Of a DNA stretch of 64,000 bases, positions 1 to 64,000 are shown one piece after another (the first letter of the stretch is position 1; every line of letters begins with the position of its first letter). Source of the DNA: Deltaproteobacteria bacterium (lineage in GTDB: Bacteria > Myxococcota_A > UBA9160 > UBA4427); contig JAJDAN010000033.1 of the NCBI GenBank assembly GCA_029261855.1, positions 1 through 64,000 on the forward strand, read 5' to 3'. Position numbers and translations under genes: made by a program. The notes beneath the pieces were generated by a model. The model ran no database searches. It was not told the origin of the DNA and was given only the letters and a program-made list of their open reading frames with translations.

Positions 1-2
1 GC

Positions 3-116
3 GTGCGCTTCGAACCCACGCCGCCGGGAAAGAAGAGCGGCGGGTCCCGGTGGGGCCGCAGCGGAAGTCAAACGCAGCCGCGTATCCCAAAACAGAACAG
101 CAACGCCGGCCGGTGA
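3..116 (+). CDS. C-terminal end of an unidentified protein (partial)
   Basis: A reading frame enters from the left edge and stops at 114-116. It would encode about 37 residues beginning VRFEPTPPGKKSGG and ending QNSNAGR. The VRFEPTPP stretch resembles the W-V-x-x-D/E-P-T-P segment of transglutaminase-like (TgpA) proteins, but this is too short to assign. The other two plus-strand frames are also open in this GC-rich DNA, so the frame choice is a guess. It would be convergent with secF. Confidence 0.25.
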   Translation: MRFEPTPPGKKSGGSRWGRSGSQTQPRIPKQNSNAGR

Positions 117-188
117 TGTCTACAGCGGCCCAAAGGGGCGACTGACGTCAGCGAGTCATTCCGCGGCGGCCCCACCGGGACCCGCCGC
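37..188. repeat. Long inverted repeat, 30-bp arms around a 92-nt loop
   Basis: Positions 37-66 and 159-188 are reverse complements with one mismatch (60/165), and the outer 23 bp are perfect. The loop (67-158) contains a 10-bp palindrome, CTGACGTCAG. The element lies just past the stop of secF on the minus strand and overlaps the end of the partial plus-strand frame. It could be a strong bidirectional terminator or a small MITE-like element. No target-site duplication is visible in the immediate flanks. Confidence 0.85.
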
Positions 189-216
189 GGACTTCAAGCC
201 AAGAACACCTGCGGAG

Positions 217-1239
217 CTACCCGCGGCTCTTGCGTTGCTCTCTCGCCTTCTTCTTCTTGTCGGCTTCGGCGCGGTCGTGGGCGGCTCCCTTCCCGTAGCG
301 TCTCTCGAGCCACAGCAGGACCGGGGCGGCGATGAAGACCGAGGAATAGGTACCGACGATCACGCCCAGGATCATCGCGAAGGCGAAGGGCTGGATGACT
401 GCGCCGCCCAGGAAGTACAGCGAGGTCAGGGCCAGCAGCGTCGTTCCCGACGTGAGGATCGTGCGGGACAGGGTCTGGTTGACGCTCTCATTCAGCACTA
501 CGGGCAGGTCCAGGCTCGTGTGCAGCTCCATGTTCTCGCGGATGCGGTCGTAGATGATGATCGTGTCGTTCAGCGAGTAACCGAGGATGGCCAGCATGGC
601 GGCAAGGATTCGCAGGTCGAATTCCATCCCGAGGATCACGAAGATGCCCGCGGTGATGGTCAGGTCGTGGATCACGGCCACGATCGCACCCGGCGCGTAG
701 CGGGTGTTGAAGCGGAACGCGATGTAGATGAGGATCGCGATGCTCGCGTAGAGCAGGGCCTGCAGGCCGTCGCTTCGCAGCTCCTTGCCCACGCGCGGCC
801 CGACGAACTCGACGCGCTCGATGGAGACCGTTCCCACGGCGCCCTCGATGGCGCGGCCGAGGTTCACGATCAGGTCCGTGCCGACGACGTCGGCGTCCCC
901 CGCCTCGGGCTCGGACCCGGTTAGCGCCTCGTTGATGTTGCCCGGGAACTTGACGAGGAACTCGTTGTGGTCCTCCTCGCCGTAGCGAACGACACTGGGT
1001 TCAGCGATCTCGAGCGCCCCGGTCAGGACTTCGCGGATGGCGCCGTCCGACGCGTCGACGCCGGGTGCGAACTTGAGCTGCACCTCGGTGCCGCCCGCGA
1101 AGTCGATGCCGAGCTTGACGCCCTGGATCGGAATCGCGATCAGCGACGCGAGGATGAGCAGACCCGACACCGCAGCGGCGATGTGCCGCTTCCCGATGAA
1201 GTCGATATGGGTTCCGGGCTTGACGATCTCCCAAGGCAC
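217..1239 (-). CDS. secF: Protein translocase subunit SecF
   Basis: SecF partners SecD in the inner membrane to drive proton-dependent late steps of Sec export. The 340-residue product has the expected six-helix layout: an N-terminal helix near residues 18-40, the GIDFAGGTEVQLKF segment of the SecD/SecF family at about 44-57, a periplasmic domain, then a five-helix cluster from about 160 to 310 with the GYSLNDTIIIYDRIRE motif. It ends in a basic tail. The ATG start lies 11 bp after the secD stop, so it is the last gene of the metK-spoIID-yajC-secD-secF run. Confidence 0.97.
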   Translation of the reverse strand: MPWEIVKPGTHIDFIGKRHIAAAVSGLLILASLIAIPIQGVKLGIDFAGGTEVQLKFAPGVDASDGAIREVLTGALEIAEPSVVRYGEEDHNEFLVKFPGNINEALTGSEPEAGDADVVGTDLIVNLGRAIEGAVGTVSIERVEFVGPRVGKELRSDGLQALLYASIAILIYIAFRFNTRYAPGAIVAVIHDLTITAGIFVILGMEFDLRILAAMLAILGYSLNDTIIIYDRIRENMELHTSLDLPVVLNESVNQTLSRTILTSGTTLLALTSLYFLGGAVIQPFAFAMILGVIVGTYSSVFIAAPVLLWLERRYGKGAAHDRAEADKKKKAREQRKSRG

Positions 1240-1250
1240 GGGGAACCCTC

Positions 1251-2830
<1,580 letters not shown>

Positions 2831-2834
<4 letters not shown>

Positions 2835-3223
2835 GAGTCCTCTCCCTTCTCCTTGTCCTTGCCTTCTTCCTTGGCGCCGTCCTTGCCGCCGTCCTTGCGA
2901 ATGACGCTGTCGATACGCGCGCGGGAAACCTGGACGCGCACGGGCTGGCCCTTGATGCTCGCGATCTCGATCGTGAGCGCGTCCTCTTCGGCGGCCACGA
3001 CCTTGCCGTGCAGCCCGCCGGCGGTGATCACGCGGTCGCCCTTGGCGGCGCTCTTGACGGACTCCTCGAGCGCCTTCTGCTTCTTCTGCTGGGGTCGCAG
3101 CACGAGGAAGTAGAAGATCGCAAAGATGGCGCCCATCATCAGGAAGAAGCTGGGGTCCAGGCCCGCGGCGGGCGCGGCCTCCTGTGCGGCCAACGGCAGG
3201 GCTGCCGAGACGGGACCGTTCAT
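2831..3223 (-). CDS. yajC: Preprotein translocase accessory subunit YajC
   Basis: YajC is a single-pass membrane subunit of the SecDF-YajC complex. The chosen start gives 130 residues ([14 protein letters not shown]...). A membrane helix lies at about 25-44, followed by the family signature LRPQQKKQKALEE and the D-R-V-I-T-A-G-G-L-H-G-K-V core. GAGGTAC upstream of this ATG is a good ribosome binding site, so the longer frame reaching 3325 is rejected. The Lys/Asp/Gly-rich tail comes from a pyrimidine-biased repetitive stretch. It overlaps spoIID upstream and secD downstream by 4 bp each. Confidence 0.95.
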
Positions 3224-4425
3224 CGTGTACCTCCGCTCAAGCGCGTGACCTCGGTTCCCGGGTAGAAGGTCCCGAGGATCTCGAGGTAGTCGTCTCCGCG
3301 TCGGGCCATTGCCCGGGCGCCCCACTGACTCATTCCGACTCCGTGTCCGCTGCCCGAGCCCACGAAGACGAAGTCCTCTCCGTCCTCGCGCAACTCGAAG
3401 AGCGTGCTCTTCAACTTGGACTCACCCAGGGCGGTGCGCAGCTGCCGACCCGTCACCGTCGTACTGCCGCGCTCACCCTCGAGCTGGACCCGGGCCACTC
3501 GACCGCTACCGGTCCGCTCGACGATTCTCGCCGCGGTGATCGGGCCCGGATCGGTCCCGAGGCTCGCCACGGCGCGGCCGAGTGTCCCTCGGGTGACCCT
3601 TGCCCGCCAGTAGGCATCGGGAGAGTCCCATTCATCGACGACCGGCACGCTCACGAGATAGGGCCGGGACTGGCCCCAGACCTCCTCCGCGCTGGCCGTC
3701 TGGCCTCCCGACGACGAGTGGAATGCGGCCAGGATGGGACGCCCGCGAGCCACCAGAATCTGGCCGCGGGTGTCCTCGAGCGCCTGCTCGACCTCGGGAG
3801 ACTCGGCGTCGACTCCGCCGTAGACCTGACTGCGGGTGCCTGCGGTGAGGTGCCACGGGGCATCTCGCCGGCCATCCCGCTGGTGGATCGCGTAGGTCCG
3901 GCTGGCCACGGCCTGGGCCTGCAGGGCGCGGCGGTCCCAGGAAACGTACATCTCGCTTCCAAGGGTGCCCGCCAGGTAGCGCTCGAGGGCGATCTCGTTC
4001 ACGACGGCCAGTCCCTCGGCGCCCTTTGCGTCTTCGGCTTCCTGTCCGTAGAGCGCCAGCACCTCGACGACGCCGCGCACCTGCCGCTTGCGCTGCCCGA
4101 TGCGGATGGTCAGCGGGCCGTCGAGCCGCGGGCTTCGCCAGCGGGACACCACCGGGCCACCGTTCACCCGCAGGCCCTCACCCGGGACGGCTTCGATCGT
4201 CTCGTCGAGACCGAGCCCCTCGACGGCGACCGCTTCTGCGCCGTCGTCGAGCAGCACGCGGATCCGGACGTCTCCCCGCGCATCCACCGAGGGAAGCCGG
4301 TACGGATTCTGAGAGCCGGACGAGCCGACCGCGCAGGCGGCGGACGCCGCGACCCCGATCACGAGAATCCCGAGCGCGACTAGAGGTCGCGTTCGATCGC
4401 GTCGGCCCTGTCGGTGACCTCCCAC
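3220..4425 (-). CDS. SpoIID/LytB-domain lipoprotein
   Basis: SpoIID/LytB proteins act on peptidoglycan; SpoIID itself is a lytic transglycosylase for stem-peptide-free glycan. The conserved domain covers about residues 150-395: [14 protein letters not shown] with the family Glu, [19 protein letters not shown] and [19 protein letters not shown] at 4425, preceded by GAGGGG, gives 401 residues with an Arg-rich n-region, a hydrophobic stretch and a weak lipobox ending at Cys31. The alternative is a GTG at 4362. With the chosen start it overlaps the metK end by 46 bp. Its stop overlaps yajC by 4 bp. The substrate here is inferred from the family. Confidence 0.85.
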
Positions 4426-5543
4426 GGGAACCCCTCGTTCTCCCGTCCGAAGTGTCCGTGATAGGACGTCGGGCGGTAGATCGGACGGCGCAGGTCGAGC
4501 GCCTCGTCGATGCCACGGGGGGTGAGATCGAAGTGCTTGCGGACGAGCTTCTCGAGCTCGTGGGCGTCCAGGCGGCTGGTGCCGAAGTGGTCGACCCGGA
4601 TCGAGACCGGCTCGGCGACACCGATCGCGTACGCGAGCTGCACCTCGGCGCGCGCGGCCACACCCGCCTTGACCAGGTTCTTCGCCACATAGCGCGCCGC
4701 GTAGGCGGCGCTGCGGTCGACCTTCGAGGGGTCCTTGCCCGAGAAGGCGCCGCCGCCGTGGCGTCCCATGCCGCCGTAGGTGTCGACGATGATCTTGCGA
4801 CCCGTCAGCCCCGCGTCGCCCATCGGGCCGCCCACCACGAAGCGGCCGGTGGGATTCACGTGGAAGATCGTGTCGTCGTCGAGCAGCTCGGCGGGAAGGC
4901 TCGGCCGGATGACCTGCTCGATGATGTCTTCGCGCAGCTTGTCGTAGCCGACATCGGGAGAGTGCTGGGTGGACAGGACGACGGTGTCGATGCGGATCGG
5001 GCGGTCGTCCTCGTCGTACTGCACGGTGACCTGGGACTTGGCGTCGGGCCGGAGGTACTCGATCTCGCCGGACTCGAACTTGCCTCGGTGCGACTCCATC
5101 AGCCGATGCGCGAAGCGGATCGGTGCGGGCATCAGCTCCGGCGTCTCGGTGCACGCGTAGCCGAACATCATGCCCTGGTCGCCGGCACCCTGCTCCTTGT
5201 GCAGCCCCTCGCCTTCGGACACGCCCTGAGAGATGTCCGGGCTCTGCCGGCCGAGGGCCACCTGCACGGCACAGGTCGCGGCGTCGAAGCCCATGTCGGA
5301 ATCCGTGTAGCCGATGTCCGAGACGACCTGTCGGATCAGCGGCGCGATGTCTACCTGGGCCTTCGTGGTGACCTCGCCGAGCACCATCACGAGCCCGGTC
5401 GTGGTGGCCGTCTCGCAGGCGACGCGCGAGGCCGGGTCCTGCTCGAGCATCGCGTCGAGGACCGCGTCCGAAACCTGGTCACACAGCTTGTCGGGGTGAC
5501 CCATCGAGACGGATTCCGACGTAAAGAAGATCCGACGTGCCAT
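4380..5543 (-). CDS. metK: S-adenosylmethionine synthase
   Basis: It makes SAM from methionine and ATP in the cytoplasm. The 387-residue product carries the MetK signatures [17 protein letters not shown] near the N-terminus, [10 protein letters not shown] mid-protein and the P-loop-like [19 protein letters not shown]. The ATG at 5543 has AGGAG 10 nt upstream; the frame is open further but that extension is not conserved. The 182 bp between it and ptsH probably hold its promoter. No SAM riboswitch core was recognised there. It leads the run into spoIID, yajC, secD and secF. Confidence 0.97.
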
Positions 5544-5725
5544 CGGGTGCTTTCTCCTGATTGGGATTCTTCGAGACGGGACGGGGGGTTCCGGCAAGTC
5601 TCGCGGGTTCGAGGGTCCGCAGGGTAGAGGACGGGTCCCCCGGGTTCAATTCGCAGGCCCTTGGAAGGGTGGCCGCGACGCCGCGGTCGGTGACATGCAC
5701 GGGAGCTGCGCGTTGCTGTGCCGCT

Positions 5726-6004
5726 TCAGGGCGTCGGCTCGTCCAGCGCACCGATCAGCGCCCCGAGCGCCGCCACGGCTTCTTCGGCGTCGGTGCCGTC
5801 GGCCCGCAGACGCAGGGTGGTCCCGCGCGCGGCCGCCAGCGACAGGATCGAGAGGACACTGCGCCCGCTCACCCATTCCTCGTCGTCTTCCCGGGCCACC
5901 GAGATCTCGCACTCGAAGCGGCCCGCCAGGGTCACGAAGCGTCCCGCAGGGCGCGCGTGCAGACCCAGCTCTCCCTGGACGGTGAACTTCGCCTCGACCT
6001 CCAT
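5726..6004 (-). CDS. ptsH: Phosphocarrier protein HPr
   Basis: HPr relays phosphate from enzyme I to EIIA proteins. The 92 residues contain the active-site segment GLHARPAGRFV with phospho-His16. The regulatory segment SGRSVLSILSL holds Ser49, equivalent to Ser46, the HprK target. Both phosphorylation sites are therefore present, which fits the HprK gene encoded upstream. Its ATG overlaps the EIIA stop by 1 nt (TGATG). It is the last gene of the rpoN-ptsN-hprK-rapZ-EIIA-ptsH run; enzyme I is not in the window. Confidence 0.92.
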   Translation of the reverse strand: MEVEAKFTVQGELGLHARPAGRFVTLAGRFECEISVAREDDEEWVSGRSVLSILSLAAARGTTLRLRADGTDAEEAVAALGALIGALDEPTP

Positions 6005-6477
6005 CAGTCGCGCTTCCCGGCGCTCTTCCCAGCGCCCTTCCCCGCGCCCTTCCCAGCGTCCTTCTCCGCGCTCTTCCCGGGAAGAAGCTCGCTGGCCACG
6101 GAGATGTTGCGCTGACCGTATTCCTTGATGAAGACCGCCAGCTCCTCGAGGGGCTTCGGTTCGTTCAAGGTCGCGAGCTTGATCAGCATCGGCAGGTTGA
6201 GACCGGTGACGATCTCCACGTGGTGCTCGTCGAGGAACGACAGGCTCATGTTCGAGGGGGTGCCCCCGAACATGTCCGTCAGCACCAGCACGCCGTCGCC
6301 CTCGTCCTGCTCGACGAGCGCCTCGGCGATGGCCGTCCGCATCTCTTCGACCTGCTGGCCGGGGTCGACCGCCACGCTCGCGAAGGTCGGCGCATCCGGC
6401 AGGATGAGGCGCAGGGCCTGCAGGAATTCTTCGCCCAGACGGTAGTGGGTCACGATGACGACACCGACGCGACTCAA
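6004..6477 (-). CDS. PTS EIIA component, mannose family
   Basis: The first ~130 residues are a mannose-type EIIA domain (VGVVIVTHYRLGEEFL with phospho-His11, then VLVLTDMFGGTPSNMSL). No EIIB, EIIC or EIID lies nearby, so it probably works as a regulatory or phosphate-sink protein rather than in sugar import (inference). The last ~25 residues are a low-complexity Lys/Gly/Ala tail repeating AGKG/AGKS, encoded by a 12-bp tandem repeat and absent from typical members. The start overlaps the rapZ stop by 4 bp. Confidence 0.92.
   Translation of the reverse strand: MSRVGVVIVTHYRLGEEFLQALRLILPDAPTFASVAVDPGQQVEEMRTAIAEALVEQDEGDGVLVLTDMFGGTPSNMSLSFLDEHHVEIVTGLNLPMLIKLATLNEPKPLEELAVFIKEYGQRNISVASELLPGKSAEKDAGKGAGKGAGKSAGKRD
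6021..6080. repeat. 12-bp tandem repeat, five imperfect copies
   Basis: Units at 6021, 6033, 6045, 6057 and 6069 follow cg(c/t)(c/t)cttc(c/t)c(a/c/g)g, pyrimidine-rich on the plus strand. They are in frame in the EIIA gene and encode the AGK(G/S) tail, so copy-number changes would lengthen or shorten the tail by four residues without a frameshift. Confidence 0.85.
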
Positions 6478-7319
6478 GGCTTGTCCCGATGCTCGATCTG
6501 GACCTCGCGGCCGTGGGCGCGCAGGACCTCGCCCAGTGCGATGGCCACGGCGACGGATCGGTGCTGACCACCCGTGCAGCCGAGCCCGATCGTCAGATAG
6601 GCCTTCCCCTCCCGGTCGTAGTGCGGCAGCAGGTACTCCACGAAGTCACACAGCCTCGCGAAGAACTCGTGGCCGCGCTCGCTCTCGAGCACGAAAGCGG
6701 CGACCGCGGGGTCGTCCCCGCAGCGTTCTCGCAGGCTGTCCTCCCAGTACGGGTTCGGCAGGAAGCGCAGGTCGAAGAGCAGCTCCGCGTTCGGGGGACC
6801 ATTGCGGAAGCCGAAGGACAACAGGTTCACCATCGTCGAACGCGACTCACCCGAGGCGTACTGGGTGATCGTGTCGCGCAGCTGGTGGACGTTCAGCGAG
6901 GACGTGTCCACCCGGAAGTCCGCCAGGCCCGAGACGGCGGCCAACAACGAGCGTTCCCGCGCGATGCCGTCGACTACGCTCGTCGGGGACAGCGGGTGGA
7001 CGCGGCGGGTCTCCCGGTAGCGCTTCTCGAGGATCTCATCCGCGCAGTCGAGGAAGATCACCTCGACGGCGGTGCCGTCCGCTCGCAGCTCGCGCACCAC
7101 GTCGGGCAGTGAGCTGAGAAAGCGCTCCTCCCGGGCGTCCACCGCCAGCGCGATCTTCTCGATCGCCGGCGTCGCCTGGGTGCACAGCGCCAGAAACTGG
7201 GCGACCAGCTGCGGCGGCAGGTTGTCCACGCAGTAGAACGCCAGGTCTTCGAGCGCGGCCATTGCAGTCGATCGACCGCTGCCGGAAAGCCCCGCCACGA
7301 AGACGATCCGGGTGCTCAT
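6474..7319 (-). CDS. rapZ: RapZ/YvcJ-family nucleotide- and RNA-binding protein
   Basis: In enterobacteria RapZ binds the sRNAs GlmY/GlmZ and tunes GlmS; YvcJ homologues bind nucleotides. The 281-residue product has the family N-terminus with ALEDLAFYCVDNLPPQL, and the C-terminal GLGCTGGQHRSVAVAI motif. The Walker A segment reads GLSGSGRST, with Arg16 where family members have Lys. The ATG at 7319 overlaps the hprK stop by 4 bp. Placement in the ptsN-hprK-ptsH cluster is classical. RNA targets cannot be predicted here. Confidence 0.95.
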   Translation of the reverse strand: MSTRIVFVAGLSGSGRSTAMAALEDLAFYCVDNLPPQLVAQFLALCTQATPAIEKIALAVDAREERFLSSLPDVVRELRADGTAVEVIFLDCADEILEKRYRETRRVHPLSPTSVVDGIARERSLLAAVSGLADFRVDTSSLNVHQLRDTITQYASGESRSTMVNLLSFGFRNGPPNAELLFDLRFLPNPYWEDSLRERCGDDPAVAAFVLESERGHEFFARLCDFVEYLLPHYDREGKAYLTIGLGCTGGQHRSVAVAIALGEVLRAHGREVQIEHRDKP

Positions 7320-7849
7320 TGGCCCGCGTGCTCCGCCCGCAGGCGGGCATCGAGGCGCGCGGCGGCGTTCGATCCGGCCTGGCGGCGGGCATGGTCGCGC
7401 ACCGCCACCTCGACCAGTGTGGCCATGTTGCGTGCCGGGCGCACGGGCAGCACCAGGGCCGGGATCGAGACCCCCGCCAGACTCTCCTGGGGACGGTCGA
7501 TTCCGACCCGCTCGTAGTCGGCCCCGTGGCGCCAGGCCTCGAGTCGGCACATCAGGTCCACGGGCGACTCGTCGCGCACGGACTCAGGGCCGTAGAGCTC
7601 GGGGATGTACAGCAGCCCGATGCCGCGGATCTCCATGTAGTGGCGGATCCGCTCGGGCGCCCTGCCCCACAGCACGCCGTCCTGCTCGCGCACACGAACG
7701 ACATCGTCCGCGACGAGACGATGCCCGCGAGAGACCAGCTCGAGAGCGCACTCGCTCTTGCCCACGCCGCTCTTGCCCAGCAGCAGGACACCGGTGTCCA
7801 GGACGTCGATCAACGCGCCGTGGGCCTGGATCTCGCGCTCGTCGGTCAT
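7316..7849 (-). CDS. hprK: HPr kinase/phosphorylase, short form
   Basis: HprK phosphorylates and dephosphorylates the regulatory serine of HPr. The 177 residues contain the P-loop GKSGVGKSE, the LVADDVVRV segment and the HprK signature MEIRGIGLLYIPELYG. The ~130-residue N-terminal domain of Firmicute HprK (about 310 residues) is missing, as in alphaproteobacterial short forms. It lies between ptsN (59 bp gap) and rapZ (4 bp overlap). The HPr gene downstream keeps the target serine. Confidence 0.93.
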   Translation of the reverse strand: MTDEREIQAHGALIDVLDTGVLLLGKSGVGKSECALELVSRGHRLVADDVVRVREQDGVLWGRAPERIRHYMEIRGIGLLYIPELYGPESVRDESPVDLMCRLEAWRHGADYERVGIDRPQESLAGVSIPALVLPVRPARNMATLVEVAVRDHARRQAGSNAAARLDARLRAEHAGQ

Positions 7850-7908
7850 CCTGCGGCCCCCCGGCCGGCTCTCGCGCGTGGCAACCTTCTGGCGCGCTCA
7901 AACCCCGT

Positions 7909-8370
7909 CTAGAACTTGGCGTCTTCCTCGTCGATGGCCCGGAAGACGTCGTCGAGATCGCCCGCCTGGAGCAGCTTGCCGCGGAACTCGGCATCCCGCA
8001 GGAATCGCGAGATGCGGGCGAGGGCCTTGAGGTGCTGGCCTCCGGAGTGCTCCGGGACCACCAGTAGGAAGAAGAGGTGGGTCGGCTGGCCGTCGATCGA
8101 GTCGAAGTCCACGCCCTTGACGCTGCGGGCGAAGCTCGCGACCAGGCGTTCGAGGCCGGCGATCTTGCCGTGGGGGATCGCCACGCCCTCGCCGATCCCG
8201 GTGCTCTGGAGCGCCTCGCGCTCGAGCAGCACTTCCAACAGGCGTTCGGCATCCAGGGACGGCTCCGCCCCAGCGACGGACCTCGCCATCTCGCCGAGGA
8301 CTCCGTCCTTCTGGTCCGATGCCAGGTCGAGGATGGCTCCATCCTTGACGAGGATGTCCATGATCTTCAA
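7909..8370 (-). CDS. ptsN: Nitrogen-regulatory PTS EIIA (PtsN)
   Basis: A fructose-type EIIA domain of 153 residues that accepts phosphate from HPr-like carriers and regulates metabolism and potassium or nitrogen responses in other bacteria. The phospho-His lies in GVAIPHGKI. A TTG at 8370 preceded by GAGGAG at 7 nt is preferred over the ATG at 8361, which has no ribosome binding site. It follows rpoN by 35 bp. The hpf/raiA gene that separates rpoN and ptsN in E. coli is absent here. Confidence 0.93.
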   Translation of the reverse strand: MKIMDILVKDGAILDLASDQKDGVLGEMARSVAGAEPSLDAERLLEVLLEREALQSTGIGEGVAIPHGKIAGLERLVASFARSVKGVDFDSIDGQPTHLFFLLVVPEHSGGQHLKALARISRFLRDAEFRGKLLQAGDLDDVFRAIDEEDAKF

Positions 8371-8405
8371 GACGGTTCTCCTCGCGAGCGCGTCGGAGGC
8401 AGGTA

Positions 8406-9941
8406 TTAGCCCATTTGCCGGCGTTTCGTCGAAGACAGCATATTCATCGCCTCCCGGTACTTGGTGACGGTCCGGCGGGCGATGTCGATGTTCGCAGACT
8501 TGAGCATTTCGGCGATCCGCTGGTCGGACAAGGGCCGCCGCGTGTCCTCGCTCTCGATGATCTTGCGGATCTTCTCCTTCACGCTCTCGCTGGCGATCGC
8601 CTCGCCGTTGAAACGGCTGATGCTCGAGTTGAAGAAGTATTTGAGCTCGAAGATTCCCTGGGGCGTATGCACGTACTTGTTGGTCGTCACGCGGCTGACC
8701 GTCGACTCGTGCATCTCGATGTCATCGGCCACGTCCCGCAGATTCAGCGGCTTGAGAAAGCTGATGCCGTGGTCGAAGAACTCGCGTTGATGCCGAATGA
8801 TGGACTGCATCACCTTGTACATCGTGCGCTCGCGCTGGTGGATGGACTTGATCAGCCACTGAGCGGATCGCAGCTTCTCGTGAACGTAGTCCTTCGTATC
8901 CTTGGCGACGGTCTTCCCGCCGTGGAGCACGTCCCGGTAGAGATTGTTGATCTTGAGCTTCGGCATGCCGTCTTCGTTCAGCAGGATGTGGAAATCCTCG
9001 TCGACCTTGTAGACATAGATGTCCGGCGTGATGTAGACCGGGTCGTCTCCGCCGAAGCTGCGTCCGGGCTTCGGCTCCAGGCGCGAGATGATCTGGGCCG
9101 CCGCCGACAGCTCGCTGGGTTCGGCACCCAGTGCGCGCGTGAGCCCGCGGAAGTCGCGCTTCTGCAACAGGTCGAGATGGTGCTCGACGATGGCGAGCAC
9201 CATCGGCGCGCTGATCTCGAGGGTCCGGATCTGGATCAGCAGACACTCGCGCAGATTGCGGGCTCCGACCCCGGGCGGGTCCAGCTGCTGGATCTTGTCG
9301 AGGGTCCGGGCGACGAGCTCTTCCTCGGCGCCGGACTGGCGGGCCACGTCCTCGATCGTCGCCTTCAGATAGCCGTCGTCATCGAGGTTGCCGATGATCC
9401 AGTGACTGATCGCGACCTCTTCCTCGTCGAAGGCCGACAGGTGGATCTGCCAGACGAGATGTTCCGACAGCGACGGACGGCGGCTCAGCGTCTGGTCGAT
9501 GGAAGGTCGGTCGTCATCCCCGGCGACGCGGGTCTCGAGCCCGGTCTGGGGATGGCTGTCCATGTAGTTCTCCCACTCGATGTCCGCGATCTTCTCGGCA
9601 TCGCTGGGGCTGGTGTCGCCTCCATCGTCTGCGGTCGCGGGGCCGGCATCGTCCCCGGCCGACATTCCGTCGTCTGCGGTCGCGCCGTCCCCGGCGTCCC
9701 CGGAGTCCCCGGAGTCCGCACCCGTCTCGGCCTCCTCACCGGGAGTTTCGTCCGAGGCCTCCGCCGGCGTCTGCTCGTCGGTCTCGGAGACCTCGAGAAC
9801 GGGGTTCTCCTGCAGCTCCTGCTCGATGAGGGAGGTGAGCTCCTGACGGTTCAGCTGCAGCAGCTTGATCGCCTGCTGCAGCTGCGGCGTCATGACGAGC
9901 TGCTGGGAAAGTCGCAGCTGCTGTCGGAGCTCGATGGCCAT
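8406..9941 (-). CDS. rpoN: RNA polymerase sigma-54 factor
   Basis: RpoN recognises -24/-12 promoters and needs an AAA+ activator. The 511-residue product starts with the Gln/Leu-rich region I (LRLSQQLVMTPQLQQAIKLL), has an acidic region II low in complexity (about residues 55-120), the core-binding and HTH domains, and the RpoN box RRTVTKYREAMNM near the C-terminus. The box differs from the canonical ARRTVAKYRE only by Thr for Ala. The gene lies between lptB and ptsN, as in most proteobacteria. Confidence 0.97.
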   Translation of the reverse strand: MAIELRQQLRLSQQLVMTPQLQQAIKLLQLNRQELTSLIEQELQENPVLEVSETDEQTPAEASDETPGEEAETGADSGDSGDAGDGATADDGMSAGDDAGPATADDGGDTSPSDAEKIADIEWENYMDSHPQTGLETRVAGDDDRPSIDQTLSRRPSLSEHLVWQIHLSAFDEEEVAISHWIIGNLDDDGYLKATIEDVARQSGAEEELVARTLDKIQQLDPPGVGARNLRECLLIQIRTLEISAPMVLAIVEHHLDLLQKRDFRGLTRALGAEPSELSAAAQIISRLEPKPGRSFGGDDPVYITPDIYVYKVDEDFHILLNEDGMPKLKINNLYRDVLHGGKTVAKDTKDYVHEKLRSAQWLIKSIHQRERTMYKVMQSIIRHQREFFDHGISFLKPLNLRDVADDIEMHESTVSRVTTNKYVHTPQGIFELKYFFNSSISRFNGEAIASESVKEKIRKIIESEDTRRPLSDQRIAEMLKSANIDIARRTVTKYREAMNMLSSTKRRQMG

Positions 9942-9979
9942 GTTGCGTGTTGCCTGCCTTCCGGTTGCTGTTCCTGGTG

Positions 9980-10714
9980 CTAGTGGAGCTTGAAGTTCTT
10001 TCCGAGGTACACCGCGCGTACCTCCGGGTCATCGGCAATCTCCTCGGGTGTCCCGAGCCTCAATATGCTGCCGTCCTTGATGATGTATGCGCGGTCGCAG
10101 ATGGACAGCGTCTCGCGCACGTTGTGATCGGTGATGATCACGCCGATCCCGCGACTCTTGAGCTGTTCGATGATCTTCTGGATGTCGATCACGGCGATCG
10201 GGTCGACGCCGGCGAAGGGCTCGTCCAGCAGCATGTACTGCGGGTCGAGGACGAGCGCGCGCGTGATCTCGACACGGCGTCGCTCGCCACCCGACAGGGA
10301 ATCGCCCCGGCGCCCGGCCTTTTCGGTCAGCCCGAGCTCGGCCAGGAGCTCGCGCAGCCGCTCGCGCCGACGGGTCTTGTCCTTCTCGATGGTCTCGAGA
10401 ATGGCGTTGACGTTGTCTGCGATCGACAAGCGCCTGAAAATGCTCGCTTCCTGCGGCAGGTAGGTGACACCGAGTCGTGCCCGTCGATACATCGGCAGCT
10501 CGGTGATCTCGCGGTCGCCCAGGAAGACCTGCCCGCGCGTCGGCCGCACGCTGCCCGCGATCATGTTGAAGGTCGTCGTCTTGCCCGCGCCGTTCGGTCC
10601 GAGCAGCCCCACGACTTCCGAAGGATGGACCTCGATGCTCACGGAACGAACCGCGTGCTTGTCGCCGTAGACCTTGACGAGATCGGTTGCCGACAGGGAT
10701 TCGCTCTCGCTCAT
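9980..10714 (-). CDS. lptB: LPS export ABC transporter ATPase LptB
   Basis: LptB powers LptFG extraction of LPS from the inner membrane. The 244 residues show Walker A GPNGAGKTTTF, Q-loop LPQEASIF, ABC signature SGGERRRVEI, Walker B YMLLDEPFAGVDP and the switch His in ITDHNVRET. The ATG at 10714 overlaps the lptA stop by 4 bp. LptFG are not in this window. The 38-bp gap to rpoN suggests co-transcription. Confidence 0.97.
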   Translation of the reverse strand: MSESESLSATDLVKVYGDKHAVRSVSIEVHPSEVVGLLGPNGAGKTTTFNMIAGSVRPTRGQVFLGDREITELPMYRRARLGVTYLPQEASIFRRLSIADNVNAILETIEKDKTRRRERLRELLAELGLTEKAGRRGDSLSGGERRRVEITRALVLDPQYMLLDEPFAGVDPIAVIDIQKIIEQLKSRGIGVIITDHNVRETLSICDRAYIIKDGSILRLGTPEEIADDPEVRAVYLGKNFKLH

Positions 10715-11805
10715 CCACCGCCCCCTGGAACCACAGGGGCACCCCCTGCATCGCCCTGGCGAACGCACTCGCTGCCCTCGTCGCCCTCGGGCTGGATCAC
10801 CACGGACGCCGCTCCCTTGACCCGGACGCGCTCCTGGCCGAGGTCGAACTCGATCTCCTCGCCGCGCACCTGGTCGCAGCCCTGCACGATCTCGGCCTTC
10901 CCGCGGCACACGATGGTGTGGAGCGCCCGCTCGTAGGTGGCCCGATCACAACGACCCCTTCGGTCGCCCTGGGAGACGCGAACGTTGCCGGACGCCACCA
11001 GCAAGTCGGGCTGAGACGCTCCTTGCGGATACACGGCCTCGAGACGGTCTGCGGTGAGCGTGATGCCGCCCTGCAGTACTTCGACGTTGTGCGAGAACAC
11101 CAGACGCCGCCCGCCCGCCTGGGGAAGCACCTCGAGCTCGTCGGAGTTGATCGAGATGGGGTCGTCCCGGGATACGCCCGGGATCAGGGCGATCCCGCTG
11201 CCTTCCGGAGCCGCCGATCCAGTGGCAGCGTCCGCCGAAGCGCCGGCGGACGGCGCCGACACACCGGGCAGCGCGTCGGTGACGGTGTCCGCATCCTCGC
11301 CGAGGTCGGCAAGGATCTGGCTCGCGAGCCGCGTCACAGCGCCTTCGAGGTCCGCATCTTCTGCGGGCGCCAGACGGTAGGAGGCGCGCGGCGCGCCAGA
11401 ATGCCCGGATCGCAGCTCGACGGCCACGTCGAGCCCATGCTCCTCCGAACGTCCGAGCCGGCCCACCACCACGCTCTCGACGGAATTCCACTCCGCCCAA
11501 CGCCGAACGTCCTGCGCCTGGGGATCGTCGATGCCCCGCTCGTCGTGCAAGACCGATGCGGGTGCGACGACGCGCCCGCCCGTGTGCATGGCGAGGGCGC
11601 TCGCCAGTAGTGCGGCCACGTCCGGCAGGCCTTCGACCGACGACGAATCCCTCGCGTCGATGGCGGCGAATGGCAGGACGGCGATTCCCTGTGCCGGGCC
11701 GGACACATCGACGACAGCCGAGGCGTCCGCGGCCAGGACCCAGCACGAGACGGCGATGCCGAACAACGCGAGGCGAGCGCTCACGGCTGTTCCTCGGGCG
11801 CTCAA
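10711..11805 (-). CDS. lptA: LptA/OstA-domain protein with an N-terminal TolB-like domain
   Basis: Residues ~205-350 match the OstA/LptA fold (ISINSDELEVLPQAGG, then repeated ITLTADRLEAVYP and GNVRVSQGDRRGRCDRATY strands), which bridges LPS across the periplasm. After a signal peptide, residues ~38-165 resemble the small TolB/FlgO-type N-terminal domain (IAVLPFAAIDARDSS...VVAPASV...VESVVVGRLGR). An Ala/Ser-rich linker joins them. The product is 364 residues from a TTG overlapping the lptC stop; a GTG at 11784 with an identical upstream sequence would give 357. Typical LptA is ~180 residues. The fusion is seen directly; its role is unknown. Confidence 0.8.
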   Translation of the reverse strand: MSARGTAVSARLALFGIAVSCWVLAADASAVVDVSGPAQGIAVLPFAAIDARDSSSVEGLPDVAALLASALAMHTGGRVVAPASVLHDERGIDDPQAQDVRRWAEWNSVESVVVGRLGRSEEHGLDVAVELRSGHSGAPRASYRLAPAEDADLEGAVTRLASQILADLGEDADTVTDALPGVSAPSAGASADAATGSAAPEGSGIALIPGVSRDDPISINSDELEVLPQAGGRRLVFSHNVEVLQGGITLTADRLEAVYPQGASQPDLLVASGNVRVSQGDRRGRCDRATYERALHTIVCRGKAEIVQGCDQVRGEEIEFDLGQERVRVKGAASVVIQPEGDEGSECVRQGDAGGAPVVPGGGG

Positions 11806-11820
11806 GGCTGTTCCTCGGGC
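11779..11820. repeat. 21-bp tandem duplication of a translation start region
   Basis: 11779-11799 and 11800-11820 are adjacent copies differing at one base. Read on the minus strand, each copy holds GAGGAACAGCC followed by a start codon: TTG at 11805 and GTG at 11784, both in frame for lptA. The upstream copy also contains the lptC stop codon. Confidence 0.92.
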
Positions 11821-12335
11821 AACTGAACGACGCTGGCGCCGCCCAGCAGCTTGAAGCGTCGCTCGCGGACGAAGTACTGGAAGCCTCCGCCGCGATAGGT
11901 GATCGAGTCCTCGGAGATCAAGACCGGTGCGTCCGTGAACAGCAGGCCCTTGTCGTGGTCGTACTTGACCCAGGGCGCCTCGAAGGTGCGATCCCCTTCG
12001 GTCCGACCACGAACATTGCCGCGCGCTTCGAAGTCGTTGGTCGCGATGTCGAGCTCGCCCTCGTCGCAGCGGATCTCGAAGTGACCACCGTCCTTGCTCG
12101 GCTCGACCGTCGCGTGGACCTCATCCAGGAAGACCCGGTCCTTCTCGGTGTCGAAGTGCGCCTTGCGCGCATTCAGCACCAGCTCGTTGGCGGGGCCGCG
12201 ACTCGCAACGAAGGTCATCTCGTCGACGTCGAGCAGCGGTGACGCCGCCTGCAGAGAAGGGGCGATCAGGACCGCCGCGACAGCCGTCGCGAGCCTCGTT
12301 TCGAGCCTTTTTCGCTTCCTCTTCACGGGCGCCAT
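11802..12335 (-). CDS. lptC: LPS export protein LptC-like
   Basis: LptC passes LPS from LptFG to LptA and is anchored in the inner membrane. The 177 residues begin with a basic stretch (KRKRKRLETR) and one hydrophobic segment at about 14-31, followed by a beta-rich LptC/OstA domain with repeated motifs such as FEIRCDEGELDIATNDFEA and WVKYDHDKGLLFTDAPV. Order lptC-lptA-lptB is conserved. The stop overlaps the possible TTG start of lptA. Assignment rests on fold pattern and context. Confidence 0.85.
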   Translation of the reverse strand: MAPVKRKRKRLETRLATAVAAVLIAPSLQAASPLLDVDEMTFVASRGPANELVLNARKAHFDTEKDRVFLDEVHATVEPSKDGGHFEIRCDEGELDIATNDFEARGNVRGRTEGDRTFEAPWVKYDHDKGLLFTDAPVLISEDSITYRGGGFQYFVRERRFKLLGGASVVQLPEEQP

Positions 12336-12439
12336 GCAATTACCATACCTCGCGATCTGGAGCCGAGCCTCGCCTAATCACCCTCGCCACACCGAAACGG
12401 CCGCGCAGCGCGCAACCGACGGGCCGCAACAGCGCGGTG

Positions 12440-12727
12440 TCAGTCTTCCTTTCCGACGAGGGTCTTGATCGGCTCTTTGCTTCCGAGCCAATGCGCTGGT
12501 CGGAAGATCAGCGTATCGAGGATGACGCCGACCGGGTGCAGGACATAGGCCACGATCCGCAACGGGTTTCCCGTCTCGGTGGGATCGTATTCGTCATCGA
12601 TGTCCGATGAAGCGAATGCCGGAAGACCCGCCAGCACCAGGGGGAGCAAACACACGACCAACAGCACACGACGAACACTTCCGATGTGCGAACGCTCCGC
12701 GCGGCGTGTCTTCGTAGCTTCGATCAT
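12440..12727 (-). CDS. Small exported or membrane protein of unknown function
   Basis: The 95-residue product has a signal-like hydrophobic stretch at about 19-40 ending AFAS. An amphipathic second half follows (NPLRIVAYVLHPVGVILDTL and PAHWLGSKEPIK). I recall similar short proteins being conserved in deltaproteobacterial genomes, but no named family. It lies 104 bp upstream of lptC on the same strand and could be the first gene of that run. Confidence 0.6.
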   Translation of the reverse strand: MIEATKTRRAERSHIGSVRRVLLVVCLLPLVLAGLPAFASSDIDDEYDPTETGNPLRIVAYVLHPVGVILDTLIFRPAHWLGSKEPIKTLVGKED

Positions 12728-13330
12728 GCTCTGTCTTCCCCCATGCCAGCTTCTACCTGCATCGCGCGCAACGCGCAGCGACGGCGGTAGGTTACCCCTT
12801 CGATCGGCTGTCCGGCCACCGCGATTGAACGACCGTCGCGTGCTCTCGCGGATTCGAACGAACGTTCATGACCGGAAACAACGCTTGCAACATGCCTGCG
12901 TGCGCAAGCGTTCGACGCGTGTGCGCTGCCACTGCAACGCGGGACTCCCGGCCCGTAGCGGGCACAGGGCAACGGCACGCCGGTGCGGGTCCGCTGATGA
13001 CGGTGCACGAAACCGGGTCTCCCGAATTCGGATTCCCGACTCTCCGAGCCTCGTTCTCGAATGCCTGATCCCCGCAGGGCGCGACCAATCCGCCATCGGA
13101 TCTCGCATTCGGCCTCGAAGGCCCGACTTCGACAAGGGGAAGCCTCCGGCGGATCGATTTCTCTCGTTTTGAGGCCATCTTTGACAGGTAGATAGGGATC
13201 CACGGAGGATCTCGGAAGATTTACCGCATGTTCGCAGGCCGAATCGTCGATCGAGTGGCAACTTACTTCCGGTTCCGCAATCTTCTGGTTCCCGCGATTT
13301 CTGACTGAACCACCGTTTCGGAGAGACGAC
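12728..13330. other. 603-bp divergent intergenic region upstream of ilvB
   Basis: No convincing protein gene is seen here apart from a possible 26-codon upstream frame. It must hold the promoters of the small minus-strand gene and of ilvB. A TTGACA hexamer sits at 13181-13186 on the plus strand but has no good -10 at 17 nt. A 10-bp palindrome CCGAATTCGG lies near 13023. No T-box GGTGGNACCGCG element was found. Confidence 0.6.
13228..13308 (+). CDS. Possible ilv leader peptide (upstream frame)
   Basis: ATG at 13228 is preceded by GGAAG 9 nt upstream and runs 26 codons to TGA at 13306-13308, ending 22 nt before ilvB. Seven of the 26 residues are Ile, Val or Leu, which would suit a translation-sensing leader. 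No terminator hairpin follows it, so classical attenuation is not supported. This is speculative. Confidence 0.25.
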   Translation: MFAGRIVDRVATYFRFRNLLVPAISD

Positions 13331-15046
13331 ATGTCCGCCCTGCCCCCGACCGGCGCCGAGAGGCTCATCCAGTGCCTCGAACGGGAAGGCGTCGAGTACA
13401 TCTTCGGCCTGTCCGGTGGCGCGGCGATGCCCATCTTCGACGCCCTGGTCGACTCGAACATCAAGCTGATCATGGTGCGCCACGAGCAGGGCGCGACGCA
13501 CATGGCCGATGGCTACGCGCGCGCGACCGGCAAACCCGGCGTCGTGCTGGTGACCTCGGGGCCCGGAGCCACCAACACGGTGACCGGTCTGCTGACCGCA
13601 CTCATGGACTCGGTCCCGATCATCGTCCTGTGCGGCCAGACGGTCAGCCCGATGCTCGGCAAGGACGCGTTCCAGGAGGCAGACGTCACGGGCATCACCT
13701 ACCCCGTGGTCAAGCACAGCTACCTCGTCAAGGACGGAGCCGACATTCCCCGGGTTACCCGCGAGGCCTTCTACATCGCTTCGACGGGCCGGCCGGGCCC
13801 CGTGCTCATCGATCTACCCAAGGACGTGACCCAGGGACCCTGTGAGGCCCCCTTCGTCGACGACGTCGAGCTACCGGGCTACCGGGTTCCGAGTCGGGCC
13901 GACCCGGACGACATCGCCGCGGCTGCCGAGCTGTTGAAGAGTGCGAAGCGGCCGCTGCTCTACGTGGGCAACGGCGCCGTCATTTCCGGCGCGGGCAAGG
14001 CCATCATCACGCTGGCCGAGCGTCTGCGCGCTCCCATCGTGAACACCCTGCTCGGCAAGGGCGCCGCCGACGAGACCCATCCGCTGCACCTCGGCATGCT
14101 CGGCATGCACGGCACCGCCTACGCGAACAAGGCGGTCGTCGATTGCGATCTCATCATGTCGATCGGCGCGCGGTGGGACGATCGCATCACGGGCAAGCTC
14201 GACGAGTTCTGCGTCGACGCCGTGAAGATCCACGTGGACGTGGACCCTTCGGAATTCAACAAGATGGTGCCCCTGGACCTCGCCATCCACGGGGACGCGC
14301 GCCTGGTCGTCGAAGACCTGCTGCCGATGATCGAGCCCGGAGACACCGAAGCCTGGCTCGCCCAGTGCGACGAATGGCGTCGCAAATACCCGCTCAAGTA
14401 CCCGAAGCAGGGAGGCTTGCGTGCCCAGCACGTGCTCGACCGCCTGCACGCTCTGACCCTGGGCAATGCCGTCATCGCGACCGACGTCGGCCAGCACCAG
14501 ATGTGGGCGGCACAATTCTGCCTGTCGACCACCAACCGCAACTGGCTCAGCTCCGGGGGCGCCGGGACCATGGGGTACGGGTTCCCCGCCGCCATCGGTG
14601 CGCAGTTCGGCCAACCCAACAAGGAAGTCTGGTCCGTCAGCGGCGACGGCGGCTTCCAGATGACCCAGGCCGAGCTCGCCACTGCCGCGATCCACAAGCT
14701 TCCGGTCAAGTGCCTCATCATCAACAACAACTACCTGGGCATGGTGCGCCAGTGGCAGGAGCTGTTCTACGACAACCGCTACTCGGGCGTGGACCTCGAA
14801 GGGAATCCCGACTTCGTGAAGCTCGCCCAGGCGTACGGCATCCAGGCCTGGCGCATCAAGCGGCCCGCCGACGTGGACCGGATCCTCAAGCTCGCGCATG
14901 CGTACAACGAGGGCCCCTGCGTCGTCGTCGCGGAAGTCGTCAAGGAAGACAATGTCTTCCCGATGATCCCGGCCGGAGCGGCCATCAAGGACATGTTGAT
15001 CGAGAAGCCGCGTGTGCGCATGGAAAAGCCCACCGGAAGCACCTGA
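13331..15046 (+). CDS. ilvB: Acetolactate synthase large subunit
   Basis: This ThDP-, FAD- and Mg-dependent enzyme makes acetolactate or acetohydroxybutyrate, the first common step to valine, leucine and isoleucine. The 571 residues show the N-terminal catalytic Glu region (VRHEQGATHMADGYARATGK), LVTSGPGATNTVTG, and the ThDP motif GDGGFQMTQAELATA...NNNYLGMV near 440-475. GGAGA precedes the ATG by 7 nt. The regulatory subunit gene follows after 35 bp. Confidence 0.97.
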   Translation: MSALPPTGAERLIQCLEREGVEYIFGLSGGAAMPIFDALVDSNIKLIMVRHEQGATHMADGYARATGKPGVVLVTSGPGATNTVTGLLTALMDSVPIIVLCGQTVSPMLGKDAFQEADVTGITYPVVKHSYLVKDGADIPRVTREAFYIASTGRPGPVLIDLPKDVTQGPCEAPFVDDVELPGYRVPSRADPDDIAAAAELLKSAKRPLLYVGNGAVISGAGKAIITLAERLRAPIVNTLLGKGAADETHPLHLGMLGMHGTAYANKAVVDCDLIMSIGARWDDRITGKLDEFCVDAVKIHVDVDPSEFNKMVPLDLAIHGDARLVVEDLLPMIEPGDTEAWLAQCDEWRRKYPLKYPKQGGLRAQHVLDRLHALTLGNAVIATDVGQHQMWAAQFCLSTTNRNWLSSGGAGTMGYGFPAAIGAQFGQPNKEVWSVSGDGGFQMTQAELATAAIHKLPVKCLIINNNYLGMVRQWQELFYDNRYSGVDLEGNPDFVKLAQAYGIQAWRIKRPADVDRILKLAHAYNEGPCVVVAEVVKEDNVFPMIPAGAAIKDMLIEKPRVRMEKPTGST

Positions 15047-15071
15047 TCCGACGAAGCACCTGATCCAACGA
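15038..15071. repeat. 17-bp tandem duplication at the ilvB-ilvH junction
   Basis: 15038-15054 and 15055-15071 are adjacent copies of agcacctgatccgacga with one mismatch. The first copy contains the ilvB stop codon (TGA 15044-15046), so the duplication leaves a second, unused TGA and lengthens the spacer before ilvH. Confidence 0.9.
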
Positions 15072-15081
15072 GGAAGACACC

Positions 15082-15612
15082 ATGGCCGCCCCTGCCCTCC
15101 GCCCGATGCCCGCCAGCGAGAAGACCGGCATCCACACCATCTCGCTATTCGTCCACGACCGTCCCGGCGTCCTCGTGCGCGTGGCGCTCGTGTTCGCGCG
15201 CCGGGGCTACAACATCGAGAGCCTCGTGGTCAGCCCGTCCGCTGCCGGCGGATTCTCGCGCATGACCATGACCTGCTCCGGCGACCCCGCGACCCTCGAC
15301 CAGATCATCCGCCAGCTCGCAAAGCTGGTGGACGTGGTCAGCGCCATCGATCACACGGGCGACCAGTCCTACGAGACCGAGATTGCGCTGATCAAGCTCG
15401 ACGTCCAGGACGACGACCGCACGCAGGTCCTGCAGGTGGCCGAGCACTTCAACGCCAAGGTCGTCGACTACGCGCAGACCAGCATCGTGCTGCGCGTATA
15501 CGGGGGCAGCGAGAAGCTCGACGCGTTGATCAACCTGCTGCGCGCCTATGGGATCTCCGAGCTGGTGCGCTCGGGCAAGATCCTGATGGCGCGCGGCGGC
15601 AGCGAGACCTGA
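15082..15612 (+). CDS. ilvH: Acetolactate synthase small (regulatory) subunit
   Basis: The 176-residue product binds branched-chain amino acids, giving feedback inhibition and full activity to IlvB. The N-terminal ACT domain covers about residues 17-90 (HTISLFVHDRPGVLVRVALV, RRGYNIESLVV). A second ACT-like C-terminal domain follows (ALIKLDVQ..., ISELVRSGKILMARG). Length is normal for IlvH (about 160-180). It is co-transcribed with ilvB. Confidence 0.96.
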   Translation: MAAPALRPMPASEKTGIHTISLFVHDRPGVLVRVALVFARRGYNIESLVVSPSAAGGFSRMTMTCSGDPATLDQIIRQLAKLVDVVSAIDHTGDQSYETEIALIKLDVQDDDRTQVLQVAEHFNAKVVDYAQTSIVLRVYGGSEKLDALINLLRAYGISELVRSGKILMARGGSET

Positions 15613-15649
15613 TCGATCTGTTTCGTGCTGGGAGCGCGAGCCGCAGAAG

Positions 15650-15694
15650 GCCGCGCACCCGCAGCAAGCCGAAACCCCGGTTTCGGCCTGCTAG
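15650..15694. terminator. 45-nt palindromic element, copy A, at a convergent junction
   Basis: The hairpin is gccgaaac (15668-15675), loop cccg, gtttcggc (15680-15687). The element ends on the stop codon of the minus-strand amidohydrolase gene and follows ilvH on the plus strand. The same 45-nt element occurs at 24728-24772 with three differences, two of which exchange an A-U for a G-C pair in the stem. It probably terminates both transcripts. Confidence 0.75.
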
Positions 15695-17379
15695 GAGCGC
15701 GCTGCCGCTCCGCGCAGCACGCGACCCGGCAGGGGACCTTCGGGATCGATGACGTCTGCGTCGTGCTCGCGGATCGGGGTGCCATTCACGACCACCGCCG
15801 TGATGCCGACGGCGTCCGAAACCAGGCGGTCCGCGCCCGCCGGGAAGTCGTGCACCCGGCGCAACGGGCTGCACCCGACGCGGGCGGGATCGAACACGGT
15901 GACGTCCGCCGCCAGGCCCGTCGCCAGGCGGCCGCGGTCGGTGATGCCGAAGACGTCGGCTGAGCGCGAGGTCAGCAGCCGCACGGCGTCCTCCAGGCGG
16001 AGAACGCCCGTCTCGCGCACCCAATGCGCCAGCAGATGGGTCGGCGCACAGGCGTCGCAGAGCTGGCTCGCGTGGGCACCCGCATCCGACAGGCCCAACA
16101 TCGACGCCGGGTGCTGCAGCAGCTCGGCAACCGCTTCCTCGTCGGTGTTGAAGATCGCGATCCGGAAGCGCGCTTCGAGGTCGGTCGCGAGCGCCATGTC
16201 GAGCACGAGATCCACCGGGTGGACGCCCCGCTCGCGCGCGACATCGACAACGCAACGCTCTTCGAGGCTCGGCTCCGGGCCGTACTCGGCGACGACGGTG
16301 TCCGACCAGCGACCCGAGATGCCGCCCTGCTCTCCCCGTTCGCGGAAGGCCGCACGGAACGCGGGATCCGCGTAGATCCGGGCGCGGCCGGCCGCGTCCG
16401 CCTCGGACACGGGCTTGAAGAGCGACATGCTCTCGAAGGGGAACGGCGCCTTCCACTGGAATTCGAACATCAGGGGTCGACAGGCGACCTGCGGCACCAC
16501 GTCGACGCCCTGCTGCTGCAAGGCATGACTCTGGGCGAGCACGCCCTTGTGTCCGTCGGGGCCCAACATTCCGGCCAGCAGGGCCGTGTAGCTGATGGGA
16601 CGCTTCGTGGCGCGGCAGATGGCCTCGAACTCTTTCAGGAAGAAGCCCCGGCCGAGGGTCGCCTGCAGGACCCCCGCGCCGGCGTCGCCCAGGCAGGAGG
16701 CCAGGCTCGCAATCTCCTCGATGCTCGCCCTTCGCGAGGGTACGGGCCGGCCCTCGTAGCCCACGTGGGTGGGCGACTTCGAGGTCGCGAAGCCCAGCGC
16801 GCCTGCCGCCAGGCCGTCGGCCAGGATCGCGCGCATGGCCGACACCTCGTCGTCGGTGGCCTCGCGCTCGGTCGACTCCTCCCCCATCACATACGTGCGG
16901 AGCGGCGTGTGGCCGAGCAGCGCGCCGACGTTGATCGCCGGGCCCCGCGCATCGACCGCATCGAGATATTCCGGGAAGGTCTCGAACCCCCAGTCGTCGC
17001 CGACGCCTTCCCGCAGCGCGGCGAGAGACATGCCCTCGACGTTCTCGAGGGTGCGCAGGATCAGGTCCCGATGCGCCTCCCGTGTGGGCGCGATGCCGAA
17101 GCCGCAGTTGCCGATCACGACCGAAGTCACGCCGTGCCACGGCGAGATCGTGAGCATGCGGTCCCAGAAGACCTGGGCGTCGTAGTGCGTGTGGATGTCG
17201 ACGAAGCCCGGCGCAACGATCTGGCCGTCGGCATCGAGGGTCCGGTCGGCGCTTCCCTTCACTTCGCCCAGGGCCGCGATGCGGCCGCCGCGGACGGCCA
17301 GGTCGCCCCGAACGCCGTCGGCCCCGCTGCCATCGACCAGGGTGCCACCCCGAATCAAGAGATCGTAGTGCTCACTCAT
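15691..17379 (-). CDS. Amidohydrolase, N-acyl-D-amino-acid deacylase type
   Basis: Metal-dependent amidohydrolase of 562 residues. The N-terminal beta-sandwich (YDLLIRGGTLVDGSGADG) leads to the metal-binding FVDIHTHYDAQVFWD. The C-terminal part has the ASMLGLSDAGAHASQLCDA segment with the conserved Asp, and a final strand region DRGRLATGLAADVTVFDP. D-aminoacylase-like members deacylate N-acyl-D-amino acids, but many relatives act on unknown N-acyl or cyclic amide substrates. ATG at 17379 has GAGAGG upstream. A MarR gene lies 47 bp upstream on the same strand. Confidence 0.93.
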   Translation of the reverse strand: MSEHYDLLIRGGTLVDGSGADGVRGDLAVRGGRIAALGEVKGSADRTLDADGQIVAPGFVDIHTHYDAQVFWDRMLTISPWHGVTSVVIGNCGFGIAPTREAHRDLILRTLENVEGMSLAALREGVGDDWGFETFPEYLDAVDARGPAINVGALLGHTPLRTYVMGEESTEREATDDEVSAMRAILADGLAAGALGFATSKSPTHVGYEGRPVPSRRASIEEIASLASCLGDAGAGVLQATLGRGFFLKEFEAICRATKRPISYTALLAGMLGPDGHKGVLAQSHALQQQGVDVVPQVACRPLMFEFQWKAPFPFESMSLFKPVSEADAAGRARIYADPAFRAAFRERGEQGGISGRWSDTVVAEYGPEPSLEERCVVDVARERGVHPVDLVLDMALATDLEARFRIAIFNTDEEAVAELLQHPASMLGLSDAGAHASQLCDACAPTHLLAHWVRETGVLRLEDAVRLLTSRSADVFGITDRGRLATGLAADVTVFDPARVGCSPLRRVHDFPAGADRLVSDAVGITAVVVNGTPIREHDADVIDPEGPLPGRVLRGAAARS

Positions 17380-17426
17380 GCCGGCCTCTCTTCGCTCGGG
17401 CCGCATGGCAGCGGCCCGATCAGCAG

Positions 17427-17903
17427 TCAGCCCTGCAGTCGCTTCTCGACCTCGCCGTCGAGGATCCGGGCCATCTTGGTGAACGCCGACAGGATCTCGG
17501 CCGACTCGTCCCCCTCGATCAGACCCTGGAGTGCGCCTGCCAGCTTGGCCTCGACGCGCCGCATGTCCTGCATGCCCGTGTCCGTCAGCTCGAGCCGGAC
17601 GCCGCGCCGGTCTGCCTCCACCTGCACGCGACGTAGACGCCCGTCCTTCTCGAGACCATCCACGAGACTCGTCAAGGTGGGCCGCTGAATTGCCGCGCGC
17701 GCGGCCAGCTCGCCAGCCCGCTTCGGCCCGTGCCGCAGAAACAGCAGCAGCCGGTACTGGGGGATGCTGATCCCCTCGTCGCGGCAGACGCGCTCGAACT
17801 CGCGGTAGAGGAACACGATGGAACGCACCGCCGCCTTCGCCCGACGATCCGGCTCGGAGGCGCCGGTGGAGAGAACCTCGCTTTCCGGGGATTCGCTCGG
17901 CAT
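17427..17903 (-). CDS. MarR-family transcriptional regulator
   Basis: The 158-residue product has the winged-helix core at about 45-120: ISIPQYRLLLFLRHGPKRAGELAARAAIQRPTLTSLVDGLEKDGRLRRVQVEADRRGVRLELT. Flanking helices would form the dimer interface. MarR proteins usually repress neighbours and release DNA on binding a phenolic or lipophilic ligand. It is upstream of the amidohydrolase and divergent from a VOC gene across 62 bp, so both are candidate targets (inference). No clear operator palindrome was found. Confidence 0.93.
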   Translation of the reverse strand: MPSESPESEVLSTGASEPDRRAKAAVRSIVFLYREFERVCRDEGISIPQYRLLLFLRHGPKRAGELAARAAIQRPTLTSLVDGLEKDGRLRRVQVEADRRGVRLELTDTGMQDMRRVEAKLAGALQGLIEGDESAEILSAFTKMARILDGEVEKRLQG

Positions 17904-17965
17904 GGCGGCTACGTTACCCCAATCGCCGGGCGCACTCCCTCGCGCCGGAAGGACAGGAGCAGGCC

Positions 17966-18352
17966 TTGAAGGTCCTCAACTTCGACTACACGGTGCTGGT
18001 CGTCGCGGATCTCGACCGCGCTCTCCGCTTCTATGGGGGGGTCCTGGGCCTGGAGCTGAACCATCGCTCGGGTCCCTACGCGCAGCTGAAGACGGGCGCG
18101 ACGCGACTGGCCCTCTACACCCGGGAAGCCATGGCCGATACCCTGGGCATGGATCTCGCGCCCCCCGCAGAGAACGCGCCAGGCTTCGAGCTCGGCTTCT
18201 TCGTCGCCAACGTCGACAACGCCTATGCGGAGCTCGTGGTATCCGGCGCGAAGGCGGTGACGCCCCCAGCCGACCGTCCCTGGGGCCAGCGGACCGCCTA
18301 CGTCCGGGATCCCGACGGCAACCTCATCGAGCTGGTCCAGCCGCGCGGGTGA
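17966..18352 (+). CDS. VOC-superfamily (glyoxalase/dioxygenase fold) protein
   Basis: The 128 residues form one VOC module: paired beta-alpha-beta-beta-beta repeats, starting FDYTVLVVADLDRALRFYGGVLGLEL and ending AYVRDPDGNLIELVQ with the usual metal-ligand Glu. The first-repeat His of glyoxalase I is replaced by Asp/Tyr, so the metal set is uncertain. The start is TTG, with AGGAG 6 nt upstream. Substrate unknown; single-domain relatives include lactoylglutathione lyase, fosfomycin-resistance and binding proteins. Confidence 0.88.
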   Translation: MKVLNFDYTVLVVADLDRALRFYGGVLGLELNHRSGPYAQLKTGATRLALYTREAMADTLGMDLAPPAENAPGFELGFFVANVDNAYAELVVSGAKAVTPPADRPWGQRTAYVRDPDGNLIELVQPRG

Positions 18353-18356
18353 TCGG

Positions 18357-18378
18357 GTGCGCGGCTTCTGCCGCGCAC
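18357..18378. terminator. Hairpin between convergent VOC and dehalogenase genes
   Basis: Arms gtgcgcggc (18357-18365) and gccgcgcac (18370-18378) pair perfectly over 9 bp around a TTCT loop, 5 bp after one stop codon and 6 bp from the other. There is no U-tract. Confidence 0.75.
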
Positions 18379-18384
18379 GCTCCT

Positions 18385-19263
18385 CTAGAGCCCTGCCCGC
18401 CATTTCGCGACGGCCTGCCCGATCTCGTCCGGCGAGTCTTCCTGGATGAAGTGACTGCCCTTCACGGTGACTTCCTGCTGGTTGGGCCAGCTGCGGCAGA
18501 AGTCACGCTGAGCACCGACCAGGATGGCGCCGGGGTCCGCGTTGATGAACAGCTTCGGGACCGGTGACTGCGCGAGCCAGGCCCCGTAGGCGTCGCAGAT
18601 CTCGACGACATCGGCGGGCTCGCCCCCGAGCGGAATCTGTCGCGGCCAGGTCAAGGTCGGACGCCGAGCCTCGCCGGCTTCGGCGAACGGTCGGCGATAG
18701 ACCGCCATCTCCGCGTCCGTCAGGCCCCGCAACACGGACCCCGGCAGCACGCGCTCCACGAAGACGTTCTTCTCGAGGACCATGTCTTCGCCGGCGTCCG
18801 AACGAAAGCCCTCGAAGAGGGGCCGGATCGATTCGGGCCATTCGTCCCAGGTCATGCCGCGCACGATGGCTTCCATGTACGCGATACCCTTCACGGCATC
18901 GGGATGACGGCGGGCCCAGTCGAAGCCCAGCGCCGAGCCCCAGTCGTGGATGACCAGGGTGACGTCGCGCTCGACGCCGATCGCGGCAAGCAGGGCATCG
19001 ACATGCTCGCGGTGATCGACGAAGCGATACGCATCGCGACCCGTGGCGTCGAGCCGATCCGAGTCGCCCATCCCGATCAGGTCGGGCGCGATGCAACGCC
19101 CCTGGGACTCGAGGTGCGGCATGACGTTGCGCCACAGGTACGACGATGTCGGATTCCCGTGCAGGAAGACGATGGGATCGCCCTCTCCCGCTTCGACGTA
19201 GGCCATCCGCTTGCCGAGGACGTCGGCGTGCTTCTTCTCGTACCGCTCGTCGGCTGAGATCAC
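18385..19263 (-). CDS. dhaA: Haloalkane dehalogenase (HLD-II, DhaA/LinB-like)
   Basis: An alpha/beta hydrolase that replaces a halogen on alkyl halides by hydroxyl. In the 292 residues I see the full active-site set: Asn37 ([10 protein letters not shown]) and Trp108 as halide-stabilising residues, nucleophile Asp107 ([11 protein letters not shown]), acid Glu131 ([16 protein letters not shown]) and His271 ([14 protein letters not shown]). This pattern is diagnostic for subfamily II. GTG start, 6 bp after the CBS gene stop, so the two are probably one transcript. The natural substrate is unknown. Confidence 0.95.
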
Positions 19264-19269
19264 CCCCGC

Positions 19270-19827
19270 CTAGGCCCCGTCCCGGGTGCGGTAGCGGTCC
19301 TGCCCGAATTCAGGCGGCAGGTTGAGGATTTCGTTCGGGAAGGCTTCGACGAGGAACTGAACCACGTCTCGCACGGACACGATGATGGCCGGGTGTCCCT
19401 CTTCGTCGACGGCGGGTACGTGACGGAAGCCACCCACCGACATCTTGTTGAGCACCCACGCGATCGAGGCGTCCGCGGACAGGCTCTCCGGGTCTCGAAC
19501 CATCACCTCGTCGAGGGTCACCGTCGCTGGATTTCGCCCTCGGTTGATGATCCGGAGCAGGATGTCCCGTTCGGTGAAGATGCCCGTGAGACGCGAGCGC
19601 TGGGTGCCGTCTTCGGTGATCAGCACACAGCCTCGGTGGTCTCGCTGCATGGCGTTCATCGCTTCGGAGACCGCATCCGAGCCCTTGAAGCAGATCGGTG
19701 TGCGCGTGGGCAGCACCGTCAGCGGCTCGTGCAGCAGCCGGGCGTCGAAGACCGGGGTGGAACGGATATCGTCGAAATAGGCTTCGTCGGGCAAGTCGGT
19801 CGTCATTCCATCGATGTCAGGGTTCAT
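19270..19827 (-). CDS. Tandem CBS-domain protein
   Basis: 185 residues with two CBS motifs: about 45-100 (FKGSDAVSEAMNAMQRDHRGCVLITED...LTGIFTERDILLRI) and 110-170 (VMVRDPESLSADASIAWVLNKMSVGGFRHVPAVDEEG...IVSVRDVVQFLVE). A Bateman pair usually binds an adenine nucleotide and signals energy state, here without a fused effector. It has a strong GGAG ribosome binding site and leads directly into the dehalogenase gene. Confidence 0.93.
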   Translation of the reverse strand: MNPDIDGMTTDLPDEAYFDDIRSTPVFDARLLHEPLTVLPTRTPICFKGSDAVSEAMNAMQRDHRGCVLITEDGTQRSRLTGIFTERDILLRIINRGRNPATVTLDEVMVRDPESLSADASIAWVLNKMSVGGFRHVPAVDEEGHPAIIVSVRDVVQFLVEAFPNEILNLPPEFGQDRYRTRDGA

Positions 19828-19995
19828 GGATTTCTCCTCTGGTCCGCGCCTGTCGCTCGCACGAAACGCCTCGAGTGCCGCGGGGACTTGCGCTCAGCTG
19901 TCCAGAGTGGTGCCCGATCACGGCGCGATCTCGATCGAGGCTGCCGCCTATTCTACCTTGATTCGACCCTCCGATCCGCATGGAATCCGCAGACA

Positions 19996-21543
19996 GTGCG
20001 CAACCCCCTTGGGGTGGCACGCCTCGGTCCGCAGGAGAGCGATCTGAGCGGCCTCGACTGGATGGTGATCGCCGCGTACGCGGTCGGGGTGCTGGCGATC
20101 GGCCGCCTCGCGGCCCGCGGCCACGACACGGCCGAGGACCTGCTCGTGGGCGGGCGCGCGATCCCCACCTGGGCGGTCCTCGGCTCGATGGTCGCCACCG
20201 AGCTCTCTGCCGCGACCTTTCTGGGCGTCCCGGACGCCGCCTTCGGCGGAGCCTGGAGCTATCTCGAGCTCGCCTTCGGCGCGCTGCTCGGGAAGCTCGT
20301 GGTGTCGGTCCACGTCATCCCCCTGTACCACCGCCTTGGCATCGTCAGCCTGTACGAGTTTCTCGCCGTCCGCTTCGGGCCGCGATCGCAGAAGCTCGCG
20401 GCGGCTTGCTTCATCGTCGGTCGACTGCTGGCGTCGGGGGTCCGGCTCTTCATCGCGGCCCTGGCCTTTTCCGTCGCGACCGAAACGAGCATCCCGCTCG
20501 CCATCGTCGCGTGCGGAATCATCGCGGGTCTCTACACCCGGGCCGGTGGCATCCGGTCCGTCATCTGGACCGATCTGTTGCAGGCCCTCGTCTTCCTGGC
20601 CGGTGCCTTCGCCCTGCTGGCGGCGGCTGCCGCGAGCGTGCCCGGCGGCTTCGAAGCGATCTGGTCCTGGGCCCAGGAAACAGAGCGCACACGCATCTTC
20701 CACCTCGATCCGGTGTTCACCTGGACGGACGGCACCGGCATCGGTAGTGCGGTCGTGGGCGGCTTCCTGCTGACCCTCGCGACGCACGGCACCGACTTCG
20801 ACATGGTCCAGCGGCTTCTCACCGCGCGCAGCGGTCGCGCCGGCGGCAGCGCCCTGTTCGGGTCGGCACTGCTCAACTTCCCCATCACCGCCCTGTTCCT
20901 GATGGTGGGCACCGCCATCGCCGCCCACCAGGCCCTCGGACCCGCCGGGTGGGAGCCCGACAGTGCGCGGGTCGTCCCGAGCTTCGCGATGCAGGTCTTG
21001 CCTGTCGGCGTGCGCGGACTGGTGTTCGCGGGCCTGCTGGCCGCGGCCATGTCGAGCCTCGACTCGGCAATCTGCGCCATCGCGACGAGCTGGACGGTGG
21101 ACCTGTCCGGCGGCCACATCGGTGGCGCACCGCTGGACGACGCGCGTCTGGCGACCCGCACCCGGCGCGCTTCGGTCGCCGCGACGGCGGCACTCATCGT
21201 CGCCGCTCTGGCGATGGCCGCCTATCACGCAGCGGTGTCGCAGAATGCCGGCGGCCTTTCCCTCGTGGAGTTCGCGCTGTCGGCCATGACCATCCTGTAC
21301 GGTGGACTGCTCGGCGTCTTCGCCGTGGCCGTGTTGGCGCCGGCCGCGGGGAGCGATCGCGGCGCCACCGTCGGACTCGTCGCCGGCGGCGTGGTCGGGT
21401 TGTTGCTCTTCCTGCATCCGGTGTTGCTGGGACAGACCTGGCTCGCATGGACCTGGTGGATCCCCGTGAGCGCGTGCATCGCGGCGCTCGCGACGGTGGC
21501 CTGGCCCGCGCCGCGTCGTCACGCCGACCTGGATCTGGGATAG
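19996..21543 (+). CDS. Sodium:solute symporter family transporter
   Basis: About 515 residues with 12-13 predicted membrane segments of the SSS (LeuT-like) fold. The N-terminal LDWMVIAAYAVGVLAIG helix is followed by the family loop DTAEDLLVGGRAIPTWAVLGSMVATELSAATFLGVP, and the later AGLLAAAMSSLDSAICAIAT segment matches the conserved Na-site Ser region. Substrate cannot be told from sequence. The start is uncertain: GTG at 19996 is preferred, with GTG 20014 and ATG 20062 as alternatives. It is divergent from the CBS gene. Confidence 0.85.
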   Translation: MRNPLGVARLGPQESDLSGLDWMVIAAYAVGVLAIGRLAARGHDTAEDLLVGGRAIPTWAVLGSMVATELSAATFLGVPDAAFGGAWSYLELAFGALLGKLVVSVHVIPLYHRLGIVSLYEFLAVRFGPRSQKLAAACFIVGRLLASGVRLFIAALAFSVATETSIPLAIVACGIIAGLYTRAGGIRSVIWTDLLQALVFLAGAFALLAAAAASVPGGFEAIWSWAQETERTRIFHLDPVFTWTDGTGIGSAVVGGFLLTLATHGTDFDMVQRLLTARSGRAGGSALFGSALLNFPITALFLMVGTAIAAHQALGPAGWEPDSARVVPSFAMQVLPVGVRGLVFAGLLAAAMSSLDSAICAIATSWTVDLSGGHIGGAPLDDARLATRTRRASVAATAALIVAALAMAAYHAAVSQNAGGLSLVEFALSAMTILYGGLLGVFAVAVLAPAAGSDRGATVGLVAGGVVGLLLFLHPVLLGQTWLAWTWWIPVSACIAALATVAWPAPRRHADLDLG

Positions 21544-21552
21544 AGTCGGCGC

Positions 21553-22494
21553 GTGCAGGAGGGGAATCGGAAGGCCATCGTGGCTGCGCTCGTCGCCAAC
21601 GCGGGCATCGCCGTCGCGAAATTCGGAGGCTTTGCCGTCACGGGCGCCGCCTCGATGCTGGCCGAAGGCGTGCACTCGGTGGCAGACACCTGCAACCAGG
21701 CCCTGCTGCTGTGGGGAGGTGCCGCCGCCAAGCGCGCTCCCACCGACGACCATCCCTTCGGCTTCGCGCGCGAGCGCTACTTCTGGTCCTTCGTGGTCGC
21801 CCTGGTGATCTTTGCGCTGGGCGGTCTGTTCGCCATGTACGAGGGCATCCACAAGGTGCTCGACCCGCACGAGGTCGAGAACGCCGAGGTGGCCGCCGGC
21901 ATCCTGGGGCTGGCGATCGTGCTCGAGACCTTCTCCTTCCGCACCGCGGTGCGCGAAGGCAGGCGCCGCAAGGGTTCGCGCAGCTGGTGGGTCTTCATTC
22001 GCGACACCAAGAACCCGGAGCTACCCGTCGTGCTGCTCGAGGACCTGGGCGCGCTGCTTGGGCTGGTCATCGCCCTGGTGGGTGTGGGCCTGGCGGCCTG
22101 GACCGGCGACGCGCGCTACGACGCCGCCGGCAGCATCGCCATCGGTGTGCTGCTGGGGATCTTCGCGGTGGTCCTGGCCCTGGAAATGCGCAGTCTCCTG
22201 ATCGGGGAGGCCGCGTCTCCCCTGGATCGCGCGGCGATTCGGGCCGCGATCGCCGCCACCTCCTGTGTCGACCGGATCATCCACATGCGCACCCAGCACT
22301 TCGGCCCCGACGAGCTGCTCGTCGCCCTCAAGCTGCAATTCGACCGCGCGCTCTCCGTCGAAGAGCTGGCGCGCGGGATCGACGAGGTCGAGGGCCGGAT
22401 CCGCGAGAGCGTTCCCGCGGCGGTGCTGATCTTCATCGAGCCCGACATCCTGCGAGAGGACGAGCACCCGGCCCCACCGCCGGCGCTTTCCTGA
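21553..22494 (+). CDS. Cation diffusion facilitator family transporter
   Basis: CDF proteins export divalent cations in exchange for protons. 313 residues: EGVHSVADTCNQALLLWG in helix 2 with a metal-site His/Asp pair, then HPFGFARERYFWSFV, four further helices and a cytoplasmic C-terminal domain (RIIHMRTQHFGPDELLVALKL). GTG start 9 bp after the symporter stop. The loop between helices 4 and 5 is long and basic (REGRRRKGSRSWW). The metal is not predictable from the visible motifs. Confidence 0.93.
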   Translation: MQEGNRKAIVAALVANAGIAVAKFGGFAVTGAASMLAEGVHSVADTCNQALLLWGGAAAKRAPTDDHPFGFARERYFWSFVVALVIFALGGLFAMYEGIHKVLDPHEVENAEVAAGILGLAIVLETFSFRTAVREGRRRKGSRSWWVFIRDTKNPELPVVLLEDLGALLGLVIALVGVGLAAWTGDARYDAAGSIAIGVLLGIFAVVLALEMRSLLIGEAASPLDRAAIRAAIAATSCVDRIIHMRTQHFGPDELLVALKLQFDRALSVEELARGIDEVEGRIRESVPAAVLIFIEPDILREDEHPAPPPALS

Positions 22495-22503
22495 AGCCCG
22501 CCG

Positions 22504-24144
22504 TCAGGGTGCGAGCAGGCTGCGGCCTTCGACGTCGGCGGGAAGCGGGACGCCGAGACGTGTCGCCAGGCTCGGCCCGATGTCGATGGTCGCTGCCGGG
22601 CCAGTCACTTCGCGCGCCTCGATGCCTTCGCCGAAGAACACGATCGGGACGGCACGGTCGTAGAGATAGGGGCTGCCGTGGGTGGTGCCCGAGCCCGTGA
22701 AGTCGGGCAGGCAGGTGGGCTCGAACTGGACGGCGAGATCGCCGCTGCGCTCCGGGTCGAAGGAATTGCGATACAAGCGGGCCCAGTCCGTATCGCCGCG
22801 TTCGATCTCCTGTCGGGTCCAGGCTTCTCGGACGCTCGGCTGGGCTTCGAGCCAGGTCTCCGCGACGGACACGACCTTCTCGACGGGCACGTCGTGCCTG
22901 CGCGCCATCTCGCGATTGACGGTGAGCTGGTTCGACACGTGGAGCCAGGGGCTCGGCCACGAGAACGGCGACAGCTCGACGTGAAGCTCCCACCACAGCC
23001 CGAAGATGAACGTGATGAGACCGCGGCGTCCTCCGTCGAGGGGACAGGTCAGCTCGCCGGCCGCCTCGAGCGACTCGGGCAAGGGCAACACGCCGTGGTC
23101 GGCGCTGAGGGCGACCAGCAACCGGCCCTTCCCGACCTGCCGTTCGAGGGCCGTCAGGAATTCTCCCAGCCACCCGTCCAACCGACGCAAGGCGTCGGCG
23201 GACTCGAGACTCCACGGCCCGTACTCGTGCCCGACCTTGTCGGTCCCCGAGAGCGAAACGGCCAGCAGGTCCGTCTGCTCGCCGCGCCCCAGTCCCTCGA
23301 CCTCGGCCAGGCGCGCGGCGAAATCCAGGGTCAGCGCGTCGACGTACGGCGAGTGGTACACGTTTTCGATCATGTCCTCCGGATCGCCGTCGCGCAGCGG
23401 ATGTGGACTGACCCGCGAGCGGTCGTCCGCTTCCCCCGGAAAGTCGTCCGCGTGCTGCTTGTCCCCGGCGGCTGGCTCCGTGGCATGCTCCCATTGGTCG
23501 GGGACGCGCGACGCCAGATCCACCGCGTTCCAGGCGTCCACCCAGGCCGGCAACGACGGGAGGTAGTAGCGGCTCGTGGTAAAGCCCGGCGTGTCGTTGC
23601 GCCTGAGCCAGTAGGCCGCGTCCGACTGGTGGCCGCCCAAGGTGATGGCGGCGCGGTCCTTCCCGGAAACCGAGAACACGCGCGTCCCGGGTGCCGCGGC
23701 CTTCATCCAGTCGCCGAGCGTGTCGACCCGGATGTTTCGGGGCGAACGTCCATTCGCCGGGTCGGCGTCGAGCCCGATCACGGCTGCATCGGGCGACCGG
23801 TCTTCAACGCAGTAGCGCAGCTCACCGCTCTTGGCGTCGATGTACGAGTTGCCGGGAACCCCCGAAGGACCAGGATGCCGGCCCGCGACCAGCGACAGAT
23901 GCCCGGGACAGGTCTCGGTGGCGGCGTGGTCGAGGACCGCCTCGGTGTGGACCTGCCCTTCCCGGGCCAGCCGTCCGAGTCCACCGGGCAGGCTCGCGTC
24001 GAGCCGATCCCGACGCATCTGGTCGATGGAGATGAGCACGACCAGCGACGGTCGTTCGCGTTCGGCCGCCTGCAGATCACGGGACACGAAGGTGGAGGCA
24101 CCGGCAATCACGAGAGGGACGAGCAGCAGGGACGGCATCTTCAT
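22504..24144 (-). CDS. PafA-like alkaline phosphatase / type I phosphodiesterase
   Basis: A 546-residue exported enzyme of the alkaline phosphatase superfamily with a signal peptide (residues 1-26). The first metal site lies in VVLISIDQMRRDRL. The nucleophile Thr is in HAATETCPGHLSLVAGRHP, the usual T-x-x-G-P-G-H context with Cys-Pro here. GVPGNSYID carries the family Asn. Second-half metal ligands are in SLSGTDKVGHEYGP and ALSADHGVLPLPE. This fits PafA/NPP enzymes that release phosphate from monoesters in the periplasm. It converges on the cation transporter with 9 bp between stops. Confidence 0.92.
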   Translation of the reverse strand: MKMPSLLLVPLVIAGASTFVSRDLQAAERERPSLVVLISIDQMRRDRLDASLPGGLGRLAREGQVHTEAVLDHAATETCPGHLSLVAGRHPGPSGVPGNSYIDAKSGELRYCVEDRSPDAAVIGLDADPANGRSPRNIRVDTLGDWMKAAAPGTRVFSVSGKDRAAITLGGHQSDAAYWLRRNDTPGFTTSRYYLPSLPAWVDAWNAVDLASRVPDQWEHATEPAAGDKQHADDFPGEADDRSRVSPHPLRDGDPEDMIENVYHSPYVDALTLDFAARLAEVEGLGRGEQTDLLAVSLSGTDKVGHEYGPWSLESADALRRLDGWLGEFLTALERQVGKGRLLVALSADHGVLPLPESLEAAGELTCPLDGGRRGLITFIFGLWWELHVELSPFSWPSPWLHVSNQLTVNREMARRHDVPVEKVVSVAETWLEAQPSVREAWTRQEIERGDTDWARLYRNSFDPERSGDLAVQFEPTCLPDFTGSGTTHGSPYLYDRAVPIVFFGEGIEAREVTGPAATIDIGPSLATRLGVPLPADVEGRSLLAP

Positions 24145-24203
24145 GGCGCCGCAGCGTAGCTCGTGCGCTACAGCAGGCAGGACGTCCGCCGAAGAGTGGC
24201 TGC

Positions 24204-24725
24204 ATGCACCCGACGCCCGCGCGCGCCATCCTGATGCTGTGTGCGTTGTTCCAGGTCACTGCCTGCAACCTGATCGACGCCCGACCGGCCCACGATGCCG
24301 CGATCTCGCGCATGATCCCGGGTCCGCCGGCCGAGGCGGACGTGGACGGCTTCGACTGCTGGCTCACTCTGGAATTCCAGCGATACCCGAGCGAGGGTGA
24401 CGGCACCGACGTCGTCGTGCGCTTCGACTCGATTGCGCTGGCAGAGCCCGTGGAGTTCGACTGGGCCTACATCGCCAGCCACGACAAGCTCACGGGTCGC
24501 GAGGGCTTCGGGTCCGGGCTGTTCGAAGCCGAGATCACCCACCCCGGGCGCCGCCCTCCCCTCGGACGCCCCACCCAGGTGCGGTTCCCGCTTCCGGCCC
24601 GCGCGAGCATCGAGAACGCGCCGGAAACCCTGTACCTGGAGGCGGAGCTGTACTGGGGCGGCGAACGTCAGGACAACGTGCGACAGACCCTCGAGCACCT
24701 CTACGGCGACACCCCGCGCAGCTGA
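24204..24725 (+). CDS. Predicted lipoprotein of unknown function
   Basis: 173 residues beginning with a lipoprotein signal; the lipobox VTAC places the lipidated Cys at residue 21. The mature part looks beta-rich (CWLTLEFQRYPSEG, VVVRFDSIALAEPVEFDWAYI) with no recognised domain. It is divergent from the alkaline phosphatase gene across 59 bp and convergent with the PQQ dehydrogenase. Confidence 0.75.
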   Translation: MHPTPARAILMLCALFQVTACNLIDARPAHDAAISRMIPGPPAEADVDGFDCWLTLEFQRYPSEGDGTDVVVRFDSIALAEPVEFDWAYIASHDKLTGREGFGSGLFEAEITHPGRRPPLGRPTQVRFPLPARASIENAPETLYLEAELYWGGERQDNVRQTLEHLYGDTPRS

Positions 24726-24727
24726 AA

Positions 24728-24772
24728 GCCGCGCACCCGCAGCAAGCCGGAACCCCGGTTCCGGCCCGCTAG
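24728..24772. terminator. 45-nt palindromic element, copy B, at a convergent junction
   Basis: Hairpin gccggaac (24746-24753), loop cccg, gttccggc (24758-24765). It is the second copy of the element at 15650-15694 and again ends on the stop codon (24769-24771) of a minus-strand gene, this time a PQQ dehydrogenase. Compared with copy A, the stem pair A-U has become G-C. Confidence 0.75.
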
Positions 24773-26793
24773 CGGGCTCCCGGTAGCGCGAACGCGACGA
24801 CCGCGTCGCCCGGCTGCGACCAGCCATGGCCCCCGGCCGCGATCACCACGAACTGGCGACCATCGGGACGCAGGCGGTAGCTGATCGGCGTCGAGTTCGC
24901 GGTGTAGGGCAGCCGTCGGCTCCAGATCTCGTCGCCGGTCCGGGCGTCGAAGGCCCGGAAGGTCTTCTCGGTGGTGGCGCCGATGAAGACGACACCCCCC
25001 GCAGTCACGATCGAGCCGCCGAGGTTGGGCGCGCCCAGCTCGAACCACAGGGGAAACGGCGCCTGGTCCCGGGTCGTACCCAGGGTCGACTCCCACAGCA
25101 CCTGCCCCGTAGCCAGGTCGACGGCGGTCAACGTGCCCCAAGGCGGCGCGAGACAGGGTGCGCCGAAGCTCGAGAGCAGCGGGAAACGCTTCACGCCGTA
25201 CGGCGTGCCGGTCATCGGATACAGCTCGTTGGGGTACGTGGCCGACGACGGATCGAGCGCGGCGAAGTCTTCGCGCGGGATCAGCTGCACCACGGCCGCC
25301 GAGCGTGTCTGGTTCGTGTAGAGCACGCCGCGAACCGGATCGACGGAGACGCCGCCCCAGTTCATGCCCCCGGCCGACCCCGGGTACTGCAGCGACCCTT
25401 GCAGGCTCGGCGGCGTAAAGATGCCCTCGGACCGGTAGCGCAGGATCTTCTCGCGACAGTCGGCTTCGTCGATGGGCGTGAACCCCCAGGCGCTGTCGGA
25501 CGTGACCTCGGTCGGATGCAACGGCGGCGGGTGCGTGGGAAACGGCTGGGTGGGCGACAGGGTCTCGCCGGGCACACCGTCCTGGGGCACCGGGCGTTCC
25601 TCGACGGGGTACAGCGGCTCGCCGGTCTCGCGGTCGAGCAGGAAGACGTGGCCCATCTTGGTGGCCTGGGCGACTGCAGGGGCGCCACCGCCCACGCCCT
25701 CGATCTGGAACAGGGTTGGCTGGCTGCCGACGTCGTAGTCCCAGACGTCGTGATGGACGGACTGGAAATGCCACACGAGCTCGCCGGTTTCGGCGTCGAG
25801 GGCCACCGTCGAGCTGCCGTAGTAGTCGATGCCGTCGCGTTGACCTCCGTAACTGTCCGGCGACGGATTCCCGGTAGGCACGAAGACCAGACCGCGCTCT
25901 TCGTCGGCGGACATGGGCGCCCAGACGTTCGGGGTACCCGACGCATAGCGCCGTCCGCCTTGAGAGGGCTTCGACCGCCAACCCGGAGGCACCGGGTCCC
26001 AGGCCCAGCGCAGCGCGCCGGTGCGCGCATCAAAGCCGCGCACGACGCCGGCGGGCGCGTCGACCCGCAGACTGTCCGCCACCAACGCGCCAATCGCCAC
26101 GACGTCCCGTGCGACGACAGGCGGGGATGTCGGGTAGTACTCCCAGGCCGGGACATCGTCGCCAATCCCCTCTCGCAGGGCGACGCGACCCTCGGAGCCG
26201 AACTCGGCACAAGGCAGCCCGGTGTCCGCGTCGAGGGCGATCAGCTCCGAATCCCGGGTGCCGTGGAAGATCCGCCGCGCGCACACGGCCGTGTCCTCCG
26301 CCTCGGGATCCTCCCAATAGGTGACACCGCGGCAGGTCAGGGGATACGGGCCCTCCCCGCGACTCGCGCGCAGGCCTGGATCGAAGGTCCAGCGCTCGGC
26401 TCCGGTTTCCGGGTCGAGCGCGATGACCCGCATGAAGCCGGTGCAAAAGTAGAGCGTGTCGTTGGCGACAATGGGCGTCACCGGGAACGAGGTGCGCGCG
26501 ACGTCGCCCGAGCCATCGGAAAAGTCACCATGGCGGTAGGTCCAGACTTCCTGGAGCGAGGCAACATTGGCCGGCGTGATCTGCGTCAGCGGCGAATAGC
26601 GCAGCCCGCCGAGGTCCCCGCCGTGGGCCGGCCAACCGGCGACGGGGCTGGTGGGATCGATGACCACCCGCTCACTGCAACCCGCGCCCACCCCGGTGCA
26701 GAGCCCTGCGCACAGTAGGACCGCGAGGAGCACCGCTCCCCGCGTCGCGCCTCTCGTCGCGCGAACGAATCCCTTCCGACTGCGATGGGCCAA
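24769..26793 (-). CDS. PQQ-dependent dehydrogenase, exported lipoprotein
   Basis: 674 residues with an eight-bladed quinoprotein propeller: repeated tryptophan-docking motifs such as VIALDPETGAERWTFDP, VRGFDARTGALRWAWDP and FRAFDARTGDEIWSRRL, and the early GWPAHGGDLGGLRYSPLTQI. Lipobox VGAGC predicts a lipid anchor. There is no cytochrome domain and no five-helix membrane region, so it resembles soluble glucose/quinate-type enzymes; the substrate is unknown. TTG at 26793 is the longest start; GTG at 26733 has a better GGGGAG site. It starts 12 bp after the recombinase-like gene. Confidence 0.9.
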   Translation of the reverse strand: MAHRSRKGFVRATRGATRGAVLLAVLLCAGLCTGVGAGCSERVVIDPTSPVAGWPAHGGDLGGLRYSPLTQITPANVASLQEVWTYRHGDFSDGSGDVARTSFPVTPIVANDTLYFCTGFMRVIALDPETGAERWTFDPGLRASRGEGPYPLTCRGVTYWEDPEAEDTAVCARRIFHGTRDSELIALDADTGLPCAEFGSEGRVALREGIGDDVPAWEYYPTSPPVVARDVVAIGALVADSLRVDAPAGVVRGFDARTGALRWAWDPVPPGWRSKPSQGGRRYASGTPNVWAPMSADEERGLVFVPTGNPSPDSYGGQRDGIDYYGSSTVALDAETGELVWHFQSVHHDVWDYDVGSQPTLFQIEGVGGGAPAVAQATKMGHVFLLDRETGEPLYPVEERPVPQDGVPGETLSPTQPFPTHPPPLHPTEVTSDSAWGFTPIDEADCREKILRYRSEGIFTPPSLQGSLQYPGSAGGMNWGGVSVDPVRGVLYTNQTRSAAVVQLIPREDFAALDPSSATYPNELYPMTGTPYGVKRFPLLSSFGAPCLAPPWGTLTAVDLATGQVLWESTLGTTRDQAPFPLWFELGAPNLGGSIVTAGGVVFIGATTEKTFRAFDARTGDEIWSRRLPYTANSTPISYRLRPDGRQFVVIAAGGHGWSQPGDAVVAFALPGAR

Positions 26794-26805
26794 CTGGCGG
26801 GGAGA

Positions 26806-27897
26806 CTAGAGCAGCTCCTGCTTGCGCGTCTGGTACGGGAAATGGACGGCCCCGCTCCCGACACGCGGCGGTGCCTCGCCCTCGGCGGCGAAGAGCGCGC
26901 TCGCACGCAGCTCGTCTCCGGCTTCCTGGGCGGCCGCCACGCGCTTGGCGCGACCCTTGGTGCGAGCCGACACGGCGCTCCGGCGCAGATCGTTGGGCGA
27001 GAACGGCGCGACACCCGCCTCCTCGGCCCGCTTGGCGCAGTGCTGGCGCACCGCCGTCGCCGTCAGGCGCCGGATCTCCACCTTGCCGTTCTTCCGAACC
27101 GGACACAGCAGCGCCCCGGGGCTGCTGCCACGCGCTTCGAGCCAGTCTTCGAGGGCAATCAGCGCGCCGTTCTGCAGCGGCACCGTGCGACCGCGGGAGT
27201 CCTTGGTGCCCTTCACGTAGACGGTCACCTGGCCGCGGCGGTTGTCGTACTTCATGTCCGTCACGGCCAGCGCGAGAATCTCGTTCACGAGCAGGCCGCC
27301 CTGGTAGCCGAGGCTCATGATGAGCGAGTCGCGCGAGCCCTGCGGGGTCGTGTCCACGGTACAGGCCGACGTCAGCGCGCGGAATTCGCTGGCGCTCAGG
27401 ATGCGGCCCCGGGTGGACACCTTGCCGTCCGCCTTCGGGAACTGGACTGCCTCGCCGAACTCTTCGTCGCTGAGGAAGCCCAGCTTGTGGCATTCCCTGA
27501 CGACGCGGCGCAGGGAATTCCGGAGCTTCTGCACGTGCTTGGCGGCATACACCGTCGGGACCTGGCGGTACTTGCGGCTCGGGTCCCGGTTGAAGCGGAG
27601 GGATTCGAGGCGCGCCGGCGTGCCCTCGAGCTTGAGGATGTTGAGCGCCGCGGCGCCGTGATACGCCTTGACCTGCTGCCACGGGAACTCGCGGGCGTCA
27701 CACACACCATCGGTGAAGAGCAGCGCCAGGGTCTGCAGCGCGTCTTCAGCGGACCGCCTGCCGTCGCCGGGCTTCAGGGATTCCAGATAGCTTTCGACGG
27801 CGCGCACGCCGCGGGCGACCTCTTCGGGGTCGAGAATGAAGTCAGCAGACTCTCCGGCGAGCCGCTCGTCGCCGAGGTAGACAACATCGGTGGCCAT
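26806..27897 (-). CDS. Tyrosine-recombinase-like protein with degenerate active site
   Basis: 363 residues. An N-terminal SAM-like DNA-binding half (about 30-150) is followed by a catalytic-domain relative (about 165-310): LGYQGGLLVNEILALAVTDM, VYVKGTKDSRGRTVPL, CPVRKNGKVEIRRLT and AEEAGVAPFSPNDLRRSAVS. The first catalytic Arg (G-L-R-x-x-E) is Leu203, the H-x-L-R His is Asn302, and the G-H and nucleophile Tyr region after residue 310 is replaced by unrelated sequence. Lys229 and Arg305 remain. No alternative frame restores the lost part. It may act only as a DNA-binding protein. It has its own promoter region with a palindrome. Confidence 0.8.
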   Translation of the reverse strand: MATDVVYLGDERLAGESADFILDPEEVARGVRAVESYLESLKPGDGRRSAEDALQTLALLFTDGVCDAREFPWQQVKAYHGAAALNILKLEGTPARLESLRFNRDPSRKYRQVPTVYAAKHVQKLRNSLRRVVRECHKLGFLSDEEFGEAVQFPKADGKVSTRGRILSASEFRALTSACTVDTTPQGSRDSLIMSLGYQGGLLVNEILALAVTDMKYDNRRGQVTVYVKGTKDSRGRTVPLQNGALIALEDWLEARGSSPGALLCPVRKNGKVEIRRLTATAVRQHCAKRAEEAGVAPFSPNDLRRSAVSARTKGRAKRVAAAQEAGDELRASALFAAEGEAPPRVGSGAVHFPYQTRKQELL

Positions 27898-27982
27898 TCT
27901 GGGGGGTTCTCCGGTCTTTGCGCTTCAGCGTTCGTCCCGCCCAACGCGCCACACCTGAGCGCGCTCCGGGACGTACGGGGGG

Positions 27983-28023
27983 ATAGCTTTCGAGTAGGCG
28001 AAAAATCGTTACTCGAAAGCTAT
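27983..28023. promoter_or_regulatory. Perfect 14-bp inverted repeat, likely operator of the recombinase-like gene
   Basis: Arms atagctttcgagta (27983-27996) and tactcgaaagctat (28010-28023) are exact reverse complements separated by 13 nt. The site is AT-rich against a GC-rich background, lies 86 bp upstream of the minus-strand start at 27897 and overlaps the predicted -10 region. Confidence 0.8.
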
Positions 28024-28050
28024 ATGCCACTCCAGCCCGAATGTTGTCAA
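28021..28050 (-). promoter_or_regulatory. Predicted sigma-70-type promoter
   Basis: On the minus strand a perfect TTGACA (28045-28050) is followed after 18 nt by CATATA (28021-28026), with TATAGC slightly further. The -10 match is moderate. It would drive the recombinase-like gene and possibly the PQQ dehydrogenase 12 bp behind it. Confidence 0.5.
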
Positions 28051-28108
28051 GAAACTCTCGAAATCAGCGCAAAATCGAGCAATTCCGACATAATTCTGTT
28101 CCGATTTC

Positions 28109-28531
28109 TCAGCTTTCGCCCCCGAGGGCATGCGCGATCCGGCTCGCGGTAGCTGCCAGATCCTCGGGAGCGGCCGTTCGTCGACCGTGCAGCTGAGGGA
28201 GAGACCCATGCCAGCGCGGGATCAGGTGCAGGTGGTAGTGGAAGACCGTCTGGCCTGCGGCCACCCCATTCGTCTGGGCGACGAACACCCCGTCCGGAGC
28301 AAAGGCCTGGCGGATCGCCCGGGCGACCCGCACCGACACGCGCGCCACGGCCGCCATGGCGTCCTCGGTCGCCTCGAAGAGGTTCTCGTAGTGGACCTTG
28401 GGGATGATGAGGGTGTGCCCCTCGGAAACCGGCTGGATGTCCATGAAGACGAGCACCTCCTCGTCCTCGAACACCCGGTGTGCCGGTGATCGACCCGCCA
28501 CGATCTCGCAGAAGATGCAGCCGTCCTTCAT
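28109..28531 (-). CDS. HIT-family hydrolase (histidine triad)
   Basis: 140 residues of the HIT fold: CIFCEIVAGRSPAHRVFEDE at the N-terminus and the histidine triad in FHYHLHLIPRW (H-x-H-x-H). Hint/Hit enzymes hydrolyse nucleoside phosphoramidates or dinucleoside polyphosphates. Its ATG overlaps the stop of the upstream PQQ alcohol dehydrogenase by 4 bp. The two Cys at residues 5 and 8 may form part of the usual zinc-binding set. Confidence 0.95.
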   Translation of the reverse strand: MKDGCIFCEIVAGRSPAHRVFEDEEVLVFMDIQPVSEGHTLIIPKVHYENLFEATEDAMAAVARVSVRVARAIRQAFAPDGVFVAQTNGVAAGQTVFHYHLHLIPRWHGSLPQLHGRRTAAPEDLAATASRIAHALGGES

Positions 28532-30687
28532 TGCAGTGCCTCGGGGTCCGCCTGGGGGGTCACATTGGAGTCGGCGTGAGCGCGGTCGGCCAGGTAGAGG
28601 AGCAGCGCTTCGGCATCCTGCTCGCTGACCACGCCCTCGAAGCCGGGCATCCCCCGCCGGAGGAGCCCCCCGTAGACGACGATGTTGACGAAGGCCCGGC
28701 GGGCGCCCGGACGCAGATAGCGCAGGTCGGTCAGCACGCCGGTCCCCACGGCACCGACCCCGTGGCACGCGGAACAGTTGACCGCGTAGAGATCCGCTCC
28801 GCGTTCGACCTGTGCCTCGCTTCCCGGCGGCGGTGGGGGCGGTGCGGGGTGACGACGCGCAGGGGCCGGCGGCGGGGGTACGGGCTGCGTTCCTCCGAGC
28901 TTCCAGACCAGCAGGTGCCCCGCCGGCCGCGCACCCGTGGCGCGTGCGGCGTCGCCGCCCGAGAGTCCGAAGGCGCCGCCCCAACCGGCCATCACGGCGA
29001 CGTACTGGGTGCCGTCCACCCGGTAGCTGATGGGGCTCGCGATCACCGCCGTGGGCAGCCGCGCCTGCCACAGCTTCTCGCCGTCCGCGGCCCCGTAGGC
29101 GATGAAGCGCCCGTCCGCCGTCCCCTGGAAGACGAGCCCACCCGCCGTCGCCAGGACACCCCCGTTGCCGATCCGCTCGTAGGGCTGACGCCACACGCGC
29201 TTTCCCGTCACGGGATCCCAGGCGTCGAGGCTGCCTCGCGCGGCCTCCCGGGGAAACGAGGTCGCCTCGGTGAAGTCGACGCCGGCGTTGGCGTACGAGC
29301 CGGGGCGGTAGACGAAGGGACCGCGAACCGGCGCGTAGTAGCCCGAGATGTCCTGGGCGGGGATGTAGACGAGGCCCGTCCCCGGATGGAACGCCATCGG
29401 CTGCCAGTTGTGGGCGCCCAGGTTTCCCGGCTGGATGAGCGCCGGCGCCTCCGCGTAGTCGCCCTTGCCCGTCTCCACCGGGCGTCCCGTCGAGAGATCC
29501 ACGTGGGACGCCCAGGTGGTCGTCGCGAAGGGCTCGGCGGACAGCAACTCGCCGGTTTCGCGATCGAGCACATAGAAGAAGCCGTTCTTCGGCGCCTGCA
29601 TCAGCAGCTTCCGGGTGCGGCCCTGCCAGGGCAGATCCGCCAGGATCATGTGCTGCGTGGCCGTGAAGTCCCAGCTGTCGCCCGGCGTGGTCTGGTAGTG
29701 CCACACGAGTTCGCCGCTGTCGGGGCGGAGCGCCAGGATCGACGACAGGTACAGGTTGTCGCCACCGCCGCGGACGTGACGACTCCAGGGCGAGCCGTTG
29801 CCGGTCCCGACATAGAGAAGATCGAGGTCGGGATCGAAGGCCATCGAGTCCCACACGGTCCCGCCGCCACCGACCTGCCACCAAGGCGTGTGAGGCGACG
29901 TATCCGATGCCCAGGTCGACACCGCCCGCTCGAGCGCGGGCGATTCCTGGGGCTCGCGCGGGTCGCGTGGCACGGTGTAGAAGCGCCAGAGGAGCGAGCC
30001 GTCCTTCGCCGCGTACGCCGACACGTAGCCTCGGACGCCCATGTCGGCGCCGCCGTTGCCGATGATCACCTTGCCCTTCACCACGCGAGGCGCACCGGTG
30101 ATCGCGTAGGGCTTCTCCGGGTCGATGGTCAGCACCGACCAGCGAGGCTCTCCCGTCTTCGCATCGAGGGCGATCAGTCGGCCATCGAGAGTGCCGACGA
30201 AGACCGTGCCCTTCCAGACGGCGACTCCGCGATTCACCACATCGCAACAGATCAGCGCGGCGCGATTGCGCGGAACGTGCGGGTCATAGCTCCAGAGCGG
30301 TTCGCCTGTCGCGGCATTGAACGCGTACACGACGCTCCAGGTCGCCGTCGTATAGAGCACACCGTCCACCGCCAGGGGCGTCGCCTCGAGCCCGCGTTCC
30401 GTCCCGAAATCGAAGCTCCAGGCGAGTCCGAGGTCGGCGACGTTGTCGCGGCGGATGTCGTCGAGCGGGCTGAAGCGCTGCTCGCCGTAGTCGCGGCCAT
30501 GGCTCAGCCAGTTGTCCGGATCGGCATCCGCCGCGGCGATGCGCGCTCCGTCGACCGGCCCGCCGGGCGCGAGGGCCGACAGCCCTGCACACGCCAGGCC
30601 CACTGCCGCCGCGCAGCTCGAGCCCGCGATCACACACAGCCGCAGCACCCGCTGGTCCCAGGATCCCTTCCGAGGGGTCGTGTTCAT
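28528..30687 (-). CDS. Quinohaemoprotein alcohol dehydrogenase (PQQ plus cytochrome c)
   Basis: About 719 residues. After a signal/anchor helix comes a PQQ propeller with NWLSHGRDYGEQRFSPLDDI and the vicinal cysteines in AALICCDVVNRG that stack on PQQ in type II enzymes. A Pro-rich linker (PVPPPPAPARRHPAPPPPPP) joins it to a C-terminal cytochrome c domain with CSACHG and a later Met (RRGMPGFEG). Such enzymes oxidise alcohols in the periplasm and pass electrons to a respiratory acceptor. ATG at 30687 is chosen over an upstream ATG at 30723; neither has a strong ribosome binding site. Confidence 0.92.
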   Translation of the reverse strand: MNTTPRKGSWDQRVLRLCVIAGSSCAAAVGLACAGLSALAPGGPVDGARIAAADADPDNWLSHGRDYGEQRFSPLDDIRRDNVADLGLAWSFDFGTERGLEATPLAVDGVLYTTATWSVVYAFNAATGEPLWSYDPHVPRNRAALICCDVVNRGVAVWKGTVFVGTLDGRLIALDAKTGEPRWSVLTIDPEKPYAITGAPRVVKGKVIIGNGGADMGVRGYVSAYAAKDGSLLWRFYTVPRDPREPQESPALERAVSTWASDTSPHTPWWQVGGGGTVWDSMAFDPDLDLLYVGTGNGSPWSRHVRGGGDNLYLSSILALRPDSGELVWHYQTTPGDSWDFTATQHMILADLPWQGRTRKLLMQAPKNGFFYVLDRETGELLSAEPFATTTWASHVDLSTGRPVETGKGDYAEAPALIQPGNLGAHNWQPMAFHPGTGLVYIPAQDISGYYAPVRGPFVYRPGSYANAGVDFTEATSFPREAARGSLDAWDPVTGKRVWRQPYERIGNGGVLATAGGLVFQGTADGRFIAYGAADGEKLWQARLPTAVIASPISYRVDGTQYVAVMAGWGGAFGLSGGDAARATGARPAGHLLVWKLGGTQPVPPPPAPARRHPAPPPPPPGSEAQVERGADLYAVNCSACHGVGAVGTGVLTDLRYLRPGARRAFVNIVVYGGLLRRGMPGFEGVVSEQDAEALLLYLADRAHADSNVTPQADPEALQ

Positions 30688-30801
30688 CCCGCTTAGACTC
30701 CCCGACCGCCGCTGCGCATTCAAGCGCTGCGTTGACGCGAGCAGGGTCGGGTGTCAGGGTACGACCTCCGTTTCGCCCTTCCTCCCTCTTCTTCGCTCTT
30801 C

Positions 30802-30849
30802 CTCCACCCGCCCCACCCTTCTCCACTCTTCTCCACCCGCCCCACCCTT
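30802..30849. repeat. Direct repeat in a pyrimidine-rich leader
   Basis: ctccacccgccccaccctt occurs at 30802-30820 and 30831-30849 (29-bp period) inside a nearly pure C/T tract on the plus strand from about 30772 to 30852. It precedes the MFS start by 36 bp and may affect mRNA structure or form triplex DNA. Confidence 0.85.
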
Positions 30850-30884
30850 CCCCACGCGCGCCCAGCCCAAGAGCCCCTTCGACG

Positions 30885-32288
30885 ATGACGACGCGCTTCG
30901 GCCAGCGGATCCAGGCCAGCCCCCACTATCCGCGCTGGGTACTCGTGGCGTGCCTGTCGGGCATGGCCGCGTCGTCGTTCACCATCACCATCCTCGCGGT
31001 CTCGCTCAAGGCCATCGCCGACGACCTCGATTCGACGCCGGAAATCGTCGCCTGGGTGATCACGGGCCCCATGCTGATCCAGGCGCTGTCCCTGCCCGTG
31101 CTCGGCAAGCTCGGCGACCTGTACGGCCACCGTCGCGTCTACCTCATCGGCTTCGCGCTCGCGTCGGTGTTCGCGCTGGCCACGGCGGCCGCCTGGAGCG
31201 CCGGAAGCCTGATCGGTATCCGGGTGGTCGGCCAGCTCATGGGAACGGCCACCTGGCCCGCGTCGACCGCCCTGCTCTTCCACGTCTATCCCCCCAACGA
31301 ACGCGTGCGCGCCATGGGCTGGGTCAGCCTCGTCACCGCCGGCGCACCGGTCTTCGGCCTCGCGATCGGCGGTCTGATGGTCGACACCCTCGGATGGCGA
31401 CCCCTCTTCCTCATCCAGGGGGGGCTGTCGCTCGCGGCGCTGGCTCTCGCCACCGTGGTGCTGCGTGAGACCTCGCGCCAGCAGAAGGTCCGCTTCGACA
31501 TCGCGGGCGCCGTCACCATCGCGATCGCGGCGTCCGCCTTCACCTTCGCGGTCAATCGGCTGCCGACCTGGGGCATCACCCACCCCGCGGTGTTCGGCCC
31601 GGCACTGGTCGTCCCTTTCGCGATCGCGGCCTTCATGCGCGCGGAACGCCGGGCGAAGCACCCGCTGATCCCCCTCGAGTTCTTCCGGCGGCGCAACTTC
31701 GCCTTGCCCATGGTCGCCCAGGCGTTCGCGCAGTTCGCCTACATGGGAGGCTTCATCATCAGTCCGCTGCTGCTTCTGCAGGTCTTCGGCTATTCGGCGA
31801 CGGCCACCTCGTTCCTCACGATGCTGCGGCCGATCTCGTTCAGCATGGCGTCGCCGGTGGGCGGCGCCATCGCAACCCGCATCGGCGAGCGCACCATGGT
31901 GATCGTCGGCATGGCGGGTCTCGTGGTCTCCATGGCGAGCTTCTCGGTCGGGGCCGCCTACGAGTCGATTCCCTTCATCGGCGGGGGCCTGGTGATCGCC
32001 GGCCTGGCGTTCGGAATCTTCCAGCCGTCCATCTCCGCCATCGTCGGCAATAGCGTCGACGAGCACAGCTTCGGGATCGCCAGCTCCGCGACGTCCATGA
32101 CCTCGTCCATCGGGGCCGTGGCCGGAGTCAGCGTCCTGACGGCCTTCACGGCGGACAGCAACTCGGCGGAGGTCTTCTACGACGGCTACGCGCTGGGCGG
32201 TGTCGCGGCCGCCATCGCATTCGTCGCCACCTTCTTCGTCCAGGGCCGCCGCGCCGCCGCCCGAGCGCGGGGCGATCGGATATCCTGA
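30885..32288 (+). CDS. MFS drug/solute exporter
   Basis: 467 residues with 12 or more membrane helices. The N-terminal half has the MFS motif A loop KLGDLYGHRRVYLIG between helices 2 and 3, and antiporter motif C-like AGAPVFGLAIGGLMVDTLGWRPLF in helix 5, typical of DHA-type drug/H+ antiporters. The ATG at 30885 fits MTTRFGQRIQASPHYPRW; the frame further upstream is low-complexity leader. It probably shares a transcript with the dioxygenase that follows after 5 bp. Confidence 0.93.
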   Translation: MTTRFGQRIQASPHYPRWVLVACLSGMAASSFTITILAVSLKAIADDLDSTPEIVAWVITGPMLIQALSLPVLGKLGDLYGHRRVYLIGFALASVFALATAAAWSAGSLIGIRVVGQLMGTATWPASTALLFHVYPPNERVRAMGWVSLVTAGAPVFGLAIGGLMVDTLGWRPLFLIQGGLSLAALALATVVLRETSRQQKVRFDIAGAVTIAIAASAFTFAVNRLPTWGITHPAVFGPALVVPFAIAAFMRAERRAKHPLIPLEFFRRRNFALPMVAQAFAQFAYMGGFIISPLLLLQVFGYSATATSFLTMLRPISFSMASPVGGAIATRIGERTMVIVGMAGLVVSMASFSVGAAYESIPFIGGGLVIAGLAFGIFQPSISAIVGNSVDEHSFGIASSATSMTSSIGAVAGVSVLTAFTADSNSAEVFYDGYALGGVAAAIAFVATFFVQGRRAAARARGDRIS

Positions 32289-32293
32289 CCGGC

Positions 32294-33070
32294 GTGCAGA
32301 ACGGCCTCTCCCCGGAAGACATCGACCGCTGGCAGCGCGACGGCTTCGTGATCCTCGAGGGCTTCGCGAAGCCCGACGTGCTCGACGCCATGCGAGCCCG
32401 CGTGATCGAGCTGGTGAGAATCGCCGATGCGGACGGATCCATTGGTGACGCGTACGTCGTCCCGGAGACGGCGCTCGCCGACCAGCCCCGCCCCGAAGAG
32501 CGCACCTCGAAGGTCTTCCGCGTACACCGGAACGAGCCCGTCTTCCGCGCTTTCGCCGAAGACGAGCGCCTGCTCGACTGCGTCGCGAGCCTGATCGGTC
32601 CGAACCTCGACTGCTTCTTGTCCCAGTTCATCTTCAAGCGGCCGACGGCGCTCGGCCAGCCCTGGCACCAGGACGCCTTCTACTTCCCCTTCGATCGCGG
32701 TCCCCAGGTGGGCGTCTGGCTTGCCGTGACCGACGCAACGCCGGACAACGGCCCCCTCTGGGTCTTGCCGGGGTCCCACCGGGAAGCGGTCCACGACGTG
32801 GTCCCGGACAAGCGCGAGCATGCGAACTTCGCCTACGTGGAGATCGTGGACCACGACATGGCCACCGCGCGGCCGGTGCTGATGAAGGCCGGCGACCTGC
32901 TGCTCTTCCACAGTCATCTGATGCATCGCTCGACGGACAACCTGGCCAGCGAAGAGCGCGCCGCCATGGTCTACCACTACGCGGAGGCCGGCACGATCGA
33001 CGGCAGTCAGGAGAAGTGGGGGTTCACGCCGCCCAACGTCGACTGGATGCCCGTGCGACGGGCGGGCTAG
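32294..33070 (+). CDS. Phytanoyl-CoA dioxygenase family oxygenase
   Basis: 258 residues of the 2-oxoglutarate/Fe(II) PhyH family. The iron triad is visible as H-x-D in QPWHQDAFYFPFD and the distal His in LLLFHSHLMHRSTDN. The N-terminal DIDRWQRDGFVILEGF is typical. Members hydroxylate phytanoyl-CoA in animals and diverse alkyl or secondary-metabolite substrates in bacteria, so the substrate is open. GTG start, 5 bp after the MFS stop; it converges on the DyP gene with 20 bp between. Confidence 0.9.
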   Translation: MQNGLSPEDIDRWQRDGFVILEGFAKPDVLDAMRARVIELVRIADADGSIGDAYVVPETALADQPRPEERTSKVFRVHRNEPVFRAFAEDERLLDCVASLIGPNLDCFLSQFIFKRPTALGQPWHQDAFYFPFDRGPQVGVWLAVTDATPDNGPLWVLPGSHREAVHDVVPDKREHANFAYVEIVDHDMATARPVLMKAGDLLLFHSHLMHRSTDNLASEERAAMVYHYAEAGTIDGSQEKWGFTPPNVDWMPVRRAG

Positions 33071-33090
33071 CGAATTCCCAGCGACCTCGT

Positions 33091-33972
33091 TCAGCCGAGG
33101 GCCGAGAGGTCGAGCTTGGCTGCCTCCACCGGCGGGCACCAGAAGTAGCTGCCCGTTTCCGGCGCGGTGAAGCGAAAGAGCGCGTCGGTGACGCCGTCGT
33201 CGACCCCGAGCATGCGTCGCGACAGCGCCTCGAAGGGATCGAAGCTCGTGGCGAACGCCACGAAGACCAGGCCCTCACCGTTCGGGTCCGACCACGGCAT
33301 CGAGCGCCGGACGACGAACGCCTCGGGTTCGAAGTCCTCCTGGGCGGTGCGCTTCACGTGCGCCGATTCCGGAGCGTCCTCGATCTCCTCGTCGTCCGCG
33401 AGACGACGTCCGAAGGTGGCATCGCACTCGGAGGCCGATTGCGCAAAGAAGGCGTCGAGGTCGTGACGCCAGCGCTGCAGCGCAACGAAGCTCGACCCGT
33501 CGAGCCCCGGGCCCGACCCCGAGACGAGAGCCACGCGTTCTGCGTCCGCGCCCGTCGGGTTCTCGGTGCCGTCCACGTAACCGGTGAGGTCGAGACTGGC
33601 CCCGTGCAGGAAGGATTCCACCACGTCTACCAGGTCGAAGACGGATTCTAGATGCGTGCGCAGGGCGCGCGTGCGGTGGACGAGCTCGCCGCGGTCGGAC
33701 CCGCGAAGCCACAGCCACAACCCCATCGGGGTCGAGGGAAACGACAGTCCGACGCCCGCGAGGGGCGGCGCCTCCCGCAGACCGGGAACCGACCCACCCA
33801 GCGCCGACACGACCGTCCGACCGACACCGACGACGATCCCGTCGTCGATCACAAGACCTGCGAGCGCACGCTTCACACGCTCGGGCGAGGCGTCCAGACC
33901 GAGATCGAAGAAGAGATGGCGGGCATGCTGCGGAACCCCTGCGAGGATTCCGGGTTGGGGATCACCGGGCAC
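33091..33972 (-). CDS. Dye-decolourising (DyP-type) haem peroxidase, YfeX-like
   Basis: 293 residues with the DyP signature GYVDGTENP (G-x-x-D-G, distal Asp) at about 131-139 and the proximal haem His in AHVKRTAQEDFEPEAF near 203. The ending DALFRFTAPETGSYFWCPP matches class B/P enzymes such as YfeX. It has no signal peptide, so it is cytoplasmic unless carried elsewhere. GTG start with AGGAG upstream. No encapsulin gene is adjacent and no obvious cargo-loading tail is seen. Confidence 0.93.
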   Translation of the reverse strand: MPGDPQPGILAGVPQHARHLFFDLGLDASPERVKRALAGLVIDDGIVVGVGRTVVSALGGSVPGLREAPPLAGVGLSFPSTPMGLWLWLRGSDRGELVHRTRALRTHLESVFDLVDVVESFLHGASLDLTGYVDGTENPTGADAERVALVSGSGPGLDGSSFVALQRWRHDLDAFFAQSASECDATFGRRLADDEEIEDAPESAHVKRTAQEDFEPEAFVVRRSMPWSDPNGEGLVFVAFATSFDPFEALSRRMLGVDDGVTDALFRFTAPETGSYFWCPPVEAAKLDLSALG

Positions 33973-33993
33973 TGAAGCACTCCTGAAGTCGGG

Positions 33994-34845
33994 TCATGGG
34001 GTAACGATCCGGTACATCACCGTGCCGCGCGCGACGATCTTGGCGTCGCGCGCACCGGCCACCTCGACATCACACCAGAAGCCATCCCCGTCGCGCTGCA
34101 CGACGCGCCCGTAGGCGACGAGGTCCTGATCGGTCGGGGGACACAGCAGCTGCGCCTGTAGCGCCGGCGTCGACGCCTTGAAGGGGCCGGGACCCGTCTC
34201 GGCCCAGGCCGCCATGGCACCCGTGGTGTCGAGCAACGCAACCACCGCGCCCTCGTGGACGCCGCCGCCCGCCTCGGCGTTCGCCTCGGACGCCGGCATG
34301 GTGATGCGCGAGTGGCTACCCGTCATGTGCTCGATCGACAGGCCCCGGGCCTTGCCGAAGTTCAGCTTGCCGATGTGGGGGCCCATCGGGCCCGGGTCGG
34401 ACGCGCCGTCGTCGCCCGAGGACGACCGCAAGGCCGCAGGCTCGGCGTCGAAGCGGGCTCGTACCATGCTCGTGACGTGCGCGATGGACTTGCCCTCGAG
34501 TGTCGCGACGTCCACCTCGACGAAGCACATGTTCTTGCCCCGCCGTAGCAGCTGGCCCGTCGCCCGAACGTCTTCCCCGATGGCGGCGGCGAGATAGTTG
34601 ACCTGCAGCCCCGCCGTATGGAACGGGCCCGCGTCCTTGCCGAGCGCCGCGCGCGTCACGGCCTGACTCGCGATCAGGCCCAGGGACGCCGCACAGCCGC
34701 CGTGCAGGGCCTTTCCGGGGTTCGCGTTGACTTCCGCGTAGGGCAGCAGCAGGGAGACCGCCTCCTCGGACACCGATTCGCAGCGGACGCCGAGCGCCCG
34801 CGCATAGCCCGCGCCTTCGACCCAGCTCTCGACTTCCTTCATCAT
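33994..34845 (-). CDS. Double-hotdog PaaI-type acyl-CoA thioesterase
   Basis: 283 residues made of two hotdog units. Unit one has NANPGKALHGGCAASLGLIASQAV (about 41-64) and QVNYLAAAIGEDVRATGQLLRRGKNMCFVEVDV. Unit two has NAEAGGGVHEGAVVALLDTTGAM (about 189-211). Each carries the G-x-x-H-G/E-G helix start of PaaI/YdiI thioesterases; only the first keeps the usual H-G-G. It hydrolyses acyl-CoA by family; chain length unknown. It lies 21 bp from the DyP gene and 53 bp from the alcohol dehydrogenase, all on the minus strand. Confidence 0.87.
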   Translation of the reverse strand: MMKEVESWVEGAGYARALGVRCESVSEEAVSLLLPYAEVNANPGKALHGGCAASLGLIASQAVTRAALGKDAGPFHTAGLQVNYLAAAIGEDVRATGQLLRRGKNMCFVEVDVATLEGKSIAHVTSMVRARFDAEPAALRSSSGDDGASDPGPMGPHIGKLNFGKARGLSIEHMTGSHSRITMPASEANAEAGGGVHEGAVVALLDTTGAMAAWAETGPGPFKASTPALQAQLLCPPTDQDLVAYGRVVQRDGDGFWCDVEVAGARDAKIVARGTVMYRIVTP

Positions 34846-34898
34846 CTCCGCTTCCTCTCGGTGCTTGCAGCCTTACACGCCGGGTTCCCGTGCGCCCG

Positions 34899-36002
34899 TC
34901 AGCCGGGCAGCAGACAGGAGTGGATGGACTCCTCGTTCGGGATCTCGCGCGCGAGGGTGCGGATGGCCAGCTCCGCGTCGCGCAGACCGAAGTCGTGGGT
35001 GTGCATCGCCTCGACGGGAACCTTCCCGGATTCGATCAACCGGATGGCGCTTCGATACCCCGTCGAGGTGACGCCAATGGCTCCGCGTATCTGGATTTCC
35101 TTCATCACGATCTTGTCCGAGATGAAGTTGGGGATCTCACGGAATCCCTTCACACCGGCGAGCACCACCGTGCCCCCCATGCGCACGTAGTCGAGGGACT
35201 CGGCGACGGGCGTCGTGGCGTACGAGGAAACATCGAGGACCACGTCGACACCCTGCCCGTCCGTCAGCTCGCGGACGCGCTGCTTGACGTTCTCGTTGTC
35301 GACATCGAGGGTCTCGTCGGCGCCGAAGTCCCGGGCCAACGCGAGCTTCCGGGCATCCGCCTCGAGACCCGTCACGAAGATGCGGTCTGCCCCGGCCTCA
35401 CGGCACGCCAGCACGCTTGCGAGTCCCCGCTGCCCGGGGCCGAGAATCAGCACCGTGTCACCCGGTCCGGTTTGCGGGATCTCGACCGCCCAGCGAAAGC
35501 CCGCGCCCAGCGGGTTGAAGAGAACGGCGATCTCCGGCGGCAACTCGGGGTCGACCTTGTGGACGATGCTGTTCGCATCCAGGTACATGTACTCCGCGTA
35601 CGCCCCCCAGAGACCCGGCGCATCGGCGAGGGGAATGTACGAATAGATCCGGCGGGCGCGGCACAGGTGGTAGTCGCCACGCAGACAGGCGGGACAGAAG
35701 CGGCACGACAGCATGGTCTCGACGGCGACGCGATCGCCGACATCGACCCCCCAACGACGCGCGGCCGCGTCTCCGATCTCTTCGATGATGCCCAACGGTT
35801 CGTGGCCCGGGATCACGGGCATCGGCGTTCGCAGCACGCCTTCGTACTGCTCGTAGTCGCTCCCGCAGATCCCGCAGGCTTCGACCCGCAGCAGCGCCGT
35901 GTCGTCGCTGATGTCGGGTATGGGCAGATCGCGAGGCTCTAGCTTCCGCACGTCCGTCTGCACCATGGCGAGGGTCTTGCGCGCGGGCACTCGTTTCCCC
36001 AT
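34899..36002 (-). CDS. Zinc-dependent alcohol dehydrogenase (MDR family)
   Basis: 367 residues with the catalytic zinc set C-G-I-C-G-S-D at about 43-49 and GHE (residue 66), the four-Cys structural zinc lobe CRFCPACLRGDYHLC, and a Rossmann motif VLILGPGQRGLASVLA near 185. MDR dehydrogenases oxidise alcohols or polyols with NAD(P). The unusual RIYSYIPLADAPGLWGAYAEYMYL insert resembles L-threonine/sorbitol dehydrogenase-like members; substrate unknown. Divergent from the luciferase-like gene across 61 bp. Confidence 0.93.
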   Translation of the reverse strand: MGKRVPARKTLAMVQTDVRKLEPRDLPIPDISDDTALLRVEACGICGSDYEQYEGVLRTPMPVIPGHEPLGIIEEIGDAAARRWGVDVGDRVAVETMLSCRFCPACLRGDYHLCRARRIYSYIPLADAPGLWGAYAEYMYLDANSIVHKVDPELPPEIAVLFNPLGAGFRWAVEIPQTGPGDTVLILGPGQRGLASVLACREAGADRIFVTGLEADARKLALARDFGADETLDVDNENVKQRVRELTDGQGVDVVLDVSSYATTPVAESLDYVRMGGTVVLAGVKGFREIPNFISDKIVMKEIQIRGAIGVTSTGYRSAIRLIESGKVPVEAMHTHDFGLRDAELAIRTLAREIPNEESIHSCLLPG

Positions 36003-36063
36003 CAGCGGTTCGAAGCGCCTATTCTGCTACACGACCTCTCGGTCGGCAAAGCGAAGGCGGGAC

Positions 36064-36945
36064 GTGGAATTCCATCTGTTCGATCTGCTCGAGTGGCCGC
36101 CGGGTGTAGGCCGGGAACCCGCGTTCCGCGACGAGCTCGAGCGACTCGCGCTCGCCGAAGAGCAGGGCTACGCGGGCGCATGGATCGCCGAGGGCGATCC
36201 CGCGCGCGCCGGGATCGGCCCCGGGGTCCATCTCGCGGCGGCATGGCTGTCGGCGCGCACGACGCGCATCCGCATCGCGACCAGCGTCCGGATTCCGCCC
36301 TTCTTCCATCCGCTTCGTCTCGCGGAAGAGATCGCGGCCCTCGACATCCAATCGGGTGGTCGCTTCGAGTGGGGCGTCTCGCCCGGCGACGCGAGCGACG
36401 AAGGCCGTCGCATCTTCCGCGAGCAGCTGACCATCGCCAGGACGGCCTGGACCGGAGAGTCCTTCCGCCATGACGGTGACTTCTTCCAGATCCCCGAGCT
36501 GCAGTGCCTACCGGCGCCGGTCCAGCAGCCACACCCGCCGATCTGGATCGCCGCACTCGACCGGCCGACGGTCGAGTGGGCCGGGCAGAACGGACTCGGC
36601 ATTTTCGGCGACGCTGCTGCCCCGACCGCGCAACTCGAAGACACCCGACGCGTCCATCGCGAAGCGGTCTCGGCTGCGCGCCGGGACCCGGTCGGGCTTC
36701 CGGTGGTGCGCCGCATGTACGTGGGGGAGACGACGGCCCGGGCCCGGGAAGAGGCCGGCCCGGCGCCGGACGCCGAGTCGATCGTGGGGGACGCGATCTA
36801 CTGCCGCGACCGGATCGTCGAGCTTCACGAGCGGATCGGTCTCGACCGCCTCGTGTGCTGGCAGAGCTTCGGCAGATTGCCCCACGAAGCGATCCTCGCG
36901 TCCCAGCGGCGTCTCATCGAGAAGGTCGCCCCGGCCTTCGATTGA
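36064..36945 (+). CDS. Luciferase-like flavin monooxygenase (LLM family)
   Basis: 293 residues of the TIM-barrel LLM class: MEFHLFDLLEWPPG start, the GYAGAWIAEGD segment, TRIRIATSVRIPPFFHPLRLAEEIAALDIQSGGRFEWGVSPG and LPAPVQQPHPPIWIAAL. Members use FMN or F420 for oxidative decarboxylation, desulphonation or aldehyde oxidation. Cofactor choice cannot be read here. GTG start; 114 bp precede the MaoC gene on the same strand. Confidence 0.88.
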   Translation: MEFHLFDLLEWPPGVGREPAFRDELERLALAEEQGYAGAWIAEGDPARAGIGPGVHLAAAWLSARTTRIRIATSVRIPPFFHPLRLAEEIAALDIQSGGRFEWGVSPGDASDEGRRIFREQLTIARTAWTGESFRHDGDFFQIPELQCLPAPVQQPHPPIWIAALDRPTVEWAGQNGLGIFGDAAAPTAQLEDTRRVHREAVSAARRDPVGLPVVRRMYVGETTARAREEAGPAPDAESIVGDAIYCRDRIVELHERIGLDRLVCWQSFGRLPHEAILASQRRLIEKVAPAFD

Positions 36946-37059
36946 GCCTTGCTCGCGCGATCCGGGCCGAGCAGCGGGCCGTCCGCGAATTGGCTACCCA
37001 GTTTCGACCGCTCCAGCGCGCATCCTCACCTGAAATGTCACCTGCATAGGAACCCCAAC

Positions 37060-37896
37060 ATGCCCATCGATCCCAGTGCCGTCGGCGCGACCGGCGACCC
37101 CGTCAAGCGATCCTGGAATTCCAAGGACGGTCTCCTCTATGCCCTCGGCGTCGGCTGCGGGACCGAGGACCTCCAGTTCACCACCGAGAACACCAAAGAC
37201 ACGCCGCAGCGCGTGCTGCCGACCTTCGCGGTCATCATCGGCGGCGGCGGCGCACCGTTCAACAAGATCGGCAGCTTCAACCCGGCGATGCTGGTGCACG
37301 GCGAGCAGTCCATCGAGTTGCTCGACGAGATCCCGGCCGAGGGTGAGATCGAGAGCACCGGACGCATCTCCGCGATCTGGGACAAGGGCAAGGGCGCGGT
37401 GGTCGAGATGACCTCTGAGTCGACGTTGCTCTCGACGGGCAAGCCCCTGCTCCGTACGGTGATGTCGGCGTTCATCCGCGGCGAAGGAGGTTTCGGCGGC
37501 GAGCGCGGGCCGTCGGCGTCCTTCGCGGCGCCCGACCGCGCGCCGGACCACGCCGTGAGCTACGAGACCAGCATCGACCAGGCATTGCTGTACCGCCTGT
37601 CGGGCGATCGCAACCCGCTCCACTCGGATCCGTCGTTCGCAAAGATGGGTGGCTTCGACCGCCCGATCCTCCACGGCCTCTGCACCTACGGCTTCACCGG
37701 ACGCGCGCTGCTCGGCGCGCTCTGCGACGGCGACCCGTCGCGCTTCAAGTCCATGTACGGCCGCTTCTCGAAGCCGGTACTGCCGGGCGACACGCTCACC
37801 ATCAACATGTGGGTGGACGGGAACGAGTGCGCGTTCCAGACCCTGAACCAGGGCGGCGACGTCGTCCTGGACTGCGGCAAGGCCACGTTCGCCTAG
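37060..37896 (+). CDS. MaoC-type enoyl-CoA hydratase 2
   Basis: 278 residues, a MaoC_dehydrat_N half (LYALGVGCGTEDLQF...VLPTFAVIIG) plus a MaoC half with the hydratase-2 motif LYRLSGDRNPLHSDPSFAKMGGFDRPILHGLCTYG, which contains the catalytic Asp/His pair. The arrangement matches the hydratase part of peroxisomal multifunctional enzyme 2, making (R)-3-hydroxyacyl-CoA. It converges on ygiQ across a hairpin. Confidence 0.92.
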   Translation: MPIDPSAVGATGDPVKRSWNSKDGLLYALGVGCGTEDLQFTTENTKDTPQRVLPTFAVIIGGGGAPFNKIGSFNPAMLVHGEQSIELLDEIPAEGEIESTGRISAIWDKGKGAVVEMTSESTLLSTGKPLLRTVMSAFIRGEGGFGGERGPSASFAAPDRAPDHAVSYETSIDQALLYRLSGDRNPLHSDPSFAKMGGFDRPILHGLCTYGFTGRALLGALCDGDPSRFKSMYGRFSKPVLPGDTLTINMWVDGNECAFQTLNQGGDVVLDCGKATFA

Positions 37897-37903
37897 GATC
37901 GCG

Positions 37904-37920
37904 CGCGGCAGAAGGCCGCG
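37904..37920. terminator. Short hairpin between convergent maoC and ygiQ
   Basis: cgcggc (37904-37909) pairs with gccgcg (37915-37920) around AGAAG. It fills most of the 25-bp gap between the two stop codons. The hairpin resembles the one at 18357-18378 with the loop inverted. Confidence 0.6.
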
Positions 37921-37921
37921 G

Positions 37922-39895
37922 TCAGTCGTCGCGTTTCGAAGGGGGTCGTCGCTTGCGGCGGCCCCCTTCGCGTGCGGCCTTGCGGTAGCCCGGAGCCTGT
38001 CTGCCGGAAGTCGCTTCGTGGGTCGCACGGTCTCGCCGGGCAGCCAGGGCCTGGCGTGGCACCTGGGACGGGATCAGGCACGAGGGCCCGTCGCCGATCA
38101 GGTCCTCGCGACCCTCCTCCTCGAGCGCTTTGCGCACCGTGAAGTAGTTCTCCGGCGCGAAGAACTGCAGCAGCGCCCGTTGGACCTCGCGGTCGCGCAG
38201 GCGCGTCACGGTCTTCACCGGCTTCATCGTGTAGGGGTCGAGGCCCGTGTGATACATGCAGGTCGCGACGTCCATCGGCGCGGGAATGAAGTCCTGCACC
38301 TGACGCGGCCGATAGCCTCGCTGTTTCAGGAACACCGCCAGCTCGATCATCTCGGGCACGTCAGACCCGGGGTGACTCGCAATGAAGTACGGGACCAGGT
38401 ACTGCTCCTTGCCCGCGCGCTTCGACGCCTTGGCGAAGCCTTCCGCGAAGCGTTCGAAGGTCGCGGTGGGCGGCTTCTTCATGGCGCTCAGCACCTTTTC
38501 GCTGGCGTGCTCCGGCGCCACCTTGAGATGCCCACCCACATGATGACGCGCGAGGTCGTCGAGGTACTCATCCTCGCCCGCCGCCAGATCCATCCGGATC
38601 CCCGACGCGATGTGCACCTTCTTGACGCCGGGCAGGGCCCGCGTCTCCCGCATCAACTCGAGCAGGGGGCCGTGGTCCGTCCCGAGCAGACGACACACCT
38701 TCGGATGCACGCAGGACGGACGACGACAGATGGCCTCGACCTTCGGAACGCTGCAGCGCATCTGGTACATGTTCGCCGTCGGGCCGCCGAGGTCGCTGAT
38801 GTGCCCCTTGAAGTCCGGGCGACTCGCGATCTCCTTGACCTCGCGGACGACCGACGCGGGGCTGCGGCTCTGGATGGCCCGCCCCTGGTGCATCGTGATC
38901 GAACAGAAGGTGCAGCCCCCGAAGCACCCGCGCATGATCTGCACCGAGTCCTTGATGGTCTGCCACGCGGGGATCGCGTCCCCCTCGTCCCGGTAGCGGG
39001 AATGCGGACGGCGCGTGTACGGCAGCTCGTGCAGGGCGTCGAGGGCTTCGACGGACAGCACCAGCCCGGGCGGATTGACGACCACCTGCCGATCGCCGTG
39101 AGCCTGCACCAGACGCCGGGCGTTGAGGGGGTTCGTCTCCTCGTGGAAGTCCCGGGTCATGCGCGCGAAGGCCAGCTTGTCATCGCGAACCTCCTCGAAA
39201 GCAGGCAGCGCGACCGTGGCGCCGTCGCCCGCCGTGTCGAAGCGGTGCGCCGCGAGGCTTTCGCGACGGCCAAGCAGATACGCGACACCGCGCATGTCGC
39301 GCAGGTCCGCGACGGATTCGCCTGTGTCGAGGCGTTGTGCGATCTCGACGATCGCGGCCTCCCCCATCCCGAACACGAGCAGGTCGAGCTTCGAGGGCAC
39401 GAGCACGCTCGGGACGACCTTCTCGGACCAGTAGTCGAAGTGCGCGATGCGCCGCAGCGACGCCTCGACGCCGCCCCCGACCACGGGCACATCGTTGAAG
39501 GCTTCCCGACAGCGCTGGGCATAGACCGCCGTCGGGCGATCGGGACGCAGGCCGATGCGGCCGCCCGGCGAGTAGGCGTCGGCGTTCCGCCGCTTCCGAT
39601 TGGCGGTGTAGTGGTTGATCATCGAGTCCATGTTGCCGGCACTCACGCCATAGAAGAGCCGGGGCCGACCGAGCTCACGCCAGGCATCCGCGCTGCGCCA
39701 GTCGGGCTGGGAAAGCACCGCCACGCGAAAGCCGTGGGCCTGGAGCCAACGCGCGAGGATCGCCGCCGCGAACGACGGGTGATCGACGACTGCATCGCCG
39801 GACACCAGCACGATGTCGGGCCGGTCCCATCCCGCAGCCCGCAGCTCGGCGGCACTCGTGACGAGCTCCGCCGGTTCCGCGGGTTTCGGGCTCAT
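37922..39895 (-). CDS. ygiQ: YgiQ-family radical SAM protein
   Basis: 657 residues. The radical SAM cluster motif is [17 protein letters not shown] (C-x3-C-x2-C) near residue 365. The N-terminal YgiQ domain includes [33 protein letters not shown], and the C-terminal half has [14 protein letters not shown] and [11 protein letters not shown]. The function of the family is not settled. The chosen ATG lies 28 bp after the AsmA gene stop; the frame upstream runs into it. The tail is very basic ([13 protein letters not shown]). Confidence 0.95.
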
Positions 39896-39923
39896 TTCAC
39901 TGGACTCACTGTCTTGACTGGGC

Positions 39924-42026
39924 TCACTTGAAGAGACTCTTGAACTTGTCGACGACCTTCTTGCCCGTCTCCCCGGCCTTGCCACCCAGGTCCTCCGCGG
40001 CCTTGCGCGCCACGTCCGCGGTCGAACCGCGCTCCTTCTGTTCCTTCTGGTAGCGGGCGAGAAGATCCCGGCAGCCGGTCACCTTGGTCTTGTCCCGGGA
40101 CTGGCCGCTCCCCACCAGGCCGGCCCCCAGGTCGACGACCTTGCCGACGAGCGCTCCTGTCGCGATCCCCGGCTTGGGATCCGTGAGCGGGCCTTTCAAG
40201 GTGAACGGAGGCAGCGCCCCGGAGGCCGCGAGGGACTGGGCCTGGCGGTCGAACTCGAGCTTCAACTGCTCGCGCCCCAGGTCGATCTTTCCCTTTCCGA
40301 ACAAGGCGATCGACGACAGATGGACGATCAGACCGCTCGGACGGGCGATGCCTTCCGCGATCTCGAAGTCGCCGAAGACACACGCGACCGTCGCCTTGTC
40401 GGACACCCCCTGCTGCACCATGGACTTGAGGCCGGACAGCGCGATGGCCGCGTACTCGTCCCGCACGATCGCCTCGCCCATGGAAAGCTCGAAGTTGCCG
40501 GCCAGGCTGGCCATGATCTGATGTAGCGAGGAGCCGCGCCCCTTCAGATCGAAGTCGAGATCGAGCGGTCCGTCTTCGATCACGTTGCTGCCCTGCGCGG
40601 CAGCCACGTCTCCGACGCGCAGATGCCGCACGGTTCCCGCAAGGGTCAGGGGCGGCGTCGAACGCGAAGCATCCAGGCCCAGGGCGAGGTCGATCCGCCC
40701 GCCGGCGAGCCCGGCAGCGAAGCGCTCGACCTGGAGCTTGCCGCCGTCGAGCACGAGGGCCAGCGCGAGGTTGTCGAGATCCAGGCGATCGGCCACGAGC
40801 AGATCGGCGTCGAGACGCAGGTTCGCATCGACCGCGTCGAGCCCAGCAAGGGGGAGCGGATCGTCGGAGAACAGCCGCTCGCTGCCGCCCGACTCCACCG
40901 CGACCAACTGGATGCCCGGCGCGGCGCGCACCCGGGAAGGCCCGCGCGCCGCAAGCGACGGCTCCTGCAGGTCCGCGAGGTCGATACGGGGTGCCACCAG
41001 CCAGGCGTCGATGCGGGGCCGCTCGCCCGCGAGCGACACGTCGACAGTGCCGCCGATCTTCGTCTCGCCGATGTTCAGATCGAGATCGCGAACCGCGTAC
41101 GCGTCACCGCCACCCGACAGATTCAGTGCCAGGGCCACGGGCCCCAGGTCCGGCAGGTCGCTTCCCGCGAGCCCCCCGAGACGGCCCAGCCGCGCGGTCT
41201 GGAAGTCGAGGTCGAGATCGAGATCCGCGCCATCGAGGGGCTTCCCGATGGTCCCGATCAGGCCGATCTTCGCGCCGCCCGCCGAGACCTTCAGATCGAC
41301 GTCCAGGCTGCCACCCGCCATCAGGGTCGGGAGGCCCTCGATCTCTCCGCTCAGCTCGATGGGCTCGGCGCCGTAGTGGGCGGCGACCTCGAGGGACAGG
41401 GGCCCGCGCAGTCGCGACGCTGCCGCGACGAGCCGGTCGACAGCGATGCGCTGCTCGTCACCCGTACTGCCGTCCCGCATCACGATCACGGCGTTCTCGA
41501 TCTCCGCGTGCTGCAGCAGCATCGCCAGGGGCTGGGCGGCCCCGGCCGGTGCGTCGGGGCTGGCGGGGTCGGACGCGGGCGGGACTGGCACAGGCGGCGA
41601 CACTCCGGTCTCGGGGGTCGCCTCGACATCCGAGAAGTCCCAGTTGGCGAGGCCGTCCTTGCGCGTCTCGAGTAGGAGATCGAGCCCCGTCAGCTCGACC
41701 CGGCTCACCTCCAGCTCGCCGGAGAACAGGGGCAGCAAACGGAAGCGGACCAGCAGGTGGTCCAGGGTCGCCATGTTCGGGCGCGAACCCCAGTCGGCGT
41801 TCGCGAAGGAAACGCCGCTGAGCCGGATCCCGGGCTGCAGGCCGATCTGCAGGTCGAGGTCGCCGCCCAGATCGAGTCGTCGGCCGGTGGCATCGAAGGC
41901 CGCGTCGGTGACGGGCTGCTTGTACTCGTTCCAGTCGATCTGCTGAAGGGCCACATAGCCGGCCACCAGCGCTCCAACGAGCACGAGCAGCAGCACACCC
42001 AGGACGATTCCCAGCTTTCGTATCAT
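39924..42026 (-). CDS. AsmA-family envelope protein
   Basis: 700 residues: one N-terminal membrane helix ([26 protein letters not shown]) and a large periplasmic part with the AsmA entry motif [25 protein letters not shown], then repetitive beta-strands. The C-terminal AsmA_2-like region ends in [24 protein letters not shown]. AsmA-like proteins form long beta-grooves and are implicated in phospholipid transport to the outer membrane. GGGGGAG precedes the ATG at 42026. Confidence 0.92.
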
Positions 42027-42247
42027 CTCTCCCCCGATCTGCGAGAGCATACGCCGTCCACCGGCAACTCCCACGCAACGGGCCGCGAGATCGCCTGTGT
42101 GATCCGGCGCACCCGATTCCGACGCGCGTCAGCCGATTCCGAGAACCCGAGGGTTGGACCGTCTCGGGCCCCAGCAGTCAAGCCGACGCACGGTTGGGTC
42201 GACAAATCCTGTCGAAGCGGCCCGTACAACGGCCCGGCGGAGACCCC

Positions 42248-43651
42248 ATGGCGAGAGAACGAGCCGAACCCGGTCGACGTGTTGCAAACGGCAACGTCGA
42301 CTGGTCCGGCCAGGCTGACGAGCTGCGCTCGCGCTTTCTCGGCGGCGTCGGCAAGCTGAAGGCGCAGGCCCAGCGCAGCGCGCGACGTGTCAAGGACGCC
42401 GCCCAGGACCTGCGGAGTTCACCGGGCCTCCAGCACGCCATCGCGGCACGCGAACGCGGCAATCTCGAGGCAGCCTTCTGGCTGCTCAACGAAGAGTTCA
42501 CGCGCACGCCGGGCGACCCGGACGTCGCCCTCCACTATTGGGACGTGGCCCTGTCACTCGGCCGCGTCGACATCGCCAGCGCGGCGGGCGTCCAGCTGAT
42601 CGAGAGCCGCGCGGCCGCGGGCGAGCCCGAGCTGGCGGCCCAGCACTGGCTCGAGCTGATCAAGGAAGCGCCCGATGTGCTCGTTTCACCGGCCGCCATC
42701 GCCACCCTGCTACCGGCCCTCAAGCAACGACTCGCCGAGGCCCGGGACGATGGACCCGACGACCCCTACACCCTTGGCGGGTTTCTACGTCGCGCCGTGC
42801 GTCACGCCGTCGACCCGCGCAACACGGGCCTCCACCCGGGCGTCGCGCTCCGGATCTTCGAGCAGGGCCGCGACCTGAACCCCGAAGCCGCGAGGCGCGC
42901 CGCCGAGGCGGCGCTCGAATCGCCGAACCTGCACGAAGCCAAGCGGCAGCGCCTGACGGACTGGCTGGCCGGCGGAAGTCGAGACGACTCGCCGGCAGCA
43001 GCCGAAGCAGCGCCCGCGCCCGCCGCAGCCCCGGCCGCGGCGGTCCGGCCCGCGCCGGCCCCGGTGTCCGCCCCGGTGGCGTCCGGGTCGGGACTGTCCC
43101 GCGACGAGATCCAACAGGCGGCGGCGAGACTGCCCCAGGCCAAGCCGCTCGCGGATGCCGGGGACGAGGCGCCCGCTGACACGCCGGTCGAGCCTCCGGT
43201 GGCGGAAGCGACGCCCTGCGAGGACGAAACGAGTCCGCAGATCACGCCCGGCAGCCTGCTCTCCATCGACGACGCCGGTCTCTCCGTGAGCGGTATCGAG
43301 GGCGACTGGATCGCCTACACGGACATCCAGGCGGTCGCCGTCGCCGAGATCATGGGCATGGAGGAGACGCCCGTGACGGTCGTCGACCTGATCCGGAATT
43401 GGGCGCGGCGCGCGGACGAGCGCCTCGACATCGTCCGCTTCCGGGTGACCGAGCTGGACCTCACGTCGCTCGTCACTCGCAAGCACGCACTCGGCTCGGA
43501 CTTCGCGGCCTTGATGGGAGACATCATGGAGCGCACCAGCGCGATCCCGCTGCCCGACCCCGAGAGCGCCCTCGGCACGCGTCTCACCTGCTTCGAGAAC
43601 CCGGATCTCTACCATCGTGTTGCCCTGCGTGTTCCCGCTCCCCTCCGTTGA
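42248..43651 (+). CDS. Uncharacterised protein with TPR-like N-terminal half
   Basis: 467 residues. Residues ~60-230 look alpha-helical and TPR-like (AIAARERGNLEAAFWLLNEEFTRTPGDPDVALHYWDVALSLGR). An Ala/Pro-rich linker covers about 250-320, then a folded C-terminal domain (LSIDDAGLSVSGIEGDWIAYTDIQAVAVAEI...). No catalytic motif or signal peptide is evident, so it is probably cytoplasmic. ATG at 42248 has GGAG 6 nt upstream. It is first in a plus-strand trio with the next two genes. I do not recognise the family. Confidence 0.75.
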   Translation: MARERAEPGRRVANGNVDWSGQADELRSRFLGGVGKLKAQAQRSARRVKDAAQDLRSSPGLQHAIAARERGNLEAAFWLLNEEFTRTPGDPDVALHYWDVALSLGRVDIASAAGVQLIESRAAAGEPELAAQHWLELIKEAPDVLVSPAAIATLLPALKQRLAEARDDGPDDPYTLGGFLRRAVRHAVDPRNTGLHPGVALRIFEQGRDLNPEAARRAAEAALESPNLHEAKRQRLTDWLAGGSRDDSPAAAEAAPAPAAAPAAAVRPAPAPVSAPVASGSGLSRDEIQQAAARLPQAKPLADAGDEAPADTPVEPPVAEATPCEDETSPQITPGSLLSIDDAGLSVSGIEGDWIAYTDIQAVAVAEIMGMEETPVTVVDLIRNWARRADERLDIVRFRVTELDLTSLVTRKHALGSDFAALMGDIMERTSAIPLPDPESALGTRLTCFENPDLYHRVALRVPAPLR

Positions 43652-43904
43652 GCGTCTCGACCAGGGCGACCCACCGCGATGTCCCCGGCCCCGAGGCCGG
43701 CGGTCGCCGCCGCCGGGCTGACGATCGCGAGGGCCCGTCGCATCACGGACCCGGCCCGATACCGGGCCCCTAACACCTCTCACGGCCGCGAGAGACCCGT
43801 GCAGAGAACCGCTTCCAGGTTGGATGTGACGGGGACCCCCAAGTTCCGGCTCCGGCCGGGCGATGGGTCAGGGGTTGCCGCGGCTGGCGACCCAAGGAGG
43901 CGGC

Positions 43905-44396
43905 TTGGCAATCGGTCGGCACTCCCCCCGGCGCTCCTCGTCGCGGGCATGGATCCGCAAACTCGCGCTGACGGGAGCTCTCCTGGGAGCGCTTCCCGGG
44001 GCCCTGCCCGTGTCCGCCGGGCCCCTCCATGACTCGGGCGCGGGCCCGGGCGCTGCCGACGGGCTCGATGCGCTGACCCGAGCAGTCGCGGAGGTCGACG
44101 AGCTGGTCGCCGACGCCCACTTCCGCACAGCCCTCGCCGTTGCCGAGAAGACGCGGACCTGGGCGCGTGACATCCCCTCGAGCCCGGAGGTTCGGGAAGT
44201 GCGGGCACAGCTCGACGTCCTGCTCGCGACGACGCAGGTTGCACTGGGGCGGCCGCGAGCCGCGCGCGCAAGTCTGGCGCGTGCCGTCCAGGTCTGGCCG
44301 TTGCTGTCCCTCGACGAGCGGACCACGTCGCCCCGGGTCGTGAGCCTCTTCCGCGAGCTGCGCGCGAGCGCCGTCGCCGAAAGGCATTCAAGGTGA
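43905..44396 (+). CDS. Small exported helical protein of unknown function
   Basis: A TTG at 43905 with AAGGAGG 4 nt upstream gives 163 residues with a clean signal peptide (RRSSSRAWIRKLALTGALLGALPGALPVSA). An ATG at 43863 would add 14. The mature part is helical, in TPR-like spacing (VAEVDELVADAHFRTALAVAEK, ...LLATTQVALGRPRAARASLARAV). The stop overlaps the next gene by 4 bp (GTGA), so translation is coupled to the PEGA protein. The 253 bp upstream of this start hold only a weak hairpin at 43753-43768. Confidence 0.62.
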   Translation: MAIGRHSPRRSSSRAWIRKLALTGALLGALPGALPVSAGPLHDSGAGPGAADGLDALTRAVAEVDELVADAHFRTALAVAEKTRTWARDIPSSPEVREVRAQLDVLLATTQVALGRPRAARASLARAVQVWPLLSLDERTTSPRVVSLFRELRASAVAERHSR

Positions 44397-45478
44397 ACCC
44401 CGCGGTCGACAACCTGTTGGTGGAAGCTCAGCGCGCCCTCGAGTTCGATCGCGCCCACCTCGTCGTCATCGCCGACGGCGAGACCACACCCCTGCTCCTG
44501 CGCGGCCTGGCGGAAGCGCTCGCCGGCGAAGCCGAGACGATCACCCTGTCCGCCGGCAGTGCTCTTCCCGACCTCGACGCGTCGGCGGTTCGAGTACTGC
44601 TGCTGCCCGATGCGCTGTCGGTTCCCGCCGCGACCCTGCGGGCCCTGCACGAAGCCACGATGCAGGCGAGCGGGTCCGGCGTGGGGATGCGCCTCGTTCT
44701 CTTCGTCGATCGCGACGCGACGCCGAACAGCGATCCGACCCGCGAGCTCGTGGCGCGACTGGGCGTCGGCGTCTCGAAGATCGAGCTCGACCGGCCGCGA
44801 TCCCCGGTGTTGCGAGAACGCGCGACTGTCGAAGAGGCGGGGCCGACCTTGCCCCCCGTCGTCGATGCAGGCGACCGGCGTCGCGTGCGCCCCATCGCCG
44901 TGCGATCCCGAAGCGGCTCGAACGGCAGTCACCGCGTGCTTCGCTGGCTGGCGCTCGCGGCGATCGTGACCGGTGGCCTCTCGGTGTTCGCGCCAAGCTG
45001 GGTGAATCGGGCGCCCCTCTTCGAGGCCCAGAGCGCCAACCCGGCCTCCGTCCAGGGACCGGAACCCGAGCGCCAGAGCGGGCGAACGCCAGAGCCACGA
45101 CCGGAGCCCCAGCCCGAGCGCCAGCCGAAGCCAGAGGCGCCGGAATCAGCGCTGCCTCCCGTTGGCGTTCCCCGGTCCGGTCCCGGCGCGCGGGCCGAGA
45201 TCCCCGCAGCCCCGAACGAGCACGCAGCAGACGTCCTCGAGCCCGAAGCTGCCGCGGACACCCCGGCCGAGCCGGCACCCATCCTGATCGGGGTGAACCT
45301 CAACGCGAAACCCTGGGCAACGATCACGATCGACGGACGGGACGTCGGCCCCACGCCCATCGCGGACCTGCGTCTGGCACCCGGCGATCACGACGTCGTC
45401 GCGAAGTTCCCGGACGGCCGAGTCGTCGAGCGGGCCGTGCACGTCGACGCCCTCACGAATCGCTTCCGAATCGACTAA
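44393..45478 (+). CDS. Membrane protein with C-terminal PEGA domain
   Basis: 361 residues. The N-terminal ~140 residues have an AAA/ExeA-like order (LLVEAQRALEFDRAHLVVIADGETTPLLLRGLAEAL...VRVLLLPDALSVP) but no Walker A Lys. A membrane helix lies at about 182-202 (RVLRWLALAAIVTGGLSVFAP), then a Pro/Glu-rich linker, then a PEGA domain (NAKPWATITIDGRDVGPTPIADLRLAPGDHDV). PEGA domains are surface or periplasmic beta modules. GTG start overlaps the upstream gene. The topology places PEGA outside the cytoplasm. Confidence 0.8.
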   Translation: MNPAVDNLLVEAQRALEFDRAHLVVIADGETTPLLLRGLAEALAGEAETITLSAGSALPDLDASAVRVLLLPDALSVPAATLRALHEATMQASGSGVGMRLVLFVDRDATPNSDPTRELVARLGVGVSKIELDRPRSPVLRERATVEEAGPTLPPVVDAGDRRRVRPIAVRSRSGSNGSHRVLRWLALAAIVTGGLSVFAPSWVNRAPLFEAQSANPASVQGPEPERQSGRTPEPRPEPQPERQPKPEAPESALPPVGVPRSGPGARAEIPAAPNEHAADVLEPEAAADTPAEPAPILIGVNLNAKPWATITIDGRDVGPTPIADLRLAPGDHDVVAKFPDGRVVERAVHVDALTNRFRID

Positions 45479-45562
45479 GAGCCCGACCCAAGACGCAGTC
45501 TTGGGGAAACAGGCGATGACGCAAAGGTCGTCAGACCGCAGCTAAGAGCCCGACCCAAGACG
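45475..45562. repeat. 21-bp direct repeat after the PEGA gene
   Basis: Identical 21-mers at 45475-45495 and 45542-45562 (67-bp period) begin ctaagagcccgaccc. The first overlaps the PEGA stop codon. Confidence 0.9.
45487..45505. terminator. Hairpin at a convergent junction
   Basis: cccaagac (45487-45494) pairs with gtcttggg (45498-45505) around GCA. It lies 9 bp after the PEGA stop and upstream of the convergent TRL gene end. There is no U-tract. Confidence 0.65.
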
Positions 45563-45602
45563 GAGCCTTCGAGAGCCTCCATCAGCCCGCTGGCGGCGCC
45601 GC

Positions 45603-45950
45603 TCACTCGCCGTAGACGTGGATCCAGCGCTGCGTCCAGATGCCCATGAACGACAGGGTCTCGATGTCGGCGTAATAGGCACGCGTGATGCCCGCCTGCC
45701 GCATGCCGTCATTGACCCCGGTCGAGCCCCAGTCGAACTGCATCCGCACCGGGTACGGGATGACGAGTCGCTTGAGCGACGTCCCGCGGCGACCGGTGTG
45801 GACCGGCGTCGCGTCGTAGTTGACGTCGAGGGGCTCGGTGACGTGGGTAAAGATGAAGCCGGAAACGCAACCGCTCGACGCGAGTGCGGTCACGACCACC
45901 CCCGCGGTGATCAGCCCGTGTCGAAGTCGCGAGCTCGTACGCAGTGCCAT
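45603..45950 (-). CDS. TRL-like lipoprotein, paralogue 1
   Basis: 115 residues with a lipobox ASSGC (Cys28) and a TRL-like core: FTHVTEPLDVNYDATPVHTGRRGTS, then IETLSFMGIWTQRWIHVYGE. TRL (tRNA-associated locus) proteins are small envelope lipoproteins of unknown function. It starts 3 bp after paralogue 2. This copy is more divergent: it lacks the G-K-S-S-x-H-S motif of its neighbour. Confidence 0.85.
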   Translation of the reverse strand: MALRTSSRLRHGLITAGVVVTALASSGCVSGFIFTHVTEPLDVNYDATPVHTGRRGTSLKRLVIPYPVRMQFDWGSTGVNDGMRQAGITRAYYADIETLSFMGIWTQRWIHVYGE

Positions 45951-45953
45951 GGG

Positions 45954-46268
45954 TCAGTCGCCGTAGACGACGGTTCGGGTGCGGGCGTAGACGAAGAGCA
46001 GCACCAACAGGGTCTCGGTGTCCGCGTGGCGCAGCACCTCGATGTCCCCGTCCTCGGCAGCCGCCTGGGTACCGGCGTCGCCCCAGGCGACCAACCCGAG
46101 CACGCTGTGCGCAGACGACTTGCCCACCTTGCTGCCCAGCAGGGTCTCGTCGAGATCCGTGTCCAGCGGCGTCGTGACGTTCATGTAGATGCAGCCCGGC
46201 GACGCGAGCAGTGAAAGAATCATGGCGACCAGCACCGCGGCGCGACTCACTCTCGACGATCTCGACAT
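45954..46268 (-). CDS. TRL-like lipoprotein, paralogue 2
   Basis: 104 residues with lipobox ASPGC and the canonical TRL sequence IYMNVTTPLDTDLDETLLGSKVGKSSAHSVLGLVAWGDAGTQAAAEDGDI, ending TRTVVYGD. ATG at 46268 has GGAGGAG 6 nt upstream, better than the TTG at 46271. The two tandem copies are probably co-transcribed. Function unknown. Confidence 0.9.
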   Translation of the reverse strand: MSRSSRVSRAAVLVAMILSLLASPGCIYMNVTTPLDTDLDETLLGSKVGKSSAHSVLGLVAWGDAGTQAAAEDGDIEVLRHADTETLLVLLFVYARTRTVVYGD

Positions 46269-46320
46269 CAACTGCTCCTCCGCTCGAGTCGCCGCAGCAT
46301 AGCCCGCACTGCCGGGTCGC

Positions 46321-48564
46321 CTACCGCGTGTGGGCAGCTTGCCCGCGCAACCGCCAGATCCCGATGGCCGCGACCAGCGCGCACAGGACCACGACTCCAG
46401 TCGGAGCCGCCGCCGGTACCCGGGGCCGCAGGGCGGGCCCCCGATTCAGGAGCAGGACCACGGCCTGCTCGGTATTCGAGGTGAGCGTGAGATCGAGAGC
46501 GCCGTCGCCATTGAAGTCAGCCACAGAAAGGCCCGAGCCCTCGATGGGGACGTGGAAGAACTCCGGAGCGCCGAAGCTTCCCGTCCCGTCACCCCGCAGC
46601 AGGCCCACACCCGGAAGCTGCTCGTTGGAGATGTAGGCGGCTACGATGTCCGGCAGCTGATCGCCGTCGAGGTCCGCAACCTGCACCGAGTCGACGCGAC
46701 TCACCGAGAGCGGGATCCGGATCGCCTCCCCGAAACTTCCGTCGCCGTTGCCGCGTCTCAGGTACAGCTGGCCGACCCAGTAGACGAGGTCGAGCACGCC
46801 GTCGAGATCGACATCCGCCAGCGTCGTGCGACCAGCCGACAACCGGGTCGGAATACTCGATTGGGCGAAGAATGGCCCGCTGCTGTCGCGGATCAGGACG
46901 GTGGCTCCATTGACGTGTCCGGACAACAGATCCGGCCCGCCGTCGCCGTCCAGATCTCCGGCCCAGAGCGAACCTCCACCCGGAACGTACAAGCCGTAGA
47001 TCCGGAAATCGCCGTCCCCCAGTCCGACGACGACTTGCAGCGCTTCGGTGGTGAAGTCGGACGCGGCGAGATCGACGATTCCGTCGCGGTTGAAATCCGA
47101 CAGGACGAACGAGCGCGGGTGCCTTCCCGCGTCGAGTTCCCGCGGCTCTTCGAAGCCGCCATCCCCCGTGCCCAGCAACAGCTTCACCGGACCTTCCGCC
47201 ACCTCGCGAACGACGACGTCCAGCGCACCGTCGCGATCGAGATCCGCGAACTGGGGGTCGATGACATTGGTCCCGGCCGGAAACGACGCGATCGGCCCGA
47301 AGCCGCCATCCCCGTCCCCCAGCCTCACCCGCAGGCTGGTCCCGCCGACCACCAGATCGAGATCGCCGTCTCCATCGAGGTCCCCGGCACCGGACGACGC
47401 CATTGGATCGAAACGGACGAGCACTGGCCAGTGGAGACGACCGTCCCCCTCCCCCAACAGGACGTTCACCCGCCCGGACGTCGAAACCAGATCGAGTAGC
47501 CCGTCGCCATCGAAGTCGGTGGTCGCGATCGAAGTCTGCGCCCGGCCCATCGGGTAGAAGGCCGGCTCGAAGCTGCCGCCTCCCTTGCTGACGGCGATGC
47601 TGATGACCCCGTTCTCCGGGTCGGCAGCGACGAGATCCAGTAAGCCGTCGCGGTCGAAGTCGGCGAGAGAGACCGAGCTTGGATTGCCGGACGTCGGGAT
47701 CACCGCGAACCATTCGAAGGTTCCGTCCCCCCTGCCCCGCAGCAACCTCGTTCCACGGAGCGGTCCGCACGCGGTCGCGAGGTCCGGCGCGCCGTCTCCA
47801 TCGAGGTCACCCACGGCCACGGCCACCGGGAAACAACCCGTCCGATAGCGCGTGACGGTCCCGAAGCTGCCGTCCCCGTTCCCGAGCAGAACGCCGAGGT
47901 CCGAGCTGTAGCGATTGGCCGTCACGACGTCGGGCACACCGTCCGCGTCGAGATCGGCCACAGCGACGGCGCGCGGCGAATCGCCGACCGGATAGGCGAC
48001 GGTCGGATCGAAGCTCCCGTTCCCGTTTCCCAGCAGCACGTTGGCCGAGTCGCCCCACAGATTCGCCGTCACGAGGTCGAGCGCACCGTCGCCGTCCAGA
48101 TCGGCGGTCACCACCGAAATGGGCGAGTCTCCGGCCGGGTACCCGACCTCCGGAGCGAAGCTGCCGTCGCCGTTCCCGAGCAGGACGCTCACATCGTCAC
48201 TGAAGAGGTTCGCGGTGACGAGGTCCGGGACGCCGTCCCCGTCCAGGTCCGCGATCGCCAGGGAATACGGCAGGAACCCGGTCGCATACGGGACGGCTGC
48301 AGCCAGGGTCTCGTCCGGCATGCCCATGAGCACGCTCACCTGGTAGTCGAACCGGTTGGTGACGACGACGTCCGTGATGCCATCGCCATCGAGGTCGGCA
48401 GCCGCCACCGACCCCGGCTGCTGGCCTGCGCGGTAGCTCGCTACGCTGGGAAACAAGGGACGCGCGAGCGCATCAGCGACGAGCGCCAGTGCCGCAACAG
48501 CAACGAGCGGGACGAGCAACACGCGGCGCCAGGTCCCGGCCTGCGACAACAGCGACAGCGACAT
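46321..48564 (-). CDS. FG-GAP/VCBS-repeat surface protein
   Basis: 747 residues: a signal peptide, then 14 copies of the FG-GAP/VCBS calcium-binding motif (A-D-L-D-G-D-G-x-x-D-L/V-V) spaced about 45-50 residues, which should fold as two beta-propellers. The C-terminus has a Pro/Ala motif, a hydrophobic helix (PTGVVVLCALVAAIGIW) and a basic end (RLRG...), like an exosortase-type sorting tail but without PEP. It is likely a cell-surface or secreted protein. It lies alone, 50 bp from the TRL pair. Confidence 0.9.
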   Translation of the reverse strand: MSLSLLSQAGTWRRVLLVPLVAVAALALVADALARPLFPSVASYRAGQQPGSVAAADLDGDGITDVVVTNRFDYQVSVLMGMPDETLAAAVPYATGFLPYSLAIADLDGDGVPDLVTANLFSDDVSVLLGNGDGSFAPEVGYPAGDSPISVVTADLDGDGALDLVTANLWGDSANVLLGNGNGSFDPTVAYPVGDSPRAVAVADLDADGVPDVVTANRYSSDLGVLLGNGDGSFGTVTRYRTGCFPVAVAVGDLDGDGAPDLATACGPLRGTRLLRGRGDGTFEWFAVIPTSGNPSSVSLADFDRDGLLDLVAADPENGVISIAVSKGGGSFEPAFYPMGRAQTSIATTDFDGDGLLDLVSTSGRVNVLLGEGDGRLHWPVLVRFDPMASSGAGDLDGDGDLDLVVGGTSLRVRLGDGDGGFGPIASFPAGTNVIDPQFADLDRDGALDVVVREVAEGPVKLLLGTGDGGFEEPRELDAGRHPRSFVLSDFNRDGIVDLAASDFTTEALQVVVGLGDGDFRIYGLYVPGGGSLWAGDLDGDGGPDLLSGHVNGATVLIRDSSGPFFAQSSIPTRLSAGRTTLADVDLDGVLDLVYWVGQLYLRRGNGDGSFGEAIRIPLSVSRVDSVQVADLDGDQLPDIVAAYISNEQLPGVGLLRGDGTGSFGAPEFFHVPIEGSGLSVADFNGDGALDLTLTSNTEQAVVLLLNRGPALRPRVPAAAPTGVVVLCALVAAIGIWRLRGQAAHTR

Positions 48565-48678
48565 TCGGTACGCCTCTTCGCCCCCCGCGCGATCCTCTCA
48601 CGTGGGTGAAGCCGCAGTCAAGCCACGCGGGACATCCGGAACCGCCAGCTCGGCGCCAGGCACCGGACCCGTCCGTGA

Positions 48679-48755
48679 TGGTGACCCAGGCAGAATTCGA
48701 ATCTGCGACCTTCGGCTTCGGAGGCCGACGCTCTATCCAGCTGAGCTACTGGGCC
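48679..48755 (-). tRNA. tRNA-Arg (anticodon CCG)
   Basis: 77 nt including encoded CCA. The acceptor stem GGCCCAG pairs with CTGGGTC (one G-U). Anticodon stem TCGGC/GCCGA flanks the loop CTCCGAA, giving anticodon CCG (codon CGG). T-arm GGTTCGAATC-type loop (ATTCGAAT) is present. It starts 14 bp after the PEP-CTERM gene end. Confidence 0.97.
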
Positions 48756-48769
48756 ACGGGAGCCGCAAG

Positions 48770-49528
48770 TTAGCGGATCGCTTGGGGTTCGCACGGCTGG
48801 TGCGGGCCTGTGCGCCGGCGTGTCGCGACTGCCGCTGCCACGCCCAGGCCCAGCAGCAGGGCCGTGGAGGGCTCGGGGACGTACGAATAGGTGGCGGTGA
48901 TCTCGAGGCGACCGATGTTCGGGACGTCCTCGAGGCCGGCGTAGAACGCATAGGCGGCGACGCCGAGCTCGGCGTCGTAGTAGACCGGAAAGCTGCCTGC
49001 GCCGATGAAGCGCGCGAGGTCGCTCGTCACGACGACCTGGTCCTCGACGAAGAGCGACCAGTCGAGCAGGCACGGTCCTTCGCAGTTGTCGCGCCCGAGC
49101 TGGCTGGTGGCAGCGTGACCGACCCTCTCGCCGTCGCTGTACGGCGAATCGAGTCGCGTGTCGAAGTGGAGATACACGTCGGTGGTCCCGCGCTCGTACA
49201 GCGTCGAATCGATGCGGTAGGCCGTCTCGAACGCGGCGCTCAGCGCGGTGTGGAACGTGACGCTGACGAGGCTCCCCAGCGATGCGTCGAAGCGACCGAA
49301 AGCGAGCGGGTCGGACTCGTTGAACCAGATGACGTCTTCGGAACAGCCGTACTGGGACGGGCCGAGCGGTCCGCAATCGAGCGGGCTTTCCCAGATGGGC
49401 GGCGGCTCGAGCACGATCGTCTGGTGGATCGTGGCGGCAGACGCGACCGCGGGCGCAGCGACCCACAGCGTGACGAGCAGGGTTCTCAGCAGCTGGCTCG
49501 GCAATCGACTCGGCAGGCGACGATCCAA
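48770..49528 (-). CDS. PEP-CTERM sorting-domain protein
   Basis: A TTG at 49528 gives 252 residues with a signal peptide (LLRTLLVTLWVAAPAVASA), a Cys-containing beta-rich body (DCGPLGPSQYGCSEDVIWF) and the tail VPEPSTALLLGLGVAAAVATRRR, a textbook PEP-CTERM signal for exosortase/archaeosortase-type processing. Unusually, 13 residues follow the RRR. A nine-G run (plus 49533-49541) sits in the ribosome-binding region. No exosortase gene lies in the window. The body has no recognised domain. Confidence 0.77.
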   Translation of the reverse strand: MDRRLPSRLPSQLLRTLLVTLWVAAPAVASAATIHQTIVLEPPPIWESPLDCGPLGPSQYGCSEDVIWFNESDPLAFGRFDASLGSLVSVTFHTALSAAFETAYRIDSTLYERGTTDVYLHFDTRLDSPYSDGERVGHAATSQLGRDNCEGPCLLDWSLFVEDQVVVTSDLARFIGAGSFPVYYDAELGVAAYAFYAGLEDVPNIGRLEITATYSYVPEPSTALLLGLGVAAAVATRRRTGPHQPCEPQAIR

Positions 49529-49643
49529 GCTTCCCCCCCCCGCGCTCGTTCTCGCGCTCGTTCCGGGGCGCGCAGGGTACACGAGAGTCTGTCGACCGAA
49601 AGTAAAGCAGTTGTCTATTCGGGACGACCGCCGATCGGAAAAG

Positions 49644-51221
49644 CTACCCGCCGACGGGGATGCGCTCACCGATCACGCTCGGGAGATAGCTCCCGGTGGG
49701 TCCGACCGGGAGGACACCGACGACTTCCTCCTTCAACCGAAGGAGTCCGACGCCGGGCCTCAAGCGATATGCGCCGTGAGGCAGCTTCCGAAAGACGAAC
49801 GCCCCGTTCCCGTCGGTGCGCGCGTCGAAGCTCGCCCCGGCGGCTAGCAGCTTCAAGCCGACGTCGCCGATGGGCCGCCCCCTCTCGTCCCGCAGGATCC
49901 CCGCGAGCTCGAGCAAGGACGGCGGCTGTTGGATGGCCTCCTGCCAGACCCGCACGTCCTGCCGGAATTCAGCCAGCAGGGCCGGGTTCTCCCCGGCGAC
50001 GTCAGTCTTCTCGAAGGGGTCCTCACGAATCCGGTACAGCTGCTCGCTGCCGTTCTGCGCCGACGTGTATCGCCATTCGGGCGTTCGCACGAAGTGGCCG
50101 GTGGTCGCGGGCAGAATGCCCTTGAAGAAGCTCACATAGCGCTCGATTCCGACCGCTTCGCCGCGCTCGATCCCGGGCTTCAGACTCGTACCGCGACGGT
50201 CGGGCAGCTGGGGGGCGGCCGCATAGTCGAGGAAGGTCGGGAACAGCGCCTCGCTGCTCACGAGCGCATCGTGGCGCACGCCCGCCGGCACCCGATCCGG
50301 CCAGTTGAATACGATCGGCGTCCGCGTCCCCAGCTCGTGCAGCGACGACTTTCCATGACCGAGCTGGCCGAGCTTGCCCTGCCCCACCTGCCAGCCGTTG
50401 TCGGAAAGGAACACGACCAGGGTGTCGCGACGCAGGCCGCGTGTCTCGAGCTCGCGCAGCAGCTCGCCAACGAGGGCGTCCAGCCGCGAGATCTGGGCGT
50501 AGTAGAGGACGTGGTCGCGGTCGAGGCCGAGGGACTCGTACGGCGCGACGAAGGCGGGCGGAGGATCGAACGGTGCATGCGGCAGCATGGGGGCGAACCA
50601 GAGAAAGAACGGCGCGTCACCGACCCCGTCGAGGAAGCGGCCCAGGCCCGCCAGGGCCGGACACGGGTCCGGCCGCGTGCGCGTCGCCCCGCAGCGGTCC
50701 GCGTCCCAGTCCTCGCGACCGAACCGGGTCCGCGTTTCGAAGGGACCGAATGGTCCCGGGGCTGCCGTTCCCGCGTCGAAGCCGGCTTGCTCGAAGCTTC
50801 CCTCCCACATCTTGCCGCCCTGCCACGACCGGTAGCCGCGCCGGGCCAGCTCCCGCGGCAAGGTGCGGTAGTGGACGACCTCTTCCCGGGCGGGAATGGG
50901 ACCCCCGGCTTCGACGAGCGCACGACGCTTGGCACGCCATTGCTCCGGGTGCAGACCCGAAAGCAGGCTTTGCAGCGATGGCCGGCAGTTCGAAGCCGGC
51001 AGCTGTGCGTTCGTGAAGACGGTGCCGCCTGCGGCGAGACTGTCGAGCGCAGGCGTCTGGATCTGCGCGTGGCCCATGAAGCCTGCATCCGGCCAGGCGA
51101 GATCGTCACCGATCACGAGCACGATGTTCGGCGGGTCCGCGGCGCGGGCGTTCAGCGCCGGGCTCGCAACCGATACAGCGCATGCGGCGAGCAGGAGGAA
51201 GCACCACCGGGAGATCGTCAC
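49644..51221 (-). CDS. Sulfatase-family hydrolase with C-terminal beta domain
   Basis: 525 residues, exported (signal peptide 1-27). Metal-binding NIVLVIGDDLAWPD at the N-terminus, then NCRPSLQSLLSGLHP at the formylglycine position, where Cys79 is followed by R-P-S-L instead of the canonical C-x-P-S/A-R. GGKMWEGSFEQAGFD and VVFLSDNGWQVGQGKLGQLGHGKSSLHE supply later active-site residues. Residues ~440-525 form a carboxypeptidase-regulatory-like beta domain (GILRDERGRPIGDVGLKLL). Substrate unknown; activity depends on a formylglycine-generating enzyme not in the window. Confidence 0.9.
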   Translation of the reverse strand: MTISRWCFLLLAACAVSVASPALNARAADPPNIVLVIGDDLAWPDAGFMGHAQIQTPALDSLAAGGTVFTNAQLPASNCRPSLQSLLSGLHPEQWRAKRRALVEAGGPIPAREEVVHYRTLPRELARRGYRSWQGGKMWEGSFEQAGFDAGTAAPGPFGPFETRTRFGREDWDADRCGATRTRPDPCPALAGLGRFLDGVGDAPFFLWFAPMLPHAPFDPPPAFVAPYESLGLDRDHVLYYAQISRLDALVGELLRELETRGLRRDTLVVFLSDNGWQVGQGKLGQLGHGKSSLHELGTRTPIVFNWPDRVPAGVRHDALVSSEALFPTFLDYAAAPQLPDRRGTSLKPGIERGEAVGIERYVSFFKGILPATTGHFVRTPEWRYTSAQNGSEQLYRIREDPFEKTDVAGENPALLAEFRQDVRVWQEAIQQPPSLLELAGILRDERGRPIGDVGLKLLAAGASFDARTDGNGAFVFRKLPHGAYRLRPGVGLLRLKEEVVGVLPVGPTGSYLPSVIGERIPVGG

Positions 51222-51247
51222 GGTGGCAGGCTCCTCCAGTTCAGTCC

Positions 51248-51324
51248 TGGTGGGACGTAGAGGACTCGAACCTCCGACCCCCGCGGTGTGAGCACGGTGC
51301 TCTAGCCAGCTGAGCTAACGTCCC
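51248..51324 (-). tRNA. tRNA-Val (anticodon CAC)
   Basis: 77 nt with encoded CCA. Acceptor GGGACGT pairs with ACGTCCC. Anticodon stem CCGTG/CGCGG (one G-U) holds loop CTCACAC, anticodon CAC (codon GUG). The T-arm contains GGTTCGAGTCC. It lies 35 bp downstream of the methyltransferase gene. Confidence 0.97.
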
Positions 51325-51359
51325 AGGACGGCGGAGTTTTCTGCATCCGAGCCCGGATT

Positions 51360-52154
51360 TCAACCGCCGGGCTGTGGGCGCCCCAGCAGATAGGTGACGT
51401 GGGCCGGCTGCTTGCCGATCTGGATCCGGCCCGTCTCCCACCTATACCCGCTGTCCCCACTCGTGACGGTCGCCGTCAGCGCGTCCAGCTCCGGCTGCGA
51501 GTAGGCGCGCAGTCCGGACACCATGCCATCCCACATCACGAAGAGCGGGATGATGGGAATCAGATAGGTGAAGACGATCCAGCGCCAGTCGAAGGGGCGC
51601 AGGAAGGGGCAGGCGAGCGCGAAGACGAGGGGTGAGAACAGGATGCCCAGGAACCACGGCGCCGAGCGTTCGGGCACGTCGAAGACTGCAATGGGCTGGT
51701 TCGCGTCGACGGCGTCCTGCAGGATCCCCCGCGCCGCCTCGGGGCGGAAGTGGTGGAGCGCGTTGAACAGGGTCCGACAGCCGGTGAGCGACGCCGGCAC
51801 CCGGGTGGCGTCGACGGATTCCGGATGGACGGTCACGGCCCCCCGCGAGCCCTGCGCGACGGCTTCGAGGGTCTTCACGTTCGGGTAGAGATCCGTGAGC
51901 AGCGCCGTGACTTCGATGTCCTCGTCGGCCTTCAGCTGCGCGACCACCGCGGGCACGGGACCGGCGCCGCCAGAACACAGGTCGATCAGCCGGCGAACGC
52001 CCGTCGCACGCAGCAGCTCGGCGATCTTGGGCGCCATGGAGGCAGGCTGGCCCGTCATGTCCGCAGCCAATCGCAGGTACGCGGTGCCGGCATTCCGCAG
52101 GACCGCGGGGAACCAGGGTTGGTCCTCGAGCTCGAACAGATGGAGCCGTCCCAT
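51360..52154 (-). CDS. Methyltransferase-fold protein with membrane segments
   Basis: 264 residues. A Rossmann SAM-binding region is suggested by RRLIDLCSGGAGPVPAVVAQL (motif I), LLTDLYPNV and FNALHHFRPEAARGIL. Unusually, two hydrophobic stretches follow (FLGILFSPLVFALACPFL and WIVFTYLIPIIPLFVMW), so it may sit on the membrane. It starts 6 bp after pyrG and shares its transcript. Substrate unknown. Confidence 0.8.
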   Translation of the reverse strand: MGRLHLFELEDQPWFPAVLRNAGTAYLRLAADMTGQPASMAPKIAELLRATGVRRLIDLCSGGAGPVPAVVAQLKADEDIEVTALLTDLYPNVKTLEAVAQGSRGAVTVHPESVDATRVPASLTGCRTLFNALHHFRPEAARGILQDAVDANQPIAVFDVPERSAPWFLGILFSPLVFALACPFLRPFDWRWIVFTYLIPIIPLFVMWDGMVSGLRAYSQPELDALTATVTSGDSGYRWETGRIQIGKQPAHVTYLLGRPQPGG

Positions 52155-52160
52155 CCGGTT

Positions 52161-53840
<1,680 letters not shown>

Positions 53841-53848
53841 TCATAAGA

Positions 53849-53879
53849 GAAACGGGAGGCCAGTGTGGCCTCCCGTTTC
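53849..53879 (-). terminator. Terminator hairpin after rpsI
   Basis: gaaacgggaggcc (53849-53861) and ggcctcccgtttc (53867-53879) form a perfect 13-bp stem with loop AGTGT. On the minus strand it is 57 bp beyond the rpsI stop and is followed by TCTTATG. It probably ends the rplM-rpsI transcript ahead of pyrG. Confidence 0.85.
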
Positions 53880-53936
53880 GAGAATCAAGTTCTCAGCGAC
53901 TTTTTTACGACGCCTCGAATCAAGGCGTACCTCCGA

Positions 53937-54326
53937 TCAACGCTTCGAGAACTGATAGCGCGCGCGGGCACCCTTCTGCCCGTACTTCTTGCGCTCCTTG
54001 CGACGCGGGTCACGCGTCAGGAAGCCCGCCCGCTTCAGGACCAGGCGCTGGTTCGGATCGAGCTTCTCGAGGGCGCGCGCGATGCCGTGACGAAGTGCGC
54101 CGGCCTGTCCGCTGGTGCCTCCGCCGTGGATGTTCGCGGTGATGTCGTAGCGTTCGAGGGACTCGGTCATCTCGAGCGGCTTGCGGACCTTGAGCTGGTC
54201 GGCGCCGCGGGGAAAGTACTCGTCGACATTCCGGCCGTTCACGAGGATGGCCCCGGTCCCGAGCTTGAGGCGCACCCGCGCGATCGCGGTCTTGCGCTTC
54301 CCGGTTGCAGAGATGATGTCAGCCAA
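53937..54326 (-). CDS. rpsI: 30S ribosomal protein S9
   Basis: 129 residues with [14 protein letters not shown] at the start, [34 protein letters not shown] and the universal C-terminus [17 protein letters not shown], whose tail contacts P-site tRNA. The start is TTG (54326), 8 bp inside the end of rplM, so translation should be coupled to L13. Confidence 0.97.
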
Positions 54327-54771
54327 TGGTGAGCTCCTCGGGCTTCTGTGCGGCGTGCTTGTGGTCGGGGCCGGCGTAGACCTTCAGCTTCGACGCCATC
54401 TGTCGTCCGAGCGCGTTCTTGGGAAGCATCCCGACCACGGCCTTGCGGACGACGCGGTCGGCGTGTGCACTGGCGAGAAGCTTGCCGGCGGTGATCGTCT
54501 TGAGACCGCCCATGTAGCCCGAGTGCCGGTAGTAGAGCTTCTGCTCCAGCTTGCGACCGGTGAGCTTGACCTTCTCGGCGTTCACCACGATGACGTGATC
54601 GCCCGTGTCGACGTGCGGCGTGAAGATGGCCTTGTGCTTGCCGCGCAGGATGCTCGCCACCCGCGTCGCGAGCCGGCCGAGAACCATGTCCTCGGCGTCG
54701 ACGACGAACCACTTCCGTTCGACCTCGGCCGGACGTGCACTCTGCGTTGCGCGGTGAGCCGCAGCTCCCAT
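54319..54771 (-). CDS. rplM: 50S ribosomal protein L13
   Basis: 150 residues: [62 protein letters not shown] and [16 protein letters not shown] are all conserved L13 blocks. ATG at 54771 has AAAGGCAG upstream. It pairs with rpsI as in nearly all bacteria. Confidence 0.97.
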
Positions 54772-55096
54772 CGATCTGCCTTTCTGCCTCGCCTTCCTAC
54801 CGGATGTCCCATCCGATCGGCGACGTACGCTGTTTCCAGATGCTCTTTGGGACGACGAGACCACGGAATGGGACTCGCAGACGGGCCATTGGGTACCGGA
54901 GGGGGCCTCCGGAGTCAAGGGTCGCGCCCCGGTCATTGCCGAGCCAACGCCCCGGGATAGAAGCAGAATGTGCTGGCGGCAGGGCTGCAGCAAGGCGCTG
55001 CCCCCACGGGCAGCCCGGCTCCTGCACTGATCGGCGCGAGGCGGCTCCTCTATCGTTGCCGGCCACGCAACGAGCCACCAGGGAGTCCCAGCAGCG
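54772..55096. other. 325-bp divergent intergenic region
   Basis: It holds the promoters of rplM (minus) and the LiaF-like gene (plus). On the minus strand a TTGACT (54913-54918) is followed by a 17-bp spacer that is itself a palindrome (54896-54912, arms CCGGAGG/CCTCCGG) and a poor -10. No RNA gene or coding sequence was recognised. Confidence 0.5.
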
Positions 55097-55801
55097 ATGA
55101 GCGACCGCAAGCGCGCACCCCTTGTTGTGGACAGGGTCGAGGACGACCTCGAAGCCCGGCGTCGCGAGACCCTGGCCCAGCTCGAGTCCCTCCACGGCAC
55201 GCGCGCCATCGGCGCCGAGGAGTACCGCCAGCGGGCCGAGGTGGCTCGCCGCGCCCAGGACGAGGCCGAGCTGGAGTCGGTCCGCCCGGCCCGCGAGGAG
55301 CGAACGACGACGCCCTCCCCGGCCCAGGCCCCGGACTGGACACGGGACGCCCCTCGCCCGGCGGCGGCACCCGCGCCTCGGGCTCCCGTGGCCGCCTCGT
55401 CGTCGGACGAGGAGACGGGCTTCGTGTTCGCCATGATGGGCGGCTCCATACGCAAAGGCCCCTGGGAACCCCCGGAGACCCTGTACGCACTGGCCGTGAT
55501 GGGCGGGATCGAGCTGGACTTCCGCGAAGCAGCCCTCCTCGAGGGCGTCACCGAGGTTCAGATTCTCGCGCTCATGGGCGGCGCGAAGATCACCATCCCG
55601 GACGACGTCGACGTCGAGGTCAATGGAATCGGATTCATGGGCGGCTTCGATCACGTGTCCCACCACGGTCCCGGCGAGGACCGACCCCTGATCCGCATCA
55701 AGGGCCTCGCCGTGATGGGGGGCGTCAGCGTGAAGGTGAAGCGTGCCCCCGGCCGGGGAACGATGCAGCGCCTCGCGAAGCGGGTGCGGGACCTGGTCTA
55801 G
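55097..55801 (+). CDS. LiaF-like protein with N-terminal SHOCT-like segment
   Basis: 234 residues. The first ~65 are helical and SHOCT/DUF1707-like ([32 protein letters not shown]), followed by a Pro/Ala linker. The C-terminal half has repeated M-G-G turns ([55 protein letters not shown]), characteristic of the LiaF C-terminal beta domain. No membrane helix is present, unlike LiaF. Role inferred only as envelope-stress related. It overlaps the next gene's end by 4 bp. Confidence 0.85.
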
Positions 55802-57141
55802 GCGCGCTTGCGATCGAGGATGAGTCGCTCGTAGGCGCGAGCCGCGCAGTCGGCGACCGCCCCCAGTGCCGCCACCGACGTCTCTCCGAAGGCACTCGAG
55901 CCGTTGTCGCAATACAGCAGGTTCACGACCCGATCCCGGATCCGGATCGGCTGCACCACCAGGTCGTGGATGTCCGAACGGCCGAGGGTTTCGAGCAGAC
56001 GGCCATCGATGCCCCCGTCCGGCGTGGACCCGCGGAACGGAAAACCCGTGACCGCCGGGTGCGCGAAGATGCTGTGGACCGAGAGCGGTACTTCGAGCCC
56101 TTTGAGCCTTCCCTGGACACCGCCGCCGCTCGCGCGGAAGGGCGTCACCTTGCCGCCGTTGACGAGGAACAGCACCGCAACCTCGCAGTGGACACGGGCC
56201 AGCTCGAGCACCACCTCGACGATGGCGTCGCGCTCGGTCGCACCGGCGAGTTGCGCCTCCAGCTCGGCCACGCGAGCGGGCGAAACCGGGCCCCCTGCTG
56301 TCTCCAGGGCAGGCGTCGGCGGCGCTTCGGACTCGACGACCAGCTCCTCGAGCAAGAGCTCTTCGTCCGCGTCCGCCGCCTCGTGCTCTTCGACATCGGG
56401 CTGCGCGTTGCTTCGATCGGCGACGCCGTCGCCCGGCCCTGTACCTGTGACCCCGGCACCTGTGACTGCGGCGCCTGTGACCGCGTCCATTTCCGGGCGG
56501 AGCACATCGTCCTCGAACCAGCGGTCGAGGACGGCGGGTGCCTGGTCGGCGGTCGCGATCTGGGGCTCGTCGGAAGGGCCGCCACCCGATTCGGCGAATG
56601 GATCGTTGAGCGTGCGGCCGAGATTCGCGGTCTCTGCCTCGGACAGTCGCATGTCCGTCCGGCGCAGACGCGCTGCCAGGTTGACGTAGCGAGGATGGCG
56701 GTCGATCTGCAGGTGGATCTCGAGCCAGTACAGCAGCCGGATCTCCGGCAGCACGTAGGGGATGACGGGTCGGTTCGCCGCGGTGGCGACGAACTCGAGC
56801 TGCTCGGGGTCGCCCGGATCGAGCATCGCGACGTGGAGCGCGTCGCGGTCGAGGTGCAGGGGCAGCAGCTTCAGCCGCCGGATCAGGGGCATCGGCACGA
56901 GCTTGATGGACTTTTCTTCCGGAGCCTCGAGCCACGGCAGCGGCGCGAGCTGCAGGTCGTGGAAGCAGCAGAGGTGCTCGGCCAACTCGTCGAGACCGAG
57001 ATAGCCGATCTCGACCAGGTTCGTGCCGAGCCGTCCGCCGTACACCGTCTGGGATCGCAGGGCCTCGTCGAGCTGCGCGGAACTCACCAGCTGCTGGGTG
57101 ACCAGCCACTCACCGAACCGTGACGTCGCGCTCTTCGCCAT
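55798..57141 (-). CDS. GspE-N/MshEN plus GAF-like domain protein
   Basis: 447 residues. The N-terminal ~150 are the GspE-N/MshEN module (FGEWLVTQQLVSSAQLDEALRSQ...LGTNLVEIGYLGLDELAEHL), which binds c-di-GMP in some type II and type IV ATPases. An acidic linker with AVTGAAVTGAGVTGTG repeats follows, then a GAF-like domain (VVELARVHCEVAVLFLVNGG...VQPIRIRDRVVNLLYCDNG). The secretion ATPase domain is absent, so it is a sensor or adaptor rather than a motor. Nucleotide binding is inference. Confidence 0.85.
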   Translation of the reverse strand: MAKSATSRFGEWLVTQQLVSSAQLDEALRSQTVYGGRLGTNLVEIGYLGLDELAEHLCCFHDLQLAPLPWLEAPEEKSIKLVPMPLIRRLKLLPLHLDRDALHVAMLDPGDPEQLEFVATAANRPVIPYVLPEIRLLYWLEIHLQIDRHPRYVNLAARLRRTDMRLSEAETANLGRTLNDPFAESGGGPSDEPQIATADQAPAVLDRWFEDDVLRPEMDAVTGAAVTGAGVTGTGPGDGVADRSNAQPDVEEHEAADADEELLLEELVVESEAPPTPALETAGGPVSPARVAELEAQLAGATERDAIVEVVLELARVHCEVAVLFLVNGGKVTPFRASGGGVQGRLKGLEVPLSVHSIFAHPAVTGFPFRGSTPDGGIDGRLLETLGRSDIHDLVVQPIRIRDRVVNLLYCDNGSSAFGETSVAALGAVADCAARAYERLILDRKRA

Positions 57142-57316
57142 GGGGCTTGAATCGGCCGATCCGTGCCCGATCCGTAGCCCCGTGGCCCGAGGACACCCCG
57201 GGATCGGCCCGAGAACCGCCAGGACCGCCGCAGGCCCCTCCCGCAGCCCTCAACGGTGTTACGCTGGCTCGACCTTCATCCTTCAGATCTCATCCGCACC
57301 CAGCAGGAGCCCCCCG

Positions 57317-57898
57317 ATGAGCGAGACACGCGCGCGCCTCACCCGCGAGTACATGGGCATCTCCGACGGCCTGCCCCTCGAAGCGTCGTCTGGCGGCGTC
57401 GACGCCCTGCGGGCCGACATCCAGCGCCTGATGGACATGGAGGCCATCCGCCAGCTCAAGCACGCCTACTTCCGCTGCATCGACTCTGCCAACTTCGAGG
57501 AGCTGGCCACCCTCTTCCACCCGGACGTGCTCGTCCACTTCAAGGGGGGCAACTACGAGTGGAAGCTCCAGGGACGGGACGACTACCTCGAGTCGATCCA
57601 GAAGTCATTCACCAAGAACGCCATCGGCCATCACAACGGCCACCAGCCCGAGATCCAGATCCACAGCGAAAGCGAGGCCACGGGCATCTGGTACCTGGCC
57701 GACAACATGTGGATCAAGCCGAACTTCTTCACCACGGGGACGGCCCTGTACTGGGATCGATACGTGAAGGAAGCCGGTCGCTGGCTGATCCGCGAAACCC
57801 GCTACGAGCGGCTCTACGAATTCATGCGCGCGCTCGACGAGGGGATCACGCCCTCGTCCCACTATCTCGCGGACCACGGCGCAGACCCGCCCGCCTGA
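57317..57898 (+). CDS. SnoaL-like (NTF2-fold) protein
   Basis: 193 residues; the NTF2/SnoaL cone spans about 35-175 with IQRLMDMEAIRQLKHAYFRCIDSANFEELATLFHPDVLVHF and ALYWDRYVKEAGRWLIRETRYERLYE. Family members are small-molecule isomerases, hydrolases or binding proteins. AGGAG lies 7 nt before the ATG. No enzyme partner is obvious nearby. Confidence 0.92.
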   Translation: MSETRARLTREYMGISDGLPLEASSGGVDALRADIQRLMDMEAIRQLKHAYFRCIDSANFEELATLFHPDVLVHFKGGNYEWKLQGRDDYLESIQKSFTKNAIGHHNGHQPEIQIHSESEATGIWYLADNMWIKPNFFTTGTALYWDRYVKEAGRWLIRETRYERLYEFMRALDEGITPSSHYLADHGADPPA

Positions 57899-57935
57899 TC
57901 CGCACCGGGCACCGTCCCGGCACGGTCGGGTCGGG

Positions 57936-59033
57936 TCACAGCCACTCGAGCCAGCGACCGTGGGGATTGCAGTTGGCCACCAGGGTCGTCTCGCGCTCGC
58001 CTTCCCGGTAACGCGTGCAGCGCAGCTCCGACCAGCGGTCGCCCGTGCCTTCGATGCTGACGAAGTGGATCGGACGCATCCGCGAGGCGCTCTGTATCGC
58101 CTTGAAGGTGGCGATCAGCGCGTCCTGCGGAAATTGATACAGCGTGTGCGTCCCGTAGATGCAGAGCGTCGTGTCTTTTGGCGCGGCTTCGATCAGGGCA
58201 GGGAGCACCGCGGCCGCGTCGCCCGTGGCGATCTGCGGCGGATCGTCGAGGGCGATCTCGACAGCCGCGGACAGCCTCTCCTGTCGGCCCGGGTGATCCG
58301 GCCAGACCAGGGCGCGCAGCCACAGCACGGCATCCGGGTCGCGTATGTCGACGGGGTGGATGTCGACGCCACGACGCCAGGCAACCGGGATCTCGGCGGG
58401 CAACGGTGGGAGTCCGACCTGCCCGCGAAGTGCGCACTCGACGACTACGCGGGACGACGACGCGCCCCAGGTCGCGCCGTCGTCGTAGCGGTAGTGGAAG
58501 CGGTCCCAGAACAGATTCAGGCCCGCACTCGGACCGATCTCGATCAATGCAAGCGGCGCCGGACCTTCGCCTGCGGCCTCCGCTTCCTGGGAGACGCGTG
58601 CGAAGGCCGGCAGCAGCGCGCTGCAGCGCTGCAACACGTTCGTCTGGATGAGCCGCGTCTCGATCAGCCCCTCGATCCGCGCGCGCTGTGCGAGACAGAA
58701 CGCGCGAAAAGGGTCGAAGGCCGAATTCGGCGAGCCGACCTCGCCTCGCGACGGGTCGGGTGCCAGATCGGGATACCAGGCGCGCAGCGCATGCTCCTCG
58801 CCTGCGAGCAGCAGGTAGTGGACCGCTGCGAACAGCAGGTTCGGCGGCGGCTGTGTGACCGGAGCGCGCGCCGCCATCGCGAGTAGCTCGCGGTCGTGCT
58901 GGATGCCGCGGCACAGGGCCCGGTAGAGATGGGCGTCGAGCTGCGGGCACTCCACTTCGCCGAAGTACTCGAACTGGTAGGCGAGATCGTCGAGGGCACG
59001 GGACGGATAGTCGGGGCGTTCGCGTTTCGTCAT
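57936..59033 (-). CDS. DUF2332-family protein
   Basis: 365 residues matching DUF2332: the N-terminal YPSRALDDLAYQFEYFGEVECPQLDAHLYRALCRGI, PPPNLLFAAVHYLLLAGEEHALRAWYP, and a methyltransferase-like centre LALIEIGPSAGLNLFWDRFHYRY. The C-terminal ends EGERETTLVANCNPHGRWLEWL. Function is unknown; the G-P-S-A-G-L motif suggests a modified SAM-binding fold. It converges on the SnoaL gene with 37 bp between stops. Confidence 0.9.
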   Translation of the reverse strand: MTKRERPDYPSRALDDLAYQFEYFGEVECPQLDAHLYRALCRGIQHDRELLAMAARAPVTQPPPNLLFAAVHYLLLAGEEHALRAWYPDLAPDPSRGEVGSPNSAFDPFRAFCLAQRARIEGLIETRLIQTNVLQRCSALLPAFARVSQEAEAAGEGPAPLALIEIGPSAGLNLFWDRFHYRYDDGATWGASSSRVVVECALRGQVGLPPLPAEIPVAWRRGVDIHPVDIRDPDAVLWLRALVWPDHPGRQERLSAAVEIALDDPPQIATGDAAAVLPALIEAAPKDTTLCIYGTHTLYQFPQDALIATFKAIQSASRMRPIHFVSIEGTGDRWSELRCTRYREGERETTLVANCNPHGRWLEWL

Positions 59034-59094
59034 GTCGAGGGGTGTAGCGAGCCCCAGGGTGGATCAGCACGTCAACCTCCCCGCGAGGCCCGAA

Positions 59095-60855
59095 TCAACG
59101 CATCCACATCCGCCTGCCTGCGAGTCCCTGCAGACCCGCGAGCACGAGTACTCCGACCAGCAGCAGCAACCCTGCGGGCGCTATCGACGGCGCGCGCACC
59201 ACGCCACTGCAGGCGTTCCCCTGGCCGTCCTCGTCGTCGTCTTCCTGACCGGAGTTGGCGAAGTACAGGCAGTTGTCGCAGGCATCCCCGACCCCGTCGC
59301 CGTCCCAGTCTTCCTGGAGGGCGTTCGGGTCGCTGGCGCAGTTGTCGTCGCAAGCCATCGTCTGACCGCCTACGCAGGTCGCGTCTCCGATCCAGCCCGA
59401 ACCGTCGCCGTCGTCTAGAACACCGTCGCCGTCCGAGTCGTAGCTCTGCAGCACGACCGCGTAGGCCTGGTCGAGCCTCGTCGCGGTGTACGCGGAACCG
59501 TTGCCGGGATTCGTCACCGGATTCCCATTGTTGACCAACAGACCGCGGATGTCGTCCGGCTGGAGCGTCGGGTCGACGCTGAGCAGCAGCGCCGCCGCCG
59601 CAGACGCGTACGCGGTCGACGCAGAGGTACCGCCGACGCGCTGGCTCACGCTGCCGAGATCGAGGGTATTGGCCCGCCAGGACGGCATCATGACGTCCAG
59701 CAGCGGCCCGGCGTTGGTGAAGCAGGCAAAGGCCCCTTCGTTCGCCGGCGTGTCGTTACAGAGCTGGGTGCAGCTGGAGTTGACGCAGAACTCGGCTGCC
59801 GAGAAGTCCTTGTCGTAGTACGACCCCACCGAGATGGCGTCCGGCGCGCAAGCGGGAAACGAGATCCCGTTGTCGTAAGCGTTGTTGCCCGACGCGGCGA
59901 AGACGGTGACCCCCGCGTTGACGAGATCCTCGATCAGGTCCGCGGTCGTCGAGTTCGAGCAGGGGAAGGCGTTGGCGTTGGCGTACTCGCCGCTTTCGGA
60001 CAGGCTGAGATTGACGACGCGAATGTCGTACAAGACGCGATTCATCTGCACCCAGTCGAGCCCGGCGTCGAGATCGGAGAAGGTCCCGACCCCTTCGCTC
60101 GAGAGCACCTGCACGGCCACGATTCCCGCCGCCGGCGCGATTCCCGTCGACGACGCCCAATTCGAGGTCACGATCCCCGCCATCGCGGTGCCGTGGCCAT
60201 CCCCGTCCTCCGCGGCGTTCCCAGCCGACTGCATGGCGGTCCCGTCCGGGCAGCAACCCGTCGCCGGAGCCGGCGTGTCGTCGCAGAAGCACTGCTGGGC
60301 GACGATGTCGCCGTCCCCGAGGAACACGTTGTCGGTATCCACGCCGGTGTCGAGGATCGCGACGTTCACGCCGGCACCGGTGAAGCCCTGCGCCACCAGC
60401 ACATCGGAGCCGAGCAGTACCGATCCCTCGGACATGCTCTTCCGTAGCGTGCGGTCGAGGTACACGCGCTCGACATTCGGGTCCTGCGCGAGCCGATCGA
60501 CCGTGTCTGCCGTCGCCCAGCCCGCGAATCCGTTCGCCGACGCGTAGCGGCGCTTCAGTCGGAACCCGGACGTGGGCAGACGGTCGAGGGCGAGCTGTTG
60601 GCGTGCGCGGATGTCGCGTCCCCGGGCGGCCCGCTCGCGCGGCAGGTCGGACTTGCGAAGCATGACCTGGATGGGGATCCAGTCGCTGGCACTGCGCGTC
60701 TGCATGCGACTTCGCAGCAACCCCTCGACCCGGGGCTCATCCGCTCCCTCGGCAGGCACGGTCGCTGAAGCCGATGCAACGGCAAGCAGCGCGAGCAGGG
60801 CCCCGCGCAGCGCGCGGCGCGCAATCCCTTGCCCAGACCTCTTCGACAGCCGCAT
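59095..60855 (-). CDS. Subtilisin-like (S8) protease with surface-anchoring C-terminus
   Basis: 586 residues: signal peptide, an inhibitor-I9-like propeptide (about 45-135), then the S8 domain with Asp169 (VAILDTGVDT), His221 (GDGHGTAMAGIV), oxyanion Asn324/325 and Ser411 (GGTSASTAYASAAAALLL). Many Cys suggest disulphides. Residues ~485-555 carry thrombospondin type-3 calcium repeats (DSDGDGVLDDGDG, DNCASDPNALQEDWDGDGVGD). The tail (APSIAPAGLLLLVGVLVLAGL plus GRRMWMR) looks like a membrane or sorting anchor. Confidence 0.95.
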   Translation of the reverse strand: MRLSKRSGQGIARRALRGALLALLAVASASATVPAEGADEPRVEGLLRSRMQTRSASDWIPIQVMLRKSDLPRERAARGRDIRARQQLALDRLPTSGFRLKRRYASANGFAGWATADTVDRLAQDPNVERVYLDRTLRKSMSEGSVLLGSDVLVAQGFTGAGVNVAILDTGVDTDNVFLGDGDIVAQQCFCDDTPAPATGCCPDGTAMQSAGNAAEDGDGHGTAMAGIVTSNWASSTGIAPAAGIVAVQVLSSEGVGTFSDLDAGLDWVQMNRVLYDIRVVNLSLSESGEYANANAFPCSNSTTADLIEDLVNAGVTVFAASGNNAYDNGISFPACAPDAISVGSYYDKDFSAAEFCVNSSCTQLCNDTPANEGAFACFTNAGPLLDVMMPSWRANTLDLGSVSQRVGGTSASTAYASAAAALLLSVDPTLQPDDIRGLLVNNGNPVTNPGNGSAYTATRLDQAYAVVLQSYDSDGDGVLDDGDGSGWIGDATCVGGQTMACDDNCASDPNALQEDWDGDGVGDACDNCLYFANSGQEDDDEDGQGNACSGVVRAPSIAPAGLLLLVGVLVLAGLQGLAGRRMWMR

Positions 60856-60945
60856 CGATCCGCTTCCTCGCCCGGTTCGGCATTGTCGCACAGCTGGCCA
60901 CGGGTCCGAACCACGAGCCCCACGTGCAGGGCAGGCGCAGCCCCG

Positions 60946-61740
60946 GTGCAACCTCTCGCGTTCAAGCCAAACCCCGAGGGAGCCGATCCCTTCCAGGTGG
61001 CCTCTTCCCTCCAATCGATCCTGATCGCCTTCTTCTTCATCGACATGTCGATCATGCTCGCGGTGGGTGGCCGGTTGCTCGTCGCAGCCTCCCGCACCCA
61101 CCGCGCCGCCGAGGCGGCCGTCGGGACCTCCGCAGCCTGTGGCGCCCTCGGCGTGATCCTGTCGATGATCTCGACGCAGGTGCTTCAGCGCGACCCGGAC
61201 AGCTTCCCGATCTGGGCGCTGGGACGCATCTTCGTTGCGGTCGGCGTCAGCGGGCTCGCGATCGGGACCTGGCGCATCTACCGACCGGACACGTCCTGGG
61301 CGGCCGCGGCTTCCGCTGGCGTCTGCGCGCTCGCAGCGGTGGGTTGTGCCATCCGGATCCTTCCCGGGTCCATCGGTTCGTCCCAGGACGGTGCCATCCA
61401 CTCGGTCTTCTCGTACGCATCCTCGGTGGCCGCTTATGGCTGGGCGACCATCGAGGCCTTCCGCTATCACGCACAGCTGCAGCGAAGACTCGCGCTGGGG
61501 CTCGCCAGCCCGGTGGTCGCCGAGCAGTTCCGGCTGTGGGGGATCTCGGGCGCCTGCGCGCTCGGGACGACCGCCGCCAGCGGCGGCTTCATGTACGCGC
61601 TCGGCCGCAACCTGTCGAGCAGCCCCGCGGCCTTCATCGCGGTCCAGATCGCGCTCTTCGTCGCGTCAGTGGCACTCTGGTTCGCCTTCTACCCACCCGC
61701 GTTCTATCGCCGTCGCTTGGCCCGTCGCGTCGCCGCCTGA
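60946..61740 (+). CDS. Multi-pass membrane protein of unknown function
   Basis: About 264 residues with six or seven predicted helices (FQVASSLQSILIAFFFIDMSIMLAVGG, ...FPIWALGRIFVAVGVSGLAIGTW, ...FIAVQIALFVASVALWFAFYPP). No family recognised; the layout resembles small 7TM sensor or receptor modules. The GTG at 60946 is a best guess without a strong ribosome binding site. Divergent from the protease across 90 bp. Its 3' end overlaps the next minus-strand gene by 37 bp. Confidence 0.65.
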   Translation: MQPLAFKPNPEGADPFQVASSLQSILIAFFFIDMSIMLAVGGRLLVAASRTHRAAEAAVGTSAACGALGVILSMISTQVLQRDPDSFPIWALGRIFVAVGVSGLAIGTWRIYRPDTSWAAAASAGVCALAAVGCAIRILPGSIGSSQDGAIHSVFSYASSVAAYGWATIEAFRYHAQLQRRLALGLASPVVAEQFRLWGISGACALGTTAASGGFMYALGRNLSSSPAAFIAVQIALFVASVALWFAFYPPAFYRRRLARRVAA

Positions 61741-62639
61741 CCCAGCATGTCGTCCCGCTCCCGGCGCTTCATGTCGCGGTAGGTCTCGCGCGACATCTCG
61801 TACAGCTGCTCGGAGTGGCGATCCGTCAGGTCGTACCAGCGAGCGACGCGCGCCTCGAAACGGTCGCCCTCGTGCTTCGCGAGCGTGTCGAACCAGGCTT
61901 CGATGGCCAGGTGGTAGCGCAGTGCGTTCCGCTCTAGGGCGCCGGCAGCTCCCCGGACGTAGATCGGATCGCCGGTCGCTGTTCGACCCGTCACGCTGAA
62001 CCCGATCTTGCGGCGACCGAAGGTCGCGAGATAGGCCCGCGTCGCGATGCGGGTCGCCCAGCCTTCGGTGTAGCCGTAGTGAAGACGCACGAAGCTTCGA
62101 CCGTCGGGAAGCCCGATCGCACCCACCTCGATCTGCATGTCCCGGACTCCCAGCGGCCCGCGCTCGGCGCCCAGCGATCCCTTCACCACCTCCGCATCGG
62201 ACCGGGAGAGATCGAGCCGGTAGCTCAGGGTGTTTCTCGAGGACGGCGGCACGTAGTACTTGCGTGCGGTGGCGATCAGCAGATCCGTAACCGCAGGGTC
62301 GTCGGCCGAGACCTGCACCAGGCACGACTTGACGTTGAAGTGGAGCGTCAGGATCTCGCACCACACGCTGGGCTTCGCGAGCTCGCGCGCGAGATGCGAG
62401 AACGGATGGTCCAGGACGGCATAGACATTGCCCGCCACGCGGTCCTCGGAGACGGATGCCTCGACCTGCATCGGGACGGCGAAAGGTCCGCGGTCGAGGG
62501 TGGCCTGGCGCTCGCGATATGCGGCGGCCAGATCTTCCCGCGCGGCGGGATCGGCCTGCGCCGCTGTGTCGACCCCAAGAAGAGCAGCAAGCAGAGCGGC
62601 GACCAACAGCACGCTGGCCCCGCCCCCCGAGCGGCCCAT
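61704..62639 (-). CDS. Exported protein of unknown function
   Basis: 311 residues with a signal peptide (SVLLVAALLAALLGVDTAAQA). The body has an FSHLARELAKPSVWCEILTLHFNVKSC segment with two Cys, and the C-terminus is very basic (KRRERDDMLGQAATRRAKRRR). I do not recognise a family. It starts at the truA stop (TGATG), so it is translationally coupled to truA. Confidence 0.75.
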   Translation of the reverse strand: MGRSGGGASVLLVAALLAALLGVDTAAQADPAAREDLAAAYRERQATLDRGPFAVPMQVEASVSEDRVAGNVYAVLDHPFSHLARELAKPSVWCEILTLHFNVKSCLVQVSADDPAVTDLLIATARKYYVPPSSRNTLSYRLDLSRSDAEVVKGSLGAERGPLGVRDMQIEVGAIGLPDGRSFVRLHYGYTEGWATRIATRAYLATFGRRKIGFSVTGRTATGDPIYVRGAAGALERNALRYHLAIEAWFDTLAKHEGDRFEARVARWYDLTDRHSEQLYEMSRETYRDMKRRERDDMLGQAATRRAKRRR

Positions 62640-63415
62640 CACTCGCCCGCCCCGGCCCAGACGTCGCTCGCCCCATCCCGGTAACGCACCGAGACCAGGG
62701 TCAGGCCGTGGGCTGGCGCCGTCGCGGCTGCCGCGGCGCGGTCGCATGCCGAAAGGATGCCGGCGATCGCGTCGGGAGCGATGCGGTCGCGCCCCACCTC
62801 GACGAGGGTTCCGACGAGATTGCGCACCATGTACCGGAGAAATCCGTCTCCTTCGAACTCGAGCTGCAGCGCGCCACCGGCGCTGCCAGAGAGCTCTGCT
62901 CCCAACAGGGTCCGAACGCTCGACTTGACCTGCGACCCTGTCGCCTGGAACGACGCAAAGTCGTGCTCTCCCAGCAATTCCCCCGCAGCCTTCTCGATGG
63001 CGGAGAGGTCCAGCGGCGCCCGCACCCACCAGCTCGTCCGGGCGCGCAGGGGCGAACGCAGCGGGTGGTTCCAGATCGTGTAGCGGTAGCGTTTCGAGAG
63101 CGCGGCGCGGCGGGCGTCGAAGTCGTCGTCCACGCGATGGACCGCGCGGATCGCGACGTCCGGGGGCAACGTCGCGTTCAGTGCCCGTTGCAGCTCCACT
63201 TCGCGGAGTCGGGTCTCGAAACGGGCGTTCGCGACCTGGGCCTCGGCGTGGACGCCGGCGTCGGTCCGGCCCGAGCCCATCAGCGAGACGGGTTCGCCGG
63301 CAAGCGTCGCCAGCGCCTCGGCGATGCAGCCCTGGACCGTGCGATGGTCTTCGCCCTGGGCCTGCCAGCCCTCGAAGTCCGTGCCGTCGTACTCGATGAT
63401 GAAGCGGAAGTTCGT
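62639..63415 (-). CDS. truA: tRNA pseudouridine(38-40) synthase
   Basis: 258 residues. Catalytic Asp in GSGRTDAGVHAEAQVANA; FRFIIEYDGTDFEGWQAQ at the N-terminus and GDGFLRYMVRNLVGTLVEVGR in the C-terminal half are standard TruA blocks. It modifies U38-U40 in the anticodon arm. GTG at 63415 with GGAAGGA upstream is preferred over GTG at 63445. It lies downstream of a USG-1-like gene, the same order as usg-truA in enterobacteria. Confidence 0.95.
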   Translation of the reverse strand, partial: TNFRFIIEYDGTDFEGWQAQGEDHRTVQGCIAEALATLAGEPVSLMGSGRTDAGVHAEAQVANARFETRLREVELQRALNATLPPDVAIRAVHRVDDDFDARRAALSKRYRYTIWNHPLRSPLRARTSWWVRAPLDLSAIEKAAGELLGEHDFASFQATGSQVKSSVRTLLGAELSGSAGGALQLEFEGDGFLRYMVRNLVGTLVEVGRDRIAPDAIAGILSACDRAAAAATAPAHGLTLVSVRYRDGASDVWAGAGE

Positions 63416-63439
63416 CACGCCGGGCGTCCTTCCTGCACT

Positions 63440-63499
63440 TTTCACCGCTCTTTCGACCGCCCTTTCAACCGCGCCTTTCGAGCGCCCCTTACGAGCGCA
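63440..63499. repeat. 11-13-bp tandem repeat between usg and truA
   Basis: Five imperfect units of the form tttc(a/g)(a/c/g)cgc, beginning at about 63440, 63451, 63463, 63476 and 63489, fill the gap. They are pyrimidine-biased on the plus strand like the repeat in the EIIA gene. The first units lie in the possible longer truA reading frame. Confidence 0.7.
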
Positions 63500-63503
63500 T
63501 CGG

Positions 63504-64000
63504 TCAGTTCACGGACAGTCGTCGCTCCGCGAGTGCCGCGACTTCGTCAGCGACCAGTCGCAGACCGTCGGTGGCCACCCACAGCAGGATCCCGTTCCCA
63601 TCCCCGCCGGACGGATCCCGGCGAACGCGTCCGACGAGTGCGTCGTCGCGGCCCGACGTATCCCGGGTAGACGGCGCGCCCTCGCGCGCGGCCCACAACT
63701 CGACGCCCTCGGCCTTCTCGAGCGCCGCCATGGCGTCCTCCACCGAAAGCGGCGCGCGCGTCTCCACCAGCAGACTCGTGCCCTCCCCCACGAAGGTGGG
63801 CACCTGCACACTGGTCACCGCGACCCTGGCGCCGTCGCCCAACAGTCGCGAAAGCTGGGTGGCGAGCGCGGCCTCGAGACCGAGCGCGCCGGCTGGACTC
63901 TCCCCGTCCCCACTCGACGCGTCCGAACGAACCGCGGGAACGCAGTCGAATGCGACGGGCACGGGAAAGATTTCCGGCTCGGGCACCTCGCCCTGGCCCA
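63504..64000 (-). CDS. usg: Aspartate-semialdehyde dehydrogenase-like protein, USG-1 type (partial)
   Basis: The last ~165 residues of an ASADH-fold protein; the start lies beyond the window. GQGEVPEPEIFPVPVAFDCVP, VGRVRRDP and LLWVATDGLRL align with ASADH C-terminal domains. At V-x-V-P-T-F-V-G-E-G-T-S the catalytic His of ASADH is replaced by Glu, the adjacent substrate Arg by Gln, and the terminal W-N segment is lost. This fits a non-catalytic USG-1-type paralogue. Position upstream of truA supports that. The catalytic Cys is out of view. Confidence 0.82.
   Translation of the reverse strand, partial: GQGEVPEPEIFPVPVAFDCVPAVRSDASSGDGESPAGALGLEAALATQLSRLLGDGARVAVTSVQVPTFVGEGTSLLVETRAPLSVEDAMAALEKAEGVELWAAREGAPSTRDTSGRDDALVGRVRRDPSGGDGNGILLWVATDGLRLVADEVAALAERRLSVN

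Follow-up and report, generated by a model that had tools for sequence, protein, structure and literature searches.

MrpR (YopR), the master repressor of the Bacillus subtilis prophage SPbeta, has a recombinase fold without the first catalytic arginine (R1) and the catalytic histidine (PDB 8A0A; PMC10516654). In TnsF, which is encoded by Tn6022-type Tn7-like transposons, an inactivated recombinase domain recognizes DNA sequence-specifically (PMC10293859). In animals, DUF3504 genes derived from Cryptons (KCTD1, ZMYM2/3/4, and QRICH1) represent an ancient domestication, and several of them are transcription regulators (PMC3212892). In the literature that we searched, which covered few subscription papers, MrpR and TnsF were the only catalytically dead bacterial recombinases that we found. 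Here we describe a catalytically dead tyrosine recombinase homolog, encoded in a 64,000-nucleotide stretch of DNA that we refer to as the window, together with its orthologs, which we call clade A.

A tyrosine recombinase homolog without an active site

The gene lies on the minus strand at positions 26806-27897 and encodes a protein of 363 amino acids, with a core-binding domain (residues ~19-140), a catalytic core (160-308), a degenerate tail (309-346), and an FPY end (353-355). Residues 167-309 match the Pfam family Phage_integrase (PF00589; E 3.8e-14). This match ends at profile position 137 of 172, ahead of the part that carries the GH box and the nucleophilic tyrosine in intact members; an intact paralog (L058) spans profile positions 2-166. 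Scores against models of XerA, XerC, and XerD were far under the cut-offs, indicating that the protein is not a Xer dimer resolvase.

We modeled the protein with AlphaFold2 from a 25-row alignment (mean pLDDT 81.9). The best PDB matches of the whole model were Cre, an archaeal Xer, XerA, and XerH. Whole-chain TM scores were low (0.3-0.4), probably because of the domain orientation in the model, and the catalytic domain alone gave a TM score of 0.67-0.68 against Cre, with an rmsd of about 2.5 Å. In the model of this domain, the final helix ends near residue 332, with nothing confident beyond. By its PF00589 match and Cre-like catalytic domain, the protein belongs to the tyrosine recombinase superfamily, while it does not carry the R-K-H-R-H/W-Y set of an active enzyme. 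A first-pass annotation of the window had described a tyrosine recombinase homolog that has lost its active site and had proposed structure prediction and alignment to integrases as checks. The reading frame, Pfam match, structure model, and catalytic residue table confirm this description, in that a recombinase fold was found with an incomplete catalytic set.

We tabulated the catalytic residues of the 24 complete orthologs among the 25 in clade A, using as references several R-K-H-R-H-Y proteins, namely XerD, XerC, plasmid integrases, and the intact paralog encoded in the window genome. The catalytic histidine is absent from all 24 proteins, being replaced by Asn (17), Asp (4), Glu (1), Thr (1), or Ser (1), and none contains a GH box. 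R1 is Lys in 12 proteins, Arg in 7, Met in 3, Leu in 1, and Ala in 1. The catalytic lysine is kept in 6 of the 24, as is the second arginine (R2), which has been lost from the other 18. The nucleophile column contains a conserved L-[YF] motif (Tyr in 15 proteins, Phe in 9), in a stretch that was modeled with low confidence. Since the histidine is missing everywhere, this motif makes no active site. Strand cleavage and recombination by clade A proteins are expected to be absent.

As the annotation had reported, the window copy has Leu203 at R1 and Asn302 in place of the histidine. As R1 is Arg in the other genome of the same genus, Leu203 is private to the window copy; Asn302 is the typical clade A residue (17 of 24). 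The window copy does keep the two basic positions listed in the annotation, Lys229 and Arg305, but these are not a family feature and, since most orthologs have lost them, not diagnostic. The annotation also stated that unrelated sequence replaces the GH box and the tyrosine. The GH box is indeed absent, but the statement is slightly overstated for the tyrosine, because the nucleophile column is occupied by the aromatic residue of the L-[YF] motif (Phe in the window protein).

The closest intact homologs found were a paralog in the window genome (G000:C13:10692-11618; L058 7684-8703), which is 37% identical and R-K-H-R-H-Y, and cyanobacterial plasmid integrases (L119-L121), which are 30%-36% identical and have all six catalytic residues. 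The paralog has a C-terminal PY tail in common with clade A but, unlike clade A, retains all six catalytic residues, and it could be used as an active control. More generally, the FPY-type extreme C-terminal tail of clade A resembles the tail of its intact relatives. Genuine intact XerC and XerD are encoded elsewhere in the window genome. We also observed an insertion of ~27 residues with conserved basic residues in the core-binding domain of clade A (about residues 89-116 of the window protein) that is missing from the intact Myxococcota paralogs and from clade B, described below.

Distribution and selection across the bacterial family

The window genome belongs to Myxococcota, and among the 30 genomes of its bacterial family, we found clade A orthologs in 25. 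We did not find one in G006, G007, G008, G009, or G026, some of which are incomplete genomes. When 80 genomes of the order were searched with a clade A profile, members scored 380-526 bits and everything else scored at most 148 bits; thus, the clade is sharply bounded. It is missing from families elsewhere in the order that retain Xer-like recombinases. The reading frame is open in all complete orthologs, and five within-genus pairs gave dN/dS values of 0.087-0.149 at dS 0.34-0.94, revealing that clade A is kept under strong purifying selection. The annotation had named orthologs with an intact catalytic set, which would have meant a single decayed copy, as a finding that would overturn it. 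We found no ortholog with a complete R-K-H-R-H-Y set, and the 25 orthologs, together with dN/dS of 0.09-0.15, rule out a decayed single copy.

Conservation is unevenly spread along the protein. Between genera, identity in the core-binding domain was 51% for clade A versus 42% for intact relatives, and in the catalytic core it was 47% versus 44%. In the stretch expected to carry the GH box and tyrosine, identity was 18% for clade A versus 52% for intact relatives. This pattern shows that constraint is lifted only where the chemistry resides and is kept where DNA would be gripped.

The neighborhood of the gene varies by genus. In several genera it lies near genes for a PilZ-domain protein, a LolA-like protein, IlvD, and a peptidyl-prolyl isomerase, in two others (g3 and g5) it adjoins pcm and a LysM/peptidase gene, and in the window genus (g1) it sits between a HIT gene and a gene for a PQQ dehydrogenase. 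In many of the family's other genomes, the dead recombinase gene is closely followed by a co-directional PilZ-domain gene (L035, L036, L037, L038, L040, L043, L044, L047, L048, L050, L051, L053, L055, and L057). Searches of 50,697 phage records revealed no match to the clade A protein, and viral contigs contained one distant intact relative, so that we rejected a phage origin. Since neighborhoods are conserved and the phage records lack a match, clade A has the appearance of a chromosomal gene that was inherited vertically and moved to new positions between genera, rather than of a prophage gene.

The annotation had correctly placed a PQQ dehydrogenase 12 bp downstream. The gene for this PQQ-dependent enzyme (24769-26793) is also on the minus strand and is possibly co-transcribed with the clade A gene in this genus. 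The dehydrogenase likewise adjoins the clade A gene in the other same-genus genome (L074), but not in other genera, where the clade A gene is often followed by the PilZ-domain gene or has no co-directional neighbor. As the link is genus-specific, control of the dehydrogenase, to which the annotation had given weight, is not supported as the main role; co-regulation is conceivable in this genus at most. In the window, a second PQQ-dependent dehydrogenase gene lies at 28528-30723, such that the two flank the dead recombinase and the HIT-domain gene; all four genes are encoded by the minus strand.

The same bacterial family contains a second dead, C-terminally truncated tyrosine recombinase clade, clade B, of which we fetched 13 loci (L059-L060 and L062-L072; genomes G003, G005, G008, G010, G012, G014, G018, G021, G024, and G026-G029). 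These proteins keep R1 and R2, have Glu or Asp in place of the histidine, and lack the lysine, GH box, and tyrosine; with dN/dS values of 0.06-0.17, they are under purifying selection. In most fetched loci, the gene adjoins the lipoamide dehydrogenase gene (lpd) and clpS/clpA. Tree support for A and B as sister groups was 65/40, so that catalysis may have been lost once or twice, and clade B may be either a sister of clade A or an independent domestication.

Inverted repeats at clade A promoters

Upstream of the window gene is a perfect 14-bp inverted repeat at 27983-28023, exactly as annotated, which we consider a candidate operator (ATAGCTTTCGAGTA-N13-TACTCGAAAGCTAT; arms at 27983-27996 and 28010-28023). 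Reading the minus strand, we assigned a putative -35 element, TTGACA (28045-28050), a putative weak -10 element, CATATA (28021-28026), separated from it by an 18-nt spacer, and a putative ribosome-binding site, GGAGAA (27907-27912). The -35 element matches the consensus perfectly, and TTGACA also occurs upstream of most clade A orthologs. The annotated overlap of the repeat with the predicted -10 holds to the extent that the repeat's first 3 bases lie within the -10 and the region of this element is conserved; however, this -10 is weak and was not called by a consensus promoter scan.

We shuffled the 250 bp upstream 2000 times without obtaining a repeat as long. Since a random 64-kb sequence contains a 14-bp inverted repeat now and then, the real test is conservation. 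The second genome of the genus (L005) matches the window at each of the 28 arm bases as well as at the -35, around the -10, and at the ribosome-binding site, but its spacer, leader, and upstream sequence have diverged. The window itself contains a second perfect 14-bp inverted repeat at 53849-53879, which is G+C-rich with a 3-nt loop and has no T-run directly after it.

The annotation had also proposed a genome scan for further copies of the palindrome. The g1 repeat was single-copy in the window genome (G000) when up to 3 mismatches were allowed, and in both G000 and G001 when the spacer was varied. Relaxed and variable-spacer searches of these two genomes for a regulon beyond the gene's own promoter recovered that promoter only. 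Within the coding sequence, 12 bp at 27786-27797 (GATAGCTTTCGA) repeat part of one palindrome arm exactly. This possible third half-site is not shared by the second genome of the genus, and we took it as a coincidence.

We examined promoter alignments of g1, g2, g10, g11, and g5 with a column-shuffle test (300 shuffles). In g1 and g2, where each comparison involves two genomes only, the g1 repeat was matched in 0 of 300 shuffles, and g2 contains TTCGTTC-N7-GAACGAA just past the -10 (0 of 300 at 7 bp), with one exact copy in each g2 genome. In g10, GTTGAC-N6-GTCGAC lies at the -35 (0-2 of 300); as one arm coincides with the -35, part of this conservation is promoter constraint. The g10 repeat is at the clade A promoter in 6 of 7 genomes searched, and there is one extra match in each of three genomes, of which the G024/G027 pair lies within a conserved coding region and the third is in G029. 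Column shuffles detected no significant inverted repeat at the g11 and g5 promoters. We found no operator common to all genera: GTTC-N7-GAAY in g11 resembles the g2 repeat by eye but was matched in 111 of 300 shuffles, and g5 yielded nothing. The annotation's expectation that the repeat be conserved upstream of orthologs was borne out by the identical arms in one other same-genus genome and, in two further genera, by different conserved repeats.

The sequence of the repeat therefore differs between genera, while its position at the promoter and near-uniqueness in the genome stay. Such genus-by-genus change fits an autoregulatory operator that co-evolves with its protein. Recombinase core sites usually have spacers of 6-8 bp. 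The 6-7 bp spacers of g10 and g2 fit a recombinase-type dimer; for the 13-bp spacer of g1, such a fit is not evident.

A candidate autoregulator and its relation to described systems

These data suggest that clade A probably became a DNA-binding autoregulator. The model toward which we lean, by a small degree, is that a domesticated, vertically inherited recombinase binds its own promoter repeat as a dimer and represses itself and read-through genes. The clade A protein would have kept the DNA clamp (the core-binding domain and the core of the catalytic domain) and lost the catalytic C-terminal subdomain. A dimer may clamp the inverted repeat across the -10 and start region and block initiation of its own gene, acting as a repressor rather than an activator. 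Genes read through downstream, namely the PQQ dehydrogenase gene here and the PilZ-domain gene in other genera, would also be repressed. Of the annotation's proposal of a recombinase domesticated into a self-repressing regulator, domestication is well supported, because no ortholog is intact and the palindrome is conserved in the same-genus genome, while DNA binding and self-repression are putative. Family-wide active-site loss, purifying selection, a preserved fold, and near-unique promoter repeats in three genera favor an autoregulator. Against it are the lack of a significant repeat in g11 and g5 and of the g10 repeat in G016, the atypical 13-bp spacer in g1, and the possibility that the repeats belong to some other regulator.

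This last point leads to the strongest rival, which we regard as unlikely but worth weighing: the repeat may be another regulator's site or a hairpin. Its sequence differs between genera, it is missing in two of them, and the transcription start site is only predicted. However, a single copy per genome is unusual for a regulator with multiple targets. Moreover, a start ~7 nt past the -10 would leave most of the left arm untranscribed, which argues against a hairpin. We give still less credence to the idea that clade A is a non-catalytic, architectural or dominant-negative partner of XerC/XerD or another active recombinase, with the palindrome secondary. Intact XerC and XerD are encoded in the same genome, and the FPY-type tail, which intact relatives also have, could serve subunit contacts. 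Yet the closest intact paralog is missing from most clade A genomes, clade A is missing from families elsewhere in the order that retain Xer-like recombinases, and the confinement of repeats to its own promoter points to self-control rather than shared recombination sites. That the gene is a decaying pseudogene or functionless prophage remnant is highly improbable. Active-site residues have been lost, with Leu203 as an additional substitution that sets the window copy apart from its same-genus ortholog, but the open frames, low dN/dS at dS 0.34-0.94, conserved neighborhoods, and absence from the phage records refute this explanation.

A broader interpretation, which we put forward tentatively, is that clade A is a core, vertically inherited, autoregulated regulator derived from a tyrosine recombinase outside mobile elements, with clade B perhaps a sister or an independent domestication and the operators forming a protein-operator co-evolution series. 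If so, an operator that changes by genus yet stays near-unique would provide a natural co-evolution series on the recombinase fold. Clade A offers a chromosomal, family-wide candidate with many orthologs, with intact paralogs that can serve as controls, and with a short candidate site of its own in each of three genera; because these exist, both the conversion of an enzyme into a regulator and the shift in specificity are directly testable.

How does clade A compare with the described systems? In the literature searched, none of them is, like clade A, a bacterial gene of the chromosome that has been maintained throughout a family. The Crypton-derived genes likewise descend from a domesticated tyrosine recombinase and have lost the tyrosine and most catalytic residues, but they are eukaryotic and fused to other domains (PMC3212892). 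TnsF resembles clade A in its inactivated recombinase domain and missing tyrosine chamber, but clade A shows nothing of its zinc fingers, paired core-binding domains, residence on a mobile element, or cooperation with TniQ (PMC10293859). Like MrpR, clade A proteins have a recombinase fold with lost catalytic residues. We detected no homology to MrpR beyond the superfamily among sequence matches to solved structures, and MrpR was not among the 50 top fold matches listed. MrpR has Asn for the histidine, as do 17 of the 24 clade A proteins, and uses the recombinase fold as a DNA-binding repressor; it differs in being a phage protein that acts on a repeated site in the prophage (SPBRE) and keeps the lysine and tyrosine (PMC10516654). 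In contrast, clade A is chromosomal and family-wide, has lost the GH box and tyrosine, and has repeats nearly confined to its own promoter. With the operator a candidate from its conservation, clade A may bind and repress in the manner of MrpR, which is the closest precedent and shows that a recombinase fold lacking R and H can be a repressor.
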